Source: Rhabdobacter roseus (lineage in GTDB: Bacteria; Bacteroidota; Bacteroidia; Cytophagales; Spirosomataceae). Taken from it: 64,000 bases of DNA. The notes beneath the pieces are model-generated. The model made no database searches. It was not told where the DNA came from and saw only the letters and a list, made by a program, of their open reading frames with translations. The number at the start of each line of letters is the position of its first letter. Position 1 is the first letter of the stretch. The DNA is taken from assembly GCF_014202275.1 (NCBI RefSeq), contig NZ_JACHGF010000003.1, forward strand, positions 186,001 through 250,000. Reading direction: 5' to 3'. Made by a program: the position numbers and the translations under genes. Below, in pieces: positions 1 to 64,000 of this stretch.

Positions 1-724
1 TCACCGCCGAAGCACTGGCGATGGCTTTGTCGTACTCGCCCAGGCTGATGTACACCTCGGCCAGTAGGTGCTGGGCGGCCGCCTTCACGATGCGCCCCGG
101 CTGCGTGGTCGTTTCGGGCAGCCACTGGGCCGCAAACTCCAGATCCTGCCGGGCAAAGTCGTAGACCTCCTGCCGGGACGCCCGAACAAAATCCAGCTTG
201 GGCTCTTCGTAGATCCGGTCCACAATAGGTACCCCGCCGTAGGTATTGGCCAGGCCGTTGTAAGTATAGGCCCGGAAAAAACGGGCTTCGGCGATGATCG
301 CATTTTTTTCGGCTTCGTTGGCCCACACCGCGGCGGGTCGCTGGGCGTAGTCGATCACGGCATTGGCCCGCACCAGCATGGTTCGGTAGGCCCAGTTCCA
401 GGCCGAACCGGCCAGCCCGGAGTTGGGCGTTACGGTGGCCTCGTAGTTCTTGAAAGCCTGGATGGTTTCGTCGCCAGTCGTGGCCACGTCGGTTCCCAGC
501 TGGAGGTTAAAGCCTCCCGTGGCATTGGCGCTGTTGAATTCGTCGCGGGCGGCCTGGTGAATAGCCGCGATGGCGCTTTCAAAGCCGGCTTTGTTGACCA
601 ACGCCCCTTCCGGGCTCAGAAAGGCCAGCGGGGTTTCTTCCAAAAAGGTATCTTGGCAGGCCGTCGTGAGCAGCAAAATAGCCACGCAGCCAATTAGTTT
701 ATGCAGGATTGATTTCATGTTCAT
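1..724 (-). CDS. SusD/RagB-family glycan-binding lipoprotein (3' end cut by window edge)
   Basis: This is the N-terminal part of a SusD/RagB outer-membrane lipoprotein that, with its SusC partner, captures oligosaccharides at the cell surface. Reading the minus strand from ATG at 724 (or the in-frame ATG at 718) gives a lipoprotein signal ending in LLLTTAC, with Cys followed by QDTFLEETPL, typical of the family. TPR-like helices follow, with recognisable SusD phrases such as AEARFFRAYTYNGLANTYGGVP. The frame stays open to position 1, so about half of the usual 450-550 residues are present. It starts 15 bp downstream of the SusC stop, so the two are surely one operon. Identification is firm; the ligand is unknown. 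Confidence 0.9.
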   Translation of the reverse strand, partial: MNMKSILHKLIGCVAILLLTTACQDTFLEETPLAFLSPEGALVNKAGFESAIAAIHQAARDEFNSANATGGFNLQLGTDVATTGDETIQAFKNYEATVTPNSGLAGSAWNWAYRTMLVRANAVIDYAQRPAAVWANEAEKNAIIAEARFFRAYTYNGLANTYGGVPIVDRIYEEPKLDFVRASRQEVYDFARQDLEFAAQWLPETTTQPGRIVKAAAQHLLAEVYISLGEYDKAIASASAV

Positions 725-739
725 GTCGGTTTGGTCGTA

Positions 740-3700
740 CTAAAAACTGAGATTTACTCCCACCACAAAAGAACGGAGCGTGGGAAAGCCCACCCGGTCT
801 GAGGAGCCACTCACTTCCGAAGCATACCCACTCTCGGGGTCCCAGCCGGTCCAGTTGGTAAACGTAGCCAGGTTTTTGCTGCTGACGTACACCCGCGCCG
901 AGGCCAGCTGGTATCGGCTTAGCAATTCGCTTTTGAAGGTATAAGCCAAAGACACGTCCTGAATCCGGACAAAATCCCGGCTCTCGTAAAAACCGTGGTT
1001 GAGCGGGTTGCTGTACACCAGCGACGGGCGCACGTTGGACCGGTTCTCGGCGGTCCACCAGCCTACGTCGGCCAGGTTGATAGACCGCCCGGTGAAGTTT
1101 TTGGAAGGGTCCAGGAAAAAGCTGTTGTTACGCATCCAGCCCAGCAGCGAATTCACAAATACCGACAGCGAAAACCCGCCGTAATTGAAGGTATTGGTCA
1201 CGCCCCAGCGGTACTTGGGCTGGCTTTGCCCGATGATGGTCCGGTCTTCGGCCGCCCGAACGACCCCGTCGCCGTTGAGGTCTCGCAGCCGCACAAAGCC
1301 AGGCTGGTAGCCCGCCGGGAGCTCGTCGCCCTCCTGGTAGATGCCATCCTGCACAAAATCGTAGAGCGCACCCAGCGGCTGCCCGATGAACCAGCGGTTG
1401 CCCAGGTCGTCGTCTTCGATGCCGTCGTTGTTGGCATCGTTTCCGTAGAGGCTCACGATCCGGTTGCGGTTGGTCGAAAAGACGAAGTCGCTGTTCCAGC
1501 TAAAGCGCGCCTGTTTCACATTGGCGGTATTGAGCGTGATTTCCAGGCCCTTGTTATTGGTAGCCCCTACGTTGGTCCGGATGGTAGGAAATCCCGTCAT
1601 GGCGGGCAGGGCGCGGTCCAGCAACAGATCGCGCGTATCGAGGTTATATACTTCTACGGTACCTCCTACCCTACCCTGGAAGGTACTGAAATCCAGGGCC
1701 AGGTTGGCGGCGGTGGTTTTTTCCCATTGGAGATTGGCGTTGGCCATCGTCGACGGGAAAATCCCCGTGGTGGTGTGGCCACCGTCGCCGTAGACGTAGC
1801 GCGTGGTATTCATCTGGCTCAGCGACGAGTAGGGTGAAACGGCCTGGTTGCCCACTAGGCCGTAGGAAACCCGCATTTTGAGCAGATCCAGCCAGGAAAC
1901 GTTCTGGAGAAAGGCTTCGTCGGAGGCAATCCAGGCCAGCGCCGCCGAGGGGAAAACGCCGTACTTATTGTTACGGCCAAACACCGACGTACCGTCCCGG
2001 CGGGCCGTGAGCGTGAGCAGGTAGCGCTCCATGAACCGGTAGTTGAGCCGGGCCATCGACGATACCCCCGCTTGCCGGTAGGCGTTGGACTGCGAGGTTT
2101 GGACCTGGGCCAAGGCGAGGTTGTTCCAGTTAAGTACATCGTTGAAAAAATTGCTCCCCGCCGCCTGGGTAGAGTTGAAGCTGAAGGCGTTGGCTCCGTA
2201 GAGAAGTGTTACGTCCAGGTGGTGGTTGTCGCCCAGGCGGGTGTCGTAGGTCAGGATGTTTTCCAGCACCCAGTCAAAATTCTCCTCGTTGTACTTGCTC
2301 CCGCTGCCCAGCCGGTTGAGCCCGTTTTGCTGGTAGACCGGCACAAAATTGTAGCGGTGGGCCCAGCGAAAATTCGGCGAGTAGTTCATGCGGTACCGCA
2401 GGCCCTTGAGGGGTAGTTCTACGATGGCGTATACGTTGGCAAACAGGTTGTTGTAGATTTCTTCATTCTGGTTGTTCATGGCGTCGAACAAGGGATGCAA
2501 CACCAGGTTGTCGGTTTGCGGATAAGGAATCGGGTTCGTCCGGGCTTCATCGAAGTAGAGCGTGGCAAAGGGGCTTAGCTGCCCCGCCGTAGACGTATTG
2601 GCTTCAATGCCGCTCAGGTCGCGCTGGCTAAACTGCGAGGTAATCCCTACGTTCAGCCAGGAGGTTACTTTGGAGTCGACGTTGGAGCGCAGCGTGATGC
2701 GCTTGGCTTTATCGCCGTAGATCAGCCCCCGCTCGTCGGTGTAGCCCGCCGAGAGGTAGTAGGTCGAGCGGCCCGACTTAGCCCCGATGCTCAGCTCGTA
2801 GGATTGGATCGAGGCCCGTTGCGAAATTTCGTCCCAGGGATCAATCGTACGTCCGGCGCGGTAGTTCTCGACCTCCAGATCCTGAAGGTAGCTGGGTATC
2901 TGAGTCGGATCGGCCGTCTGGCCGTTTTGGGTACGAAAATCGAGGAATTTCTGCACGTAACGTTCGGGCGTCAGGAGCTGAATCTTGTGCGAGAAGTTCT
3001 GAACGCCGTAGAAGGTATTGAAGCGGATCGTGGGTTTTTCGGTTTGGCCCTGTTTGGTCGTGACCAGGATCACGCCGTTGGCCGCCCGCGAACCGTAGAT
3101 GGCCGAAGCGCTGGCGTCCTTAAGTACCTCCACCGACTCGATGTCGTTGGGGCTAATGTCCGCCAGATTTCCGTTAAAAAACACGCCATCTACCACGATG
3201 AGCGGATCGTTGCTGGCCGTGATGGAGCGTAGCCCGCGGATGTGAATGCTCCCCCCCTGGCCGGGACGACCATTATCCGTAAACTGCACTCCGGCTACGG
3301 TACCCCGCAGGGCCTGCGTTACGTTGGTGTTGGGCAGGGTTTCGGTTCGTTTCATATCGACTTTAGCCACCGAGCCCGTCACGTTTCGTTTGGACTGCGT
3401 TCCGTACCCAACGACCACCACCTCTTCCAGCGCTTTGGTATCGGGTGCCAGGCGTACCTGCAGGGTAGTTTGGCCGCCTACTCTTACTTCCTGGGGCTGG
3501 TACCCCACAAAGCTAAAGACCAGCACGGCCTCGCCCGTAGGTACCTCGATCCGGAAACTACCATCGGTGTTGGTGGTAGTACCCCGACTGGTCCCTTTCA
3601 CCAGAATATTGACACCCGGTAGGCCTTCCTGGCTCGTGGCGTCCAGCACCCGGCCGGTCACGGAAATATCTTCGGGCGCTTGAAGTACCTCTTTCGGGGC

Positions 3701-4093
3701 AACGGACGGCTCGTTTAGAAAGGCCGTTTTGCGACGCTTCAGCATGATTTGCCCGTTGACCACCTGGTAGTCGATACTCAGCGGCTTCAGCAACCGGTCC
3801 AGCACCGAAGCCAACGGTTCGTTTTCGGCCACGATCTGAACCGGCTCCTTCACCGGAATCAGGCTTCGGCTGTACGCAAACCGTACCTTGGCCTTACTCT
3901 CTAGGGTACTTAGGGCTTGCTCAAGGGGTACCTGAGCCACCTGAATAGAGATTCGTTGGTGGAGAATATCCTGCCCCTCGCTTTCCCGGGAGTAAGCGAC
4001 GGCGGTGATAAAACCGATCAAGAGAATCTGCTGGAAGGATAATCGCATAAAAATGTACCAATACGATTTCTTGTTCTTTACAAAGAATTGCAT
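740..4093 (-). CDS. SusC/RagA-family TonB-linked outer-membrane transporter with STN domain
   Basis: This is an outer-membrane beta-barrel that imports glycan fragments using TonB energy. The first ATG gives 1117 aa. A second in-frame ATG at 4048 gives a cleaner signal peptide (MRLSFQQILLIGFITAVAYS) and may be the true start. Seen in order: an STN domain (about residues 48-118), a carboxypeptidase-regulatory-like domain (about 143-215, LPGVNILVKGTSRGT), the EEVVVVGYGTQ TonB-box-like segment and a plug domain (DPLIVVDGV, VLKDASASAIYGSRAANGVI), then the barrel ending in an aromatic F. The STN extension is known to contact FecR-type anti-sigma factors, and a FecR gene lies 202 bp upstream. This makes it a likely transducer for the neighbouring sigma factor. 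Confidence 0.95.
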   Translation of the reverse strand: MQFFVKNKKSYWYIFMRLSFQQILLIGFITAVAYSRESEGQDILHQRISIQVAQVPLEQALSTLESKAKVRFAYSRSLIPVKEPVQIVAENEPLASVLDRLLKPLSIDYQVVNGQIMLKRRKTAFLNEPSVAPKEVLQAPEDISVTGRVLDATSQEGLPGVNILVKGTSRGTTTNTDGSFRIEVPTGEAVLVFSFVGYQPQEVRVGGQTTLQVRLAPDTKALEEVVVVGYGTQSKRNVTGSVAKVDMKRTETLPNTNVTQALRGTVAGVQFTDNGRPGQGGSIHIRGLRSITASNDPLIVVDGVFFNGNLADISPNDIESVEVLKDASASAIYGSRAANGVILVTTKQGQTEKPTIRFNTFYGVQNFSHKIQLLTPERYVQKFLDFRTQNGQTADPTQIPSYLQDLEVENYRAGRTIDPWDEISQRASIQSYELSIGAKSGRSTYYLSAGYTDERGLIYGDKAKRITLRSNVDSKVTSWLNVGITSQFSQRDLSGIEANTSTAGQLSPFATLYFDEARTNPIPYPQTDNLVLHPLFDAMNNQNEEIYNNLFANVYAIVELPLKGLRYRMNYSPNFRWAHRYNFVPVYQQNGLNRLGSGSKYNEENFDWVLENILTYDTRLGDNHHLDVTLLYGANAFSFNSTQAAGSNFFNDVLNWNNLALAQVQTSQSNAYRQAGVSSMARLNYRFMERYLLTLTARRDGTSVFGRNNKYGVFPSAALAWIASDEAFLQNVSWLDLLKMRVSYGLVGNQAVSPYSSLSQMNTTRYVYGDGGHTTTGIFPSTMANANLQWEKTTAANLALDFSTFQGRVGGTVEVYNLDTRDLLLDRALPAMTGFPTIRTNVGATNNKGLEITLNTANVKQARFSWNSDFVFSTNRNRIVSLYGNDANNDGIEDDDLGNRWFIGQPLGALYDFVQDGIYQEGDELPAGYQPGFVRLRDLNGDGVVRAAEDRTIIGQSQPKYRWGVTNTFNYGGFSLSVFVNSLLGWMRNNSFFLDPSKNFTGRSINLADVGWWTAENRSNVRPSLVYSNPLNHGFYESRDFVRIQDVSLAYTFKSELLSRYQLASARVYVSSKNLATFTNWTGWDPESGYASEVSGSSDRVGFPTLRSFVVGVNLSF

Positions 4094-4174
4094 AGCTTTG
4101 GGTTTAGTAAGTTTTGATAAAAGAAGCCCTGCATCACCGCCAGGTGATGTACTTATAGCGTGGCTTCCGATCCG

Positions 4175-4201
4175 ATCAGGAGTGCCGCAATCACTCCTGA
4201 T
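4175..4201. repeat. Intergenic hairpin between FecR and SusC genes
   Basis: A perfect 10-bp inverted repeat (ATCAGGAGTG / CACTCCTGAT) with a 7-nt loop lies in the 202-bp spacer between fecR-like 4296 and susC-like 4093. A run of seven T follows on the plus strand. On the transcribed minus strand the run is A before the hairpin, so it is not a standard terminator for these genes. It could be an RNA-processing or stability element that lets FecR and SusC be expressed at different levels. A smaller CATCACC/GGTGATG repeat lies just to its left, near 4132-4149. Confidence 0.5.
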
Positions 4202-4295
4202 TTTTTTAGAAGGCTGTTTCTGGGCGCGCGTGTGTTTTTGGCATAGGCAAAGGGGTTAAGGGTTTTTCAGGTATATTTCTGGATCAGCAACCTAC

Positions 4296-5324
4296 TTACT
4301 CCGGGCACCCGGCTCCGTAGAAGGTGATGACTTCGCCTTCCATTTCGTAAGACGCCTCCACCATCTGGGTGGCCATTTCCAGGATTTCGGGTAAGCGCTG
4401 CTGATCAAACGTGGCCTTGATCCGGCAGTGCGCCAGCTGCGGGTTGTTCAGGACAATCCGTAAGCCAAATTGCTTTTCTAATTTCCGCACTACTTCTTCC
4501 AGGGTAGCATCTTCAAAGCGCAGCGACACCGGCTGCCAGGAAGCAGTTTTTTCTAAGTGATCAGGTACCTTGAGCTGGGTCAGCTGGCCGCTACTGGCAT
4601 CAAACCGCGCCTGCTCCCGCGGCAGCAACTGCACCGAACGGCTACTACCCAGGCCATCAGGCGCCGATACCGACACCTTCCCCGTCACGACCGACACCTC
4701 GTACTGTTGGGTTTGGGCGTTGGCCTGCACGTTGAAACTCGTCCCCAGTACGGTGGTCAGCACCGAGCCGCTCCGTACCCGAAACGGACGGGAAGGGTCG
4801 GGCGTCACGTCAAAGAACGCTTCGCCTTCGAGGATAATCTCCCGGGCATCGGGCGTAGGTACCCGTGCGTACTCAATACCAGCTCCCGGCTGCAACCACA
4901 CGTTGCTCCCATCCGGTAGGCTATGACGCAGCACTTTTTTCAGGTTATTTTCCACCCGAATCGTTCCGCTTACCTGCTCGGCCGGAGGGGTACTTTGCTG
5001 CTGGTGCAGCCAGTAGCGGTACCCACCCAGTACGCCCACCAGAAGTACCACGGCCGCGGCGATTTGGCGAAGCCCCAGCCATCTACGTTTCGTCTCTGAC
5101 CCGAGAGGCCTTTCGATGGTTGACGCGGCATCGGTCCGTTGATTTTCCAAAGCGGCCTTGATCTTGGCCAGGTGCGCGGGCTGGTCAAAGGTACTTTCCT
5201 CGGCGGGGTCAGTGCCCGCCTCCCACTGAAGGTACCACTCCTCTACGATGCTCCTTTCTTCGGGCGTACATGTCCCGTCCAGATAACGCGTCAGCAGTTC
5301 GTAAGAGATAGGTCCTTTTTTCAT
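4296..5324 (-). CDS. FecR-family anti-sigma factor
   Basis: This 342-aa inner-membrane anti-sigma factor would hold its ECF sigma factor inactive until the STN domain of the cognate SusC signals substrate passage. It has an N-terminal cytoplasmic part with YLDGTCTPEERSIVEEWY (about 14-31). One membrane helix (about 85-104) is followed by a periplasmic FecR domain with LPDGSNVWLQPGAGIEY and GEAFFDV. The C-terminal DUF4974 domain, SLRFEDATLEEVVRKLEKQF onward (about 268-335), resembles the STN fold. It is divergent from the sigma gene at 5459, with a 134-bp shared promoter region, and upstream of SusC/SusD on the same strand. The family call is firm; pairing with the adjacent sigma factor is inferred from position. 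Confidence 0.93.
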   Translation of the reverse strand: MKKGPISYELLTRYLDGTCTPEERSIVEEWYLQWEAGTDPAEESTFDQPAHLAKIKAALENQRTDAASTIERPLGSETKRRWLGLRQIAAAVVLLVGVLGGYRYWLHQQQSTPPAEQVSGTIRVENNLKKVLRHSLPDGSNVWLQPGAGIEYARVPTPDAREIILEGEAFFDVTPDPSRPFRVRSGSVLTTVLGTSFNVQANAQTQQYEVSVVTGKVSVSAPDGLGSSRSVQLLPREQARFDASSGQLTQLKVPDHLEKTASWQPVSLRFEDATLEEVVRKLEKQFGLRIVLNNPQLAHCRIKATFDQQRLPEILEMATQMVEASYEMEGEVITFYGAGCPE

Positions 5325-5458
5325 CCGAATGATAATATGAAGATTCCGTTAGTTCAAGCTTGCAGGAATAAGACGCAGGCCCCGCTCACTACCCTAGCGG
5401 TCATACCTTTTTTTTGAAAAAGTAGTAATATAAGGGTAACCGCTGCTTTTATTTGCGC

Positions 5459-6049
5459 ATGAACACACGATTCCAGGATACCGACGATAAAGCCTTGTGG
5501 CAAAGAATCAGCGCCGAAGAGGACGCCCTGGCTTTTGCGGAGCTACACCGGCGCTATGCCGCCAAGCTCTACGCGTTAGCGTATCGGAAACTGGGCGAGC
5601 GAACCGCCGCCGAGGACATCGTGCAGGATTTGTTTGTGTACTTCTGGACCCACCGACAGGCCATCGTGATCGAAAAAGAAGTACCGGTGTACCTTTTTAC
5701 TTCCCTGCGCAACCGGATCATTTCCAGCCTACGCAAAAAGATGGCCCCCAAAGCCGTCTCACTCGACGACCTCCCGGCCCAGTCGCTGCTGGCGCACTCG
5801 GCTAACCCGGTTCAGGATTGGATTCAGCACCAGGAACTCCAGGCCCTCTACGAGCGGGAACTAAGTACCCTACCCGAAAAAAGCCGACAGGCGTTTGAGC
5901 TCAGCCGCAGCGGCCTCACCAACCGCGAGACCGCCGAGCTGCTCCAGATCACCGAAAAAACCGTAGAATTTCACATCAGCAAGGTACTTCGTATCCTGCG
6001 CGAAAAGGTAAAGTACCTCGTGCTGCTGGGTGGTTTTTTGTCTCCTTGA
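5459..6049 (+). CDS. ECF RNA polymerase sigma factor
   Basis: This is a sigma-70 family extracytoplasmic-function factor of about 196 aa that would direct transcription of the adjacent SusC/SusD and enzyme genes. ATG at 5459 is preferred over an in-frame TTG two codons earlier. Region 2 is visible as FAELHRRYAAKLYALAYRKL followed by AEDIVQDLFVYFW. Region 4 is visible as LSTLPEKSRQAFELSRSGLTN followed by ETAELLQITEKTVEFHISKVLRI split across the recognition helix. It is divergent from the FecR gene and convergent with the FKBP-like gene ending at 6070, only 20 bp away. Paralogous to the sigma factor at 39067. Confidence 0.94.
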   Translation: MNTRFQDTDDKALWQRISAEEDALAFAELHRRYAAKLYALAYRKLGERTAAEDIVQDLFVYFWTHRQAIVIEKEVPVYLFTSLRNRIISSLRKKMAPKAVSLDDLPAQSLLAHSANPVQDWIQHQELQALYERELSTLPEKSRQAFELSRSGLTNRETAELLQITEKTVEFHISKVLRILREKVKYLVLLGGFLSP

Positions 6050-6069
6050 GTCGTTCCTTTTCCACTTTT

Positions 6070-6453
6070 CTAGCAACAACCGCTGCCGGGTATGCAGGCA
6101 TCATCCGGTGTGAACCCGTCCAGCGCCATGCCCGCCAGCAGCTCTTGCGACGTAGCCGACCGGACGCTATGGAGCCTAAGCTGACAGTGGAGTGTTTGCG
6201 CCAGGAGTTGTTCCCAAGGGGAGCGTTGGGCCGCGGAGGCTTCGTCATGAGGTACTTGATCGGGCGTTAGGGCTACCTCCACTTCGTCACCCTCCGACCG
6301 GCCGATGAGGCTGGCTTCCAGGGCGGGAAGCAGCGTACCTGCGCCCAGCACGATCCGTTCGGGCGCAAAGCCCTGGGTGGAGAAAAGTACTTCGCCCTGC
6401 GCGTTCTGCACGGTCAGGTGCAGCTCTACCATTTTTCCTAGTTTGGCTTGCAT
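6070..6453 (-). CDS. SlyD-like FKBP-type peptidyl-prolyl isomerase with Cys-rich tail
   Basis: This small protein (127 aa) has the SlyD-like FKBP half-domain: VELHLTVQNAQGEVLFST, then ERIVLGAGTLLPALEASLIG and GDEVEVALTPDQV. That order matches the beta-strand, flap and GxGxLxxxLExxLxGxxxGD pattern of the family. Such proteins catalyse prolyl isomerisation and act as chaperones. It ends in DDACIPGSGCC, three cysteines in the last eight residues, which may bind metal by analogy with the tails of SlyD proteins; this is inference. It has no signal peptide, so it is likely cytosolic. It starts 12 bp after the stop of the GH116 gene and is probably the last gene of that operon. Confidence 0.7.
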   Translation of the reverse strand: MQAKLGKMVELHLTVQNAQGEVLFSTQGFAPERIVLGAGTLLPALEASLIGRSEGDEVEVALTPDQVPHDEASAAQRSPWEQLLAQTLHCQLRLHSVRSATSQELLAGMALDGFTPDDACIPGSGCC

Positions 6454-6465
6454 GTTCTGTCACGT

Positions 6466-9168
6466 TTAAAGGGTGATTGTAAGTACCTGATTGGTTTGAA
6501 GGACCAGGCCTTCTGGCCAATGCAAACGCACGGAGGTACCTTCCTGCTGTACCTGAACGGGTACCTTCTTCCGGCCCCGCCGGGTCGTAGCCACCGTGAC
6601 CGGGCGGTCGTCGAGTAGTTCCAGACGCAGCGTACGTAAGCTCAACGTGCCGTAGCGAACTTCCAGGGTGTGGGTTTGCCCGGCGGTCGTTTTCGCTTGC
6701 GCGTAGCTACCCCAGCCCGTAGCAGCCGTAAAGGGCGCGCGGAAGTCGGCCGCCGACCAGCGGGGCGCAAAGGCCATTTCGCCCTTGGGGCCGTGGTACG
6801 CAAAGCCACAGGCCATCAGGAAAGTACCGTAACTGGCCAGGGCGCGGGCGTAGTGGTCGCTGCACTCAATCTCGTTGAAGGGATTACGCTTGGCCGCGTG
6901 GTAGCGGTCGTGGATGGAGCGGGTCAGTACCAGCGCTTCGTCCAGCAAGCCTTCGGCCATCAGGTGGGAGGCTACCTGGTGTTCAAAGCCGCTCATGCAC
7001 TCGTGAAAGTACCCCAGCTGCCAGGTTACATCCTCGCCGTAGGGCCGGGCTTCGTTTTTGGGATTGGTGTTCATGATCATGCCGCCGTCACCAGCCAGGG
7101 CGTAGGGCCGCCCGCCCTTGTGCTCGCTAATGTAGGGGCCTACGTCGGGCGTAAAATTGTACTTCCAAAGTGACCGTAGCGCCGACACGGTTTTTTCCTG
7201 GTCCAGGATGCGCCCCAGCCCTACCTGAAAGGCCCAGCTCTGCCCGTATACCTGGTCAATGTGGGAGGTATTGTAGGATCCCAGCCTTTTCCGGCCTTTC
7301 TCGGGGTCGGGCCGGTGGATGAAATACTCGCCGTTGAAGAGGTGCGTTTCCATGTTGCGGCGGCCCTTCTCGACGTAGCTGCGGCAGCGCTCGGCAAAGG
7401 CCGCGTCGCCCAAATCTTCCCCCATGGCCTGTCCGGCGCGCACAGCCGCGATGCACAAGCCCACGATCCAGGCTATTTCGCCGTCCCAGACCGCATCCAG
7501 GGTGTTTTCCAGGGGCGTATCCTGCATACCGTCCTGGTTGCGGTCGAGCTGGATGAGGTACTCCAGGGCTTTTTTTACTTTATCCCAATTGCGCCGCAAA
7601 AACTGGTCGTCGGCCGACATCTGGTGCTCACGGTAGATCCGCAGGATGGTTCCCGCCTGCCCATCCACGGCGGGCCGTTTATCGGCCTCGGCCCGGAAGG
7701 CTATTTTCCCGTCGCTTTCCGTAAAGCCCACCCCCAGATCCACCCGTTCGCGGGTGTCGCGCTCGAGCGCCGGAAAAATCCTGCCTACCCCCTGGGCGTA
7801 CTGCCACACGTGCGTGCAGGTACCGGGGCAGCAGCCTACGCCCTCCCAGGCGTAAAACCGCCCCGACGCCAGGCGGTGGCAGGTGGTCGTAGCCAGGGTA
7901 GAAAGATTCACAAACGTACGCTCCTGAAACCACCACGGCAACGTAGTGTCGTCGTACCAGGTTTGTTTCCAGCGGTGGCTCAGGCCGGCCAGTTTTTTAA
8001 AATGTTGCTGAATATACTGGGCTACTTCGCGGGCGGAGCCAAAATCATTGGCATAAAACCGGCCGGTGTCCTTGATTGGCTTGAACGAAAGGTTGGGAAA
8101 GTACCAGCTCAGCACGGCCTGCGTGTCGGCCTGCTGGCCCGGCCGGAGCCGGTAGCTCGTCCGGACGGCCCCCACGGCGGCTTCGGAGAGGTTGCGTACC
8201 GTGGGGGCTGTAGCCTTGGCCGTGAAGGAGTCGGCCGTGACGGGCAGCGCCAGGTCGGTAAGTACCTCCGCCTTACGCCCCAAAAAAGCCAGGCAGAAGT
8301 TGCCGTAGTCCGGCTGCTGGGTCAGCGCCTCCGAAGTACCCGCCTGGGTACGAGCTTCTTCCACCACGGCCCGGAAGCCCCGTGCTTCGTAGGCAGCGTT
8401 GATCCGCTGGTGGGTCGCTTCCTGGCCCGAGTACAGCGCGGCCTTGTTTTCGAGCCAGCCCAGCAGCGTCACCTGCACGGTACTCTCGGAAGTATTGGTT
8501 ACGGAAAAAGAAAAAATCGTAGCCGGTAGGCCGGAATTGGCTTCATCGAGCGGAATGAAGGGCGAGTACGCCTCCAGCCGCACCGCCACCGGCAGCGCCG
8601 GGTCGGTATAGTGGAGAGTGGCGATGGGGTAAGTCGCTTCAAAGGCAATCTCGGCCCAGTCATCGGCCCGAAACTGCCGAACGACGGATTTTCCGTCGTA
8701 GTCGAGCCGGATGGCAAAACCCTGCTCCAACGGACGAATGTCGCGGGCGGGCTCCACGTAGGCCGACCCGTCGCGCGAGCGTACTTTTTGTTGTCCGAGG
8801 TAGATTTCTTTGGGATTAATCCCCTCCTGATTTTGGTTAAAAATATCCCAGAGCCACAGCCGCCCGTCGCCGCCGAGGTACACCGTGCCGGTATGAATAC
8901 CGCCGACGGGCATGCCTATAAACTGTAGCTCGTTTTTGCTCTTGTAGTAAGTCGTGACGGCCCCGCGCTCGTACAGGGATTTCACCCAGGCCGGGTCCAG
9001 CTTTTTATCCACCGGCACCTGATCCACCCGCCAGTCTTCCGGCCGGAACGGCCCGGCCACCACCGGGAGCCGGTAGCTGAAAAGGCCCGTAGCCAGCAGT
9101 CCGGTCGTTTTCAGGAAGTCACGTCTTTTTACCCGCTGCGGGTCGGAAGCATCGGAAGTTGTATTCAT
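6466..9168 (-). CDS. GH116-family glycosidase (GBA2/beta-glucosidase type), Tat-exported
   Basis: This 900-aa protein resembles glycoside hydrolase family 116, which removes beta-linked glucose, xylose or related sugars. The N-terminus carries a twin-arginine signal (VKRRDFLKTTGLLATG). The N-terminal beta-sandwich shows GMPVGGIHTGTVYLGGDGRL, the hallmark of the GBA2 N-terminal domain. The (alpha/alpha)6 catalytic domain includes WEGVGCCPGTCTHVWQYAQ and a conserved DAVWDGEIAWIVGLCIAAVR segment. Length fits the family (about 800-950). It lies 95 bp downstream of the GH78-like gene and 12 bp upstream of the FKBP-like gene. The sugar specificity cannot be told from the sequence. Confidence 0.88.
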   Translation of the reverse strand: MNTTSDASDPQRVKRRDFLKTTGLLATGLFSYRLPVVAGPFRPEDWRVDQVPVDKKLDPAWVKSLYERGAVTTYYKSKNELQFIGMPVGGIHTGTVYLGGDGRLWLWDIFNQNQEGINPKEIYLGQQKVRSRDGSAYVEPARDIRPLEQGFAIRLDYDGKSVVRQFRADDWAEIAFEATYPIATLHYTDPALPVAVRLEAYSPFIPLDEANSGLPATIFSFSVTNTSESTVQVTLLGWLENKAALYSGQEATHQRINAAYEARGFRAVVEEARTQAGTSEALTQQPDYGNFCLAFLGRKAEVLTDLALPVTADSFTAKATAPTVRNLSEAAVGAVRTSYRLRPGQQADTQAVLSWYFPNLSFKPIKDTGRFYANDFGSAREVAQYIQQHFKKLAGLSHRWKQTWYDDTTLPWWFQERTFVNLSTLATTTCHRLASGRFYAWEGVGCCPGTCTHVWQYAQGVGRIFPALERDTRERVDLGVGFTESDGKIAFRAEADKRPAVDGQAGTILRIYREHQMSADDQFLRRNWDKVKKALEYLIQLDRNQDGMQDTPLENTLDAVWDGEIAWIVGLCIAAVRAGQAMGEDLGDAAFAERCRSYVEKGRRNMETHLFNGEYFIHRPDPEKGRKRLGSYNTSHIDQVYGQSWAFQVGLGRILDQEKTVSALRSLWKYNFTPDVGPYISEHKGGRPYALAGDGGMIMNTNPKNEARPYGEDVTWQLGYFHECMSGFEHQVASHLMAEGLLDEALVLTRSIHDRYHAAKRNPFNEIECSDHYARALASYGTFLMACGFAYHGPKGEMAFAPRWSAADFRAPFTAATGWGSYAQAKTTAGQTHTLEVRYGTLSLRTLRLELLDDRPVTVATTRRGRKKVPVQVQQEGTSVRLHWPEGLVLQTNQVLTITL

Positions 9169-9263
9169 GGAAAATGCGTTAACGCGTTTTTTATACCAAA
9201 AAAAGAAAAAACCTGGTCCAGCCAGACCGCCAAAGTACCTCTGAAAGTCCCAGGTACCCCTTC

Positions 9264-11600
9264 TTACTTCGAAGCTTCAAACGTCCAGTTCCCGCCAGGT
9301 ACCTCAAAGGCCACGTGGTGTTGAGCCGCCGAAGCCGCCGCTGGGACGGAGGTTCTTTTGAGGTACTTTCCTTGGCGCCATACCACTTTTTTATTCAACC
9401 GAATCTCCGAAAACCCGTGATCCGGAATACCTACCAGGGCCGTCGTGCCGGTAGGTACTTCCACGTCCAGCGTGAATTTCCGGGCCTGGTTCACAAAGGT
9501 ACTTTTGATGGTTCCTTTCACCGACGCCACCGTCTGACTGGCTCGCGCGACGGGCCCCGGCTGGGGCATCACCTGAAAGGTACCGTAGCCCGGCTCCAGG
9601 GGCGCAATCCCGCACAGGTACTGTGACAAAATGGTAAGTCCGCCCCCGCTCCAGGCGTGGTTGACGGTGCCGCCGCCGTAGCCTTCGGCCCCGATGCCCC
9701 AGCCCTCAAAGAGCGTGGTGTAGTCGGGATGATTGACCATGTAGCCGAAGCGTTTCTGCATGCGTTGCAGGGCGTAGGTTTCCTGGCGCATCAGGAACAG
9801 CGCCTCCAGCACGTACTTTTCCATGTACGGACTGGCGTGTTCTTCCTGCTGAAGTACCTTGAAAAGGGCCGGGTACTTGTCTTCGTCGGCCAGGCCCGCC
9901 ACCACGGCCAGCGCCTGGCAGCGGTCGTCGGTTTCGCCTTTATAGTCGGGGTGGCGGTAGGCGGTGCCGTTCCAATACTGTTTGTTAAAGGCCTGCTTGA
10001 TTTCGGCCATGCGCTTTTGGTAGGCGTCCGCGTCGGCGGATTTGTCCAGCAGCAGCGCCATGTTTCGGGCTCCCTTGAGGGCCAATTGGTACAACGTATT
10101 GAAAAGTACCCTCCGGTCAATGTTCTCGCCCCAGTCGCCCCAGGTCCAGTCGCCCTGACGGAAGGCCACCGTGCCGTCGGCATTGGCCGGCCACAGGTGC
10201 AGGTACTTTTTTACGCCCTCGTACAGATCGGCCATCGGCTGGCGGTCGCCGGTATGAAGGTAGTAGTTCCAGAAGCCGTAGTAGCCCACGCTGCTGAGCA
10301 TCTGGCCGGGTAGTTCTTTGGACCAGTTGCCCGCCGGAATGGGCGAAAACAGCGAGCTATCGGCCCGTTGCCAGCCGATAAGCTCGTACATACCCTTTTT
10401 GTGCAGGGCGTGACTCTTAGGGCAAAGCGCGTAAAACGCCTCCCCGGATTCGTTGACTTCGTCGCCCCACCACTGGGCCCGCTCGCGGTCGGGGCAGTCC
10501 ATGTAGGTATCGCGCATGGTGACGTAGAGCGTCCGCCGGGATTTTTCCCAAAGCTTATTCAAAAACGGATCGCTGCTTGTAAAGCTACCGGCGAAGTCGG
10601 TGTCGTAGCCCGTCTCGCGGTACTTGACGCCGTGTACGGTGACGTTTTTGGGTACTACGTAAAGTACCTTGTGGCCGTTGAGCCAGCCGTAGCTCTCGTA
10701 CTGCTGCCGCCCGGCGCGGGTTACGTACTCGGCCCGCAGGTTCACGGTTCCACCGCCGAGGTAGTTGTCGGTCAGGAGGGTGACAAGTACCCCGCCGGGA
10801 GCTTCCACGTCCAGGTAGGGCGTGATATGAATATTGGCGGGCAGGTCGCACACCAGCGTGTCGGCCGTCGGGCCGGGCACCCGCCGGGTACTGACGTACT
10901 CCTTCAGGCCAGAGTCTTTCCAGAACGGCATGGGCCGCCGCACCAGCCGATTCCAGGGGGCCGTGGGCGGGCGTCCCAGTTCCTGCGCCGCCCCAAACCC
11001 CGGCGTGGGCGCGCCCGGTACCTGCCAGGTACCCAGATCCTGGCGGGCATCGAAGCGCAGGTGCGACTCGGCCAGGCGGAAGTTGGGCAGCGGCGACGGG
11101 GCTAGCTCATAGGCCGGATGGACCCGGGCTTTCCATCTGCGGTCGCTGAGGATGGGTAGTTCCGGCGTAAGGCATTCAAACAAAAAACCCGCACTGCCGC
11201 TGCTCTTGTGCGAGAAGCCCTCCTTGCCAAAGTACCAGGTCAGCACCGCCAGGGTGTTGTCCCCGGCTTGCAGGTAAGGGGCCAGATCTACCTCATCGTA
11301 ATAGGTGTCCTGGGGCGTGGGGCCGCGCTTGAGCCCGCCTTCAAAAACCACCAGCGTGCCGTTCACCCAGAGCCAGTACTTGGTGTCGGCGGCGATCCGG
11401 GCCGTAGCCTGCGCGGGCTTGGCGGTCAGCTTCACGTCTTTACGGAAGCACTGCCAGGTACTGGTGGCATTCTGGTTTTGGTTGGCCATGATCCACTGCG
11501 CCCGCCAGGGGCGATCGTTTGCGGAAGGCTGAGCGTGGGTAGCCGTCAGGGCCAAAAGGAGCAACAGGGTACTTGCAAAAAGGTACTTTATGAACTGCAT
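9264..11600 (-). CDS. Alpha-L-rhamnosidase-like glycosidase (GH78-type)
   Basis: This is a secreted 778-aa six-hairpin glycosidase with a signal peptide ending THAQ near residue 24. An N-terminal sugar-binding beta-sandwich region shows RIAADTKYWLWVNGTLVVFEG and DLAPYLQAGDNTLAVLTWYFG. The catalytic toroid contains YMDCPDRERAQWWGDEVNES, close to the conserved DCPxRERxxWxGD motif that carries acidic catalytic residues in GH78. A C-terminal beta-domain follows, with GIAPLEPGYGTFQVMPQPG. The family hydrolyses terminal alpha-L-rhamnose, a sugar found in ulvan, pectin side chains and bacterial polysaccharides. It sits between a sulfatase and GH116 in a run of co-directional genes with short spacers. 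Confidence 0.85.
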   Translation of the reverse strand: MQFIKYLFASTLLLLLALTATHAQPSANDRPWRAQWIMANQNQNATSTWQCFRKDVKLTAKPAQATARIAADTKYWLWVNGTLVVFEGGLKRGPTPQDTYYDEVDLAPYLQAGDNTLAVLTWYFGKEGFSHKSSGSAGFLFECLTPELPILSDRRWKARVHPAYELAPSPLPNFRLAESHLRFDARQDLGTWQVPGAPTPGFGAAQELGRPPTAPWNRLVRRPMPFWKDSGLKEYVSTRRVPGPTADTLVCDLPANIHITPYLDVEAPGGVLVTLLTDNYLGGGTVNLRAEYVTRAGRQQYESYGWLNGHKVLYVVPKNVTVHGVKYRETGYDTDFAGSFTSSDPFLNKLWEKSRRTLYVTMRDTYMDCPDRERAQWWGDEVNESGEAFYALCPKSHALHKKGMYELIGWQRADSSLFSPIPAGNWSKELPGQMLSSVGYYGFWNYYLHTGDRQPMADLYEGVKKYLHLWPANADGTVAFRQGDWTWGDWGENIDRRVLFNTLYQLALKGARNMALLLDKSADADAYQKRMAEIKQAFNKQYWNGTAYRHPDYKGETDDRCQALAVVAGLADEDKYPALFKVLQQEEHASPYMEKYVLEALFLMRQETYALQRMQKRFGYMVNHPDYTTLFEGWGIGAEGYGGGTVNHAWSGGGLTILSQYLCGIAPLEPGYGTFQVMPQPGPVARASQTVASVKGTIKSTFVNQARKFTLDVEVPTGTTALVGIPDHGFSEIRLNKKVVWRQGKYLKRTSVPAAASAAQHHVAFEVPGGNWTFEASK

Positions 11601-11654
11601 TCCGTGTTTTTTTTGGTAAGAAAAGAAATTCCATTCCTGCTGGACACCGGCTCA

Positions 11655-13136
11655 TCAGTAAGGCCGATCTTTGGGATGCCAGGGGTACCCCCAGCGCTGC
11701 AAATACACTTCGCCCGGCTGAAAATCGTCGTTGGTGGCGCGCAGCATTTTTTGTAACTCTTTATCCAAAGCCCGCTGGGTTTTCAGGGTACTGGGCTGAT
11801 CACAAAGGTTACGCTGCTGGTAGGGATCTTTTTCATTATCGTAGAGCAACCAGGGGCCCTGCCGATCGCGCACGTAGGTGTAGCGGGTGGTGCGCAGGCC
11901 CCGGTACTCTTTGCCACCCGCCGCATAGTTCCACTGGTGGAAAGGCACCGGGCACAGCAGCAGGGCTCCTTCCAGGGGTTTGAATTTCTTTTTCCCGGAT
12001 ACATACGGCACAAAGTCTTTTCCTTCGACGGAGGCAGGTACCTCTACCTTCGCCAACGACAGCAGCGTGGGCATGATGTCGGGTACGCCGAAAGGTGCCT
12101 CAAGCGTACGTGCTTCCCGGCCCAGCGCCCGGGGGTACTTGAGCAAAAACGGAATCCTGATGGACTCGTCCCAGGGTTTTTGTTTGTTGATTTCGCCCTG
12201 CGAATAGATCATGTCGCCGTGGTCGGAGGTGAAGACGAAGATGGTGTTGTCTTCCACGCCCGTCTTGCGCAGGGCCGCCTGTAGCTCACCCACGCAGCGG
12301 TCGAGGGCAGTCATGTGGGCGTAGTACCCTTTCAGGGCCCGCTGGGCTTCTACCCGCAGCGAGTCGGGTACGTTGGGGCGCAGCGCAATCTCCACGTCGG
12401 CGTAGAGCTGGCGGTACTCTTTGGGAGCGGTTTGGTAGGGATCGTGCGGCGGGCCGTAGGACACCACCAGCAAAAACGGGTTGGCGGCGTTCTGCTCAAT
12501 GTACTCCACGGCCGTTTTGGTTTGGTCGAAGGCGTCGTAGCCCTTCCACAAAAACCGCACGTTAGCCTCGTTGAAGTAGGGCGAGCGGTTGTAGTCGTGG
12601 GTACATTCGAAGACCTTCCAGAAATCAAACCCCTGCCGCCGCTCCGCCGGAATGGGACTGTTGCGGCTTTCGTGGAAAGTACTGTCCAGGCTGCCGTTGA
12701 GGTGCCACTTGCCGATGTAGCCCGTTTGGTAGCCCGCTGCCTTGCACACGTCGCCCAGCGTGATGGCCTCGGTAGGCAGGGGGCGGTCGTTGTAAAAGAC
12801 GCCGTGCCGCAGCGGGTACTGCCCCGTGAGCAGCGACGCCCGCGCGGGCGCACAAACCGACAAATTGGAAACCGCCAGGCGGAAATTGACCGACTCCGCC
12901 GCCAGCGAGTCCAGCTGCGGGGTACGTACCTGCCGGTTGCCCGCGTAGCCTACGTCCTGCGCCCGCCACTGGTCCGTCAGCACGATCACGATGTTGGGCC
13001 GCCGGGGCTCGGCGGAGCGGGGTTCTTTCATTTGCCACGCCCCGAGCATCAGCACGGGAACCAGCAGAAGGTAGCTTCCAATGGCCTTGGGCAGGCTATT
13101 TCTGCGGAGCAACTCTTTTGAAAATTGTACTTTCAT
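11655..13136 (-). CDS. S1-family sulfatase
   Basis: This 493-aa type I sulfatase would remove ester sulfate from a polysaccharide in the periplasm or at the surface. The signature CAPAR at Cys95 (context NLSVCAPARASLLTGQYPLR) provides the cysteine that is converted to formylglycine. The metal-binding aspartate lies in RPNIVIVLTDQWRAQDVGY. Further family motifs include GYIGKWHLNG and VFTSDHGDMI. An N-terminal hydrophobic segment (about 18-34) is a signal or anchor. It starts 29 bp after the sialidase-like gene and is followed 54 bp later by the GH78-like gene. It is one of four sulfatases in the window, and no maturation enzyme is present here. Confidence 0.93.
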   Translation of the reverse strand: MKVQFSKELLRRNSLPKAIGSYLLLVPVLMLGAWQMKEPRSAEPRRPNIVIVLTDQWRAQDVGYAGNRQVRTPQLDSLAAESVNFRLAVSNLSVCAPARASLLTGQYPLRHGVFYNDRPLPTEAITLGDVCKAAGYQTGYIGKWHLNGSLDSTFHESRNSPIPAERRQGFDFWKVFECTHDYNRSPYFNEANVRFLWKGYDAFDQTKTAVEYIEQNAANPFLLVVSYGPPHDPYQTAPKEYRQLYADVEIALRPNVPDSLRVEAQRALKGYYAHMTALDRCVGELQAALRKTGVEDNTIFVFTSDHGDMIYSQGEINKQKPWDESIRIPFLLKYPRALGREARTLEAPFGVPDIMPTLLSLAKVEVPASVEGKDFVPYVSGKKKFKPLEGALLLCPVPFHQWNYAAGGKEYRGLRTTRYTYVRDRQGPWLLYDNEKDPYQQRNLCDQPSTLKTQRALDKELQKMLRATNDDFQPGEVYLQRWGYPWHPKDRPY

Positions 13137-13165
13137 TCCATGAAAAATTAGTAAGAATCTTGGGC

Positions 13166-14962
13166 TTAAATTGCAGCTATCGGCAGACGGTAAGCGCGTA
13201 CCAAGGGCTTTTTTAATCCTTCTTCGCCGCAGGTGTAATCCGAGATGACCAAAGTACCCTCGTCGGCCTGAGCCCAGCCACTGTAGCCGCTATCGCTGGC
13301 TATGTAGCTGGCGTTTTTTTCCAGCATGATGAAGTTATCCCGGCGAAATTGATCGGGGTACTTACCCGAGCGAGCTTCCCAGCTCCACCGAACCGCATGG
13401 TCCCTCCGGTTACGAACGTGCACTCGAGCGGTTTTCCAAATGCTGTGGGAGCGGTTTCTAAAGTACCCATTCTCCGGAAATCGTTGGGCTAAATCCGGGT
13501 TAGGCGTGGCGCCCCGCCGGTTTCCAAAACGGACATAACGCGTAAATAGCCCTTCCAAAGGCTCATCCAGTTTTAACTGCCCATTGACAAAAACCCGGAT
13601 GCGTTGGTTTTCATTGATGATCCGGTAGGTATGAAACTCGGTCGTATCCCAATCAAAACCTAGTTCAGGCCGATCGGCTAAGGAAACACGCCTGGGCTCA
13701 AATCGAATCCAGGCTCCCACGCTCAGATTACAGCCGTGCGTATCGGCCTCTTTTACAGCCAGGGTCACCTCCATTTCACAGGCCGAGTCGTCATCCTCCA
13801 TGGGGTAGAGTTGGTACTCCACGCCCTGATCGGTCCCCTCGCCCGTTCGGATGTGCAACCCATCGGTTTTCAAGAGGCAGTTTTCTTCGCGCCAAATGAA
13901 GTTATTGGGTTCATAGGCAAAGGTACTCGTGGGGTCAAAAGTCCAGGCCAAGGTACCTGGCGTGGCGTGCGAGGAATTTCGAAAGGTAGCGAAAACAGCG
14001 TCCGTCGTGTGGGCTTTGTGCCTCAAAGTACCCAGGCACGGACGCTGCGCATAACAGGGCGCAAGCAGGGGTTTGCCCCAGGTTTTGCCGAAGTCTTCAC
14101 TGAAAACCATCCGGCTGGGTTGTCCAAAAGCCGAGCCCCCATCCCCCACGCGCGATAGCGCCAGCAGCTTGCCCGGAGCAAACTCTACCACGCCCACCTC
14201 GCAATCACCGATAAAAGGGTCATCAAAGAGGCGGACGGTTCGTTTCCAGGAACGGCCTCCGTCGTCAGAAAAGACGAGGGTACTCCGGTAGTAAGTAGTT
14301 CCCCAAGGCAGCGCCGGATTCTTCTTGAGCGTGGTCTCGGCAGAATCCGTACGGGTATAGAGTAGTGTGCCGTTGGAAAGTGCGGTAATGTAAGACGGCT
14401 CCCCTCCTACCTGATCAATACACCGAAGCGGCTGCCAGCTCTTTCCGTGATCCGTGCTTTCGAGGAGCCAGTTGCTCATGCCACGGTCGGGCTTTTGCCA
14501 GTTGCTAAGCATAGGCCAGTCGAAAGGGGTCTTTTTCTTTCCCTGATCGACAATGATGACCAGTCGGCCATCAGGTAGTTTACTCAACTGGGGCGATACC
14601 CAATTGGCCGCATCCTGCTCAAAAGAAGACGTTGCCAAAATACGGTGATCTTCCCAGGTACGCCCCCCATCCCTCGATCGCGCCGCGCATACATTGCTCC
14701 AGGACGCCAGGTGGTGGTCGGAGCTACGGTATACGCACAGCAGTCCTTCGGGCGTAGAAACTACCCCCGTTGAATGGTAATACACGGAAGGCTGATCTGC
14801 TACGGTGAATCGCTGTCCGGAGGCCAGTATCCTCATGCCGTTGAGTCCCGTACGAGGCAACGACGGCGCTTTTCCGGAGGCGGGCCGGACGGCTCCCCCA
14901 AGTATGCCCGCCCCCGCTACCGCCGTACTTACTTTGATAAAATCTCTCCGGGAAAATACCAT
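13166..14962 (-). CDS. Sialidase-fold (BNR/Asp-box) protein, Tat signal, C-terminal sandwich domain
   Basis: This 598-aa protein has a twin-arginine-type leader (FSRRDFIKVSTAVAGAGILGG). A six-bladed propeller follows, marked by at least four Asp-box repeats: SRDGGRTW, STDHGKSW, SDDGGRSW and SEDFGKTW. The C-terminal part (about 370-560, from EMEVTLAVKEADTHGCNLS) looks like a concanavalin-like sandwich of the kind found in exo-alpha-sialidases and related proteins. The propeller fold is shared by sialidases and other glycan hydrolases or lyases, so sialic acid should not be assumed as substrate. It is flanked by an esterase and a sulfatase in the same operon-like run. Confidence 0.82.
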   Translation of the reverse strand: MVFSRRDFIKVSTAVAGAGILGGAVRPASGKAPSLPRTGLNGMRILASGQRFTVADQPSVYYHSTGVVSTPEGLLCVYRSSDHHLASWSNVCAARSRDGGRTWEDHRILATSSFEQDAANWVSPQLSKLPDGRLVIIVDQGKKKTPFDWPMLSNWQKPDRGMSNWLLESTDHGKSWQPLRCIDQVGGEPSYITALSNGTLLYTRTDSAETTLKKNPALPWGTTYYRSTLVFSDDGGRSWKRTVRLFDDPFIGDCEVGVVEFAPGKLLALSRVGDGGSAFGQPSRMVFSEDFGKTWGKPLLAPCYAQRPCLGTLRHKAHTTDAVFATFRNSSHATPGTLAWTFDPTSTFAYEPNNFIWREENCLLKTDGLHIRTGEGTDQGVEYQLYPMEDDDSACEMEVTLAVKEADTHGCNLSVGAWIRFEPRRVSLADRPELGFDWDTTEFHTYRIINENQRIRVFVNGQLKLDEPLEGLFTRYVRFGNRRGATPNPDLAQRFPENGYFRNRSHSIWKTARVHVRNRRDHAVRWSWEARSGKYPDQFRRDNFIMLEKNASYIASDSGYSGWAQADEGTLVISDYTCGEEGLKKPLVRAYRLPIAAI

Positions 14963-14994
14963 GGTTTATAAAAAGAAGCTAATCGAATCTCTTG

Positions 14995-16404
14995 TTACTC
15001 CTCCCAGCTATCGGTACGGAAGGAGGAAGCGGGCAGGCCTTCTACGTTGTACAAATCCCCCACGACCCAGTCTTTGAAGGCGTACCGAACCGCCACCGGC
15101 TGGGGTACTTTATCGCTCTTGACCATGATCCCGTCGGCGTTGACGGTGGCTTCGGCGGGATAAAACACGCGGTCGGCCCCCGCTATTTCAAAGGCAGAGA
15201 AGGGCTTTCCGAAGGATGTAAGGCCGTTTTCGGCGTAGTCGAACAGCAGCTGAATGCGGTCGCCCTGTACGCGCATGTCACGGTAGGCGGGCCCCGAAAA
15301 CGCCAGCCCTTTCCAGCCGTAGGTTTGCGTCAGGGCCCAGTAGGCCAGGCGCTGGCTCAGCACCGATTTGTCGGCCGGATGGATCAGCCTTTCTTCGCCC
15401 ACGTCCAGGCTCACGGCCATGCCCGTCTGCGGAATGGTGCGCATGGCTTTCAGCTGCGCTTCGCGTAGGTAGGCCGACAGGTGTCGCCCGTTGGGGTAGG
15501 TATAGGGAGCCAGCTGCACGAAATAAAAGGGTAGTTCGCCCCGCCCCCAGCGGGCGCGCCAGTCTTTGATCATGGCCGCCATCTTGTCGGTATACTGGGC
15601 GTACCCGGCGCAGTTGGCCTCGCCCTGGTACCAAATAAAGCCCCGGATGCCGTAGTGGAGCAGCGGCTGAATCATGCCGTTGTAGAGTACGCCCGGGTTG
15701 CTGGGTTTGATGGCCGAGGTGTCGCTGGCCGGAATGATTTTCACCTCCGGAAAAGTACCTAAACTCCCTACGCTCATCCAGGCTTCGATGGGCGTGCCGC
15801 CCCAGGAGGTATGAATCATCCCGACGGGTACCTGCAAACTTTGCTGCAGTAGCCGCGCGTACTGGTAGCCCAGGGCGCTGAAATTCTGCGCGCTGGCGGC
15901 GGTAGATACCTCCCACTGCCCCCGGCAGGTATCCTGCGGCGTACGAATGGCGTTTCGGGCTACCGTAAAGAGCCGCAGCTGCGGATTGTTGGCTTCCAGC
16001 AGCTGGGTGTTGGAGTTTTTGATGGGTTGGTTTTTAAAACCCTTCATGGGCATGCTCATGTTCGACTGCCCAGAGCACACCCACACTTCACCGATGAGGA
16101 TGTCGGTCAGGGTGCGTTTCTCGCCGTCGCTGAGGCTTATTTCGTAGGGACCGCCCGCGGCGGGCGTTTTGACGAGTACTTTCCAGGTACCTTCGGGCGT
16201 CGATTTGACGCTGTACTTTTGGTTGTTCCAGGAGGTAATGACGGTGACGGGGGTACTTGCTTTGGCCTTGCCCCACAGCGCCACTTCCGACTGCTGCTGC
16301 AATACCATGTGGTCGCCGACGAGGGCGGGCAGGGTGATTTTTCCGAACGACGAATACGCGTAGAAAAGGAAAAGCAGGGCCGGGAAAAGTTGTTTTTTGG
16401 ACAT
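14995..16404 (-). CDS. Sialate O-acetylesterase-like SGNH hydrolase
   Basis: This is a secreted 469-aa esterase that would remove acetyl or similar ester groups from sugars so other enzymes can act. The signal peptide covers about residues 1-21. The family block GEVWVCSGQSNMSMPMKG holds the nucleophile in GQSNM (Ser114). A later block, GFIWYQGEANC, is typical of sialate O-acetylesterases, and the DxxH region is seen as ERLIHPADKSVLSQRLAYW. The N-terminal strand GDHMVLQQQSEVALWG is also conserved. It lies 123 bp downstream of a heparinase-like gene and 32 bp upstream of the sialidase-like gene. The acyl group and sugar are unknown. Confidence 0.9.
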   Translation of the reverse strand: MSKKQLFPALLFLFYAYSSFGKITLPALVGDHMVLQQQSEVALWGKAKASTPVTVITSWNNQKYSVKSTPEGTWKVLVKTPAAGGPYEISLSDGEKRTLTDILIGEVWVCSGQSNMSMPMKGFKNQPIKNSNTQLLEANNPQLRLFTVARNAIRTPQDTCRGQWEVSTAASAQNFSALGYQYARLLQQSLQVPVGMIHTSWGGTPIEAWMSVGSLGTFPEVKIIPASDTSAIKPSNPGVLYNGMIQPLLHYGIRGFIWYQGEANCAGYAQYTDKMAAMIKDWRARWGRGELPFYFVQLAPYTYPNGRHLSAYLREAQLKAMRTIPQTGMAVSLDVGEERLIHPADKSVLSQRLAYWALTQTYGWKGLAFSGPAYRDMRVQGDRIQLLFDYAENGLTSFGKPFSAFEIAGADRVFYPAEATVNADGIMVKSDKVPQPVAVRYAFKDWVVGDLYNVEGLPASSFRTDSWEE

Positions 16405-16527
16405 ACTATTTTCAGTTAAAAGGTTAGGTAGCGATAAGAGAACCGACTGGAGTTGTTTTACTTAACGGTATAGACTCCCTCTTCAAAAATCACCCTTACC
16501 TACTTTGTCTCTATCTCCCGAGGTTGC

Positions 16528-18507
16528 TCACTCCGCTATGCTAAACACAAAGCTGTGCTTTCCTTTCAGGGCTTTCCCTTTGGCGCGCATCGTGGTGCGA
16601 TACACTTTCTCGCCCCAGCTGCGGGCCAGCAGGCCGTCTTCCACCGCTTTTTCTTCCTGAACCAGCTCAAAGGCCGCCGGGTCGTATTTGAACAGAATGG
16701 TCCGCTGGGTACCCTCAGCCACCAGCCGAAGTACCCCTGCTTTGACCGCCTGCGCGGGCTGGGCGGTCATGAAATGGATTTGGAACGGCTCCTTCCAGGC
16801 TTTGAGCTCGTACGCTTCGTTCAGCGCCAAGGTACCTTCGGTGGGTTTGAAGACCAGCTCCCGCTGCCAGCGCGCTACCTCCGCTTCGGGCGGGTAGGCT
16901 CCGGCCAGGTCCAGGGAAAGTACCTGCTGATTCTTTTTCGTGCTAAATGAAGTACCCCTGGCGGCAAAGTTGCGCCCGTTTTTCTGCGGTACGCCGTTGA
17001 TGGTGGGGCAGTTGTGCCAGGCCGACTGGAAGTTCCAGATTTTCCAACGGTCGTTGTTGAAGGTTTCCTTGCGGTAGGTACTTGGGCCCAGGTCGATCAG
17101 GAACGGCTGGCCGTCCAGGTACAGCACGAAGTTGCCCACGTCGTTGTGGTTGTGGCTCTCGCCGTTGTGCCCGCCTTTGGCCCCCACAAAAAGACTTTTG
17201 GCGTCGCCCGCCCGCTGGCGCAGCGAAAGTACCTGCAGGTCGGGTAGCCAGTTTTGCGGTAGCAGCGGGGCGTGGGGCCGGATCTGCCGCAGCGCCGCCT
17301 CGGCTTCTACGTTATCCACGAAGGAATTCATGGTTTCGCGGCTGGCAAAGCCCGCCCGCCAGAGGTTGGACAGCGGGTAGCAGTAGGCCGCAAACTGGAG
17401 CAGCTGCTCGTCGTTGAAAAGCTGGCCGTAGTGGTAGATCTTGGCCGGATCGGGGGCAATAAAGGGCGTGGCGTCAGCAAAGTTGACAAACCGGCGGCCG
17501 TCGATCTGCATTTTGTGGATGTAGGTACCGATGTGATGCAGGAGCTCGTTTTTAGAGAAATCAAGCCTTCGGTTCGACACCTCCGTCAGGATGGTGAGGT
17601 AATCGCCCAGGCCGCCGCCCGCCATCGACCAGTAGCCCGGCCCTTCGTCGCAGCCGCCGTCTTCGGGGTAGTGGTTGATGAACAAATCAATGGTTCGCAT
17701 ACTTTTGTCCAGTACCTTCCGTTGCCGCTCGGCGTCGTTTTCCACGATCAGCGTCGTGATCAACGTATTTTTGTTGCAGAATACGTTCCAGTTGTTGGGC
17801 CGCTGCCGTTTCACAAAGCCCATCCACCAGAAGTCGTCGCGCTCGATGTAGGGCGTAATGACGCGGCTTTGCAGCTCGTCGTCGAGGCGGCTCAGCAGCA
17901 GGGGCGACACGCCGGAGAGCTCCTCGGGCAGCAGCAGGCGCGTCCAGGCCAGCAGGGCGGCGGTCTCGCTCACAAAGAGGTCAATCACGGGCTCGTTGTG
18001 AGCGAGACCGCCGCCCTGCTGGAGCAGGTTCAGGGTAGCGGGCACCGCCCAGGAGGTTTCTTCCAGCATGAGCCAGAGGCCGTCGGCGATCTCGGGCAAG
18101 TACCTCCCTTTACGCTCCACCAACTCCCCGATCACCAGCAGCGTGAGCTTATTACGCCGGCCAAAGTACCGGCTTTCGTACTGGTTGCGGTCGCCGGTTT
18201 GGGTGTAGAGCAGGTACTTGGAAAGCGTCAGCACCGGCCATTCGCGTTGCAGGGCTTCGTCGGCCCGGCCCAGCAGGATCTGCTTGACGCTGTCGGGTAG
18301 TTGGGCAATGTTTTTTATAAGGGACGTGCGCTTTTGTTCGCGCCAGGTACCTACGTCAAAGATATCGCCCGAGGTACTTTTCTGCTGGTACTCGCCGTAC
18401 ACGATGTTTCGCTCCGGCACCGACTGCGCCCCCACGGGCGGCCCCGCGAGCCGGATCAGGAGTAACACAGCAAGGGTGAGAAGGTACTTTGTTTTTTCAG
18501 GTACCAT
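16528..18507 (-). CDS. Heparinase II/III-like polysaccharide lyase (copy 1)
   Basis: This 659-aa secreted protein has an alpha/alpha-toroid N-terminal part and a heparinase II/III beta-sandwich domain, the fold of many uronate-cleaving lyases (heparan, alginate, chondroitin and some ulvan lyases). The signal peptide ends near PPVGAQ (28). Conserved stretches are RDDFWWMGF, NHYPEDGGCDEGPGYW (279-294) and GGHNGESHNHNDVGNF (445-460), the last with clustered His/Asn likely at the active site or metal site. It is a close paralogue of the gene at 24584. Codons for residues about 161-187 carry a perfect 27-bp inverted repeat, and a 59-bp stretch is identical to the paralogue. Confidence 0.88.
   Translation of the reverse strand: MVPEKTKYLLTLAVLLLIRLAGPPVGAQSVPERNIVYGEYQQKSTSGDIFDVGTWREQKRTSLIKNIAQLPDSVKQILLGRADEALQREWPVLTLSKYLLYTQTGDRNQYESRYFGRRNKLTLLVIGELVERKGRYLPEIADGLWLMLEETSWAVPATLNLLQQGGGLAHNEPVIDLFVSETAALLAWTRLLLPEELSGVSPLLLSRLDDELQSRVITPYIERDDFWWMGFVKRQRPNNWNVFCNKNTLITTLIVENDAERQRKVLDKSMRTIDLFINHYPEDGGCDEGPGYWSMAGGGLGDYLTILTEVSNRRLDFSKNELLHHIGTYIHKMQIDGRRFVNFADATPFIAPDPAKIYHYGQLFNDEQLLQFAAYCYPLSNLWRAGFASRETMNSFVDNVEAEAALRQIRPHAPLLPQNWLPDLQVLSLRQRAGDAKSLFVGAKGGHNGESHNHNDVGNFVLYLDGQPFLIDLGPSTYRKETFNNDRWKIWNFQSAWHNCPTINGVPQKNGRNFAARGTSFSTKKNQQVLSLDLAGAYPPEAEVARWQRELVFKPTEGTLALNEAYELKAWKEPFQIHFMTAQPAQAVKAGVLRLVAEGTQRTILFKYDPAAFELVQEEKAVEDGLLARSWGEKVYRTTMRAKGKALKGKHSFVFSIAE
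17123..17181. repeat. 59-bp stretch identical to paralogous lyase gene (copy 1)
   Basis: The 59 bases are identical to 25182-25240 in the second heparinase-like gene, including every synonymous position, while the flanking sequence differs. The stretch encodes the motif KGGHNGESHNHNDVGNFV. Identity confined to this patch fits strong selection on the motif plus recent gene conversion. Confidence 0.85.
17949..18022. repeat. Perfect 27-bp inverted repeat inside lyase gene
   Basis: Arms at 17949-17975 and 17996-18022 are exact reverse complements over 27 bp, separated by 20 bp. They lie wholly inside the coding frame of copy 1 and encode LLQQGGGLAH and FVSETAALLA on the sense strand. The paralogue at 24584 has no such symmetry at the same place (QKEGYGLPDP and TTAETAATVA). 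This is best explained by a template-switch event that made a quasi-palindrome perfect, or by a functional mRNA hairpin. Confidence 0.95.
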
Positions 18508-18538
18508 TAAAAATCCTTTCCTTAGTTTAGGCTAAAAA

Positions 18539-20683
18539 TCAATTGACAAACAACTCGTCCACGAACACCCAGGCCCGCTCGCCCCGGCGCGAATGCCAGG
18601 GGGGTAGTTTGCCCACGGGCTTGGCTACGACTTTAATATACTGAACCGTGGTGGGGTCAAACTTGCACTCAAAAGCCAGCCCCCGCACGCTCCGGGTTTC
18701 GAGCGTGGGCATGGTAGGCTGCAAAGTACCCAGTACCTTCAGTTGCTTTTCGTTAGGGCCACCCCACACCTCAATTTGCTCGGGCGGAAAAATGGAATTG
18801 CTGACCTGCCGCAGGGTACTTAGGGTAATGCTGCTGACCGCCGTGGGTTTTTCAAAATGCAGCCCCAGCACCATGGGTTCGTTGAGGTAGCCCAGCCATT
18901 GACCACTTTTATAGGAAGCTTCGCTCTTGACGCTGTCCATCAGGGTGGCGCTTCCCTGCGCCGGGTACTGCGGGTCGGGTTTGGTGATCAGCTGCAGACG
19001 CTGCGGCCTGAGCGCCGACTGAAAAAAGAAGTACTCGGCCTGGTCGCTGCCGTACCAACCCTCCTTAAATACCCGCGCTTTTAGCTGGGTATTTTTGGCA
19101 ATGGTAATGCCCGGCTTGTACACCGGCGACGACACGCTGTCGGGCTCGGAGCCGTCGGTGGTGTAGCGAATCACCGTGCCCCGGATGGCGTGCTTCAGGC
19201 GCAGCGGCACCGGACCGCTGATGATCTGCTCCTCGTTTTCGATGACCGGCGGCGTGAGCTTCAGCCGCACCGTGTCGCTCCTAAAGCCGCTCTCCCAGTG
19301 AAGGCTCGTCAGCTGTTTTTTGAGTTGGTCAAATTCCGTCGGCGGTATGTCGGTATCGGCGGCGTAGACCGTCCGTAGCGCCGGAAAGGTACTTAGCGGC
19401 CGCAGCTGCGCCGCCGTGACTTTGGTGCCCGTGAGCGAGAGCGTTTTGAGCCGGGGTACTTTTTTCAATTCCGTGAGGGTACTTCCCGTGATGGGCGTAA
19501 AGTTCAGGATCAGCCGCTCCAGGTTGGGAAACTGCGCCAGGCTTTTGACGTCTTCGTCTTTCAGCGGCATGGTACTTAGGTCCATCGCCACCACCTGCTC
19601 CCGAATGGGCTTCAGAGCCGTGATGTCCTGGGCCGAAAAACCCGCCGGATTGTAAAAATTGACCACCAACGCGGGCGAACCCGCAAAGAGGGGCGTAATG
19701 ACACGGTAGTTGGAGGTGAGCTCCCGGAGGGTACTTTCGTCGGCTACCGGAAAGTCGTAGGACGTGCCGGAGGTACCTTGCAGCCGGGCGGCGGCGTAGG
19801 CATAGAGCGGGTCGGTAGTGGGTAGTTCATGCACTTTCATGGTAAAACTCGCCCCCCGCCGAATCCAACTTTCCAGCATCAGCACTTCCGCCTCGGTGAG
19901 CTGCACTTTGCCCTTGGGCGGCATGTGTTTCTTATCGTCCAGCGGCAAATGGACCCGCCGGAGCAGCAACCCCAGATCGGCCTGGGTGGTATCCCAAAGT
20001 ACCCCGTTTTTGCCGCCTTGGGTCAGGAGCTCCGCCGTTTCCATCACGAGCTCGCCCTTGGCTTTTTGGGTACTGTGGCACGAAATGCATTTTTCTTCCA
20101 GCACGGGCTGCACCAGGTGCGTAAAAACGACGGCATCGGCCAGCGCCACCGACGGCTCTGAGCCAGACCGAAGCGGCGCAAGCACAAAATCGGCTCCGTG
20201 GGTAATGTTGCCCCCGAGGTGCCCCGTATACAGCAGTAGCCCCACCAGCCCAGCGGAAGCCAGCCGGGCCGGTACCCGCTGCGAGCGAAAGTGATTTCGA
20301 AAATGGTAGGCCGTCAGGCTCAGGAAAGAAGTACCGGCCCCGGTCCATTTGTGCCAAAATAACGCGCTGGCTTCGTAGCCTTCTTCCTGCGCCAATAGCA
20401 AGCCCACCAGGGCCGTAAGGGCAGCGGTGAAAGCGCCCAGGAGCAGGAGCTGGTCGGCCAGTTGCCGGTAAAAAGGCTCCTGGTCCTGGCGGGGGCCCAC
20501 GAGTATCCACCCGGCGTACAGTACCAGCACCACGATCGGGAAATGAAGCAGCAGCGGGTGCATACGCCCGGCCACCTGCAACCAGGCCGGAATGACCAAC
20601 CGGCTCTCCATCACGAGCAGAAACAGCAGTAGGCCGTTCAGGAAAAAGGTACTGTTATAAACGAAACTTCGAAAACGAGGCAT
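18539..20683 (-). CDS. Membrane DUF2231 / cytochrome c / leucine-rich-repeat / CHB_HEX-like chimera
   Basis: This 714-aa multidomain protein has an N-terminal membrane section of several helices (about 10-165) resembling DUF2231 (RMHPLLLHFPIVVLVLYAGW). A planctomycete-type cytochrome c domain follows, with haem motif CISCH (199-203) and likely axial Met in KHMPPKG. Next come three or four leucine-rich repeats (about 350-450: LAQFPNLERLILNFTPITG and so on) and a chitobiase C-terminal-like segment (YTTDGSEPDSVSSPVYKPG, about 490-545). The C-terminal region may be a discoidin-like sandwich. It lies 27 bp downstream of the DUF1501 gene. It probably anchors electron transfer of the module at the inner membrane with the haem in the periplasm; partners and substrate are unknown. 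Confidence 0.8.
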   Translation of the reverse strand: MPRFRSFVYNSTFFLNGLLLFLLVMESRLVIPAWLQVAGRMHPLLLHFPIVVLVLYAGWILVGPRQDQEPFYRQLADQLLLLGAFTAALTALVGLLLAQEEGYEASALFWHKWTGAGTSFLSLTAYHFRNHFRSQRVPARLASAGLVGLLLYTGHLGGNITHGADFVLAPLRSGSEPSVALADAVVFTHLVQPVLEEKCISCHSTQKAKGELVMETAELLTQGGKNGVLWDTTQADLGLLLRRVHLPLDDKKHMPPKGKVQLTEAEVLMLESWIRRGASFTMKVHELPTTDPLYAYAAARLQGTSGTSYDFPVADESTLRELTSNYRVITPLFAGSPALVVNFYNPAGFSAQDITALKPIREQVVAMDLSTMPLKDEDVKSLAQFPNLERLILNFTPITGSTLTELKKVPRLKTLSLTGTKVTAAQLRPLSTFPALRTVYAADTDIPPTEFDQLKKQLTSLHWESGFRSDTVRLKLTPPVIENEEQIISGPVPLRLKHAIRGTVIRYTTDGSEPDSVSSPVYKPGITIAKNTQLKARVFKEGWYGSDQAEYFFFQSALRPQRLQLITKPDPQYPAQGSATLMDSVKSEASYKSGQWLGYLNEPMVLGLHFEKPTAVSSITLSTLRQVSNSIFPPEQIEVWGGPNEKQLKVLGTLQPTMPTLETRSVRGLAFECKFDPTTVQYIKVVAKPVGKLPPWHSRRGERAWVFVDELFVN

Positions 20684-20710
20684 GAGGGTTTTTACGTAAC
20701 TACGCTAAAA

Positions 20711-22171
20711 TCAGGCAATGATATCGTGAACTACCTTTCCGGCTACGTCGGTGAGGCGGTAGCGACGGCCCTGGTGCTTGAAGGTCAGGCGCTCGTGATC
20801 CAGGCCCAGCAAGTGCAGGATCGTGGCGTGAAAGTCGTTGACGTGGACCGGATTCCGCGTGATGTTGTAGCCAAAGTCGTCGGTTTCGCCGTAAACGGTT
20901 CCGGGTTTGACGCCTCCGCCCGCCATCCAGACCGTAAAGCAGCGCGGGTGGTGATCACGGCCGTAGTTTTCGCGGGTGAGGGCACCCTGGCAGTAGTTGG
21001 TTCGGCCAAACTCCCCGCCCCAGATCACCAGCGTTTCGTCGAGCAGGCCGCGCTGCTTCAAGTCGGTGATAAGCGCCGCCGAAGCCTGGTCTACGTCCTG
21101 GCACTGGCCGCGGATTTCGGCGGGTAGGTTGCCGTGGCCGTCCCAGCCCTGGTGGTAGAGCTGCACGAAGCGAACGCCTTTTTCGGACAGCTTGCGCGCC
21201 AGCAGGCAGTTGGCGGCGAAAGTACCCGGATTGAGGCAGTCGGCCCCGTACATCTTCACGGTACTTTCGGGCTCGCGGCTGGTGTCCGTTACTTCGGGCA
21301 CGGCGGTTTGCATCCGGTAGGCCATTTCGTACTGCTGGATTTTGGCCGTAATCTCCGGGTCGCCGAATTCCTCGTAGGTACTTTGGTTGAGCTCGGCCAG
21401 CTTGTCCAGCATCTTGCGCCGCTCGGTCCGGTCGAGACCGTCGGGGTCATTGAGGTACAGCACCGGGTTTTCGCCGCTGCTAAACTGCACGCCCTGGTGT
21501 ACCGAGTCCAGAAACCCGTTGGTCCAGAGCTTGGAATACACTCCCTGGCCGTTGCCCTTGCCGCGCGACAGCAGCACGCAGTAGGCTGGTAGGTTTTTGT
21601 TTTCGCTGCCCAAGCCGTAGCTCAGCCAGGCACCCATGCTGGGGCGGTTGCCCACCTGCGCGCCGGTTTGGAAAAAAGTCAGGGCCGGGTCGTGGTTGAT
21701 GGCCTCGGTATGCAACGATTTGACCACGCAGAGGTCATCGACCACCCGGGCCGTGTGCGGCAAAAGCTCACTAAACCAGGCACCCGACTGGCCGTACTGT
21801 TTGAAATTAAAGATAGAACCCGCCAGCGGAAAACGGGCCTGGTTGGAGGTCATACCCGTAAGCCGCTGCCCGTCCCGAATGGAAGCAGGCAGGTCTTCGC
21901 CGTGCATTTTATTCAGCATGGGCTTGTAATCAAAGAGGTCCAGCTGCGAAGGCGCGCCGTTCTGAAACAAGTAGATAACCCGCTTGGCCCGGGGGGCAAA
22001 ATGCGCCACGCCGCGCATGAATTCGGCTTCATCGTCCTCGCTGCCCATTCCTTTAAAAAGATCAGGTACCAGCAAAGAACCCAGCGCCACACTGCCCAAA
22101 CCCAGACTGAGCTTGGATAAAAACCGGCGGCGGTTTTGATTCAGACCATAATCAAAAATCGGCTTTTCCAT
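20711..22171 (-). CDS. DUF1501 protein (sulfatase-like fold), Tat-like signal
   Basis: This 486-aa protein belongs to the DUF1501 family, which is usually encoded next to PSD1/DUF1553 cytochrome proteins. The N-terminus [20 protein letters not shown] is a twin-arginine signal. Family features are [37 protein letters not shown] and [16 protein letters not shown], then [19 protein letters not shown]. These are metal-ligand-like positions reminiscent of alkaline phosphatase or sulfatase folds. It starts 5 bp after the stop of the 22177 gene, so the two are translationally close. The biochemical activity of the family is not known to me. Confidence 0.88.
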
Positions 22172-22176
22172 ATCGG

Positions 22177-24516
22177 TTACGATTTAGTGATGGTTTCTTC
22201 CATGTTGTAAAGGGTAGTCACGACCTGCATCAGCGCGGCCAGCGCGTTTTGGTCAGGTACCTGGGCGGACGGGTACTCCCCCACGCTCAGGATTTGCTGC
22301 GCGTTCAGCTTCTTCTGCCGGAATAGCTCGCGTTGCTCCTTGAAATAGTCTTCCAGGATGGTGAGCTCGCGCTCGGTCGGGCTACGGCACACGATCCGGC
22401 GGAAAGCCTGCCGGATTTTGTCTTGCTCCGACAACGACGCCTCCGTCATGAGCTGCTGGGCCAGTACCCGCGAGGCCTCCAGTACGGTGGGGTCGTTCAT
22501 CATGACCAAGGCCTGTAGGGGCGTGTTGGTGGGCAGGCGCTTCACTTCGCACTGGTCGCGGTTGCTGGCGTCGAAGATGATCATCGACGGCGGCGGCACG
22601 GTCAGCTTAATGAAGGTATACATCCCCCGGCGGTAAAGGCTTTCCTGGTGGTCTTGCTTGTAGGCTTTAAGTTCTCCCCGGCCCGACGTAGCCGACTCCC
22701 ACAAGCCCTTGGGCTGGTAGGGCTTCACGCTCGGCCCACCGATGGTAGGTACCAGCAGCCCGCTGCTCGACAGCACCAGATCCCGCACAAACTCGGCGGG
22801 CAAACGGTAGCGCGGGCCACGCGCCAGGTAGGTATTCTCCGGGTCGGCGGCCAGTTTACCCGGATCGATGCGCGCAGACTGCCGGTAGGTGGCCGACAGC
22901 ACGACCTGCTTCACGAGTCGCTTCATGTCCCAGCCGTGCTCCATGAAGTCGACGGCCAGCCAGTCGAGCAGCTCCGGGTGTGAAGGCAGATCGCCTTGCA
23001 TCCCGAAATCACCACTGGATTTGACCAGCCCTTTTCCAAAAAATTCCTGCCACAATTGATTAACAAATACCCGCGCCGTGAGCGGATTCTCGCGACTGGT
23101 AGTCCAGGTAGCCAGGCCCAGGCGGTTGCGGGGGTACTTGGTGGTATCGAAGGGCATCACGGCTGGTAGCGGGGCGGCGCTCACTTCGCGGGAGGGCGCG
23201 TCGTACACGCCGCGGTCCAGGATGTAGGTTTTGCGCAACGTATCGCGCTCCTCCATCACCGACACGAACAGGTCGCTGGTGTCTTTCTTGTTGATGAAGC
23301 GCAGCAGGGTTTTTGCCTCCTCATCCGAGATTTTCAAAACGGGCGTTTTGGCGGGTTTGGAAGTACCTACGTCGCCCTCGTAGCCTTTCTCAGTGGTGTT
23401 GTTGAAGAAAGCATACAGCCGGTAGTAATCTTCCTGCGACACGGGGTCGTACTTGTGGTCGTGGCACTGCGCACATTCTACCGTCAGGCCCAGAATACCC
23501 TTGCTGTAGGTTTTGGTTTTGTCCAGGGTGTACTCAACGCGGTACTCCTCCGGAATCACGCCCCCCTCCTCGGTGTACTTGTGGTTACGGAAAAAACCCG
23601 TAGCTAACATTTTTTCCGTTCGCGACGAGCCGTCACCCTCCGGCAGCAGGTCACCGGCCATTTGCCAGGTCAGGAACTGGTCGTAGGGTAGGTTGCGGTT
23701 GAAGGCATGAATGACCCAGTCGCGCCAGGGCCACTGCGTCCGGATGTTATCGTCCTGGTAGCCGTAGGAGTCGGCGTAGCGGGCTACGTCCAGCCAATGA
23801 ACGGCCATTTTCTCGCCGTAGGCCGGACTTTTCAGGAGTTCGTCCACCACTTTTTCGTAGGCTTTTTCGCTTTGATCGGCCAGGAAGCGATCCATCAGGT
23901 CCAGGCTGGGCGGCAGCCCCGTCAGATCCAGGGCCACGCGTTTGAGCAAATGCTCCCGGCTGGCTTCTTCGTTCGGCTCCAGGCCCTGCTCGTCGAGCTT
24001 GGCCCCAATGAAGTAATCGATTTCGTTCTTCGCCCAGGCGGGATTAGATAGCTCGGGGAGTGGGGCTTTTTTAGGTACTTCAAAAGCCCAGTGTTTTTCG
24101 TACTTGGCTCCCTGCTCGATCCACTTTTTTACCACCGCGACCTCCTGCTCGTTGAGCAGCCCCAGGTGCGACTCCGGCGTGGGCATTTGGTAGGCGGGGT
24201 CGGTGGAGGTAATGCGCTTGTAGACTTCCGACGCTTCGGGCTTGCCTGGTACCAGTGCAAAGGCCCCCTTGGTTTCTTTCAGCGGCGCGTAGGCGGCGGT
24301 GGCTTCGTCCAGGCGCAGGCCCGCTTCGCGCTTGTTGGCATCGGGCCCGTGGCAGGCAAAGCACTTGTCCGACAGTATGGGACGCACGTGAAAATTGTAG
24401 CTGACCGTCTCGGGTACTTTCGTTTTTTGAAGTGCCCCTTTCTTCTGAAAGCAGGACGCCGCAATCACGATCGCCAATCCCAAAAAAGTACCCCATCCCG
24501 TTAATTTCCTTTTCAT
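22177..24516 (-). CDS. PSD1/DUF1549-DUF1553 planctomycete-type cytochrome c lipoprotein
   Basis: This 779-aa secreted lipoprotein has a lipobox near IVIAASC (Cys22). A cytochrome domain follows with haem motif CFACH (52-56) and YQMPTPES supplying a possible Met ligand. The DUF1549 region includes a second haem-type motif in [14 protein letters not shown] (about 345-358). The DUF1553 region contains [40 protein letters not shown] and [13 protein letters not shown]. The family is common in Planctomycetes and Verrucomicrobia near sulfatase and glycosidase genes, but its reaction is undetermined. It is the first gene of the three-gene redox module, 67 bp downstream of the second heparinase-like gene. 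Confidence 0.9.
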
Positions 24517-24583
24517 ACCTCTGCGCTTTTTTAAAATACCTTGATTCGTAGCGGGTTAGTACCTCAACGTACGTTATCCCCGA

Positions 24584-26584
24584 TCATTGTTCATTTGCTT
24601 TGAACACCAGGCTGTGTTTTCCCTTCAGGTTTTTTTGTTTGGTCCGTAGCGTCAGCCGGTACACCTGCTCGCCCCAGGCTTTGCTGAGCAGCGTATCGTC
24701 AAGTACCTTGGTCTCGCTTTGTACCGAAAATACCTTGGGGTCGTAGTGCAGGAAAAGTACCTTGGTGCTGTTTTGGCTCACGAGCCTGACCACCCCCTCC
24801 TTCACTACCTGGGTAGGTTGAGCCGTAATAAAATTTAAATCAACGGGTTGCTTCCACTCCTGAAGTATATACTCTTCCTCCAAGGCAACGGACCCGCGTT
24901 TGGGATCAAAAATAAATTCCCGTTTCCAGCGGTTCACCTGCGCCTCCTCCGGATAAGTACCCGCCAGATCCATCGAGAAATGCATCCGGCCGTTCTTGCG
25001 GGTGTAGGTCGTTTCTTTGGCGGCAAATTTGCGGCCGTTCTTTTGCGGCACGCCGTTGATCAAGGGGCAGTTGTGCCAGATCGACTGAAAATTCCAAATG
25101 TTCCAGCGTTCGTCGGTGAAGGTTTCTCGGCGGTAAGTAGCCGGGCCCAGGTCAATCACGACGGGGTCACCGTCGAGGTAGAGCACGAAGTTGCCCACGT
25201 CGTTGTGGTTGTGGCTCTCGCCGTTGTGCCCGCCTTTGGCTCCCAGAAACAAGCCCTTAGCACTACCCTCTTGTTGCCGTAGCGCCAGTACCTGTAAATC
25301 GGGTAGCCAGCTTTCCTGCCTCAGCGGTGCCTTGGGCTCCAGCGCCCGCAGTTCACTTTCTACCTGGAGATTATTAAAAAAGGAAGTCATTTCTCGGTTC
25401 AGGTAGCCGTTGCTCAAACCGGGTGTAATGCTGCGACAATAGGCCGCAAATTGCTTGAGCTTCTCATCGTTAAACAGCCGCCCATAAGCATATACCCGCG
25501 CCGGATCGGGTACGTGGAAAGGCCCGGCGTCGGCAAAGTTGACCACGCGGTTGCTATCTACGTGCATTTTATAAATGTAGGACCCAATCCGGTGAATGAG
25601 CTCGTTCTTCGAGAAATCCAGCCGCTGATCCGAAACTGCCGTGAGCAGCTCCATGTACTGACCCAGCGCACCACCGGCCACCGCCCAGTAGGTGGGACCT
25701 TCGTCGCAGCCGCCGTCTTCGGGGTAGTCGTTAAGGAAGAAGTCGGTACTTTTAATATTCTTTTCAATGAGCGGGCGGCGCCGGGTTTCGTCGTTCAGTG
25801 CCAGTACGGTCGTCACCAACACGTTGGAGTTGATCCAGACGTTCCAGTTGTTGACCCGGCGGCCCGAGAAGCCCATCCACCAAAAATCGTCGCGCTCCAG
25901 GTAGGGTGTAAAGATGCGCCGATCAAGCTCGTGAAGTACCTTTTTGGGCAGGATGGGCGATACCTTCGTGAGCTCCTCTTGCAGCAGAAAGTACGCCCAA
26001 GCCACCGTCGCGGCGGTTTCGGCGGTTGTTAAGTCAATGATTGGCTCGGTAGGATCGGGCAGGCCGTACCCCTCTTTCTGGATGTACAGAAAAGCCGGAA
26101 ACGACCAGGTACTTTCTTCCAGCGTCAGCCACAGGCCGTTGGCGATTTCGGGCAGGTAGGTACCTTGCTGCTCCACCAGCTCGCCCAGCACCAGGTTGAT
26201 CAGCTTCCGGCGGCGCTGCCATACTTGCCCCTCGTAGTTGCTGCGGTTGCCGTTTTCGGTAAACTCCAGAAAGCTCGTCATGGGCAAGACGTTCCACTCC
26301 TTGCCCAGCGCTTCCTGCGCCTGACTCACCAGCTTCGCCCGTACTTCCGGCGACAAAGCCGCCAGCTTTTGCTTTACTGATTCCTTTTTGGTTTTTCGCC
26401 AGCCTTCTACGTCCAGCACGGGGGTCGTTTGGCTTTGCCGCTGGTACTCCTGGTAGAGGTAGTTGCGGTGGCTACGATTTGTCGCCGCTACCTGCCCGAA
26501 GGTACCTATACAGGTACCTAAAAGACAAATAATAAAAAGCGTGGCAAACGAATGGGTACTTTTATAAGGGTTAAATTGCATCAT
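24584..26584 (-). CDS. Heparinase II/III-like polysaccharide lyase (copy 2)
   Basis: This 666-aa secreted lyase-fold protein is clearly homologous along its length to the gene at 16528 (shared RDDFWWMGFSGRR, NDYPEDGGCDEGPTYW, GGHNGESHNHNDVGNF). It likely acts on a uronate-containing polymer by beta-elimination. Its signal peptide (FNPYKSTHSFATLF..CLLGTC) is unlike that of its paralogue. Instead it resembles the leader of the GH36-like gene at 28607, so the leader has been exchanged or duplicated separately from the enzyme body. Start may be ATG 26584 or the next codon, 26581. It is the first gene of the array running down to 6070. Confidence 0.88.
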   Translation of the reverse strand: MMQFNPYKSTHSFATLFIICLLGTCIGTFGQVAATNRSHRNYLYQEYQRQSQTTPVLDVEGWRKTKKESVKQKLAALSPEVRAKLVSQAQEALGKEWNVLPMTSFLEFTENGNRSNYEGQVWQRRRKLINLVLGELVEQQGTYLPEIANGLWLTLEESTWSFPAFLYIQKEGYGLPDPTEPIIDLTTAETAATVAWAYFLLQEELTKVSPILPKKVLHELDRRIFTPYLERDDFWWMGFSGRRVNNWNVWINSNVLVTTVLALNDETRRRPLIEKNIKSTDFFLNDYPEDGGCDEGPTYWAVAGGALGQYMELLTAVSDQRLDFSKNELIHRIGSYIYKMHVDSNRVVNFADAGPFHVPDPARVYAYGRLFNDEKLKQFAAYCRSITPGLSNGYLNREMTSFFNNLQVESELRALEPKAPLRQESWLPDLQVLALRQQEGSAKGLFLGAKGGHNGESHNHNDVGNFVLYLDGDPVVIDLGPATYRRETFTDERWNIWNFQSIWHNCPLINGVPQKNGRKFAAKETTYTRKNGRMHFSMDLAGTYPEEAQVNRWKREFIFDPKRGSVALEEEYILQEWKQPVDLNFITAQPTQVVKEGVVRLVSQNSTKVLFLHYDPKVFSVQSETKVLDDTLLSKAWGEQVYRLTLRTKQKNLKGKHSLVFKANEQ
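25182..25240. repeat. 59-bp stretch identical to paralogous lyase gene (copy 2)
   Basis: This is the partner of 17123-17181. It lies over the GGHNGESHNHNDVGNF codons of the second lyase. Flanking codons diverge on both sides. Confidence 0.85.
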
Positions 26585-27035
26585 TTTTTTGATAGCACTC
26601 TACCAAGGGTAACAAGCTCGGCTCAAGCGTTATGTAGTTACTTAGGGACTTGAATTATTTACGAACTGAATTGGACTAGGATTCAAAAGCCTTTCCTGGG
26701 TCCTTTTGCATTCCCGGCCATTATTTTCTGTAAAGACTCTGGCAAAAGGTCAACACCCTAGTAAAGCCTTGGAAGCCGTTTGAAGTAATGCTGTGACTCC
26801 AAGTACCTTCTTACCCATAGACAACCAGCTACTAGTAGATCAATTCACCCCTACTTTTTACTTACAACCTACCCCTCTTTTTTTGCCCACCGCTGATTTG
26901 AAGGTTTCTAAAATATCAGAAAGCGTCGCGAACGCACTTGGCTGAGGGTTCCTAATAAGGGTTAAACTTGCCGCAGTTTTATTCTTTATTTGACAAGCAT
27001 ATAACTTCTCAAAATACTTTTTAGCACGTTGCTAT
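26585..27035. other. 451-bp gene-free spacer upstream of the lyase/cytochrome array
   Basis: This is the only stretch over 300 bp without a gene. It is more A+T-rich than its surroundings and should hold the promoter of the minus-strand array starting at 26584, but no convincing TAnnTTTG box was found. The distal part (26901-26972) contains a decayed copy of a signal-peptide leader. A short palindrome CTACTAGTAG lies near 26829-26838. No tRNA, ORF of note or terminator hairpin was seen. Confidence 0.6.
26901..26972 (-). pseudogene. Decayed signal-peptide leader (relic of a lost gene)
   Basis: Read on the minus strand, this segment aligns with the first 60-70 nt of the genes at 30937 and 26584. 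It shares GTTTAACCCTTAT with the lyase leader and GTTCGCGACGCTTT, against GTTCGCGTCGCTTT, in the GH36-like leader. The reading frame has an in-frame TAG after five codons and a small indel, the ATG is lost, and no gene body follows. The best reading is a third copy of a mobile or duplicated leader whose gene has been deleted. Confidence 0.6.
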
Positions 27036-28550
27036 TCAGTCCTTTTTGTTTGATTCTGGAAACTTTCGGATGGGCCCCTGCAAGCGCGGGTAGGTTTCGA
27101 ATACCTCCGGGTCCGGCCCTACCACCCGCGCATCTTGCGTGGACCGCAGGTAGCTGAATAGCTGCCTTTGCAGCCGTCGCCGCGGCTGCTCAAAGCCCGC
27201 CTCCGCCGCCAGGTTGCGGCGGCAGTAGGGATCTTTTTCCAGATCATAAAGTTCTTCGGCTGGCCGTTGGGCCGTGGCTAGTCGCAGGTAGTCGTCGTAG
27301 GGGGCAGTGTGGCGGTGCGCCAGCAGTTGGTCCAGCGTGGGGCAGGCGTCGATGTCGGCGTAGGAGTCTACCAACTGCCCCTGCGCATCGTAGCCCTGGG
27401 GGTCGCCCGCGGGCCAGCGCTCGGGCCGAAAGTTATGGATATACAGGTACTTACCCTCCCGGACACCCCGCTGCGGATAGCCGTGGTTCTGGTAACGGGC
27501 CGACGAATGCCGCTCGCGACCAAAGTACACCGGCCGCGCCTCGGCCCGCTTTTTTCCGCGAAGCGTCGGCAGCAAGCTCCGGCCCGATAACCCCAGCCCC
27601 TGGGTGGGTACCCCCGCCACTTCCAGGAAGGTGGGCGTCAGGTCCACTAGGCTCACGGGCTGCTTTACCACTTGCCTGGCTACCCCTTGCTGCCCCCAGC
27701 GAATCGCCAGCGGGACGTGTACGCCGTACTCGAAGCAGTTGGCTTTGGCCGCCGGAAAGGCCATGCCGTTGTCGCTGGTGACGACGATGATCGTGTTGTC
27801 GAGTTCCTTTTTTTCTTCCAGAAAGGCCAGTACTTTGCCTAGCTGCTCATCCAGGTATTCTACCTCCACGGCGTAGTCGAGCAAGTCGCCCTGGACCACT
27901 GAGTCTTCCGGCAAAAAACCAGGTACCTGGGCTTGGGCCAAGTCCTTACCTACCCGCTGGTAAGCATCCCGCTCGAAGGGCCGGTGCGGCTCCTGCGTGC
28001 CCAGCCAGAAGTAAAAAGGCTGACCGGGCGCTTTCTGGGCGTAGAAGTCGGCAAAGTTGGCGGCGTAGTCGCAGGTCGAAACGCCTTCGAAGGCCTTGGC
28101 CATCGTTTTCTTTTGATAAGCTTCGCCCGCCGGGTTGCGGCTACGGCCACTCACCCGCCAGTCGCCGGGCCCCCAGCCTTTGCCGGTAAAGCCCACGCGG
28201 TAGCCCGCCGCTTCCAGCCGGTCGGGGAAAACCACGTACGCCTGCGGAAACGAGCTGGCGTGGGTACCGGCCTCGGCGATCTGCCAGGGGTAGCGGCCCG
28301 TCAACAGGCTGGCGCGGGAGGGGCTGCAGCCGGGGGAGGTAACGTAGGCGTTGGTGAACAAAGTACCCTCGCGGGCCACGCGGTCGAAGTGGGGCGTGCG
28401 CACGAAAGAGCAGCCACTGATGGAAGTATGGGCAAAGGACTGATCGTCGCTGATAACCAGCAGAATATTGGGCCGCTTGGGAGGTAACGGTGGCTCGAAC
28501 CAGAAGCCCGCACTGACCAGGATAAGGAGCAGGAATGGTAGTATTTTCAT
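27036..28550 (-). CDS. S1-family sulfatase (heparan N-sulfatase-like)
   Basis: This 504-aa secreted sulfatase has a signal peptide covering about residues 1-20. RPNILLVISDDQSFAHTSIS supplies the metal-binding aspartates. The formylglycine signature CSPSR is at Cys75 (TSPGCSPSRASLLTGRYPWQ). VVTSDNGMAFPAAKANCFEYG and the AIRWGQQG region resemble sulfamidase/N-sulfoglucosamine sulfohydrolase-type members more than arylsulfatase A, but specificity cannot be proven. It starts 57 bp after the stop of the GH36-like gene on the same strand. Confidence 0.92.
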   Translation of the reverse strand: MKILPFLLLILVSAGFWFEPPLPPKRPNILLVISDDQSFAHTSISGCSFVRTPHFDRVAREGTLFTNAYVTSPGCSPSRASLLTGRYPWQIAEAGTHASSFPQAYVVFPDRLEAAGYRVGFTGKGWGPGDWRVSGRSRNPAGEAYQKKTMAKAFEGVSTCDYAANFADFYAQKAPGQPFYFWLGTQEPHRPFERDAYQRVGKDLAQAQVPGFLPEDSVVQGDLLDYAVEVEYLDEQLGKVLAFLEEKKELDNTIIVVTSDNGMAFPAAKANCFEYGVHVPLAIRWGQQGVARQVVKQPVSLVDLTPTFLEVAGVPTQGLGLSGRSLLPTLRGKKRAEARPVYFGRERHSSARYQNHGYPQRGVREGKYLYIHNFRPERWPAGDPQGYDAQGQLVDSYADIDACPTLDQLLAHRHTAPYDDYLRLATAQRPAEELYDLEKDPYCRRNLAAEAGFEQPRRRLQRQLFSYLRSTQDARVVGPDPEVFETYPRLQGPIRKFPESNKKD

Positions 28551-28606
28551 GCTAAAAGGTAGTTAAAACGTACGGCTTTCTCTTTCGTTAAAAACGACTT
28601 CTTGGC

Positions 28607-30937
28607 TTACTTACGCCCTCGGGCAGTCATTCGGCTTATTTCCAGAATCTCCTGATCCATGGTCTCCAGCGCTAGTTCCAGCTTACCCTCAATGAGGTCT
28701 TTGCCCCGGTAAGTACCCCACTCCCGCGATTTGAAGTGGCTTCGTACCCGATACCTGCCTTCGGGCTCTACCCACGGTACGTTGATCTTTCGACGGGTCT
28801 CTCCTCCGCTTCCCCGCACCACCACCACTACGCCGCTTCCCTGCTCGTTGAGCTTCCCCCACCAGTGCCAGTCCGTGTCGGTCGGCTCAGGTACCCCACT
28901 GAACTGGAAGTACCCGTAGATGCCGTATTGCTGCTGCAGCTTACCCAGCAGACTAAAAGTCTCGCGGTAAACCTGTTCGTTCTCCGGCGTCAGCGAGGCC
29001 ACATCCCCCGCAAATACACTGGGAGCCCCTAGCAACCAGCTGCAAACCTGACGCCGCTGAACCTGCGGTGTGAGGCTTCCGCGTACATTGACCGTCGCGG
29101 CTCCGTAGTACTCAATGGCCGCCAGTGGCAACCCCCGGTGGGCATACAAGCGCTGGCGGGCGTTCCAGCAGCCTTCCAGCAGCTTGTTTTGTAGGCTATC
29201 GGGTCGGTAAGGCCAGTTGGGAGTATACCGCCGCTTCCAGTGCCCTACGCCCGAATAGTCGTTGGGAGGAATATGATAAAAATCGCCGTGCTTGAGCGCG
29301 GCCAGATCGCAGGGCACGCCCGGCGTACCCCAGTAGATCTCGTGCGTCAGCTCTAGCTTTACCCCCGGTGCCGAAGCATGTACCTGATCCTGCGCTTCTA
29401 GTAAGCCCCGCAGTCCCCGCAGCAGCGATTCTTTCTGCGAGCGGCTCTCATGGCCGCGCGCAATGTCCCCAAAACGGATGTTGGTCAGGTCCTGCTTAAA
29501 ATAGTTTACCCCGTAGCGATCGTGCAGGTACAGCATATCCTGCGCGTAGTGGTAGCGCCAACGGCTCGTGAAGCTCATCGCCAGTCCGTTCTCGCGCTTG
29601 ACTTGCGGGAGAATGTAGCCCCGTGGGAAAAGCATAAAATCCTTCGCCAGGTTCGGATCTTTGTAGGTCGAAACCCACAAGCCCAGTGTCATGCCCTGCG
29701 AGACGATCTGCTGACACATCCCCGCAAAATCAGAAAACTTTCCCGGATCGGCCTGCGTGGTGGTGGCCGCCCAGTGGGTGGCGGTATCGCTCTGGCTCCA
29801 GCCCGCATCCACCAGTAAGCCCTTGAAGCCCGAACGCGGCAGCGCCTGGGCCATTTCCCGCAGCGCCGCTTCCGAAATCAAAGGCCCGAAATTCGACCAG
29901 CTGCACCAGAGCGGTACGTGGTCCTCTACCTGGGGCCGACGCACGCCTACTACCCCGTGCAGGTACTGCTGAAAGGCTTTTTCTACCGTGCGGTCCAGCG
30001 GCGTGGAAGGCCGGGAAACCGTGGGTATAACCGGCCCCTGGTATCCGTAGAGAAAAACAGGCTCGGAGGTGAAGCTTTCGGTGGGGCCCAGGACCCACTC
30101 GAAGAACTCTTCGGTATACCCCTGCCCGCCCCGGGCGGTGGTGGTACGCAGGGCCGAGGGGATCTCACTGCCTACAATCACGCCCTGGGTTTGGTCGGCG
30201 CGCTCGTAGCTCCGCAGGCTGCTGACCGCCCCCCGCTCGGAGGGCGTCAGCTCGGTGAGTCGGCTCAGGGAATTTGACAAGGCCAGGTCATCGAGCCGAA
30301 GCTGGTCGATCTTGAGCCAGCGTTGGCTCCCGTTATACACCCGAATCCACTTGCGTAGGGCGGGGTAGCCCTGGCTTACTTCGTAAAAGAGCTCCAGGGT
30401 CACGCCGGAGAGGGGACCTTCCTCCGTCGACTGGGCCCGCACGATGAGTTGGGTCGTTTCCGGGCGTGGCGTATGGATCGTATAGGTAGCCTTGGCAAAG
30501 GCAGGGCTCCACTGCCCAGAGCTGATCTTGGCGAGCGGCAGCCAGTCCGTACCCTGCGCCTGAAAGCCCACCCGGCCCTGGATGTCCAGTACGTCGGTAC
30601 GGTTGCGCTCGGCGGCCTGCTGGGTAATGGCCTGGGCGGTCTGCTCATCAATCCCCTGCGGTTCGGCGTTGGGTTGGGCCGCATAAAAAGAAAGCGAAAA
30701 CTCCTGGGAGCCCGGCTCGCTCCAACGGGTATCCTTCCAGTATACCCCGGCCAGCTCCAGCCCCTGTGGGTGCAACACCAGCACCCGGCGCAGACCGGCC
30801 GACTGGATATAAATCGTATCCTCTCGAACCCGAACGTCTGACTGGCCTAAGGTACTTGCGCAGGTACCTAACAAACAAAGAACAAAAAGCGACGCGAACA
30901 CACTGGACTGGGTATTTCTTCGAGGATTAAAACGCAT
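28607..30937 (-). CDS. GH36-like (clan GH-D) alpha-galactosidase-type glycosidase
   Basis: This 776-aa secreted protein has an N-terminal beta-supersandwich and a (beta/alpha)8 barrel. Barrel phrases are GFKGLLVDAGWSQSD (about 370-384), GMTLGLWVSTYKDP and YGVNYFKQDLTNIRFG, where Asp483 sits at the expected nucleophile position after strand 4. Further along is LTHEIYWGTPGVPCDLAAL. Clan GH-D enzymes remove alpha-galactose or related sugars; some are alpha-N-acetylgalactosaminidases. The leader FNPRRNTQSSVFASLFVLCL is shared with the lyase at 24584. It lies between two sulfatases, suggesting a terminal sugar exposed by desulfation. Confidence 0.75.
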   Translation of the reverse strand: MRFNPRRNTQSSVFASLFVLCLLGTCASTLGQSDVRVREDTIYIQSAGLRRVLVLHPQGLELAGVYWKDTRWSEPGSQEFSLSFYAAQPNAEPQGIDEQTAQAITQQAAERNRTDVLDIQGRVGFQAQGTDWLPLAKISSGQWSPAFAKATYTIHTPRPETTQLIVRAQSTEEGPLSGVTLELFYEVSQGYPALRKWIRVYNGSQRWLKIDQLRLDDLALSNSLSRLTELTPSERGAVSSLRSYERADQTQGVIVGSEIPSALRTTTARGGQGYTEEFFEWVLGPTESFTSEPVFLYGYQGPVIPTVSRPSTPLDRTVEKAFQQYLHGVVGVRRPQVEDHVPLWCSWSNFGPLISEAALREMAQALPRSGFKGLLVDAGWSQSDTATHWAATTTQADPGKFSDFAGMCQQIVSQGMTLGLWVSTYKDPNLAKDFMLFPRGYILPQVKRENGLAMSFTSRWRYHYAQDMLYLHDRYGVNYFKQDLTNIRFGDIARGHESRSQKESLLRGLRGLLEAQDQVHASAPGVKLELTHEIYWGTPGVPCDLAALKHGDFYHIPPNDYSGVGHWKRRYTPNWPYRPDSLQNKLLEGCWNARQRLYAHRGLPLAAIEYYGAATVNVRGSLTPQVQRRQVCSWLLGAPSVFAGDVASLTPENEQVYRETFSLLGKLQQQYGIYGYFQFSGVPEPTDTDWHWWGKLNEQGSGVVVVVRGSGGETRRKINVPWVEPEGRYRVRSHFKSREWGTYRGKDLIEGKLELALETMDQEILEISRMTARGRK

Positions 30938-31170
30938 ACTAAGTATTTATTAACAAGTACCTTACTTCCCTATAAAAGGTGGTCAATCTGGTGTTAATTT
31001 TGAGCATAATAATTCAATTTTATTTTGTAGCTTTTTCAGACAAATCTTGCTCATCTTTTAGCGCATAGCAGGTACTTGGCTTTGACTGATTTTAGGAAAA
31101 CACAACTATATAAATTCAGTATGGTTTCTTAAAACGGCTACTCACTTTATAGCACAAACCTAGTTTACCT

Positions 31171-32655
31171 TTAAAAGTAAAATCCCGCTTTTTGCCCTTT
31201 TTGATACTGTAACTCCACCTTTTTTAAAACCTCGGCATAGTTTGCCGACGCCGCCACGTTCCGTTTCTCACCCGGATCATGCTGGTGGTCGTAAAGTTCT
31301 ACCTGCACTACCTCATAGGGCGCTTTCCGTTGCTGCCAGCGCGTGTACCGGTAGCGGTCCGTCCGCATCGAATAGGCCATCAAATGCTTCGGCCAGTCGT
31401 GCTGGGTAATGGCCGCCGCTTTCGTTTTCAGCGATGGGTTATTCAGCATTTTTGTAAAGCTTTTCCCCTGAACGTGCGTCGGCAGCGGCAGGCCAGCCGC
31501 CTCGCAGAGCGAAGGATACAGATCCACTAATTCTACCAGGGAGTGGCTTTGCTTGCCTTTGGCTTTCATACCCGGCATGCGCATAATCAGCGGCACGCGG
31601 GCGTCTACTTCCATGGTGGAGCGTTTGCTCCAGGCTCCGTAGTCTCCGAGCTTCCAGCCGTGATCGCCCCAAAGTACTACTACGGTATTTTTCTCCAACC
31701 CCAGGCGCTTGAGCTCCTCCAGGACTTTACCCACCTGCGCATCCACGTAGCTCACCGACGCGTAGTAGCCGTGGATCAGCTCCTTGGCCTGCTCCTTGGT
31801 CACTTTGCCCGTGTCGGGCATGTTGTGGTAGGTACGTAGCTCGCCAAATCCCAAGTTAATCATATCCCTGGTTTCACGAGGTACCTCGGCGGGCAAAAAC
31901 GACTCAGGTACCTGAATTTTCGCTGGGTCATATAAATCCCAGTACTTCTGGGGCGCAATGAATGGCAGGTGCGGCCGGTAAAAACCCACCGCCAGAAAGA
32001 ACGGCTGGTCTTTCACCCGGCGCAGCGTTTCGATGGCTTTTTGGGCCGTTGCACCGTCTACAAAAGCCTCGTCGGGTACATCAGCCCTTTCGGTAGGTGG
32101 CCCGTACTTTTTGCTATTCTTTACTTTATTTTTAAAAAGCTCCCCGTTTTGTTTATTGAGTTCAACGTTAGCCGGAAGGGCGTATCCGTTGAAGGGTTTT
32201 GCAGGCGCTTTCCATTCCGGTTCGCTCCAGGAGGGCTCGTCTCTTAAATGAAATACTTTGCTAAAACTGGCCGTAAAGTACCCCTGCTGCTTGAAGTACT
32301 GCGGCAAAGTCACAACGTTAGGTACCTTCTCTCTAAAATGCGTTTCCAGATCAAACACTTTAGTAGAATCCGGGCGAAGCCCCGTAAGTACACTAGCCCG
32401 GCTGGGATTACAAATGGCTAACTGGCAATAGGCTTTATTGAAGGTCAAACCATTGTGGGCCAGTTGATCAATATGCGGTGATTTGATCTGGGTATTGCCA
32501 TAGCACCCAAGCTCCGGACGGAGGTCATCCACGGAAATAAAAAGTACGTTTAATTTTGGCCGTTTTTCTGCTGCTAGCAGGTACTTATAACCGGAGGAAA
32601 TAAGGACAAGTACCCAACAAAAGAAACCAATTATCGCCGTCGTTACTAGCTTCAT
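31171..32655 (-). CDS. S1-family sulfatase (iduronate-2-sulfatase-like)
   Basis: This 494-aa secreted sulfatase has an N-terminal hydrophobic signal at about 5-28. LNVLFISVDDLRPELGCYGN resembles the IDS subgroup. The modified cysteine is Cys82 in AICNPSRASVLTGLRPDSTK. Another subgroup feature is SKVFHLRDEPSW, and VVLWGDHGWKLGDYGAWSKR carries metal-binding DHG. The family removes 2-O-sulfate from uronates and other sugars. It lies 172 bp after SusD of block B, separated by two hairpins that may terminate most SusCD transcription, so it could have its own promoter. Confidence 0.92.
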   Translation of the reverse strand: MKLVTTAIIGFFCWVLVLISSGYKYLLAAEKRPKLNVLFISVDDLRPELGCYGNTQIKSPHIDQLAHNGLTFNKAYCQLAICNPSRASVLTGLRPDSTKVFDLETHFREKVPNVVTLPQYFKQQGYFTASFSKVFHLRDEPSWSEPEWKAPAKPFNGYALPANVELNKQNGELFKNKVKNSKKYGPPTERADVPDEAFVDGATAQKAIETLRRVKDQPFFLAVGFYRPHLPFIAPQKYWDLYDPAKIQVPESFLPAEVPRETRDMINLGFGELRTYHNMPDTGKVTKEQAKELIHGYYASVSYVDAQVGKVLEELKRLGLEKNTVVVLWGDHGWKLGDYGAWSKRSTMEVDARVPLIMRMPGMKAKGKQSHSLVELVDLYPSLCEAAGLPLPTHVQGKSFTKMLNNPSLKTKAAAITQHDWPKHLMAYSMRTDRYRYTRWQQRKAPYEVVQVELYDHQHDPGEKRNVAASANYAEVLKKVELQYQKGQKAGFYF

Positions 32656-32712
32656 ATAAATAAGGAATTAGTCCTGAATTTATGTGAGAATAAACTCCTT
32701 GCTTCAAGCAGC

Positions 32713-32751
32713 ACAAAGTACCTCCCTCTAAAAAAAAGGGAGGTACTTTGT
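32713..32751. terminator. Hairpin made of inverted AAAGTACC/GGTACTTT motif
   Basis: A perfect 15-bp stem (ACAAAGTACCTCCCT and its complement) has a 9-nt A/T-rich loop. It lies downstream of SusD (ends 32828) and upstream of the sulfatase start (32655), both minus strand. The stem contains the motif that recurs through the window, in inverted pair. A terminator or processing site is likely. Confidence 0.7.
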
Positions 32752-32753
32752 AG

Positions 32754-32803
32754 AACAATGATGGCAAGATTTCCTACTTCGCGGAAACCTTGCCATCATT
32801 GTT
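32754..32803. terminator. Second tandem hairpin after SusD
   Basis: An inverted repeat with a perfect 15-bp outer stem (AACAATGATGGCAAG and its complement) has, after one mismatch, an inner 5-bp TTTCC/GGAAA stem and an 8-nt loop. It lies 2 bp from the neighbouring hairpin and 24 bp beyond the SusD stop. Reading the minus strand, it comes first and the T-rich loop of the next hairpin follows. It probably attenuates transcription between SusCD and the sulfatase. Confidence 0.7.
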
Positions 32804-32827
32804 TATTCTGTTTTTAATCGCTTTACT

Positions 32828-34288
32828 TTATAGGTACCCCGGATTCTGCGTGATCCGGGTCGGGTTGGCGTCGATCTCGATCTGTGGGATCGGGAAGAGT
32901 CGGTTGTTTTCGGTGATCTGGATGAGTTTTCCGTCCAACAAAAGATTATTTTTTCGGAAGTACTCGTTCATCACGGGCACCAGTCGGTTGGTCCGTACCA
33001 GGTCGTAAAAGCGCAGCCCCTCAAAGGCAAACTCGACCATCCGCTCGTGCTCAAGGGCCAGCCGCAACTCGGCCTGTGCCATAGCCGCTAGCGGCGGCAG
33101 CCCGGCCCGCGCCCGTACCTGGTTGATGTACGGCAGTGCCTCGGCCGTCTGGCCCGTTTCGTTGAGGCACTCGGCGTACATCAGCAGGATGTCGGCGTAG
33201 CGCAGCACGGGCCAGTCGGTCCCCGACTCGTTCACGGCTGTCATGGCCGGGTCGATGAACTTGCGGATGTAGTTGTATTGAATTTCCCGCCCGTTGAGCG
33301 TGTAGCTCGTCGCCAGGGAAGCCGCCTTGCGGGTATCACCCGCTTCGTAAGCCGCCACGATGTCGTTGGTAGGCTGGTTGGCCCCCGCCCCCCCACCGAG
33401 CTGAATCACGTTGCCCGATCCCTGGGGAATGAAGCTGGTCGTGAAGTTATTACCCTGCCCAATACCGCCCTTGGCGTACTGCACCGAGAAAAGGATTTCG
33501 GCGTTGTTGCCGTTGTTGGCAGCAAAGACATTGGCGTAGTTGGGCAGCAGGCTAAACGTCTTGCTGTCGATGACGGTTTTGAGCACCGGCAGCGCCTCGG
33601 CAAATTTCCGTTGGAACAGCAGCACGCGGCCTAACATGCCATTGGCCGCTCCGCTGGTGGCGCGGCCTTTCTCGGCGTTGGCGTAGGTAGCGGGCAGGTA
33701 GCCCGCTGCCGTTTTTAGATCCTGCTCGATTTGGGCAAATACCTTCGCGGCCGACTCCCGACCGTACTGGTACGAATCCTCCACGCTCGCTACCTCATTG
33801 ATCACCAGCGGCACATCCCCGAAGGTCGTCACCAGGGTGTAGTAGTAGTAGGCGCGCAGAAACAACGCTTCACCCTTGTAGCGGTTTTTTAGCGTAGCAT
33901 CCATTGTGATGGCGTCGATGCGGTCCAGGATGATGTTGGTGCGGGCAATGCCCCGGTAGGCGCTACTCCAGCGGTTGTTGATCTGGTTTGCGGCAGCTGT
34001 GCCGGTCGCAAACAGGTTAAAGTTATCGAAGTCACAGTCTCCACCCAGGCAGTTGGCCCCGTTGGAAAAAGTCACGTCCGTGGTCATATCGCCAAACCGA
34101 TAGTCAGAGTTGGCCAAACCGGCGTTGCGCAAGCCTCCGTAGGCGGCGTTGACGGCCGTCAGGAAATCCTGGGGCGTTAGGTAGTAGTTGTCGGAAGAAG
34201 GGCTGGTAATGGGGCGCAGGTCCAGAAAACTATCGCTACAACCCACCAGGCTGCCCAGCAGTACGATGGATAAAAAGATTTTTTTCAT
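32828..34288 (-). CDS. SusD/RagB-family glycan-binding lipoprotein (block B)
   Basis: This outer-membrane lipoprotein partners the SusC at 34314. The frame is open further upstream, but the start at 34288 gives the lipoprotein signal MKKIFLSIVLLGSLVGCSDS with Cys17, so it is preferred (486 aa). SusD features include YRGIARTNIILDRIDAI, KGEALFLRAYYYYTLVTTFG and the C-terminal LRLALEHERMVEFAFEGLRF with DLVRTNRLVPVMNEYF. The stop is followed by two tandem hairpins. The gap to SusC is 25 bp. Family assignment is firm; ligand unknown. Confidence 0.95.
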   Translation of the reverse strand: MKKIFLSIVLLGSLVGCSDSFLDLRPITSPSSDNYYLTPQDFLTAVNAAYGGLRNAGLANSDYRFGDMTTDVTFSNGANCLGGDCDFDNFNLFATGTAAANQINNRWSSAYRGIARTNIILDRIDAITMDATLKNRYKGEALFLRAYYYYTLVTTFGDVPLVINEVASVEDSYQYGRESAAKVFAQIEQDLKTAAGYLPATYANAEKGRATSGAANGMLGRVLLFQRKFAEALPVLKTVIDSKTFSLLPNYANVFAANNGNNAEILFSVQYAKGGIGQGNNFTTSFIPQGSGNVIQLGGGAGANQPTNDIVAAYEAGDTRKAASLATSYTLNGREIQYNYIRKFIDPAMTAVNESGTDWPVLRYADILLMYAECLNETGQTAEALPYINQVRARAGLPPLAAMAQAELRLALEHERMVEFAFEGLRFYDLVRTNRLVPVMNEYFRKNNLLLDGKLIQITENNRLFPIPQIEIDANPTRITQNPGYL

Positions 34289-34313
34289 ATCGAGTATAGG
34301 GGTATAACCCTGA

Positions 34314-37300
34314 TTAAATTCCGATGTTGATACCAAAAATGATGCTGCGGGCCAGCGGATACACGCCATAGTCGATACCCGGCCGCGTCACGTTCTCCCC
34401 GTGGATGTTCACTTCAGGGTTGTAGCCCAGGTACTTGGTGAAGGTAAACAGGTTTTGGCCCGTGGCGTACAGCCGGACGTTGCTCAGCCGCACTTTCTGA
34501 GCCACCGCCGAGGGTAGGTTATAGCCCAACGTGACGTTACGCACCCGCAGGTAGGTACCATCTTGCAAGTACAGGCTCGGCAAGGCTTCACCCTGATTTA
34601 AAAAGCCCCAGCGAGGGAAGCCATCACCCGGATCCTCTTCGGAACGCCAGCGGTCGTTCAGGCGCGACAGGTTGTTGAATTGAATGCTACCCAACCCACT
34701 AAAGCGCGCCTGATTGAACAGAATCTTGCCGCCTTGTACGCCCTGCAGCTGGATGTCCAGGTCGAAATTCTTGTAGGAGAAGCGGTTGGTCATCCCGTAG
34801 ATGAAGTCAGGCGTAGGATTGCCCAGCGGGACGCGGTCTTCGGGCGTAATGACGCCGTCGCCGTTGGTATCCACAAAGCGTACATCCCCCGCGCGGGCGG
34901 CCGGATTGAGCTTCATGCCCGGATTGGCGTCGGCATCGGCCTGGGTTAGGAAAATGCCGTCGGTCTTATAGCCAAAGAACTGCGCAAAGGGCTTACCTAC
35001 CTCCGTCACCTGTACGGCCGTGGCTTCGTAGGTGGACACGATCGGCTCGTCATTGGCTCCTAACTTAAGCACCACGTTGCGGTTGAGCGAGAAGTTGAAG
35101 TCGGTGGTCCAACGGAAGGCTTTGTTGGCATTGACGGTATGAATCTCCAGCTCAATCCCCTTGTTTTCGATGGTGCCCAGGTTGCCGTAGGTCGTCGTAA
35201 AGCCCGATACGGCCGGAATGGGCAGCGTGTACAGCAGGCCGTCCGTCACCCGGCGGTAGAGGTCCAGCGAGAGGCTCACGCGGTTTTGCAATATGCCTAC
35301 GTCCAGCCCGATGTCGGTTTGGTTGTTGGTTTCCCAGGTCAGGTCCGGGTTGAGAAAATTAGATAAAGCGTAGCCGTTGGCAATGCTGCCTTCCCCCGCG
35401 CCAAAGTTGTAGTTACTGCTCGTCAGCAGGGCCCGCCAGCGGTAGTTACCGATATTGAAGTTACCCGTTACGCCGTAGCTGGCCCGGATCTTCAGGTCGG
35501 AAATGAGGCGGTTCGATTTGAGGAAAGACTCCTCCGAAATCCGCCAGCCCACGGAGGCCGAAGGGAACAGCGCCCACTTGTTGTTGGAAGCAAAGCGGCT
35601 CGAGCCGTCGCGCCGCAGGGCCGCCGAGAGTAGGTACTTATTGCGAAAGGCGTAGTTGACCCGGCCAAAGTAGCTCAGCAATGACCACTCTTCCTGGTTG
35701 TAGTTACCGTTGATGATGGAAGCGCCGCGCACGTTGGTCACCAGGTCGTTGGAGAACTGCCCCGACTGCCCCGTGAGCGTCTGCGACTCGTCGGTATTTT
35801 TCTGTACAGAATAACCCGCCAGCAGCGTCAACGCGTGGTCTTCGTTGAAGGTACGATTGTAGGTGGCGGTGTTTTCCCAGCTATAGTTGATATTCCGGAA
35901 TTCGGTATGGTTCGAGGCAATGTTGGTCAGGTTCGGGTTCGGGTTGCCGGGTGTGAGCACCGGTACCGTTAGGGCGGTGGTAACGCCCACCGTAGAGGGC
36001 CGGTAGTAGTCGGTCCAGTAGTTGCGGTAGTCCAGGCCCAGGCTGCTACGAACCACCAGGCCTTTAACCAGCTCTAGCTCCGCGTAGGTGTTACCCAACA
36101 TCCGGGAGCGCTGCTCCAGATTGATGAAATTGGGATCGTCCATTTTTTGCAAAGGAGTAAAGATCGCCCCGGCGTAGCCATTCTGAATAAAATCCTGCTC
36201 CCCGGCAATTTGCCCGTACAAACCATTTTCGTAGCGAGCCTGTACGGTTGGTGGCATGATCAGGGCCGTCGAGATGATCCCGCCGTCGTCCTGGGCCCAG
36301 TGGCCGTCGGTATTCAGCCGGTTTTCTTTGGCATAAGAAGGTGAAAGGTTAATCCCTATTTTAAATTTGGAGGTCAGATTTGCTTCCAGATTCAGCCGTC
36401 CCGCAAAACGTTTGAAGTCGGTAGACCGCACGATCCCGTCTTGCGAAAAGTAGTTACCCGACACAAAGTACCGTACTTTGTCGGTACCGCCCTGGGCCGA
36501 AAGCTGGTAGTTGGAAATGGGTGCCGCCTGGAAGATTTCATCCTGCCAGTCGGTGTCAGGTACCGTGGAGGGATTATCATACGAAGCCGGGTAGTTGAGC
36601 GAAGTACCGTTGGGCAAAATCCGCTGGCCGTTGGGTACGTTGGGGTCCATGCCGCTATTCACGACCCATTGCGTGTAGCGCACTTCTTTTATAAAATCGA
36701 TGTGCTCATCGCGGTTCATGATATCAACCTTCTTCGAAACTTTCTGCACGCCCGTGTAAAAGTTGAAGTCAATCTTGGCTTGTCCGGCTTTCCCTTTTTT
36801 GGTCGTAATGATCACAACACCATTTCCGCCGCGCGAGCCGTAGATGGCCGCCGAAGCTGCATCTTTGAGTACGTCGATGGATTCGATGTCGTTGGGGTTG
36901 AGGAGGCTGATGTCGTCGCCGCTTTGCAGAGGTACTCCGTCTACCACGTAGAGTGGCGCGTTGCTCGCGCTAATGGAACCCGTGCCCCGAATCCGCACCA
37001 CGGGGTTGGCACCAGGCTTACCAGTACCTTGCGCTATGGATACCCCAGCCATTTGTCCGGCCATGGCGTTGAGCGGGTTGTTGACCACCTGGTTCTGAAT
37101 GTCGCGGGAGGTAATCTGCGTCACGGCGGCCGTCAGCGAGGCTTTACGCTGGGTACCGTAGCCCACTACCACCACTTCTTCCAGGGCCTTGGTATCGGGC
37201 TTGAGCTGGATAGCGATAGAAGTGCGATTGCCCACCGTTACTTCCTGATTGAGGTACCCAATAAAACTGAACACCAACACGGCGTTGGCATCCGGGACCG

Positions 37301-37901
37301 CTATTTCGTAGCGCCCTTCCCCGTCCGTGGTAGTTCCGCGCGAAGTACCTTTTAGCAATATACTCACGCCCGGCAGCGGCTCGTTGCCGTCCTCGGCGGT
37401 AACGGTACCCCGGATGGTCGTTTCTACTATGGGAGCCTGAATGGCCCCGCTCCCGGACCGCTCGTCGCGAAAGGAAGGATGGGACTCAAGCGCGCTGGTT
37501 TCGGGCGTACGGACCGGCGTTGGTTCCGCTTTAGGTACTAAGGCCGGTGCCTGGGCGGGCAAAATGACGTACGAGCCTCCCTTCTGCCGCGAAAACTGCA
37601 GCCCCAGCGGAGGCAATAGCTTGGTGAGGTTACTTTCCAAGCTGTTGGCCCAGGTGACGGTATTGGCTGGCACGGCCAGGTTTCGAACCACGTGGTCGGC
37701 AAAAAGAATATCTACACCGTAGCGGGACTTCAGTTCCCGCAGCATCTCGGCTAGCTGTACTACCGTGGCCCGGTTGGCGGGCGTCGTCGGTTGCTGATGA
37801 AAAGCGAGCGTCTGGGCCGGACAAACCGAAAATTGGGTAGAAAGTATTACCAGCCCTACTAGATACTTAGCTGCTAATAAGTTAAAGTGTTTCATGTACA
37901 C
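34314..37901 (-). CDS. SusC/RagA-family TonB-linked transporter with STN domain (block B)
   Basis: This 1195-aa outer-membrane transporter may start at ATG 37901 or two codons later at 37895 (MKHFNLLAAKYLVG). The signal peptide ends near CPAQ. The STN domain (about 45-115) shows VVQLAEMLRELKSRYGVDIL and SNLTKLLPPLGLQF. A linker rich in Pro/Ala is followed by the carboxypeptidase-like domain (LPGVSILLKGTSRGTTTDGEG), EEVVVVGYGTQRK and the plug (DIESIDVLKDAASAAIYGSRGGN). Like the SusC in block A it has STN plus a nearby FecR and ECF sigma, consistent with substrate-triggered regulation. Confidence 0.95.
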   Translation of the reverse strand: MYMKHFNLLAAKYLVGLVILSTQFSVCPAQTLAFHQQPTTPANRATVVQLAEMLRELKSRYGVDILFADHVVRNLAVPANTVTWANSLESNLTKLLPPLGLQFSRQKGGSYVILPAQAPALVPKAEPTPVRTPETSALESHPSFRDERSGSGAIQAPIVETTIRGTVTAEDGNEPLPGVSILLKGTSRGTTTDGEGRYEIAVPDANAVLVFSFIGYLNQEVTVGNRTSIAIQLKPDTKALEEVVVVGYGTQRKASLTAAVTQITSRDIQNQVVNNPLNAMAGQMAGVSIAQGTGKPGANPVVRIRGTGSISASNAPLYVVDGVPLQSGDDISLLNPNDIESIDVLKDAASAAIYGSRGGNGVVIITTKKGKAGQAKIDFNFYTGVQKVSKKVDIMNRDEHIDFIKEVRYTQWVVNSGMDPNVPNGQRILPNGTSLNYPASYDNPSTVPDTDWQDEIFQAAPISNYQLSAQGGTDKVRYFVSGNYFSQDGIVRSTDFKRFAGRLNLEANLTSKFKIGINLSPSYAKENRLNTDGHWAQDDGGIISTALIMPPTVQARYENGLYGQIAGEQDFIQNGYAGAIFTPLQKMDDPNFINLEQRSRMLGNTYAELELVKGLVVRSSLGLDYRNYWTDYYRPSTVGVTTALTVPVLTPGNPNPNLTNIASNHTEFRNINYSWENTATYNRTFNEDHALTLLAGYSVQKNTDESQTLTGQSGQFSNDLVTNVRGASIINGNYNQEEWSLLSYFGRVNYAFRNKYLLSAALRRDGSSRFASNNKWALFPSASVGWRISEESFLKSNRLISDLKIRASYGVTGNFNIGNYRWRALLTSSNYNFGAGEGSIANGYALSNFLNPDLTWETNNQTDIGLDVGILQNRVSLSLDLYRRVTDGLLYTLPIPAVSGFTTTYGNLGTIENKGIELEIHTVNANKAFRWTTDFNFSLNRNVVLKLGANDEPIVSTYEATAVQVTEVGKPFAQFFGYKTDGIFLTQADADANPGMKLNPAARAGDVRFVDTNGDGVITPEDRVPLGNPTPDFIYGMTNRFSYKNFDLDIQLQGVQGGKILFNQARFSGLGSIQFNNLSRLNDRWRSEEDPGDGFPRWGFLNQGEALPSLYLQDGTYLRVRNVTLGYNLPSAVAQKVRLSNVRLYATGQNLFTFTKYLGYNPEVNIHGENVTRPGIDYGVYPLARSIIFGINIGI

Positions 37902-37978
37902 GTGTGTTAAAGGTTTTCATTAAGGGGTTGTTCAGGAATAGTAGGCGAAGGGTTTTGGAATAGGCTGCATTAAAGAGT

Positions 37979-38998
37979 TTAGGAAGGATTAGGCGAAAAA
38001 ATCACTTTGTTTTTCTGGCGCGAGTACTGAATTCCAAGTACCTGGGAGATGGAGTTCAGGAGTTCGTTGGCATCCACAGCTTTGAACGAACCCGATACCG
38101 TCCAGTCGGCTATTTTCGGATCGGTGATCTCGACGCTCAGGCCGTAGTTTTCGCTGAGGAGCCTGGCTACTTCGCTCAATTTGGTTCCGTCAAACACGTA
38201 GCGGTGTTCGGTCCAGGCGGCGTATTGTTTGGGCTCATCTACTTTTTTTCGTTGCATTACGCCCCCTTCATCCACCGTGACCAGGTCACCCGGCAGCATG
38301 ATCAAGGGTTCTTTAGCCGGGCTGTTGGACATAGGTTGCGATTGTAGCTCTACCTTTCCCCGGTTGAGCACCACCTGCGTGCGGCGGGCGCGGGTATACA
38401 CCGTAAACTCCGTACCCAGTACCACTACGTCCAGCCGATTGCCGGTTTTGACCACAAATTTTTGATCATTGGGCTTATGAACTACCGAAAATTCAGCTTC
38501 GCCATTCAGCAGTACCTCCCGGCTTCGCTGGCCAAAACCAAAGCGAGGTACCCGCAGCGAGGAGTTGGCGTTGAGCGTCACTTTACTCCCATCCGGAAGT
38601 ACCCAGGCCTGGATCTCTCCGGGGGCGGTGGCGTAGGTTTGGTAGGTAATCTCGGATCGAAACAGCCAGCCGGCCAGCAGGAGCACCGCCACCGAAGCCG
38701 CCGCGTACCAGAACATCAGCTGGCGAAATAGGGGCCGTGGCTCGTCGATTGGTGTGGCAGGTACCTCAAGGGGTACTTCGCTGCTACGGGTGGCCACGTA
38801 CTGGCGGTAGCGGTCGATGCCCGCGGCGACGTCCACGGTATACTGCGGGCGGCTGAGCTCCCATTCTACCAGGTAAGCGTAGAACAGCTCTTCGTTTTCC
38901 GGCTTTTTAGCCCATTCGTCGATCATCTTCTTTTGCAAAGCCGACGCATTGCCGTTGAAGTAGTCGAATATGAGCTCCTTAGTGATAGAAAAATCCAT
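37979..38998 (-). CDS. FecR-family anti-sigma factor (block B)
   Basis: This anti-sigma factor (339 aa from the ATG at 38998) is preferred over the longer open frame to 39109, because MDFSITKELIFDYFNGNASA begins like other family members. The membrane helix lies at about 92-110 (FWYAAASVAVLLLAGW). The FecR domain shows WVLPDGSKVTLNANSSLRVP and NGEAEFSVVH. The C-terminal DUF4974 domain shows YVFDGTKLSEVARLLSENYG. It lies between the sigma gene (gap 68 bp) and SusC (gap 77 bp), all on the same strand, unlike block A where sigma is divergent. Confidence 0.93.
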   Translation of the reverse strand: MDFSITKELIFDYFNGNASALQKKMIDEWAKKPENEELFYAYLVEWELSRPQYTVDVAAGIDRYRQYVATRSSEVPLEVPATPIDEPRPLFRQLMFWYAAASVAVLLLAGWLFRSEITYQTYATAPGEIQAWVLPDGSKVTLNANSSLRVPRFGFGQRSREVLLNGEAEFSVVHKPNDQKFVVKTGNRLDVVVLGTEFTVYTRARRTQVVLNRGKVELQSQPMSNSPAKEPLIMLPGDLVTVDEGGVMQRKKVDEPKQYAAWTEHRYVFDGTKLSEVARLLSENYGLSVEITDPKIADWTVSGSFKAVDANELLNSISQVLGIQYSRQKNKVIFSPNPS

Positions 38999-39066
38999 GA
39001 TGCAAGGTGTAGTTTTGAAAAAGACAAGTAACCCGATTCGGGCACTTACACGGCAGGTACTTATTT

Positions 39067-39729
39067 TTAATGTAGTAGCAGTAAAGCCAGCAGTGCCGAA
39101 AGGAGCCATTTATCTTGAATCAACTGCCGAATGGCCTTTCGGGCCCGGTATACCTGTACCTCCACCGTGCGCACCGAAATCTGTAGTTCCTGCGCAATTT
39201 CTTTCAACGCTTTACCTTCAAAATGGAAAAGCAGGTAGATCCGCCGCCGCTGAATCGGCAGGGTATTGATCGCCTTCTCGACGTCCTGGTAGAGCTCGTC
39301 GTACTGCGTGATGGCGTCGGGCTGCTGCGCCTCCGGAATGGGCGACTCGTAGTTTTCGTCCAAAGGGGCATTCCGGCTCAGCTCCCACCGAATGTAGTTG
39401 TAGCCTTTGTTCCGAATGGTTTTGAACAGGTAGGCGCGGTAGGAAGTGGTGATTTGCTGGAAGATATTTTTGGAATAAAACTGGTAAAAAACGTCCGACA
39501 CCAGGTCTTCGGCTATCTCACGGGAGCCCACAAACTTGACGGCATGGGTACATAGCGGCTGGTAGTAACGCTTATACAACAGCTCCACGCCCCGCTCGGG
39601 ATCTTCCTCCAGGGTACGTCTTATGAATAGCTCGTCGTCGTCGGCCAGCTTCGGCTTCTCTGCGCCCATATCCGTTTTGTGAAGGAATGTTTCGTCCGTT
39701 TTTCGATAAAAGGAAGAAGCCTGTACCAT
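39067..39729 (-). CDS. ECF RNA polymerase sigma factor with hydrophobic C-terminal tail
   Basis: This sigma factor is 220 aa from ATG 39729, or 200 aa from the in-frame ATG at 39669. Region 2 is seen in LLYKRYYQPLCTHAVKFVGS and AEDLVSDVFYQFY; region 4 in LPIQRRRIYLLFHFEGKALK and AQELQISVRTVEVQVYRAR. After region 4 the protein ends in DKWLLSALLALLLLH, a strongly hydrophobic tail not needed for the sigma fold. It may contact the membrane or the FecR helix; this is inference. It heads the co-directional sigma-FecR-SusC-SusD set of block B. Confidence 0.92.
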   Translation of the reverse strand: MVQASSFYRKTDETFLHKTDMGAEKPKLADDDELFIRRTLEEDPERGVELLYKRYYQPLCTHAVKFVGSREIAEDLVSDVFYQFYSKNIFQQITTSYRAYLFKTIRNKGYNYIRWELSRNAPLDENYESPIPEAQQPDAITQYDELYQDVEKAINTLPIQRRRIYLLFHFEGKALKEIAQELQISVRTVEVQVYRARKAIRQLIQDKWLLSALLALLLLH

Positions 39730-39844
39730 GCCTATGATAGGGTAAATTTATTCTGATAATATTTTTATTTTCTCCTTAGGCTAGGACAAGTACCTTTCCG
39801 CATAGTACTTACAGTAAAAATTCTTTTTTTCTTATTTAACCCAA

Positions 39845-39873
39845 AAAAAGTTAAAAAAGCCTGTCGGCAGGCC
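39845..39873 (-). terminator. Rho-independent-type terminator after the beta-helix gene
   Basis: On the minus strand the hairpin GCCTG-CCGA-CAGGC is followed by TTTTTT AAC TTTTTTT, a classic terminator layout, about 84 bp beyond the stop of the gene ending at 39957. A second hairpin with a GGTACCCCG-type stem (39878-39912) lies between it and the gene. Confidence 0.75.
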
Positions 39874-39956
39874 ATGAAGGTACCCCGACTAGCCATTGCA
39901 GCCGGGGTACTTCGGGACGGCAGGTACTTAGGTAGACGTAAAAAGCCGGGCCGACC

Positions 39957-41744
39957 CTACTGAGGCCCGTACTTTTCGGGATGGGCGGGAGCCCCCAACG
40001 GCACGTTGATGTGCCAGGCATAGCGGTTTACCTGGTTGGACTTGATGATCTGCTGCTCGGTTTGCTCACCCCCATTTCCGTGAATACGCATGGTAGACGA
40101 AATAATCTTGTGGAGCTTGATGGGATACGCCTCCCGGGGGTTGGTCAGGTTCTGGAAGTAGTTGCGAGCCAGCTCGATGTTGGCCCCGCCTTCGTCTACG
40201 TAAATGCCCGCGTTGATGGTGTACCCACCGCCGATGTTATGAATCCAGTTGTCCAGGACGCGGGTACCGGGCTGGTTGCCCACCAGGTAGATACCGGCTC
40301 CATCGCTGAGGTACTTCATGCCGTCGCGGACCTCGTTCCAGGCTATGAGGTTGTGGTGGCAGTTGGTCTGCAGCGTATCCCAGCGCCAGCCGATGCTCAT
40401 GCCGGAGTAGGGGAAATCTTCCAGGAGGTTGTGAAGTACCTCGTTATGGTGCGCGTACCCGATCCAGATTCCCACGGAGCCCTGGTCGGTGGTGGCAAAA
40501 TTGCGCAGGTGGTTGTTCCGAATCACGTTGTGGTGGCTTACCTCGCGCGGGTTCGCAAAATCCTTGTGCAGCGGGTGCCCATCGCCCACAAAGGACTCGC
40601 GGTAGCCTACCTGAATCACGTTGGCTCCCACATCCTCGAAGCTATTTTTCTCAATCAGGTTGTACGAACTACCTACCCCCAGCGTCACAGCGCCTTCGCC
40701 CAACCCCTCGAAGCGGCAGCCTCGGATCTGGCTGTGTTCGACCCAGCGCAGCATCAGCGCCGCCACGGGCGCGTACACCGGGCTTTCGCGGGTAGTACCC
40801 CAGTAGCCCGCCTGAATGCCTTTGCGGCCGATGGGCGTCAGTGCCCAGTCGGTACCCGTAAAGCGGATTCCCTGGAGGGTAATACGCTGTAGAGGCGCGT
40901 CCTCCTGCCCTTCCAGCACCAGCAACGTGGACGCTACCGGGTACTCAATCGTTTTCGAAGCCGGATTCGTTTTCGATACCAGGTACAGCTCTTGGCGTAG
41001 CGAATCGAGAAACCACTCGTTTTCGATGTCGGCAAAGAGCAGGGCGTTTTCAAAGTGCGCACGGTCGATGTTCTCGATTTTCCGCGAGCTGGCTTCCGGG
41101 CCGGGGTAATCGGCGGTAAGTACGGTCTGGGAAGGGATGTCGAAGCGGGCAATTTTTTGCCGCACGTAGTGCCAAAAACCCGTGATGTGCAGCTCCGCTC
41201 CCGCCACCTTCGCTAAGTCCGACGGCAGCTTGCCCGTAAAGACCAGCCGGTGTTGGTCTACCTGTACGGTATCGGGTTCCAGCCAGGTACCTTCGTTGGG
41301 AAAGCGGGCGCGGATTGCCCTTTTTCCGTCAATAAAGAGCTGGTTAAAGTACCCCTTGACGGGTACTTTCCAAAGGCCCGGCTCGACCGACTGCCACGTT
41401 CCCTGCACCGTACGGTTGCCCGAAAGTACCACGGCCTCGTCGGCCTGCGCGCTGATCGTGAGCTTGTTTTGCGGGCCCAACCCAAGCCTACTATCGACCC
41501 GGATGGGTTCAGAGACGGCATAGGTACCTCCGCGCAGGATGATCCGGTACTCGGCCGTGGGTTGTTTTTTCTCCCGGCGAAGCGCATCCAGCGCTTTCTC
41601 GAGCGTACGAAAGGGCCGCTGGGTACTTAGTCCGGTCTGGCTGTCTTTGCCCTGAGGCGATACGTACCAGGTTTTCTGGGCCGGACTCAGGGTACTTTGC
41701 AAGATCAATACGAGCCCAAGGATGGGTACTTGAAGGAAGTTCAT
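39957..41744 (-). CDS. Right-handed parallel beta-helix glycan-active protein (GH141-like)
   Basis: This 595-aa secreted protein has signal peptide MNFLQVPILGLVLILQSTLS. The N-terminus TWYVSPQGKDSQTGLSTQRP and RIILRGGTYAVSEPIRV are typical of beta-helix glycosidases and lyases. LFIDGKRAIRARFPNEGTWL resembles the insert seen in GH141/GH120-type enzymes. Central coils repeat asparagine-rich turns such as HHNVIRNNHLRNF and HHNEVLHNLLEDFPYSG. The fold is clear; the exact family and substrate are not. It is the last gene of block C, followed by a terminator. Confidence 0.75.
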   Translation of the reverse strand: MNFLQVPILGLVLILQSTLSPAQKTWYVSPQGKDSQTGLSTQRPFRTLEKALDALRREKKQPTAEYRIILRGGTYAVSEPIRVDSRLGLGPQNKLTISAQADEAVVLSGNRTVQGTWQSVEPGLWKVPVKGYFNQLFIDGKRAIRARFPNEGTWLEPDTVQVDQHRLVFTGKLPSDLAKVAGAELHITGFWHYVRQKIARFDIPSQTVLTADYPGPEASSRKIENIDRAHFENALLFADIENEWFLDSLRQELYLVSKTNPASKTIEYPVASTLLVLEGQEDAPLQRITLQGIRFTGTDWALTPIGRKGIQAGYWGTTRESPVYAPVAALMLRWVEHSQIRGCRFEGLGEGAVTLGVGSSYNLIEKNSFEDVGANVIQVGYRESFVGDGHPLHKDFANPREVSHHNVIRNNHLRNFATTDQGSVGIWIGYAHHNEVLHNLLEDFPYSGMSIGWRWDTLQTNCHHNLIAWNEVRDGMKYLSDGAGIYLVGNQPGTRVLDNWIHNIGGGYTINAGIYVDEGGANIELARNYFQNLTNPREAYPIKLHKIISSTMRIHGNGGEQTEQQIIKSNQVNRYAWHINVPLGAPAHPEKYGPQ

Positions 41745-41779
41745 GGGGGTACTTGGGGTTTAGCGAGTCAAAAAAAGTC

Positions 41780-43354
41780 TTAATTGAAATACACGTAAAG
41801 CGAGATCATGACCAGCGCCAGCAGCGCCCAGCCCAGCCATACGTCCTTGCTTTCGGAGGGCGTATAGCCAGCCCTCTGGTAGGCCTGGGGCAAGGTGGGA
41901 AAGCCCGCCTCTTCCGGTGCCGGAGCCGTGAGCAGCGACACGACGATCATAAACAGCAGCAGCGCAATGAACAAGAAAAAGGAGATCAGCAGAAAATGCG
42001 GATAAAATGCCCGGGAAGGATAGTGCGACAGGTACCCCAGCCCGATCAGCAGCGAGGGGATGTTGCCCAGCGCCAGGGTATAAAAGGCCGCTTGGCCCGT
42101 CGCTCTTTTCCAGAATACCCCCGTGAGAAACACCACCGTGAGGGAGGGCGCCAGAAAGGAAAAAATCGAGTTGACAATTTCAAACAAACTCAACCCCACG
42201 ATGGCGCTCTGCCCAAAGGCAATGAGCATGGCCAGCGCGCACAAACCGCCCATGCTCCAGCGCCCCACGCGTACCGATTGCTCGGGCGATAGGTCGGGAT
42301 TGACGTGTTTTTTGTAAATATCCAGGGTAAAAACGGTGCTGCCCGAGTTGAACATGGACGTAATGGTACTGATCAGGGCCGCCACCAGGGCCGAAATCAC
42401 CAGCCCGATGAGCCCGTGCGGCAGGTAGTTGACTACCATCGTCATGAAGGCTTCGTCGGGGTGCTTCAGGTCGGGGTGCAGGGCCGCGCACAAAATGCCC
42501 GGCAGCAGAAAAATAACCGGGATAAGTACCTTCAGGTAGCTGGCAAAAAGTACCCCCCGCTGGCCCTCGCGCAGGTTCTTCCCCCCCAGCGCATTCTGAA
42601 CGATGGTCTGGTTGGCGCACCAGTACCACACGCCCATGACGGGGTACCCCAGCACGATGGCGTACCAGGGATAGGAGGCGTCGGAAGCGGGCCGAAACAA
42701 ATGCCAGTGGCTGGCGGGTACCTGGCTCCACAACGCACCCCACCCGCCTACCTCTCGAAAACCCACCACCGTAAGGATACCACAGGCCCCAATCATCAGC
42801 AGCGACTGAAAGGAGTCGGTGAGTGCCACGGCCTTGAGCCCGCCCATGACCGTAAAGCTGACCGCCAGCAGCGCCACCAGCACGATACAGCCCGTGATGG
42901 GCCAGCCCGTGATCTGGCTCACGAGCAGCGAACCCGCAAAAAGGACCGACCCGGCCCCGATGCTGATCTGGATAAAGATGATCCAGGACAGGACGTTCCG
43001 GCTGCGCTCGCCAAACCGGTGCCGAATGAACTCCGGCATGGTGGTGATGCGCAAACCGGCGTAGTAGGGCAAGAAAAACATCGCCAGCAGCAAGATGAAT
43101 ACCCACGCCAGCCACTCGAAGTTGCTGGCCACCATGCCGTAGGCAAAGGCCAGGCCGCAGTTGCTGATCATGGCCATGGGGCTGATGTTAGTACCAAAAA
43201 TGGATAGCCCGATGGTCTTCCAGCCCAGGCTGCGCCCGGCCAGAAACAGATCCTGCTGCGCTTCTTTTTTTCGGCTTACCCAAATACCTAAGCCCGCCAG
43301 GGCCAGGATGTAGAGCGCAATGACCGTATAATCTAAAGGAGTGAGGTAGTTCAT
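41780..43354 (-). CDS. Sodium:solute symporter (SSS family)
   Basis: This 524-aa inner-membrane transporter has about 13-14 hydrophobic helices. SSS features include an N-terminal GRSLGWKTIGLSIFGTNISP block, ITTMPEFIRHRFGERSRNVL and ALVAALISTITSMFNSGSTV, all typical of sodium-coupled sugar, sialate or carboxylate importers. It probably takes up the monosaccharide or uronate released in the periplasm. It starts 18 bp after the FAD oxidoreductase stop and is followed 35 bp later by the beta-helix gene, so it is part of block C. The solute cannot be predicted from the sequence alone. Confidence 0.92.
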   Translation of the reverse strand: MNYLTPLDYTVIALYILALAGLGIWVSRKKEAQQDLFLAGRSLGWKTIGLSIFGTNISPMAMISNCGLAFAYGMVASNFEWLAWVFILLLAMFFLPYYAGLRITTMPEFIRHRFGERSRNVLSWIIFIQISIGAGSVLFAGSLLVSQITGWPITGCIVLVALLAVSFTVMGGLKAVALTDSFQSLLMIGACGILTVVGFREVGGWGALWSQVPASHWHLFRPASDASYPWYAIVLGYPVMGVWYWCANQTIVQNALGGKNLREGQRGVLFASYLKVLIPVIFLLPGILCAALHPDLKHPDEAFMTMVVNYLPHGLIGLVISALVAALISTITSMFNSGSTVFTLDIYKKHVNPDLSPEQSVRVGRWSMGGLCALAMLIAFGQSAIVGLSLFEIVNSIFSFLAPSLTVVFLTGVFWKRATGQAAFYTLALGNIPSLLIGLGYLSHYPSRAFYPHFLLISFFLFIALLLFMIVVSLLTAPAPEEAGFPTLPQAYQRAGYTPSESKDVWLGWALLALVMISLYVYFN

Positions 43355-43372
43355 GGGTAAATAAGAAAAGGG

Positions 43373-44848
43373 CTAAGTACCTTCATTTTCCTCGGCCAGG
43401 TACTGAAGCAATTCGGCTTTGAGCGGGTGGTGCAGCTGGACGTGCTGCGCTTCCAGTTGGGCTCTAAGTACCTGGTAGTCTAGCTCATCCCAGGTACTTA
43501 GCCCCGCCTCAAGCGCCACAAAAACGGCCGTCCCGGCCGCCTGGCCCAGTTGCATCATGGTTCGGGAAAGCCGACAGCTCGACGCCGCCAGGGAGCTCAG
43601 GCTCGCGCCCCGGGAGGCGATGAGCAGATTCTGAAAGCCCCGCGGAATCAGGCAGCGGAAAGGTACCCCGTAGGGCTCGGCTAGCTCCACGCAGCCCGCC
43701 CGGCCCGTGGAGTTGCCGTGCGTGTCCATGGGGTGATCTACCAGTGTGATGAGGTCCGGATGCGCTTGCCCCGAAAGCCCCGCCCGCACGTCGTGCTCGG
43801 TCAGGACGTACTCGCCCAAGATCCGGGTCGATTCCCGTACACCCAGTGCCTCGGCCTCGGCGATGCGCGTGTAGCGCTGAAACCGCGGAAAGGTACTTTG
43901 CAGGTAGTGCCAATGGGCCAGCGTCCGGCGGCGGCACTCTTCCCGCACGGTATCGGGGTCCCAGGTCCGGAAAGTACCCCCGTCCATGGTAGGGAGCATA
44001 TTGACGTTAAAATCGCCGTTGGGGTACTGCACAAAGCTCGTGAGCGGAAAGCACTCGCTCCACCAGCAGTCGGCCGGGATCCCCGCCGGTAGCGGATCTA
44101 CGGCGGCCAAAGAGCGGGGCGCAATCCTAAATATCAGCGACACGCCGTTGACCTTCGGCGTAGGTACTTCGGGGGCACTGGGCTCGTCGAACCGGCTGCG
44201 GGGCTCCTGCCCGTAGAGCGTCTGAGCCCCTACGGCCTGGCACAAAAAACCGCTTTCGGTGGCATCGATGAAGTACCTGGCCCGCGCTTCGGTGCCGTCG
44301 GAGAGCCGCAGCGCCTCCACCCGGCCGCCGCGCTCCGTGGCGCTCGTAAAGGAAACCCCCGTACGAACCTCCACGGTAGGTAGTTCGGCCAGCAGGGTTT
44401 CCACTACCTGCTGATAGGCCGCGGGCTCGAAAGGTACCCCGTGCCAATGCCGCCGCACAAAGGCTTCGTCGGCCGCCAGCGACTCCGCCCCGTGCCGCCG
44501 CAGCGTGTCCAGGTAGGTTAGCGCGGGGTTGATCGTGAGCCAGGCCCCCGCCGGAAAGGTACTTCGGCCCGAGGCATCCGGCCAGGCGCAGTGCTCACTG
44601 AACTCGTAGATCCCCACGGCCTCGGGTAGTTGCTTGAGCCTTTTATAAATAGTAAAAGGAATACCCGTACCGCCCACCCCCATCTCCCACACCGATACGC
44701 CACCCAGGGCGGCGTTGCCCCCCAGGCGCGGCGCTTTTTCCAGCAAAAGTACCCTAAGCCCCAGCCTACCCGCCGCCAGGGCCGCCCCGATGCCGCCACT
44801 ACCCGCACCTACCACCACGACCTCGTACGTATTGGCTGCTTCACTCAT
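43373..44848 (-). CDS. FAD-dependent oxidoreductase (FAD_oxidored family)
   Basis: This 491-aa flavoprotein starts at 44848 (MSEAANTYEVVVVGAGSGG). The longer open frame would overlap the SDR gene and lacks a sensible leader. The N-terminal Rossmann motif GAGSGGIGAALAAGRLGL and the acidic end LLLEKAPRLGG bind ADP of FAD. YFIDATESGFLC and the C-terminal GLSSLAASSCRLSRTM-like stretch match proteins often annotated as FAD-dependent or xanthan-lyase-associated oxidoreductases in polysaccharide loci. No signal peptide was seen, so it is likely cytosolic. The role may be oxidation or dehydration of an imported sugar; this is not established. Confidence 0.85.
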   Translation of the reverse strand: MSEAANTYEVVVVGAGSGGIGAALAAGRLGLRVLLLEKAPRLGGNAALGGVSVWEMGVGGTGIPFTIYKRLKQLPEAVGIYEFSEHCAWPDASGRSTFPAGAWLTINPALTYLDTLRRHGAESLAADEAFVRRHWHGVPFEPAAYQQVVETLLAELPTVEVRTGVSFTSATERGGRVEALRLSDGTEARARYFIDATESGFLCQAVGAQTLYGQEPRSRFDEPSAPEVPTPKVNGVSLIFRIAPRSLAAVDPLPAGIPADCWWSECFPLTSFVQYPNGDFNVNMLPTMDGGTFRTWDPDTVREECRRRTLAHWHYLQSTFPRFQRYTRIAEAEALGVRESTRILGEYVLTEHDVRAGLSGQAHPDLITLVDHPMDTHGNSTGRAGCVELAEPYGVPFRCLIPRGFQNLLIASRGASLSSLAASSCRLSRTMMQLGQAAGTAVFVALEAGLSTWDELDYQVLRAQLEAQHVQLHHPLKAELLQYLAEENEGT

Positions 44849-44862
44849 ACATTCAATAGGAA

Positions 44863-45591
44863 TTAGTAAGGAACAATTTCCTGAATAAGGGGTAATAACG
44901 TAAGCTCGGGCACCACCAGGTGCGCCGGGAGCGTACAAATATCTACCACGACCCGCCCCATGTCCTGCGGACTAATGGCCTGGGCGGCGATACTTTCTTC
45001 AAAAGAAGGAATATGGGAGCTCTCCTGAAAGCCCGTGGCGCCCCAGGAAGGTACCAGCACGGTAGCCCGCACGTGGTGGGGGCGCAGCTCGACGTACAGC
45101 GACTTCGAAAATTGGTTCAGCCCAGCTTTGGCCGCCGCGTAGATCCCCCAGCCTTCCCAAGCCTGGACCGCACAAACCGACGACACCGAAATAATAGTAC
45201 CGCTGCGCTGCGCCTGCATCACCTTGGCCGCCCGCTTACTTCCCAAAATCGCCGCCACCAGGTTGACCTGAATGCTCTGCACAATGTCCTCGTCGGACTG
45301 CTCGCTGATGGGGCTAATGGCGATCCCGCCCCCCGCGTTATTGACCAGGATGTCCAGGCGGCCCGATTCGGCCAGCACCGTAGCAAACACCCGGTCCCAG
45401 TCGGCGGGGCTGGTGGCGTCAGCTACCAAGGCTTTGGCACCGATTTCCTCGGCTACGTCGAAGAGTTTTTCGGCCCGACGCGCCGTGATCCATACGGTAC
45501 ATCCTTCCGCCAGCAGCGCCTGCGCTATTCCTTTTCCAAATCCCTCGGAACCTCCCGTAACAATCGCTACGGCCTTTTCTAGTTTTTTCAT
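44863..45591 (-). CDS. Short-chain dehydrogenase/reductase
   Basis: This classical SDR of 242 aa has the cofactor motif TGGSEGFGKGIA (13-24). NNAGGG (about 90), the catalytic serine in VSSVCAVQ and YAAAK (about 155-159) are also seen. Such enzymes oxidise or reduce sugar, uronate or keto-sugar intermediates with NAD(P). It lies 14 bp upstream of the FAD oxidoreductase and 39 bp downstream of a sulfatase on the same strand, so it is likely a catabolic enzyme of block C. Confidence 0.92.
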   Translation of the reverse strand: MKKLEKAVAIVTGGSEGFGKGIAQALLAEGCTVWITARRAEKLFDVAEEIGAKALVADATSPADWDRVFATVLAESGRLDILVNNAGGGIAISPISEQSDEDIVQSIQVNLVAAILGSKRAAKVMQAQRSGTIISVSSVCAVQAWEGWGIYAAAKAGLNQFSKSLYVELRPHHVRATVLVPSWGATGFQESSHIPSFEESIAAQAISPQDMGRVVVDICTLPAHLVVPELTLLPLIQEIVPY

Positions 45592-45630
45592 TCAGCGAAT
45601 TAAGTAATATAACAAATAATTAAATAGGTA

Positions 45631-47106
45631 CTATTTACGTCCCGGCCAGGGGTAATCATTTTTACCCACCGAAGCATCGACGGGCCCGGCCGGAAGCGTT
45701 TTGTGCCAGTCCAGGAGGTACTTCATCAGTCGTTGGGTTACTTTGGGCTCTTCGGCCGCCCGGTTACGTAGCTCGGAGGGGTCTTGCCGGAGATGATACA
45801 GTTCCACCCGGCTGCGGTCGGGATTCATGAGCAACTTCCAGTCCTGATCCCGGATGGCCAGCTGCGGGCTGCGGTCGAGCACGTGGCCCGGAATAGCGTA
45901 ACGCCACTCCCAGCACAGGGGCCGTCGGCGCGGCGTGGGTTTGCCAAGCCAGGCCGCCGACAGGTCCTCCCCGTCGATGGCGAGGGTACTTGGCTGAGAA
46001 ACCCCGCAGAGGCGCAGCACCGAGGGCAACAGATCCACGCCGCTGACTACGGTGGTGGAGTCGATGGTACCTGCGGGTACTTTGCCGCTCCATTTTACAA
46101 TAAAAGGTACCCGAATACCGCCTTCGTACAGGCTGCGCTTCCGCCCCCGAAAGGGGCCGTTACTGCCCGCCGCGCTGTGCGCGGCGTTTTCTACCGCCAT
46201 GTCCTCAGGACCATTATCACTGGAAAAAATAAGGATGGTATTCTCATATACCCCCAGCTGTACCAGGCGGTCGATCAGCCGACCGATCTGCCGGTCCATC
46301 TCGGTCATGGCGGCAAAGTACACCTGCGGCGCGCCGTAGAAAGGAATCTCGGCCTGGTAGTGCTTGCGGGCGTAGGGTTTGGCGGAGGCCCCGTTCTCAA
46401 ATTCCCGGAGCTGCTCCTCCGAAGGAGCCAGCACGGCGTGCGGATCGACCAGCCACATGTTTACGTAGAAAGGCCGGGCTGGGTGGTGTTTTTCAATAAA
46501 ACCCAGCGCTTCGTCTACGACCATTCCCGTAGCCCGGGGGCGATTGGCCGGTGCCCAAAGGTCGAAGTCGGCGGTATCGCGACTGGTGTTGGTGATGAAA
46601 TACTCGTTGCCGTAGCTACCGGGCAGGGGCGCGTCCGGGCTGTGCCCCAGGTGCCACTTCCCGATTTGCGCCGTAGCGTAGCCCGCCTGCCGCAGCAATC
46701 CGGGGAGCGTCGGCAAGGACGGATTCAGGTAGTTGGCCATGCCGCGTTGCTGGTTGGCCTCGGGCGTAGCCAAATGACCGTGGATACTGTCGCGCGCCGG
46801 GTAGCGCCCCGTCAGGAAGGCCGCCCGGCTGGGCGAGCATACCGAGCCGTTGACGTAAAACTCCGTAAACAGCCGCCCTTCGCGCGCCAGGCGGTCGATC
46901 GCGGGCGTTTTGAAGCGCCGGTTCCCGTAGCAACCGGCGTCGCCCCAGCCCATGTCATCGGCCAGGATAAAAATGACATTGGGCCGAGGTACCTTGGAGG
47001 GTTGTGCTTCTACCTGATACGTACCCACTAAAAGTACCCAAAGCAAGTACCTGGTTATTAGTTTATAACTACCCATCCTTTTTCTTATCAATGAGGCTCT
47101 ACCCAC
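45631..47106 (-). CDS. S1-family sulfatase (arylsulfatase A-like)
   Basis: This secreted sulfatase is 491 aa from 47106, or 481 aa from the ATG at 47076, which begins a clean signal peptide (MGSYKLITRYLLWVLLVGTY) and is likely the true start. RPNVIFILADDMGWGDAGCY binds the metal ion. Cys90 in SVCSPSRAAFLTGRYPAR is the formylglycine residue. IGKWHLGH and IFSSDNGPEDM are further family motifs. The stop-to-start gap to SusD is 14 bp (30 bp from 47076... 47121 region), so it is co-transcribed with SusCD of block C. Confidence 0.94.
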   Translation of the reverse strand: MGRASLIRKRMGSYKLITRYLLWVLLVGTYQVEAQPSKVPRPNVIFILADDMGWGDAGCYGNRRFKTPAIDRLAREGRLFTEFYVNGSVCSPSRAAFLTGRYPARDSIHGHLATPEANQQRGMANYLNPSLPTLPGLLRQAGYATAQIGKWHLGHSPDAPLPGSYGNEYFITNTSRDTADFDLWAPANRPRATGMVVDEALGFIEKHHPARPFYVNMWLVDPHAVLAPSEEQLREFENGASAKPYARKHYQAEIPFYGAPQVYFAAMTEMDRQIGRLIDRLVQLGVYENTILIFSSDNGPEDMAVENAAHSAAGSNGPFRGRKRSLYEGGIRVPFIVKWSGKVPAGTIDSTTVVSGVDLLPSVLRLCGVSQPSTLAIDGEDLSAAWLGKPTPRRRPLCWEWRYAIPGHVLDRSPQLAIRDQDWKLLMNPDRSRVELYHLRQDPSELRNRAAEEPKVTQRLMKYLLDWHKTLPAGPVDASVGKNDYPWPGRK

Positions 47107-47120
47107 CTTACTCTCGTTTA

Positions 47121-48593
47121 TTAATTATAACCGGGGTTTTGCGTCAGGTTCGGATTGGCCTGGGTTTCCAGCAACGGAATCGGGAACAGTCGGTGCAGCG
47201 GCTCCGCCGGTTTCCCGCTACTTTGCAGTACTTGCACAAACCGGCCCGTCCGGAGCAAATCCCAGCGGTGGTGCCCCTCAAAAGCCAGCTCCATACGCCG
47301 TTCTTCCCACACCGCCTCCCGGAATTGCGCCTGGGTAAGGCCCGCCAGGTTGGGCAGAGCCGCCAGCTCGGCCGGTTCGTCGGTCCCGTTGGCGTTGGCA
47401 TCGCGAGCGCGCTTACGGACCAGATTCACCGCCTCGTAAGCCGCCGCCGTGGGACCGTTGAGCTCGTTTTCGGCTTCGGCAAATAGCAGCAGTACATCGG
47501 CGTAGCGAAGTACGATCCAGTTGGCGTCGCCGCCCTGCGCCTGCCCAAAGGTAGGATCCCAGTACTTCATCGGGGCCGGTCCGGCCTGGGCCTTGCCGCG
47601 GGCGGTGATCTCGGGGTAATGCGGGCTCGGAAAGGAGTCGACCATCGTGATGTGCTTGCGGTAGTGGTCGGGGAAGGCATTGTAAAAAGACCGCTGGGCG
47701 GCAATGGCCGTACCGGCAATGGCTCCGTTGAGGAGAATATTGGGATTTCGCGAGGCAAACTGCGACGTGAACGCGCTGCCCCCACCCCGCGCATTGCCCG
47801 ACTTAAACTGAACCGAGAAAATGTGCTCGCGGCCGTTTTCGTTTTGTATCCGAAATACATTCCTAAAATCAGGAAATAAGCTATACCGGTTCGACTGCAT
47901 CACTTCCTGGGCTTTGTCGCGCGCGCCCGGCCAGTTTTGCCGCGTCAGGTAGACCTTGGCCAGCAGCGCCCGGGCGCCCCCCTGCGTAGCCCGGCCCAGC
48001 TCCGCATTGGCGTAGGTAGCGGGAAGTACCCCTTCGGCGGCCCGTAAATCTTCCTCGATGAGGCTGTAAATGGCTCCGCTCTCAGCGCGGGGTAGTCGGT
48101 TGTTGGCGTCGTCGAGGGTTGGCTCGGTGATCAAGGGTACATCCCCGAAGCCCTGCACCAGGTTGAAGTAAAATAAGGCCCTCAGGAAACGTACCTCGCC
48201 CAGGTACCTGGCTTTGAGGGTTTCGTCCATCGCAATGGCCGGAATCGCGGCCAGGGCCACGTTGGCGTAGTTGATGCCCCGGTACATGACCGTCCAGAAA
48301 TCCCGAAAGACGGGGTCGGCCGGGGAGTACTGCATGGCGTCCAGGCCGCCGGTTAGCTCCCCGCGGTTGGCGATTTCGGTCGATACGTCCCCAAAGTACC
48401 AGCCGTTGCTGTTGTAGTAGCCCGTCATAGCCGAGTACACGGCGTTCACCCCCGCCACGGCGTCGGCGGGAGTACGGAAGAAATTATCACCGCTGATCTG
48501 CGACAAGGGTTTTTCGTCCAAGAACTGCTCGCAGCCCCAGGTACCTACCAGGGCGCTCAGCACGAGGGCGGATTTATACAGGAATCTTTTCAT
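47121..48593 (-). CDS. SusD/RagB-family glycan-binding lipoprotein (block C)
   Basis: This 490-aa outer-membrane lipoprotein has signal peptide MKRFLYKSALVLSALVGTWG with Cys21. SusD features are FWTVMYRGINYANVALAAI, LGEVRFLRALFYFNLVQGFG and DVPLITEP, then the C-terminal EAVWEERRMELAFEGHHRWD with LLRTGRFVQVL and LFPIPLLETQANPNLTQNPG. The SusC gene ends 26 bp upstream and the sulfatase follows immediately. No FecR or ECF sigma gene accompanies this pair. Confidence 0.95.
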   Translation of the reverse strand: MKRFLYKSALVLSALVGTWGCEQFLDEKPLSQISGDNFFRTPADAVAGVNAVYSAMTGYYNSNGWYFGDVSTEIANRGELTGGLDAMQYSPADPVFRDFWTVMYRGINYANVALAAIPAIAMDETLKARYLGEVRFLRALFYFNLVQGFGDVPLITEPTLDDANNRLPRAESGAIYSLIEEDLRAAEGVLPATYANAELGRATQGGARALLAKVYLTRQNWPGARDKAQEVMQSNRYSLFPDFRNVFRIQNENGREHIFSVQFKSGNARGGGSAFTSQFASRNPNILLNGAIAGTAIAAQRSFYNAFPDHYRKHITMVDSFPSPHYPEITARGKAQAGPAPMKYWDPTFGQAQGGDANWIVLRYADVLLLFAEAENELNGPTAAAYEAVNLVRKRARDANANGTDEPAELAALPNLAGLTQAQFREAVWEERRMELAFEGHHRWDLLRTGRFVQVLQSSGKPAEPLHRLFPIPLLETQANPNLTQNPGYN

Positions 48594-48619
48594 GATTAAC
48601 TTGTTTGCGTGATCAAGTA

Positions 48620-51600
48620 CTAAAAACCGATTTGTACGCCCAGCCGGTACGTTTTGGCCAGCGGATAGGCGTTCATATCGACGCCGAACACGGTGTTGTT
48701 ATTCCCCATGGAGCTTACTTCCGGGTTGTAGCCCGAGTACTTGGTCAGCGTCAGGAGGTTTTCGGCGGCGGCGTACACCCGCGCTCTTTTCAGGAATGCG
48801 CCGGGTGCCAGGGGTACATTGTACCCCAGCGTGAGGTTGCGAAGCCGAACGAACGAGCCGTCTTCGATGTAGTTGGAGCTCACCCGGTTGGGGAAAGTAC
48901 CCTCCCGGCCGTCGGGGCGGTCGATCTTGGCGATGCGGTTGCTGGTTCCGGGGCCGTCCCAGGCTTCTTTGTAAATGGCCAGGCCGTTCTTGCCGTTGAT
49001 CTGCGTCGTGAGGTCGATCAGGTTCAGGTTCAGCACGTCATTGCCCTGGGTACCGTTGACAAAAATACTCAGGTCAAAACCCTTGAAGGAAAGCGTATTG
49101 TTGATCCCAAATTCGTACTTGGGATGCGGATTACCCACCACGGTTTCGTCTAAGCCTTCCTGAAAAACGCCGTTTCCGTCAACGTCACGGTAGTTTTCAA
49201 AACCGGGGCCCACGTTGCTGTTGTTGGCCATGTGCCCGGCTCTAAATTCCTCCTGGGTTTGCCAGAGGCCGTCAAAAATATTCCCCCAAAATACCCCGAT
49301 GGGCTGTCCCTCCATGATGACGGTCCCCGCGCCGCCGTTGCGCTGAATGAGGTAGCTGCTGATGGTGGACCCAAAAAAGCGGTCGGCGTCGGCCAGCTTA
49401 AGTACCTTGTTACGGTTAAAGGAAATATTGGCGGCCAGATTCCACTTCAGGGCCTGGTCGGCGATGATGGCATTGAGCCCCAGCTCCAACCCTTTGTTGC
49501 GCACGCTCCCGATGTTCATCAGGGAAGAGGTGTACCCGCCCTGCCGCGGAATGGCCACGTTGAAGAGCAGGTCACGCGTGACTTTGTAGTAGTAGTCGGC
49601 TACGAGGCTCAGCCGGTTGTTGAACAGGCCCAGGTCTACGCCCGCGTCCCACTGGTCGGTACTTTCCCACTTCATGTTTTCGTTGACCAGCGCCCCGGGC
49701 ACGATCGTCGTCACGAAGTTGTTGCCAAAGGCATACGGACTTCCCAGCCCAAAGGTCTGTACGTTTTGGTAGAGCGGAATTTCCTGATTACCCGTACGGC
49801 CGTAGCTGGTTCGTACTTTCAAATCGCTCAGCCAGCGGTTTTCGCGCAGGAATTTTTCCTGGCTCACGCGCCAGGCTACGGCGGCCGACGGGAAGAAGCC
49901 GTAGCGGTTGTTTTGCCCAAAGCGGCTGGAGCCGTCGTAGCGGGCCGAGGCCGTGAAGAGGTACTTGCCGGCGTAGTCGTAGTTGACCCGCCCCAAAAAC
50001 GAAACCAGCGACCAGCGGAAGGCGTCCGAAGCCGGAAACTGCGGCGAACTACCCAGCCCCAGGTTTTCGTAGCCTAGGATGTCGGTAAAGAAATTCTGGC
50101 TGATGGCCGTCACGCTCGACGTGCGTTCGCGCTGCACGCTGAAGCCCGCCAGGGCGTTGAAGGTATGGCGCTCGGCCAAGGTTTTGTGGTAGGTGAGGGT
50201 ATTTTCATTGACCCAGTTAAAAACCTGGTTGACCGCCACGCGACCGGTGCCGCCCACGCCCCGCGATATAACGAAGTCGGAGGGAATGTAGGCATTGAGC
50301 CGTACGTGCGAAATATCGGCCCCCAGGCTCACCTTCGCCACCAGGCTCTCCCCGATCCGGTACTGCGCAAAAAGGTTGCCAAGTACCCGGCTGTTGGTTT
50401 TATTGTTCTTCATCCGCTCGGCCGTCTCGACCGGGTTCTGGGTTTGGGGACTGGCGAAAATACCCGTGGTGTTGAAGAGCTTCTCCTGGGAAGAATACGA
50501 GCCGTCGGGCTGCCGGACGGGTAGCGTAGGTACCATGTGCATGGCCGCGTAGAGGATACCGCCCTGGTCGTGGCCGGTGGTGCTGTGGGGCACGGCGTCG
50601 TCTTCGATGAAGCTCGCAATGAGGCTCGTCCCTACCTTGAAGCGGTCGTTGGCGTCGTGCTCCAGATTGATCCCCGCGGTACCTTTCCGAAAGCGGGAAT
50701 TGATGATGATTCCCTGCTGATCGAAGTAGTTGCCCGAAATCGAAAAGCGCGTTTTTTCGCTACCGCCGCTCAGCGACAGGTTGTGGCTCTGGATGGGGGC
50801 CGTCCGGAAAATGGCATCCTGCCAGTCGGTACCCGCATCCATGGCGGCAATCTGCTCGGGCGTGTAGGCGCGGCTCAGCAGGCTGCCGTTGCGGAAGCGC
50901 GCCCAGAACAGGCGGTCGAGCTCGGCCCAATCGGGGGCGTTGAGCAGGTCCAGCTTTTTGGAGATTTGCTGCACGCCCACGTAAGTATCGTAGTTAATCT
51001 GCGTTTGGCCCGCTTTGCCTTTCTTGGTGGTCACGATCACGACGCCGTTGGCCCCGCGCGCCCCGTAAATGGCCGTGGCTGAGGCATCCTTCAGTACGGT
51101 GATCGACTCGATGTCGTTGGGGTTGATAAAAGCCAGCGGACTGGTACCCTGGTTATTACCGAAGGCATTGCCCGCCCCGATGTTGCCGGTACCCGAGCCG
51201 CTGTTGATCGGAAAGCCATCGATGACGTACAGCGGGTCGTTGCCGTACTGGATCGAGTTACTACCTCTGATCCGTACGCGGGGATTGGCCCCCGGCGCGC
51301 CGCTCGTCTGCGAAACCTGGACGCCGGGTACCCTACCCTGCAAGCCTTCCTGCAACGTAGCCACCGGTAGCTGCGTAATTTCCTCGCTGCTTATGCTGGC
51401 CACCGCGCCCGTCAGGTCCGACTTGCGCTGTACGCCGTAGCCCACCACCACGACTTCTTCCAGCGTTTTCTGGTCTTCGGCCAGCCTTACGTTCAGGGTG
51501 GTTTGATTACCCACGGGGATTTCCTGCTTCTCGTATCCCAAAAAACTAAAGACTAAGATGGCCCCCGGCTCCGTAACCGTAAGCTGGTAGTTGCCATCGG

Positions 51601-51805
51601 CATCGGTGGTCGTCCCCGTCAGGGTACCTTTTACCAGTACGTTTACGCCCGGCAGCGGCGTGTTGGTGCCCGCGTCCGTCACCTTTCCCTGCACCAGCTG
51701 AAAAGGTACTTGCTCTCTTGCCCTGGCCGCGGCCTGCCCACCCGATAATCCGAGCAGCCAGGCCAGCAGTACCGTGCATTTTGCTAAAGTAGCGGCTTTT
51801 TTCAT
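48620..51805 (-). CDS. SusC/RagA-family TonB-linked transporter without STN (block C)
   Basis: This 1061-aa outer-membrane transporter has a signal peptide ending near GGQAAARA, followed directly by the carboxypeptidase-like domain (VTDAGTNTPLPGVNVLVKGT). EEVVVVGYGVQRKSDLTGAV and the plug (DPLYVIDGFPINSG, ITVLKDASATAIYGARGANG) lead into the barrel. Unlike the other two SusC proteins it lacks the STN signalling domain. That fits the absence of a FecR/ECF pair here and suggests a different regulator, probably the adjacent IclR protein. A perfect inverted repeat abuts its start codon. Confidence 0.95.
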   Translation of the reverse strand: MKKAATLAKCTVLLAWLLGLSGGQAAARAREQVPFQLVQGKVTDAGTNTPLPGVNVLVKGTLTGTTTDADGNYQLTVTEPGAILVFSFLGYEKQEIPVGNQTTLNVRLAEDQKTLEEVVVVGYGVQRKSDLTGAVASISSEEITQLPVATLQEGLQGRVPGVQVSQTSGAPGANPRVRIRGSNSIQYGNDPLYVIDGFPINSGSGTGNIGAGNAFGNNQGTSPLAFINPNDIESITVLKDASATAIYGARGANGVVIVTTKKGKAGQTQINYDTYVGVQQISKKLDLLNAPDWAELDRLFWARFRNGSLLSRAYTPEQIAAMDAGTDWQDAIFRTAPIQSHNLSLSGGSEKTRFSISGNYFDQQGIIINSRFRKGTAGINLEHDANDRFKVGTSLIASFIEDDAVPHSTTGHDQGGILYAAMHMVPTLPVRQPDGSYSSQEKLFNTTGIFASPQTQNPVETAERMKNNKTNSRVLGNLFAQYRIGESLVAKVSLGADISHVRLNAYIPSDFVISRGVGGTGRVAVNQVFNWVNENTLTYHKTLAERHTFNALAGFSVQRERTSSVTAISQNFFTDILGYENLGLGSSPQFPASDAFRWSLVSFLGRVNYDYAGKYLFTASARYDGSSRFGQNNRYGFFPSAAVAWRVSQEKFLRENRWLSDLKVRTSYGRTGNQEIPLYQNVQTFGLGSPYAFGNNFVTTIVPGALVNENMKWESTDQWDAGVDLGLFNNRLSLVADYYYKVTRDLLFNVAIPRQGGYTSSLMNIGSVRNKGLELGLNAIIADQALKWNLAANISFNRNKVLKLADADRFFGSTISSYLIQRNGGAGTVIMEGQPIGVFWGNIFDGLWQTQEEFRAGHMANNSNVGPGFENYRDVDGNGVFQEGLDETVVGNPHPKYEFGINNTLSFKGFDLSIFVNGTQGNDVLNLNLIDLTTQINGKNGLAIYKEAWDGPGTSNRIAKIDRPDGREGTFPNRVSSNYIEDGSFVRLRNLTLGYNVPLAPGAFLKRARVYAAAENLLTLTKYSGYNPEVSSMGNNNTVFGVDMNAYPLAKTYRLGVQIGF

Positions 51806-51806
51806 T

Positions 51807-51841
51807 GTTCTATATTTGGTTTAGTATTTCAAATATAGAAC
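51807..51841. promoter_or_regulatory. Perfect 12-bp inverted repeat overlapping the third SusC promoter
   Basis: GTTCTATATTTG (51807-51818) and its exact complement (51830-51841) are separated by 11 bp and end 1 nt before the SusC start codon. On the minus strand the distal arm contains TATATTTG, matching the Bacteroidetes -7 consensus TAnnTTTG. The symmetry and position suggest a dimer-binding operator, perhaps for the IclR protein encoded just upstream. A leader hairpin is the alternative. Confidence 0.6.
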
Positions 51842-51956
51842 GTAAATTTTTCAGACCCTAGATTTATTACATTTTTTTTACAAAATCTAGCACATTATAA
51901 GGCAGAGAAGATTCTCAAGGGTACTTGCAGCACTTATTACTGCTCGGGAAAGCATA

Positions 51957-51997
51957 AAAAAAGCGAATGCAACGACCGGCGTTGCATTCGCTTTTTT
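51957..51997 (-). terminator. Rho-independent terminator after the IclR gene
   Basis: A perfect 18-bp stem, AAAAAAGCGAATGCAACG with its complement, has a 5-nt loop ACCGG. The T-run at the 3' side on either strand makes it potentially bidirectional. It lies 49 bp beyond the IclR stop (52046), insulating it from the SusC promoter. Confidence 0.9.
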
Positions 51998-52045
51998 AAG
52001 AAAAATCGCTTTTAAACCAAGGTACCTACCAAGTACCCCTGGGGC

Positions 52046-52861
52046 TCAGGTGGTGTAGTACCCCAGGCGCTGCGAAATGCGGCGGGCGTGCTCTTGAATG
52101 GTATGCCCGATGGCTTCAAAGGAACTGGCAGGCAGGCGGTCGGCCGGACCGGTGATCCAGATGGCAGCCACGGGGTACCCATTCCGGTCGAAGACGGGCG
52201 CGCCCACGCAGTGCATGGCATCAACTTCTTCGCCAAAATCGACGGCATACCCTTTCTCTTTGATCGTTTGGAGCGCCTCATAGAAATCACTCAGGTTGGT
52301 GATGGTATGGTCCGTGTAACGCTTGAAGTCCATTTTTTCACAAATCTTCTTTTGGATGTCCTGCGGCAGGAAGGCCAGCATGGCTTTGCTGGGCACGGCG
52401 GTATGCATGGGAAAGCGGGTACCTACGTCGACCCAGAATTTGAACGAATGCAGGCCCGGTACCTGATCCAGCACAATGCCCTCGTCGTTCAGAATCACCC
52501 CGATCAGCACGGTTTCGCGCAGGGTATCGCGCAGGCTCCGCATCACATCCAGCGATTTTTCCACCAGGTTTTGATCACTCACGGCGGCGTAGCCCAGCGA
52601 CAGGAGCTTGCCGGAAAGCGTGAAGGCCTTGGAGCTTTCGTCGCGGGCCAGGTACCCAAAATTCAGCAGCGTAGTAGCGATCCGGAACGTACTGTTCTTA
52701 GGGATCTGGAGCAGGTTGCTGATTTCGGTAATGCCCAGGCCCGCCGGATGCTGCGCCAACAGCTCCATCAATTGCAGCGCTCGCTCCAGGTTGGGTACGT
52801 GGTACTTGGAAGATTCGTCGCCGTCTTTTTTTACGTCTTCGAGCGAATGGGCTTCGGACAT
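52046..52861 (-). CDS. IclR-family transcriptional regulator
   Basis: This 271-aa DNA-binding regulator has an N-terminal winged helix-turn-helix (about 24-85: ALQLMELLAQHPAGLGITEI and NSTFRIATTLLNFGYL). The IclR effector-binding domain (about 95-265) includes RFPMHTAVPSKAMLAFLP, GYAVDFGEEVDAMHCVGAPV and GYPVAAIWITGP. The family typically controls sugar-acid and aromatic catabolism and binds palindromes at its own and target promoters. It lies between uxaA and block C. Inverted repeats at its own promoter and at the third SusC promoter are candidate sites. Confidence 0.93.
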   Translation of the reverse strand: MSEAHSLEDVKKDGDESSKYHVPNLERALQLMELLAQHPAGLGITEISNLLQIPKNSTFRIATTLLNFGYLARDESSKAFTLSGKLLSLGYAAVSDQNLVEKSLDVMRSLRDTLRETVLIGVILNDEGIVLDQVPGLHSFKFWVDVGTRFPMHTAVPSKAMLAFLPQDIQKKICEKMDFKRYTDHTITNLSDFYEALQTIKEKGYAVDFGEEVDAMHCVGAPVFDRNGYPVAAIWITGPADRLPASSFEAIGHTIQEHARRISQRLGYYTT

Positions 52862-52898
52862 GGTTGCGGGTGGTTAGGTACTTTTTAGAACGGGTGAA

Positions 52899-52936
52899 AA
52901 TAGTACTTTTTGTGCAATAAGCGCAAAAGTACTATT
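52899..52936. promoter_or_regulatory. 12-bp inverted repeat upstream of the IclR gene
   Basis: AATAGTACTTTT (52899-52910) and its complement (52925-52936) lie 14 bp apart and 38 bp upstream of the IclR start codon. The right arm carries TACTTTTG on the minus strand, a match to TAnnTTTG, so a protein bound here would overlap a possible promoter. It is a candidate autoregulatory operator. The half-site differs from that at 51807. Confidence 0.5.
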
Positions 52937-52970
52937 CTGGCCGCGGGCAGGTGGAAGGTACCTTTTACAG

Positions 52971-53008
52971 CAAAGTACCCCACCGGGTACTTCCAGCGGG
53001 GTACTTTG
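52971..53008 (-). terminator. Hairpin of paired CAAAGTACCCC motif after uxaA
   Basis: A perfect 11-bp stem, CAAAGTACCCC and its complement, has a 16-nt loop and lies about 70 bp beyond the uxaA stop on the minus strand. There is no strong T-run, so termination is uncertain. It is another inverted pair of the recurrent motif. Confidence 0.5.
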
Positions 53009-53077
53009 GGTTTTCCAAAAATGAAAATCAAATGGACTCGGGAGGTACTTTGAAAGTACCCCTCAGCGCCCGAAGTA

Positions 53078-54727
53078 CTACAACGACACGCCGCGCTTCC
53101 AGGGGATGAAGTCGTCCTGACCATTCTTGACGGCCAGCGCTTCTACCTCGCCGCTTGCCACGGCGATCAGGTGCTCGAGCATGGCGTCGCCCGCCTGCTC
53201 GATGGTCTGGGTACCTTCAATGATCGTGCCCGTGTTGATGTCGATGATGTCGGGCATTTTCTGGCTCAGGATCGTGTTGCTGGATACTTTCAGGACCGGC
53301 GCGATGGGGTTGCCCGTGGGGGTACCCAGTCCCGTGGTGAACAGCACCACGTTGGCTCCGGCGGCTACCTCGGCGGTGGTCGACTCCACGTCGTTGCCGG
53401 GGGTGCAGAGCAGCGTCAGGCCGGGCTTAGTGGCTTTTTCGGGGTAGTCGAGTACGTCTACCACCGGCGAAGTACCTCCCTTTTTGGCCGCCCCGGCCGA
53501 CTTGATGGCGTCGGTGATGAGGCCGTCCTTGATGTTGCCGGGCGAGGGGTTCATGTCAAAACCCGAACCCACAGCCAGCGCGCGGGCGTTGTAGGTCGTC
53601 ATGAGCTCCGAGAAGCGCTGCGCCGTAGCTTCGTCCACGCAGCGGTCGGACAGCTCCTGCTCCACGCCGCAGAGCTCGGGAAATTCGGAGAGAATCACTT
53701 TCGCTCCCAGCGTCACCAGCACGTCGGAGACGTACCCCAGCGTAGGGTTGGCCGAAATCCCCGAGAAACCGTCGGAGCCGCCGCACTCCAGCCCCAGGCA
53801 GAGCTGGCTCAGCGGCGCGGGCTGGCGCGTGAGCTCATTGGCCGCGGCCAGCCCGGCCAGGGTTTTCCTGAGGGCTTCGTCCATGAGGGCTTCCTCGGTA
53901 CCCAGCGCCTGTTGCTCCAGAATGAACAGCGGCCGGTCGAAGCCCGGTACGCGTTTCTCGATTTCCTCGCGCAGCATACTCACCTGCGCGTTCTGGCAGC
54001 CCAGGCTCAGCACCGTAGCCCCGGCCACGTTGGGGTGGGTAATGTACCCGGCCAGCAGTCCGCACAGCGCCTGGGCGTCCTGGCGGGTACCGCCGCAGCC
54101 ACCCGCATGGGTCAGGAACTTGATGCCGTCTACGTTGGGGAATACCCGGCTGGCGAGGGTTTCTACGCCCAGCTCGGGCAGGGTAGCTACCGCCAGGTCA
54201 TGTCCGCTTGTCCCCTGCCGGATCAGCGACAGCAGGTGCTCGGCTTTGCGCAGGTACGGGTCGCGCTTGCTGTAGCCCAGGGTATTGACGAGCGCGTCGC
54301 GCAGTACTTCGACGTTCCGGTTTTCACAAAACACCATGGGTACCACCACCCAGTAGTTGGCCGTGCCCACACTGCCGTCGGCGCGGTGGTAGCCCCGAAA
54401 GGTACGTCCCTGCCACCGGCTCACGTCGGGCTTTTGCCAGTCGGTTTTTCGGGTACCTACCGCAAACGAGTTGGTGGCGTGCTTGAGGTTAAAAACGTGC
54501 AGCAGTCCGCCCTTCGGAATGGCGCTTTGGGCCTTCCCCACCAGTACCCCGTACATGTACACGGAGTCGCCGGGAGCCAGGTCGTGCTCGGCAAATTTGT
54601 GCTTGGCCGCGACGTCGTCCTGCAACGTGAACTCCTGACCGTCCAGGCGCACGGTTTCATCCTTCTTAAGATCCCGAAGCGCTACGATGGCGTTGTCGTC
54701 GGGATGAATTTTCAAAATACTTGCCAT
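53078..54727 (-). CDS. uxaA: Altronate dehydratase (UxaA family)
   Basis: This 549-aa enzyme would dehydrate D-altronate to 2-keto-3-deoxygluconate in galacturonate catabolism, or a related sugar acid. The N-terminal SAF domain (about 1-95) contains VRLDGQEFTLQDDVAAKHKF and LAPGDSVYMYGVLVGKA. The C-terminal catalytic domain has YHRADGSVGTANYWVVVPMV, LTHAGGCGGTRQDAQALCGL and LGLECGGSDGFSGISANPTL, where Cys and His residues probably bind iron. The C-terminus TGLGTPTGNPIAPVLKVSSN is also typical. The whole chain is present and somewhat longer than E. coli UxaA. It is upstream of IclR on the same strand and suggests uronate use. Galactarate dehydratase-like specificity is an alternative. Confidence 0.9.
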   Translation of the reverse strand: MASILKIHPDDNAIVALRDLKKDETVRLDGQEFTLQDDVAAKHKFAEHDLAPGDSVYMYGVLVGKAQSAIPKGGLLHVFNLKHATNSFAVGTRKTDWQKPDVSRWQGRTFRGYHRADGSVGTANYWVVVPMVFCENRNVEVLRDALVNTLGYSKRDPYLRKAEHLLSLIRQGTSGHDLAVATLPELGVETLASRVFPNVDGIKFLTHAGGCGGTRQDAQALCGLLAGYITHPNVAGATVLSLGCQNAQVSMLREEIEKRVPGFDRPLFILEQQALGTEEALMDEALRKTLAGLAAANELTRQPAPLSQLCLGLECGGSDGFSGISANPTLGYVSDVLVTLGAKVILSEFPELCGVEQELSDRCVDEATAQRFSELMTTYNARALAVGSGFDMNPSPGNIKDGLITDAIKSAGAAKKGGTSPVVDVLDYPEKATKPGLTLLCTPGNDVESTTAEVAAGANVVLFTTGLGTPTGNPIAPVLKVSSNTILSQKMPDIIDINTGTIIEGTQTIEQAGDAMLEHLIAVASGEVEALAVKNGQDDFIPWKRGVSL

Positions 54728-54899
54728 GAACTTTCTAGAAACGATTCAGCTAATTATGATGGTAAATGCTTTGGGTAGTTTTGTTAAGCGTAAAGACGGC
54801 AAAGGGTACCTGCTACCCTGCCCCGTGGGGTACTTCCCGGCCCCGTATCTGTTCTGTTCGGGAAAATACCTGGTGATACAAGTACGCGTTCAGCGCCAA

Positions 54900-54923
54900 A
54901 AAGTACCTCTGCGGGGGTACTTT
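54900..54923 (-). terminator. AAAGTACC/GGTACTTT terminator after CNNM-type gene
   Basis: An 8-bp inverted pair AAAGTACC / GGTACTTT with an 8-nt loop overlaps the stop codon of the 54922 gene. On the minus strand it is followed by TT. It looks like a compact terminator made from the recurrent motif. Confidence 0.6.
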
Positions 54924-56124
54924 AGGCATCATTTTCTTTTTCCATGATCGAAAGCCGCACCAGCTCAATGCGGGTATCCTGCATCGAAATCACTTTGAAT
55001 ACGTAGGGAGGTACCTGAATCACCTCATTGACCTTGGGTAAATCTTCGTGCGTATGAATGAGCAGGCCCGCCAGGGTGTCGTAGTCGCCTTCGGGTAGAT
55101 TCCACTCGTACTTATCGTTGAGGTAGTCTATTTCGTGGCGGGCACTCAGCAGGTAGGTATGTTCGTCGAGCTGGCGTTCGGTCCAGTCTTCGGTGGAGTC
55201 GTATTCGTCCTGGATTTCACCAAAAATCTGCTCCACCACGTCCTCCACACTCACCAGGCCCGAAGTACCTCCAAACTCATCCACGACCAGCGCCAGGCTC
55301 TTGCGCTCCTCCAGGAAGCGCAGCATGAGGTCGGAGGCGGGCATGGCTTCGGGTACGATCAGGATGGGCGTCACGATGGCGCTTATCTCCTTGGGTTTGC
55401 GAAACAAGGCCAGCGAGTGGCAGTAGCCTACTACCTCATCGACGGAGTCGCGGTAGACCACGATCTTGGAATGCCCGCTGCTGATGAAGGCCTGGCGGAG
55501 GTCTTCGATGGTGTCATCCAGGCTGACGGCCGAAATCTCGGTACGGGGAATCATGCAGTCGCGGATGCGCACATCTTTGAAATCCAGGGCGTTGATAAAC
55601 ATCCGCTCCTCAATGCTGTGATCCTCAAAGTCGGGATCATCGGCCGACTCCGTCTCTTCCCGAATGGTACTGGCTCCGGCATGTTTCTTCATGAGTAAGG
55701 GCTCCATGAGCCAGTAGAGCGGGGTGAGCAGCCACTCGGCCAGGCGCACCGGAAACCGTTGCAGATCCACCAGCGCCGGGTAGCGGCGGCCCAGGCTAAG
55801 CCAGGAAAGGTACAGCGAGCCCCAGGCCAGGGCGGCTACGGCAAACAAAGCCGCCAGCGCTACTACCTCGCCCACCGCCACGGAGCCCCGCAGAAAGGGG
55901 TACCCCGCCCACACCAGCGCGTAGCAGCCCAGCGCCAGCACCAGCAGCCGGGCCATGCGCAGGATGCGACGCCAGTAAAGTACCCGCTCCATGGCCTCTA
56001 CTTCTTCGGGCAGGGCCCGCAAGCCTCCGGGCAACGTACCATCCACCAGCACAGCCCGCACGGCTCCGTAATAGCCCGCCAGTACAAAAAGAAAAAAAGA
56101 AGCAACCAAGGCTTGAAAGATCAT
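54922..56124 (-). CDS. CNNM/CorC-type membrane protein with CBS pair (hemolysin family)
   Basis: This 400-aa inner-membrane protein has several N-terminal hydrophobic helices (about 1-150, a degenerate DUF21-like region). A CBS pair follows (about 190-310: IRDCMIPRTEISAVSLDDTI, FISSGHSKIVVYRDSVDEVV, SLALVVDEFGGTSGLVSVED). The C-terminal CorC/HlyC transporter-associated domain begins near DEHTYLLSARHEIDYLNDKY. Family members are linked to Mg or Co export, and GldE of gliding motility is related. Start and stop overlap: its ATG overlaps the stop of the 82-aa gene upstream, implying translational coupling. Function is inferred from family only. Confidence 0.88.
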   Translation of the reverse strand: MIFQALVASFFLFVLAGYYGAVRAVLVDGTLPGGLRALPEEVEAMERVLYWRRILRMARLLVLALGCYALVWAGYPFLRGSVAVGEVVALAALFAVAALAWGSLYLSWLSLGRRYPALVDLQRFPVRLAEWLLTPLYWLMEPLLMKKHAGASTIREETESADDPDFEDHSIEERMFINALDFKDVRIRDCMIPRTEISAVSLDDTIEDLRQAFISSGHSKIVVYRDSVDEVVGYCHSLALFRKPKEISAIVTPILIVPEAMPASDLMLRFLEERKSLALVVDEFGGTSGLVSVEDVVEQIFGEIQDEYDSTEDWTERQLDEHTYLLSARHEIDYLNDKYEWNLPEGDYDTLAGLLIHTHEDLPKVNEVIQVPPYVFKVISMQDTRIELVRLSIMEKENDA

Positions 56125-56369
56125 TTGCGGCGGGTACGTTTGGGTGGTGGGTTTTTTCTGGGCGCAGCCGGGGAGGTGGGTTTGTGGCCCGAGCCCGGCA
56201 GCAGAGGTACTTTGAGGCGGTAGTACTGAAAAGACAGCAGGAATATCAGGCAGAGCAGCAGCAGCCAGTAGCTTTCGGCCAGGCTGGTGCGGCGGAACTC
56301 AAGGATCCAAAGTACCAGAAAACCAATGGCACTAGCCAGTAGCAACGTTTTTATAAGTTTGGGACTCAT
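56121..56369 (-). CDS. Small two-helix membrane protein, coupled to CNNM gene
   Basis: This 82-aa protein runs from ATG 56369 (MSPKLIKTLLLASAIGFLVL). It has two hydrophobic helices (about 5-22 and 31-49) and a basic, proline-rich C-terminus (APRKNPPPKRTRRK). No domain is recognised. Its stop overlaps the ATG of the CNNM-type gene by 4 bp, so it is very likely translated and may assist that protein. A longer in-frame start at 56417 is possible but adds a weaker leader. Confidence 0.65.
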   Translation of the reverse strand: MSPKLIKTLLLASAIGFLVLWILEFRRTSLAESYWLLLLCLIFLLSFQYYRLKVPLLPGSGHKPTSPAAPRKNPPPKRTRRK

Positions 56370-56586
56370 CGGTATAGACAAAATAACGAGAAGACGAACG
56401 GCCTTCTTTGGTCTCAAAGATAGGCAGATTGCCGCAAACTAGGTACTTCCAGGCCGATGCCGCTAATATCGCCGCCGTATTTCCCCCATTTTCAGCTAAA
56501 ATACCTAACTTGCCGGGGAAAGTCAACGTTTGGCCCTGGGCCAGATTTTATAATAAATAATTTCTTGAAATAATCTTTTTTTTACC

Positions 56587-57669
56587 ATGAGCGAAACCAT
56601 GATCCGCTTTAAGCCCGGGGTAGTTACCGGCGAGGGAGTCAGTGAAATCTTCCGGCACGCCAACGAAAATAACTACGCCTTACCCGCCGTCAACGTGGTA
56701 GGTACCAACTCCGTCAACGCCGTATTAGAAACCGCCCGCGCGGTCAATAGCCCCGTTATTGTTCAGTTTTCTAACGGAGGTGCCAGCTTCTACGCCGGCA
56801 AAAGCCTTTCCAACGACGGCCAGAAAGCGGCCATCGCGGGGGGTATTTCGGGAGCCATGCACGTACACCAGATGGCCGCGCTGTACGGTGTACCGGTGAT
56901 TTTGCACACCGACCACTGCGCCAAAAAGCTCCTGCCCTGGATCGACGGACTGCTGGAAGCCGGTGAGAAGTACTACGAGGAGCACGGCATTCCGCTGTAC
57001 AGCTCGCACATGCTGGATCTTTCGGAGGAATCGCTGGAGGAAAACATCGAGATTTCGTGCAAGTACTTCGAGCGCATGGCCAAAATGGGCATGACGCTGG
57101 AGATCGAATTGGGTGTAACCGGCGGTGAAGAAGACGGCGTGGACAACACCGACATTGACAGCTCCAAGCTTTATACCCAACCCGAAGAGGTGGCTTACGC
57201 TTACGAGCAGCTTTCTAAAATCTCGCCTAATTTCACCGTGGCGGCCGCTTTTGGCAACGTACACGGCGTATACAAGCCCGGCAACGTGAAGCTGGAGCCG
57301 AAGATCCTGCACAATTCGCAGCAGTACATCCAGGAGAAATTCGGCACCGATCCGCTCCCGGTCAACTTCGTGTTCCACGGAGGCTCGGGCTCCTCGCGCG
57401 AGGAAATCCGGGAGGCCATCGAGTACGGAGCCATCAAAATGAACATCGATACCGACATGCAGTGGTCTACCTGGGAAGGACTGCTTAAGTACTACCAAGC
57501 CAAGGAGGCCTACCTGCAAACGCAGCTCGGCAACCCTGAAGGCCCCGACTCGCCCAACAAAAAATACTACGACCCGCGCGTATGGCTGCGCAAAGGCGAA
57601 GAAAGCATGGTAGCGCGCCTGAAGGCCGCTTTCGAAGATCTGAATTGCATCAACCGGTTGGTCGTATAA
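56587..57669 (+). CDS. fbaA: Class II fructose-bisphosphate aldolase
   Basis: This 360-aa zinc-dependent aldolase cleaves fructose-1,6-bisphosphate to dihydroxyacetone phosphate and glyceraldehyde-3-phosphate in glycolysis. Zinc-ligand regions are VPVILHTDHCAKK, AAAFGNVHGVYKPGN and VNFVFHGGSGSSREEI. TLEIELGVTGGEEDGVDNTD and NIDTDMQWSTWEGLLKYY match the FbaA (class IIA) subgroup. Length is full. Start ATG 56587 is chosen; ATG 56599 is possible. It is transcribed alone, with a terminator 32 bp downstream, and is divergent from the small membrane protein gene. Confidence 0.97.
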   Translation: MSETMIRFKPGVVTGEGVSEIFRHANENNYALPAVNVVGTNSVNAVLETARAVNSPVIVQFSNGGASFYAGKSLSNDGQKAAIAGGISGAMHVHQMAALYGVPVILHTDHCAKKLLPWIDGLLEAGEKYYEEHGIPLYSSHMLDLSEESLEENIEISCKYFERMAKMGMTLEIELGVTGGEEDGVDNTDIDSSKLYTQPEEVAYAYEQLSKISPNFTVAAAFGNVHGVYKPGNVKLEPKILHNSQQYIQEKFGTDPLPVNFVFHGGSGSSREEIREAIEYGAIKMNIDTDMQWSTWEGLLKYYQAKEAYLQTQLGNPEGPDSPNKKYYDPRVWLRKGEESMVARLKAAFEDLNCINRLVV

Positions 57670-57700
57670 GCGCGAAGTACCTATTCCAACCTTTCTTACC

Positions 57701-57731
57701 AAAAGACGACTCGCACGAGTCGTCTTTTTTT
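57701..57731 (+). terminator. Rho-independent terminator after fbaA
   Basis: The stem AAAAGACGACTC / GAGTCGTCTTTT closes a small GCAC loop and runs into TTTTTTT. It lies 32 bp after the fbaA stop on the plus strand. A strong standard terminator. Confidence 0.92.
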
Positions 57732-57878
57732 GTGGAAGCTTCGCGCTGGCTCGGAGGTTAGTTTTCAGGTACCTCCATCCCTTTTTCTCCAGTTCTGCAG
57801 CTAATCCGAGTCTTCATTGGCACTGTTTTTTAAGCGACTTTCCCTTTTTCATCACAAACGTAAAACGGGAAATGAACT

Positions 57879-59024
57879 ATGGATACGTACCAAAGACGCC
57901 AATTTCTGCACCATATGGGCCAGGCTGCCCTCTTGCTACCGGGCCTCAGTTTGCTTTCGCTGGATGAGGTCGCCGCCGAGCATGCCTTAACCCTGCCCGG
58001 ATCGGAGACGGACCTTCGCCGCCAGGACGGCAAAAAGCTGGGCGTAGCCTTGGTAGGTTTGGGCAAATACAGCGCCGAAGAGTTGGCCCCGGCGCTCAAG
58101 GAAACCCAGCGCTGCCGCCTGGCGGGCATCGTGACGGGTACCCGCGAGAAAGCGGATAAATGGAAGCAGCGCTACTCCATCCCCGACCAAAACGTATACA
58201 ACTACGAAAATTTTGACGAGATTAAGAACAACCCCGACATCGACATTGTGTACGTGGTACTTCCCAACTCCATGCACGCCGAGTATACCATCCGGGCGGC
58301 CAAAGCGGGCAAGCACGTAATTTGTGAAAAACCCATGGCCGTAACCGTGAAGGAAGGCGAAGAAATGATCAAGGCCTGTCGGGAGGCCAACCGGATGCTG
58401 TCCATTGGCTACCGGCTGCACTTCGAGCCGCACCATCTGAGCTTCATGGAGTTTGCCAAAAAGAAAACTTATGGGCCCATTAAAAAAGTCATTGCCGACG
58501 ACGGGATGGACATTGACCCGAACGTATGGCGGCTGGAAAAACGGCTGGCGGGCGGCGGGCCGCTCATGGACGTAGGGATTTACTGCGTGCAGGCGGCCCT
58601 GTACAGTACCGGCGAACTACCCGTTTCGGTGACGGCCCAGGAGGGCAAAAAAACGGACATGGAACGCTTCAAAGAGGTGGAGCAGTCGATGGACTGGCAG
58701 CTGCAATTTCCCAGCGGAGCCGTGGCCCACTGCCGCACCAGCTACGCCGAAGACATGAACAAGCTGCGCGTGGAGGCCCAAAAAGGTTGGTACGAGCTCG
58801 ACCCCGCCTACCCCTACTCGGGCATCAAGGGAAAAACCAGCCAGGGCGACATGGGGCTGAAAAACGTCAGCCAGCAGGCCCGCCAAATGGACGATTTCGC
58901 CGACTGTATTATCAACAAGAAAAAAACCAGGGTACCTGGCGAGATGGGCCTGCGGGACGTCAAGATATTGCTGGCTACCTACGAAGCCGCCCGAACGGGC
59001 AAAAAAGTACCCTTGAAGTTTTAG
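57879..59024 (+). CDS. Gfo/Idh/MocA-family oxidoreductase, Tat-exported (GFOR-like)
   Basis: This 381-aa protein starts with a twin-arginine signal (MDTYQRRQFLHHMGQAALLL), so it would be exported folded with its nucleotide cofactor. The Rossmann motif VALVGLGKYSAEELAPAL (about 54-71) follows. Further blocks are YVVLPNSMHAEYTIRAAKAG and VICEKPMAV (catalytic lysine region), and GYRLHFEPHHLSFMEFAK. It resembles glucose-fructose oxidoreductase, which keeps NADP(H) bound in the periplasm. The stand-alone plus-strand gene has a terminator after it. Substrate unknown. Confidence 0.9.
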   Translation: MDTYQRRQFLHHMGQAALLLPGLSLLSLDEVAAEHALTLPGSETDLRRQDGKKLGVALVGLGKYSAEELAPALKETQRCRLAGIVTGTREKADKWKQRYSIPDQNVYNYENFDEIKNNPDIDIVYVVLPNSMHAEYTIRAAKAGKHVICEKPMAVTVKEGEEMIKACREANRMLSIGYRLHFEPHHLSFMEFAKKKTYGPIKKVIADDGMDIDPNVWRLEKRLAGGGPLMDVGIYCVQAALYSTGELPVSVTAQEGKKTDMERFKEVEQSMDWQLQFPSGAVAHCRTSYAEDMNKLRVEAQKGWYELDPAYPYSGIKGKTSQGDMGLKNVSQQARQMDDFADCIINKKKTRVPGEMGLRDVKILLATYEAARTGKKVPLKF

Positions 59025-59076
59025 CATGGAGAGACACCAGGTTAAGGGCGAAATCAGCTCTTTTCAAGTACCCAGA

Positions 59077-59129
59077 CCCAATAGACTCCGCAGCCGACCG
59101 CGCTGCGGAGTCTATTGGGCACCTTTTTC
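59077..59129 (+). terminator. Terminator after the GFOR-like gene
   Basis: A perfect 17-18-bp stem beginning CCCAATAGACTCCGCAG, with a loop of about 7 nt, is followed by CACC and TTTTT. It lies 53 bp after the stop of the gene at 57879. The remaining spacer up to 59322 contains several GTAC motifs and the palindrome TACGTACGTA near 59220, but no gene. Confidence 0.92.
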
Positions 59130-59322
59130 TAATCATCCGGCACGATTCTTTAGGTAGCAGTACTTACGCGGGCGGGTACATGGGAGCGGCTACCAGAGGC
59201 GGCATTGTATTTCGCCTTTACGTACGTATACAAACGAAGTTAAAGCAAACAAGTACCTCCCAAAGTACCTTTCCTGCTACTTCACCTGCTTATTTCTTTA
59301 CTACTACTATACAAGCCCAAGC

Positions 59323-60471
59323 ATGTTTGCTAATTTACTCCGTACCCTTGAAAACGTTGCCTCATCAAAGCCCAACCAAGTACCTGCCGAAGCAGCCCCC
59401 AAAGTAGCTGTCCGGCCCGAAACCTTGCCCACAGCCACCCCAAATCCGGCCCCTACCCACCGGAGCTTTGCCCAAAAAATAGCCACGGCCACGGGCATTG
59501 TAATCCTGTTTGTATTGCTGATGATTTTTTTGTGGGCCAGCCGCCCCATCCTCATGCTGGGCTTTGGCTGTATTTTGTTTGCCGTGATTCTGCGCGCCAT
59601 GGCCCGGCTCCTGCGAAAACGCATCCCGCAGATCCCCACCCAATGGGCCGTGGGGCTGGCCACCGTCCTGCTGATCGGGCTGCTGGTCGCCTTCTTTATC
59701 TACGCGGCCCCTACCATTTCCAGTGAGTTTGCCAGCCTAACCGAACAAATCCCCGAGGCGCTTCAGAAGGTAGAAAGTACCCTCAACGAAAGTCGCCTGG
59801 GCCGCATTGTGCTCGAAAATATCCAGGCCCTCCAAGGCAGCGGCAGCTTTAGCCAGCTAACGGGCATCGTGGGCGGTGTTTTGGGGGCCATTACGCATAC
59901 CGTGGTAATCATCGTGGGCGGTCTTTTTTTGGCGCTCAACCCCAGGTTATACGTCAATGGGCTCCTCAAACTCTTCCCGATTTCGTCCCGTAAACGGGGC
60001 TTTGAGGTGATCTGCCAGGTGATCACCAAGCTGGAAGGCTGGCTGTTGGGCCAGTTTATCGCCATGCTCAGCGTGGGAGTACTTACCTGGATCGGCCTGG
60101 AAATCCTGGGGGTACCCCTGGCCTTGATCCTGGGCGTTATTATTTTCATCTTTGATTTTGTCCCCTTCATTGGCCCGTTCCTGGGAGCTATTCCGGGTAT
60201 TCTGGTGGCTTTTTCTTACGATCCCAGCTTGGTACTTTACGTGGGGCTGGTATACCTGGTGGTGCAAAACATCGAGAGCTACCTGGTGGTACCGCTCGTG
60301 CAACAAAAAACCATTGCCGTGCCGCCGGTGTTACTGATGCTGGTGGCCCTGTTGGGAGGCGTGCTGCTGGGCATTCCCGGCACGATCATCGCCACGCCCG
60401 CCCTGGTGGTAGTGATGACACTGGTGAAGGAAATTTACATCAAGGATATATTAAAAGACCCTCATGCCTAG
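59323..60471 (+). CDS. AI-2E family transporter (PerM-like membrane protein)
   Basis: This 382-aa inner-membrane protein has seven or eight hydrophobic helices. Family features are the N-terminal ILVLLMIFLWASRPILMLGF-like pair of helices, an amphipathic middle segment (SEFASLTEQIPEALQKVEST) and the C-terminal FDFVPFIGPFLGAIPGILVA, then YLVVQNIESYLVVPLVQQKT and GGVLLGIPGTIIATPALVVV. Proteins of this family export small molecules or act as Na/H antiporters; the specific cargo is not predictable. Start at ATG 59323 follows an A/T-rich, motif-rich spacer. Confidence 0.9.
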   Translation: MFANLLRTLENVASSKPNQVPAEAAPKVAVRPETLPTATPNPAPTHRSFAQKIATATGIVILFVLLMIFLWASRPILMLGFGCILFAVILRAMARLLRKRIPQIPTQWAVGLATVLLIGLLVAFFIYAAPTISSEFASLTEQIPEALQKVESTLNESRLGRIVLENIQALQGSGSFSQLTGIVGGVLGAITHTVVIIVGGLFLALNPRLYVNGLLKLFPISSRKRGFEVICQVITKLEGWLLGQFIAMLSVGVLTWIGLEILGVPLALILGVIIFIFDFVPFIGPFLGAIPGILVAFSYDPSLVLYVGLVYLVVQNIESYLVVPLVQQKTIAVPPVLLMLVALLGGVLLGIPGTIIATPALVVVMTLVKEIYIKDILKDPHA

Positions 60472-60533
60472 CTTTAGGTAGGTACCACGCCGCCCCAGGT
60501 ACTTTACGCTTTTACTTACCTCCTGCCTAACCC

Positions 60534-61358
60534 ATGACCGTAGCTCCCGTTTCTGTACGCAAAAAATTATTCACCGTTATTTTTGGTACCGATACCCGCT
60601 CGGGTCGGCGCTTCGACATCATCCTGCTGGTCTTGATCCTGATCAGCATTCTGTCCGTTTGCCTCGAGAGTGTCCCCAGCCTTCGCGACCGCTTCGGCTC
60701 CTTTTTCTTATCGCTGGAGATCTTCTTCACCGCCATTTTTACGATCGAATATTTGCTGCGTATCTACTCCCACCCCAAGCCCCTGCGCTACCTCATCAGT
60801 TTTTACGGCATCATTGATCTTATTTCCATCCTGCCTACCTACTTTCTGTTTTTTGTGAGCGGGCACTACCTCATTACCATCCGTACGCTGCGGCTGCTGC
60901 GGGTGTTCCGAATCCTGAAGCTCAGCAATTTTGTGCACCACGCCGAAATGCTCGAAACCGCCCTGATAGCCAGCGCCCAGAAGATCATCATCTTCATGTC
61001 GACCATCGTGAGCCTGGTGTTGATCATCGGTACCATCATGTACGTTACCGAAGGCGAAGAGCATGGGTTTACCAGCATTCCTACCAGTATTTACTGGGCC
61101 GTGGTGACGATCACGACCGTGGGCTACGGCGACCTCACCCCCCAAACTACCCTGGGGCAATTTTTCTCGACCATCGTGATGATCATCGGCTACGCCATCA
61201 TTGCAGTACCTACGGGCATCGTGACGGTAGAGCTCTCCCGAACTGCCCTCAAGCACGACACCAAAATCCGGCCTTGCCCCCACTGCGGACAAGAAATGCA
61301 CATGAGTGCCAACTACTGTAGCCACTGCGGTAAGGAGTTGGAAAAAGTAGAAGACTAA
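60534..61358 (+). CDS. Voltage-gated-type potassium channel with C-terminal zinc ribbon
   Basis: This 274-aa six-helix ion channel has an S4-like segment ITIRTLRLLRVFRILKL (about 115-131) with regularly spaced arginines. The pore has the selectivity filter TTVGYGDLTP (194-203), indicating K+. S6 is MIIGYAIIAVPTGIVTVEL. The C-terminal tail carries Cys248-Pro-His-Cys251 and Cys262-Ser-His-Cys265, a zinc-ribbon-like CPHC-x10-CSHC, suggesting a cytoplasmic metal-binding or assembly domain. It is 62 bp after the AI-2E gene and may be co-transcribed with it. Confidence 0.92.
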   Translation: MTVAPVSVRKKLFTVIFGTDTRSGRRFDIILLVLILISILSVCLESVPSLRDRFGSFFLSLEIFFTAIFTIEYLLRIYSHPKPLRYLISFYGIIDLISILPTYFLFFVSGHYLITIRTLRLLRVFRILKLSNFVHHAEMLETALIASAQKIIIFMSTIVSLVLIIGTIMYVTEGEEHGFTSIPTSIYWAVVTITTVGYGDLTPQTTLGQFFSTIVMIIGYAIIAVPTGIVTVELSRTALKHDTKIRPCPHCGQEMHMSANYCSHCGKELEKVED

Positions 61359-61405
61359 AGTACCCTTAGCAGGCAAGTACCGCCTCTTTGCGAAGCCGCC
61401 AGCGC

Positions 61406-63862
61406 TCAGAATTCCTTCTCGCCAAACTCATTGGTAGGTAGTTTGGAGCGTTTGCTGAGCTGGTTGAGGCTGTAGCTCACGTTGAGCATGAAAATGTCTT
61501 TTTCCAGGATGTAGTTGGTGGTGGTGAAAAAATCCAGGCCGGAGGTCGTGATCCGCTGCTCGTTGCTTTTGAGCAACCCGAGGCTCATGTTCTGCCACTG
61601 GAGCGTGGTGGCCAACCTACCTTTCAAAAACGTTTTTTTCAACGAAGTATTAGGTATCACAAAGCGGGAATCTTCCCCCTGGGCGGTAATGCGCCGGGAG
61701 AGGTAGTTGAGGTTGGTCTGCCACGTGAGGGTGGGCGAAAGCTGTACGCTGCTGTTGCCGTTGAGCGAGTACACCAGGCTGTTGTTGTTGAATACCACGG
61801 TATTTTCAAACAGCTGGCCCCGAATCCGGTAGTCGTACAGGTTGCCGCCCAGGTACAGCTTCCAGCCTTTGACGGGCTCCACGTCCAGGCCCAGCTCAAG
61901 GCCCCAGCGGCGGGCGGTACCGGCGTTGGTGAAGATCCGGTTCAGGATGGTGTCGGCGTAGACGCTGTTCACGCGGTTGATGACGTTGGTGATCTGCTGG
62001 TGGTAGAGCGTCGCAAACCAGGACCCCTTGTCAAACGTCCGGATCAGCCCCAGCTCCGAGAGGCCCACAAACTCGGGCAGCAGGTTGGGGTCGCCCTGCT
62101 CCAGGGTTTCGGAGTGCTCGCGCTCGGGCAGCGGATTCAGCGCAAAGTTATTGGTCCGCTGCACCCGGCGGCTGTAGCCCGCCTTGCCCTTCAGGTGGTC
62201 GTCGAAGGTATAGAGCAGATTCACCGAAGGGAAAAGGTTGGTCAACCGTAGGTCGAAGGTCTGGGTACCTGGGCCAACGCGTACGTCACGGGTGGCGTAC
62301 TCAAACCGCAGGCCGGCCAGGTACTCCAGTCGGCGGGTCCGGCCCGAGTACTGGCTGTACAGGGAGTGGATCTGGTTGTCGACATTGATACTCCCCGTAA
62401 ACTCCGGAAACAGCACCAGCGGCGTAAAATTCCCTTCTTTTTCCAGGTACACAAAAGTACCGTCGTCCTGCTGGTTGCGGTACTGGTACCCCAGCTCCAG
62501 CTTACGGGTACCCAGCGGCAGGCTGTAGTCGAGGGCGGCGCGGTAGCCCCGCAGCGGGCGCGCGGTGGTCGTGAGCGTGTACTGCAGCGTATCCCGAAAA
62601 TCCCGCTCGTCCAGGTTGCGGTTTTTGGTGTAGCCATCCAGGTAGTCGTACTCGTAGAGCGCCGAGGCCATGAGCGTAGCCTTGTTGGCAAAGGTATGGG
62701 TGTAGTCGAAGGTACCTGAATAGAATTCCCCCCGTTTTTTGACCAAATTGGAATTGAAGTACGTAATCTGCCCAATGGTCTGGCCCGTGGTCAGGTCCTG
62801 CGTGGTATTGTTATACAGGATGTCGGCGAGGCGGTATTCGGTGCGGTGCCCGTAGTAAAAGCCCGCGCTGAAGGCATCTGTTTTAGAAGGCTCGTAGGCC
62901 ACCGACGCCCGCGCCGAATGGTTGTACCTATCGAAGCTCCGCTCCCCCACCGAAGGAAAGCGCGTGAGGCGGTTGCCGATGGTGGTACGTACGTCGCCCT
63001 CGCGCCGCCCGGCGATGTCGTTGCGGAGGTAGTTTCCCCCCACCGATATATCCCACTTGTCTCGGCGGTAGTTGAGCGTCAGGTCAGCGCCGTAGCGCTG
63101 GGGTTTTTCGGCGTTGTCGAAATCCTGCACGCTGGGCAAGCCTAGTTGGGCGTTGGCCAGGACCGAAAAGCCGTCGCTGGCTCCCTTTCGGGTCGTGATG
63201 TTAATGATACCCCCCTTGCCGTCGGGGTCGTAGCGGGCCGAGGGCGTAGTGATGATCTCGATGTTCTCGATGGCGTTGGCCGGGAGCTGGTTCAGCAGCG
63301 CCACCAGGTCCGACTGGATGGGCTTGCCGTTGAGCAGCACCAAAAAGCCACTCGATCCGCGCAGGCTCACTTCGCCTTCGGCGTTGACCGTCACCGAGGG
63401 CATGTTGCGCAGCACATCCACGGCGGTACCGCCCACGGCCGACTGAAACTGGTCGGCCCGGTAGATTTGCCGGTCGAGCTGGGTGGTCACGGCCGCGCGC
63501 TGGCCCGTCACGTTCACGGCGTCCAGTACTTTGGCGTCAACGGCCATGGCCAGGGTACCCAGGTCCAGCCGCTGGCCTCTGTCGAGCCGGAGCGGCTGCC
63601 GGTGGGTTTTGTAGCCCATAAAAAAGGTCTGGAGGTAGTAGCTGCCCGGTTTTAGTTTCAAGATTTCAAAGTACCCCTCGGCGTTGGTGACGGTGCCTTC
63701 CACCAGCGCGGAGTCGGCGGCCAGGTGCAGCGTTACGCTGGCGTATTCGAGGGGTTGGCGGGTACTGGCGTCCGCGATGCGCCCCAGCACGGCACTGGTT
63801 TGGGCGTAGGCAGTAGCCAGGGAGAAAACGAGGAGAAAACAGGTACTGTAAAAACGTTTCAT
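61406..63862 (-). CDS. TonB-dependent receptor, outer-membrane beta-barrel family
   Basis: This 818-aa outer-membrane receptor has signal peptide MKRFYSTCFLLVFSLATAYA. A carboxypeptidase-like domain (about 23-105: ADASTRQPLEYASVTLHLAA) follows. The plug-like region has VDVLRNMPSVTVNAEGEVSL and RGSSGFLVLLNGKPIQSDLV, ending GKGGIINITTRKG. The barrel extends to a C-terminal F. This is the outer membrane beta-barrel (OMP_b-brl_3) group, not SusC: it has no SusD partner. It is convergent with the ion-channel gene, with 47 bp between them. Ligand unknown. Confidence 0.92.
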   Translation of the reverse strand: MKRFYSTCFLLVFSLATAYAQTSAVLGRIADASTRQPLEYASVTLHLAADSALVEGTVTNAEGYFEILKLKPGSYYLQTFFMGYKTHRQPLRLDRGQRLDLGTLAMAVDAKVLDAVNVTGQRAAVTTQLDRQIYRADQFQSAVGGTAVDVLRNMPSVTVNAEGEVSLRGSSGFLVLLNGKPIQSDLVALLNQLPANAIENIEIITTPSARYDPDGKGGIINITTRKGASDGFSVLANAQLGLPSVQDFDNAEKPQRYGADLTLNYRRDKWDISVGGNYLRNDIAGRREGDVRTTIGNRLTRFPSVGERSFDRYNHSARASVAYEPSKTDAFSAGFYYGHRTEYRLADILYNNTTQDLTTGQTIGQITYFNSNLVKKRGEFYSGTFDYTHTFANKATLMASALYEYDYLDGYTKNRNLDERDFRDTLQYTLTTTARPLRGYRAALDYSLPLGTRKLELGYQYRNQQDDGTFVYLEKEGNFTPLVLFPEFTGSINVDNQIHSLYSQYSGRTRRLEYLAGLRFEYATRDVRVGPGTQTFDLRLTNLFPSVNLLYTFDDHLKGKAGYSRRVQRTNNFALNPLPEREHSETLEQGDPNLLPEFVGLSELGLIRTFDKGSWFATLYHQQITNVINRVNSVYADTILNRIFTNAGTARRWGLELGLDVEPVKGWKLYLGGNLYDYRIRGQLFENTVVFNNNSLVYSLNGNSSVQLSPTLTWQTNLNYLSRRITAQGEDSRFVIPNTSLKKTFLKGRLATTLQWQNMSLGLLKSNEQRITTSGLDFFTTTNYILEKDIFMLNVSYSLNQLSKRSKLPTNEFGEKEF

Positions 63863-64000
63863 GACAAAACTCAGGTACCTGCTTCACCGCCTGTGGCGCT
63901 CCAGGTACCCTACGTGGGTTGTTTAGGAATGGGTACAAAAGTACCGGCTCCCGGCCCCGCCTTTTGGTACAAAACGGAAAATCTGTGGTAGATCTACGAA

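Follow-up and report, generated by a model that had tools for sequence, protein, structure and literature searches.

A perfect 27-bp inverted repeat within a heparinase II/III-like gene of Rhabdobacter roseus, a probable scar of replication template switching

Introduction

Quasi-palindrome template switching is established in E. coli, where a thyA hot spot and lacZ reporters containing an 18-bp quasi-palindrome have been described (PMC7202029). In yeast genes, the longest arm homogenized by a template switch measured 16 bp and was found in one gene, for which no significance was determined. The yeast arm events replaced one or two residues, or up to five per gene when spacer inversions are counted too, and such clusters of amino-acid changes can mimic positive selection (PMC8604942). 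Perfect coding palindromes of up to 284 bp are numerous in the mitochondrial genes of nematomorphs, for whose origin template switching and repeat conversion have both been considered; the same paper presents the palindromic elements of Rickettsia as transposable insertions (PMC6649704). Two studies provide a bacterial background. An E. coli study reports comparatively few repeats within ORFs (arm of at least 8 bp, spacer of at most 8 nt; PMC6060812), and a survey of bacterial inverted repeats considered arms between 6 and 30 bp long with a spacer of 0-10 nt (PMC10434271), so that a 27-bp repeat with a 20-nt spacer would escape it.

The repeat presented here lies in a lyase gene of Rhabdobacter roseus, in a window (the whole stretch of DNA analysed, 64,000 nucleotides) that corresponds to bases 186001-250000 of a 977-kb contig; the draft genome totals 6.9 Mb in 27 contigs. 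As in E. coli, arm-to-arm copying would have perfected a formerly imperfect inverted repeat within a bacterial gene; unlike the E. coli cases, which are observed mutations in shorter repeats, the lyase-gene repeat is known from its product alone, has arms of 27-31 bp and entails the replacement of several residues (PMC7202029). It shares with the yeast cases a perfect coding inverted repeat with clustered substitutions and amino-acid replacements, but it reaches 27 bp where the yeast maximum is 16 bp, with about five rare residues and one residue lost (PMC8604942). Like the nematomorph palindromes, it is a perfect inverted repeat within coding sequence; whereas those are many and conserved in both arms, here there is one, and conserved residues have been lost from one arm (PMC6649704). 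An in-frame palindrome in a bacterial gene also recalls the Rickettsia elements but, unlike these transposable insertions, the lyase-gene repeat is single-copy and adds no residues (PMC6649704). The kind of mutation is already known, and the arm length exceeds the 16-bp maximum given in the yeast coding survey (PMC8604942). The locus clearly qualifies as a candidate for a large template switch, one that would have exchanged a whole block of residues in a bacterial protein at a single stroke.

Geometry of the repeat and its host gene

The preliminary description had reported an exact 27-bp inverted repeat inside the lyase gene, and this is borne out: the arms are reverse-complementary at 27 of 27 positions, are separated by a 20-nt spacer and lie wholly within the lyase frame. 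The features concerned are the following (window coordinates).

16528..18507, minus strand: host gene, heparinase II/III-like, 659 aa (Hepar_II_III_C, PF07940)
17949..18022, minus strand: full hairpin, arms extended to 31 bp (30/31 paired), 12-nt loop, from the repeat search
17996..18022, minus strand: gene-sense 5' arm, 27 bp, coding for QQGGGLAH (residues 163-170) plus partial codons at either end
17976..17995, minus strand: 20-nt spacer between the perfect arms, coding for EPVIDL plus partial codons at either end; family-like, not inverted
17949..17975, minus strand: gene-sense 3' arm, 27 bp, coding for VSETAALL (residues 179-186) plus partial codons at either end
24584..26584, minus strand: paralogue, 55% identity, without the repeat (9/27 position pairs complementary)

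With one mismatch allowed, the repeat search extends the arms to 17949-17979 and 17992-18022, which are 97% complementary with 12 nt between them. The arms pair codon against codon, codon position 1 facing position 3 and position 2 facing position 2, which corresponds to phase 2 in the scheme of the nematomorph study (PMC6649704). The RNA-sense strand of the hairpin has a predicted folding energy of -68.1 kcal/mol, against -31.8 +/- 3.3 kcal/mol for 200 shuffles (z -11.1). The arm sequence is single-copy, since only the two arms match in the 6.9-Mb genome even when up to 3 mismatches are allowed.

The host protein scores 49.4 bits against PF07940, for which the curated cut-off is 24, and solved structures similar to it in sequence include 8r75, 8r6z, 8r73 and 8r70 (E about 1e-104 to 1e-106). 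The first of these is a solved heparinase-like protein, matched at E 7.9e-106.

Comparable repeats in the genome and in control loci

Chance is excluded as the source of a repeat of this length. The 977-kb contig holds 108 perfect inverted repeats with an arm of at least 12 bp and a loop of at most 100 nt, and the 27-bp lyase-gene repeat is the longest of them. Genes were called with our own codon-usage ORF script and not taken from a standard annotation (654 genes, 82% of this contig); on these calls, 14 repeats are wholly genic, 13 share part of their length with a gene and the other 81 are intergenic. The wholly genic arms measure 12 bp (seven repeats), 13 bp (five), 14 bp (one) and 27 bp (one). 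A second contig of 220 kb has 23 repeats, one wholly genic (13 bp) and three partly overlapping a gene, so that in the 1.2 Mb of genome examined the 27-bp repeat is the only one above 14 bp that lies wholly within a called gene. Under the same limits on arm and loop, no perfect repeat above 14 bp turned up in five copies of the 977-kb contig generated by a second-order Markov model. When mismatches are tolerated and the loop is limited to 60 nt, the lyase-gene repeat scores 28 and the next coding repeat of the contig 14. Finally, among 80 control loci from other genomes (819,019 bases, scored with stop-to-stop frames), the longest repeat wholly within an open frame has an arm of 17 bp, and outside open frames one repeat reaches 28 bp.

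Which arm changed

The two arms were compared with the protein family in an alignment built from 110 tblastn segments (loci L001-L115), from which 107 distinct reading frames spanning residues 150-195 were kept. All but one of these, 106 frames, are other than the host gene, three of them coming from the same genome; gapped alignment columns have smaller denominators (95, 101 or 90). At the upstream arm the family pattern is roughly K-x-G-x-G-L-P-D, where the host gene has QQGGGLAH. Ala169 occurs in 2/106 relatives, 94 of which have Pro, and His170 in none of the 106, 91 of which have Asp; the next column is a gap in the host protein. Gln163 (1/95), Gln164 (3/95) and Gly166 (3/101) are also rare, and the flanking Leu162 is found in 0/95 relatives, though its third base alone falls within the arm. 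The downstream arm carries mostly family residues: Glu181 in 76/106, Thr182 in 84/106, Ala183 in 51/106, Leu185 in 57/106 and Leu186 in 91/106. The exceptions are Val179 (8/106) and Ser180 (1/106, with Ala in 83 and Gly in 20). Because these two residues of the presumed template arm are rare, a partial copy in the opposite direction or earlier changes are possible; judged from its residues, Ser180 shows that this arm, too, changed at some time.

The arms were also scored against a profile of the family. It was built with the relatives that were scored against it, the host protein and the paralogue being left out. The upstream arm obtains 1.6 of a possible 22.1 bits, a score as low being found in 2/90 relatives, and the downstream arm 12.5 of 21.0 bits, which 17/106 relatives match or fall below. 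Over the same columns the paralogue scores 17.5 (upstream) and 9.3 (downstream), and 3.4% of host-protein windows show a profile deficit at least as large as that of the upstream arm. When the paralogue alone is the reference, the upstream arm is not an outlier: 12/24 of its bases are identical, with 23% of windows as low or lower, and the downstream arm has 14/24 identical bases. The host protein is one residue shorter at the repeat than most aligned relatives, and there is no net insertion. Since loop length varies among the relatives, 11/106 having no residues aligned to positions 161-164 and four further loci carrying 8 additional residues, the placement of the gap is uncertain.

It had been proposed earlier that the paralogue keeps the amino-acid pattern of both places without the symmetry. 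The symmetry is indeed absent and the paralogue keeps the family pattern upstream (QKEGYGLPD), but the host gene departs from it, with LAH for LPD and one residue missing.

Codon choice and the structural model add to this picture. All eight codons 179-186 are the commonest synonyms in the long ORFs of the contig, and among codons 163-170 GGT, CTC and GCT are not. In the AlphaFold model (mean pLDDT 90), residues 160-176 form a coil and 177-192 a helix; the block 161-170 has a pLDDT of 61 and the block 181-190 of 97, although the loop may owe some of its low confidence to its divergence from the alignment. Family residues, codon choice and the AlphaFold model, which are not fully independent of each other, favour the upstream, loop-coding arm (17996-18022) as the one rewritten from 17949-17975.

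Relatives and complementarity before the event

Close orthologues were sought at several levels. Across 59 genomes including its own, the host gene has no relative nearer than the 55% paralogue; a search of the genus covered its own genome only. A family-level search of 222 genomes, again including its own (matches at E of at most 1e-130), also gave nothing closer. In a scan of genome contigs, which may omit records very near the window's genome, 126 stretches matched a pattern, 116 were confirmed and 80 kept, the best of the 80 kept being 41% identical. After the paralogue, the next relatives stand at about 41-42% identity.

In the register of the arms, 104 relatives show a mean complementarity of 0.34, against 0.22-0.28 in six slid registers, which is a weak excess; the best relative pairs at 15/27 positions and the paralogue at 9/27. 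A conserved Gly-Leu facing a conserved Glu-Thr would yield such a slight excess. One relative, L087 from an Anaerolineae metagenome genome, has GGT CTC in the one place and GAG ACC in the other, a 6-bp match, and pairing of this type is suggested by the sequences as a candidate seed for the fold-back.

Proposed event

The repeat is best read as the scar of a replication template switch, that is, of quasi-palindrome correction in coding DNA, to which we assign a probability of roughly 0.8. Because the nearest relative found is the 55% paralogue, we infer the event rather than observe it, and the same applies to its direction and seed, to its recency and to its having taken a single step. The two stretches would at first have been complementary in part. 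The conserved Gly-Leu of the upstream loop lies codon for codon opposite the conserved Glu-Thr of the downstream helix, and their codons (GGT CTC and GAG ACC), which can pair, may have seeded a fold-back. During replication the nascent strand would have paired with the other arm, whether that arm lay in the nascent strand itself or in its sister. The other arm would then have served as template for some 27-30 nt, before a return to the proper template about 3 nt further on. Two such switches would replace one arm and keep the spacer uninverted, so that the upstream arm came to mirror the downstream arm exactly, as its reverse complement. The family Pro-Asp would have been among several loop residues replaced, with a net loss of one codon, the frame being kept. 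Inversion of the spacer, the other product of template switching, is rejected, as the spacer residues EPVIDL are family-like.

The age of the event can be bounded at less than about 0.19 substitutions per site by a simple exponential, given that no pair is broken among some 16 third positions in the two arms; the bound treats third positions as free to vary, and ongoing correction would void it. The change would have been viable since it fell on a tolerant loop, encoded by the overwritten arm, and spared the core helix encoded by the template arm. This suggests a survival filter, in which an arm coding for a tolerant loop is overwritten with an arm coding for a core helix as template, for which one example is an illustration and not a general result.

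Alternative explanations

The earlier reading had offered template-switch correction or a selected mRNA hairpin, and named a sequencing or assembly artefact as a third option. The first is the best supported, and the sole support for the mRNA hairpin is the strength of its predicted fold. Selection would act on the hairpin as an mRNA or cruciform-DNA element, for instance as an RNase III site or by slowing ribosomes, and could set the output of the gene relative to its neighbours. The great stability of the predicted fold (-68.1 kcal/mol, z -11.1), the perfect arms without decay and the position within a run of same-strand open frames, assumed to form a single transcript, are all compatible with such a role. 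Against it, a scan of 16400-20800 with Rfam gave no family at gathering score, and near-invariant residues were lost to the change. Moreover, at the positions aligned with the arms the paralogue is complementary at 9 and no relative at more than 15 of 27, hairpins of relatives outside this aligned register being covered solely by the repeat scan of the control loci. Selection for the hairpin is consequently an unlikely origin of the repeat. A related proposal has little probability, namely that recurrent copying between the arms maintains the palindrome in its perfect state, or that the mRNA uses it as a double-stranded processing site; were it so, a copying accident would have made a new regulatory hairpin inside a reading frame in one step.

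Fold-back chimeras normally continue in the reverse direction. A sequencing or assembly artefact of this kind, mimicking one arm from the other, could be imagined in a draft assembly of 27 contigs, on a contig that contains 99 undetermined bases. However, both flanks continue the gene in frame with family sequence where a chimera would run on backwards, so that an artefact would need two precise junctions. The 74-bp structure would also fit within one ordinary read, and the site lies well inside the 977-kb contig. An artefact is accordingly improbable.

The repeat could also have arisen gradually, by a coincidence of codon choices under protein constraint and with no copying event. The slight register excess of the relatives (0.34 versus 0.22-0.28) is what speaks for this, but the repeat counts speak against it: no other wholly genic repeat exceeds 14 bp in 1.2 Mb of genome, none exceeds 17 bp in the open frames of the 819-kb control loci, and the Markov sequences (5 x 977 kb) contain none beyond 14 bp. 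In addition, the rare residues of the 5' arm fall at codons that are fixed by complementarity to the 3' arm, and gradual coincidence is very improbable. Finally, a mobile palindromic element of the Rickettsia type inserted in frame, although it would have just this appearance of an in-frame palindrome within coding sequence, is rejected with near certainty, given that there is no net insertion (the protein has one residue fewer) and that the arm is single-copy with up to 3 mismatches in 6.9 Mb.

Other features of the locus and genome

Besides the repeat, the lyase locus has a distinctive gene content. A Pfam scan of eight neighbours identified two sulfatases, a BNR-repeat protein, a SASA esterase and three genes of the PSCyt1/PSCyt2/PSD1/DUF1501 type, one neighbour being matchless. 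The three genes with PSCyt1, PSCyt2, PSD1 and DUF1501 occupy 18539-24516, between the lyase paralogues, in a locus with sulfatases; the PSCyt1 domain is named after Planctomycetes. From this domain content, the lyase/sulfatase/PSCyt locus is possibly an acquired sulfated-polysaccharide locus. At residue 158 (window 18034-18036), 102/106 aligned relatives have the His of a PAH motif, the host gene has Thr and the paralogue Phe, and activity or specificity may be altered in both lyase copies, given the lost histidine.

Some other repeats deserve mention. The longest perfect repeats within open frames of the control loci are those at L104:2635-2670 and L089:2760-2803, with arms of 17 and 16 bp, respectively. 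In the R. roseus genome, hairpins with arms close to GCGTGCCGTTAGGTACGCAAC recur (L122:18846-18899, L170:11463-11517 and L172:3386-3438); at least three copies are present in 1.2 Mb, none wholly within a called gene, and they look like a repeated palindromic element.

The genome also carries an iterated heptamer, AAGTACC/GGTACTT. It occurs 2347 times in the 977-kb contig, where 107 copies are expected from dinucleotides (an excess of about 22-fold), which amounts to about one per 415 bases, with 165 copies in the window. Copies are found on both strands, in intergenic and genic DNA, and in all three codon frames. The 9-mer AAAGTACCY has 6621 copies genome-wide, against 170 for a backwards control; among 38 other genomes, 34 have fewer than 310, the exceptions having 1621, 734, 593 and 428. 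A text search of the available part of PMC4390886, which concerns the cyanobacterial highly iterated palindrome HIP1, found no mention of Bacteroidetes or GGTACC, and no literature joining "highly iterated palindrome" with Bacteroidetes was found on that single pairing of terms. By analogy, the iteration of AAGTACC looks like a lineage-specific counterpart of HIP1 (PMC4390886), and it may be more unusual than the palindrome itself.
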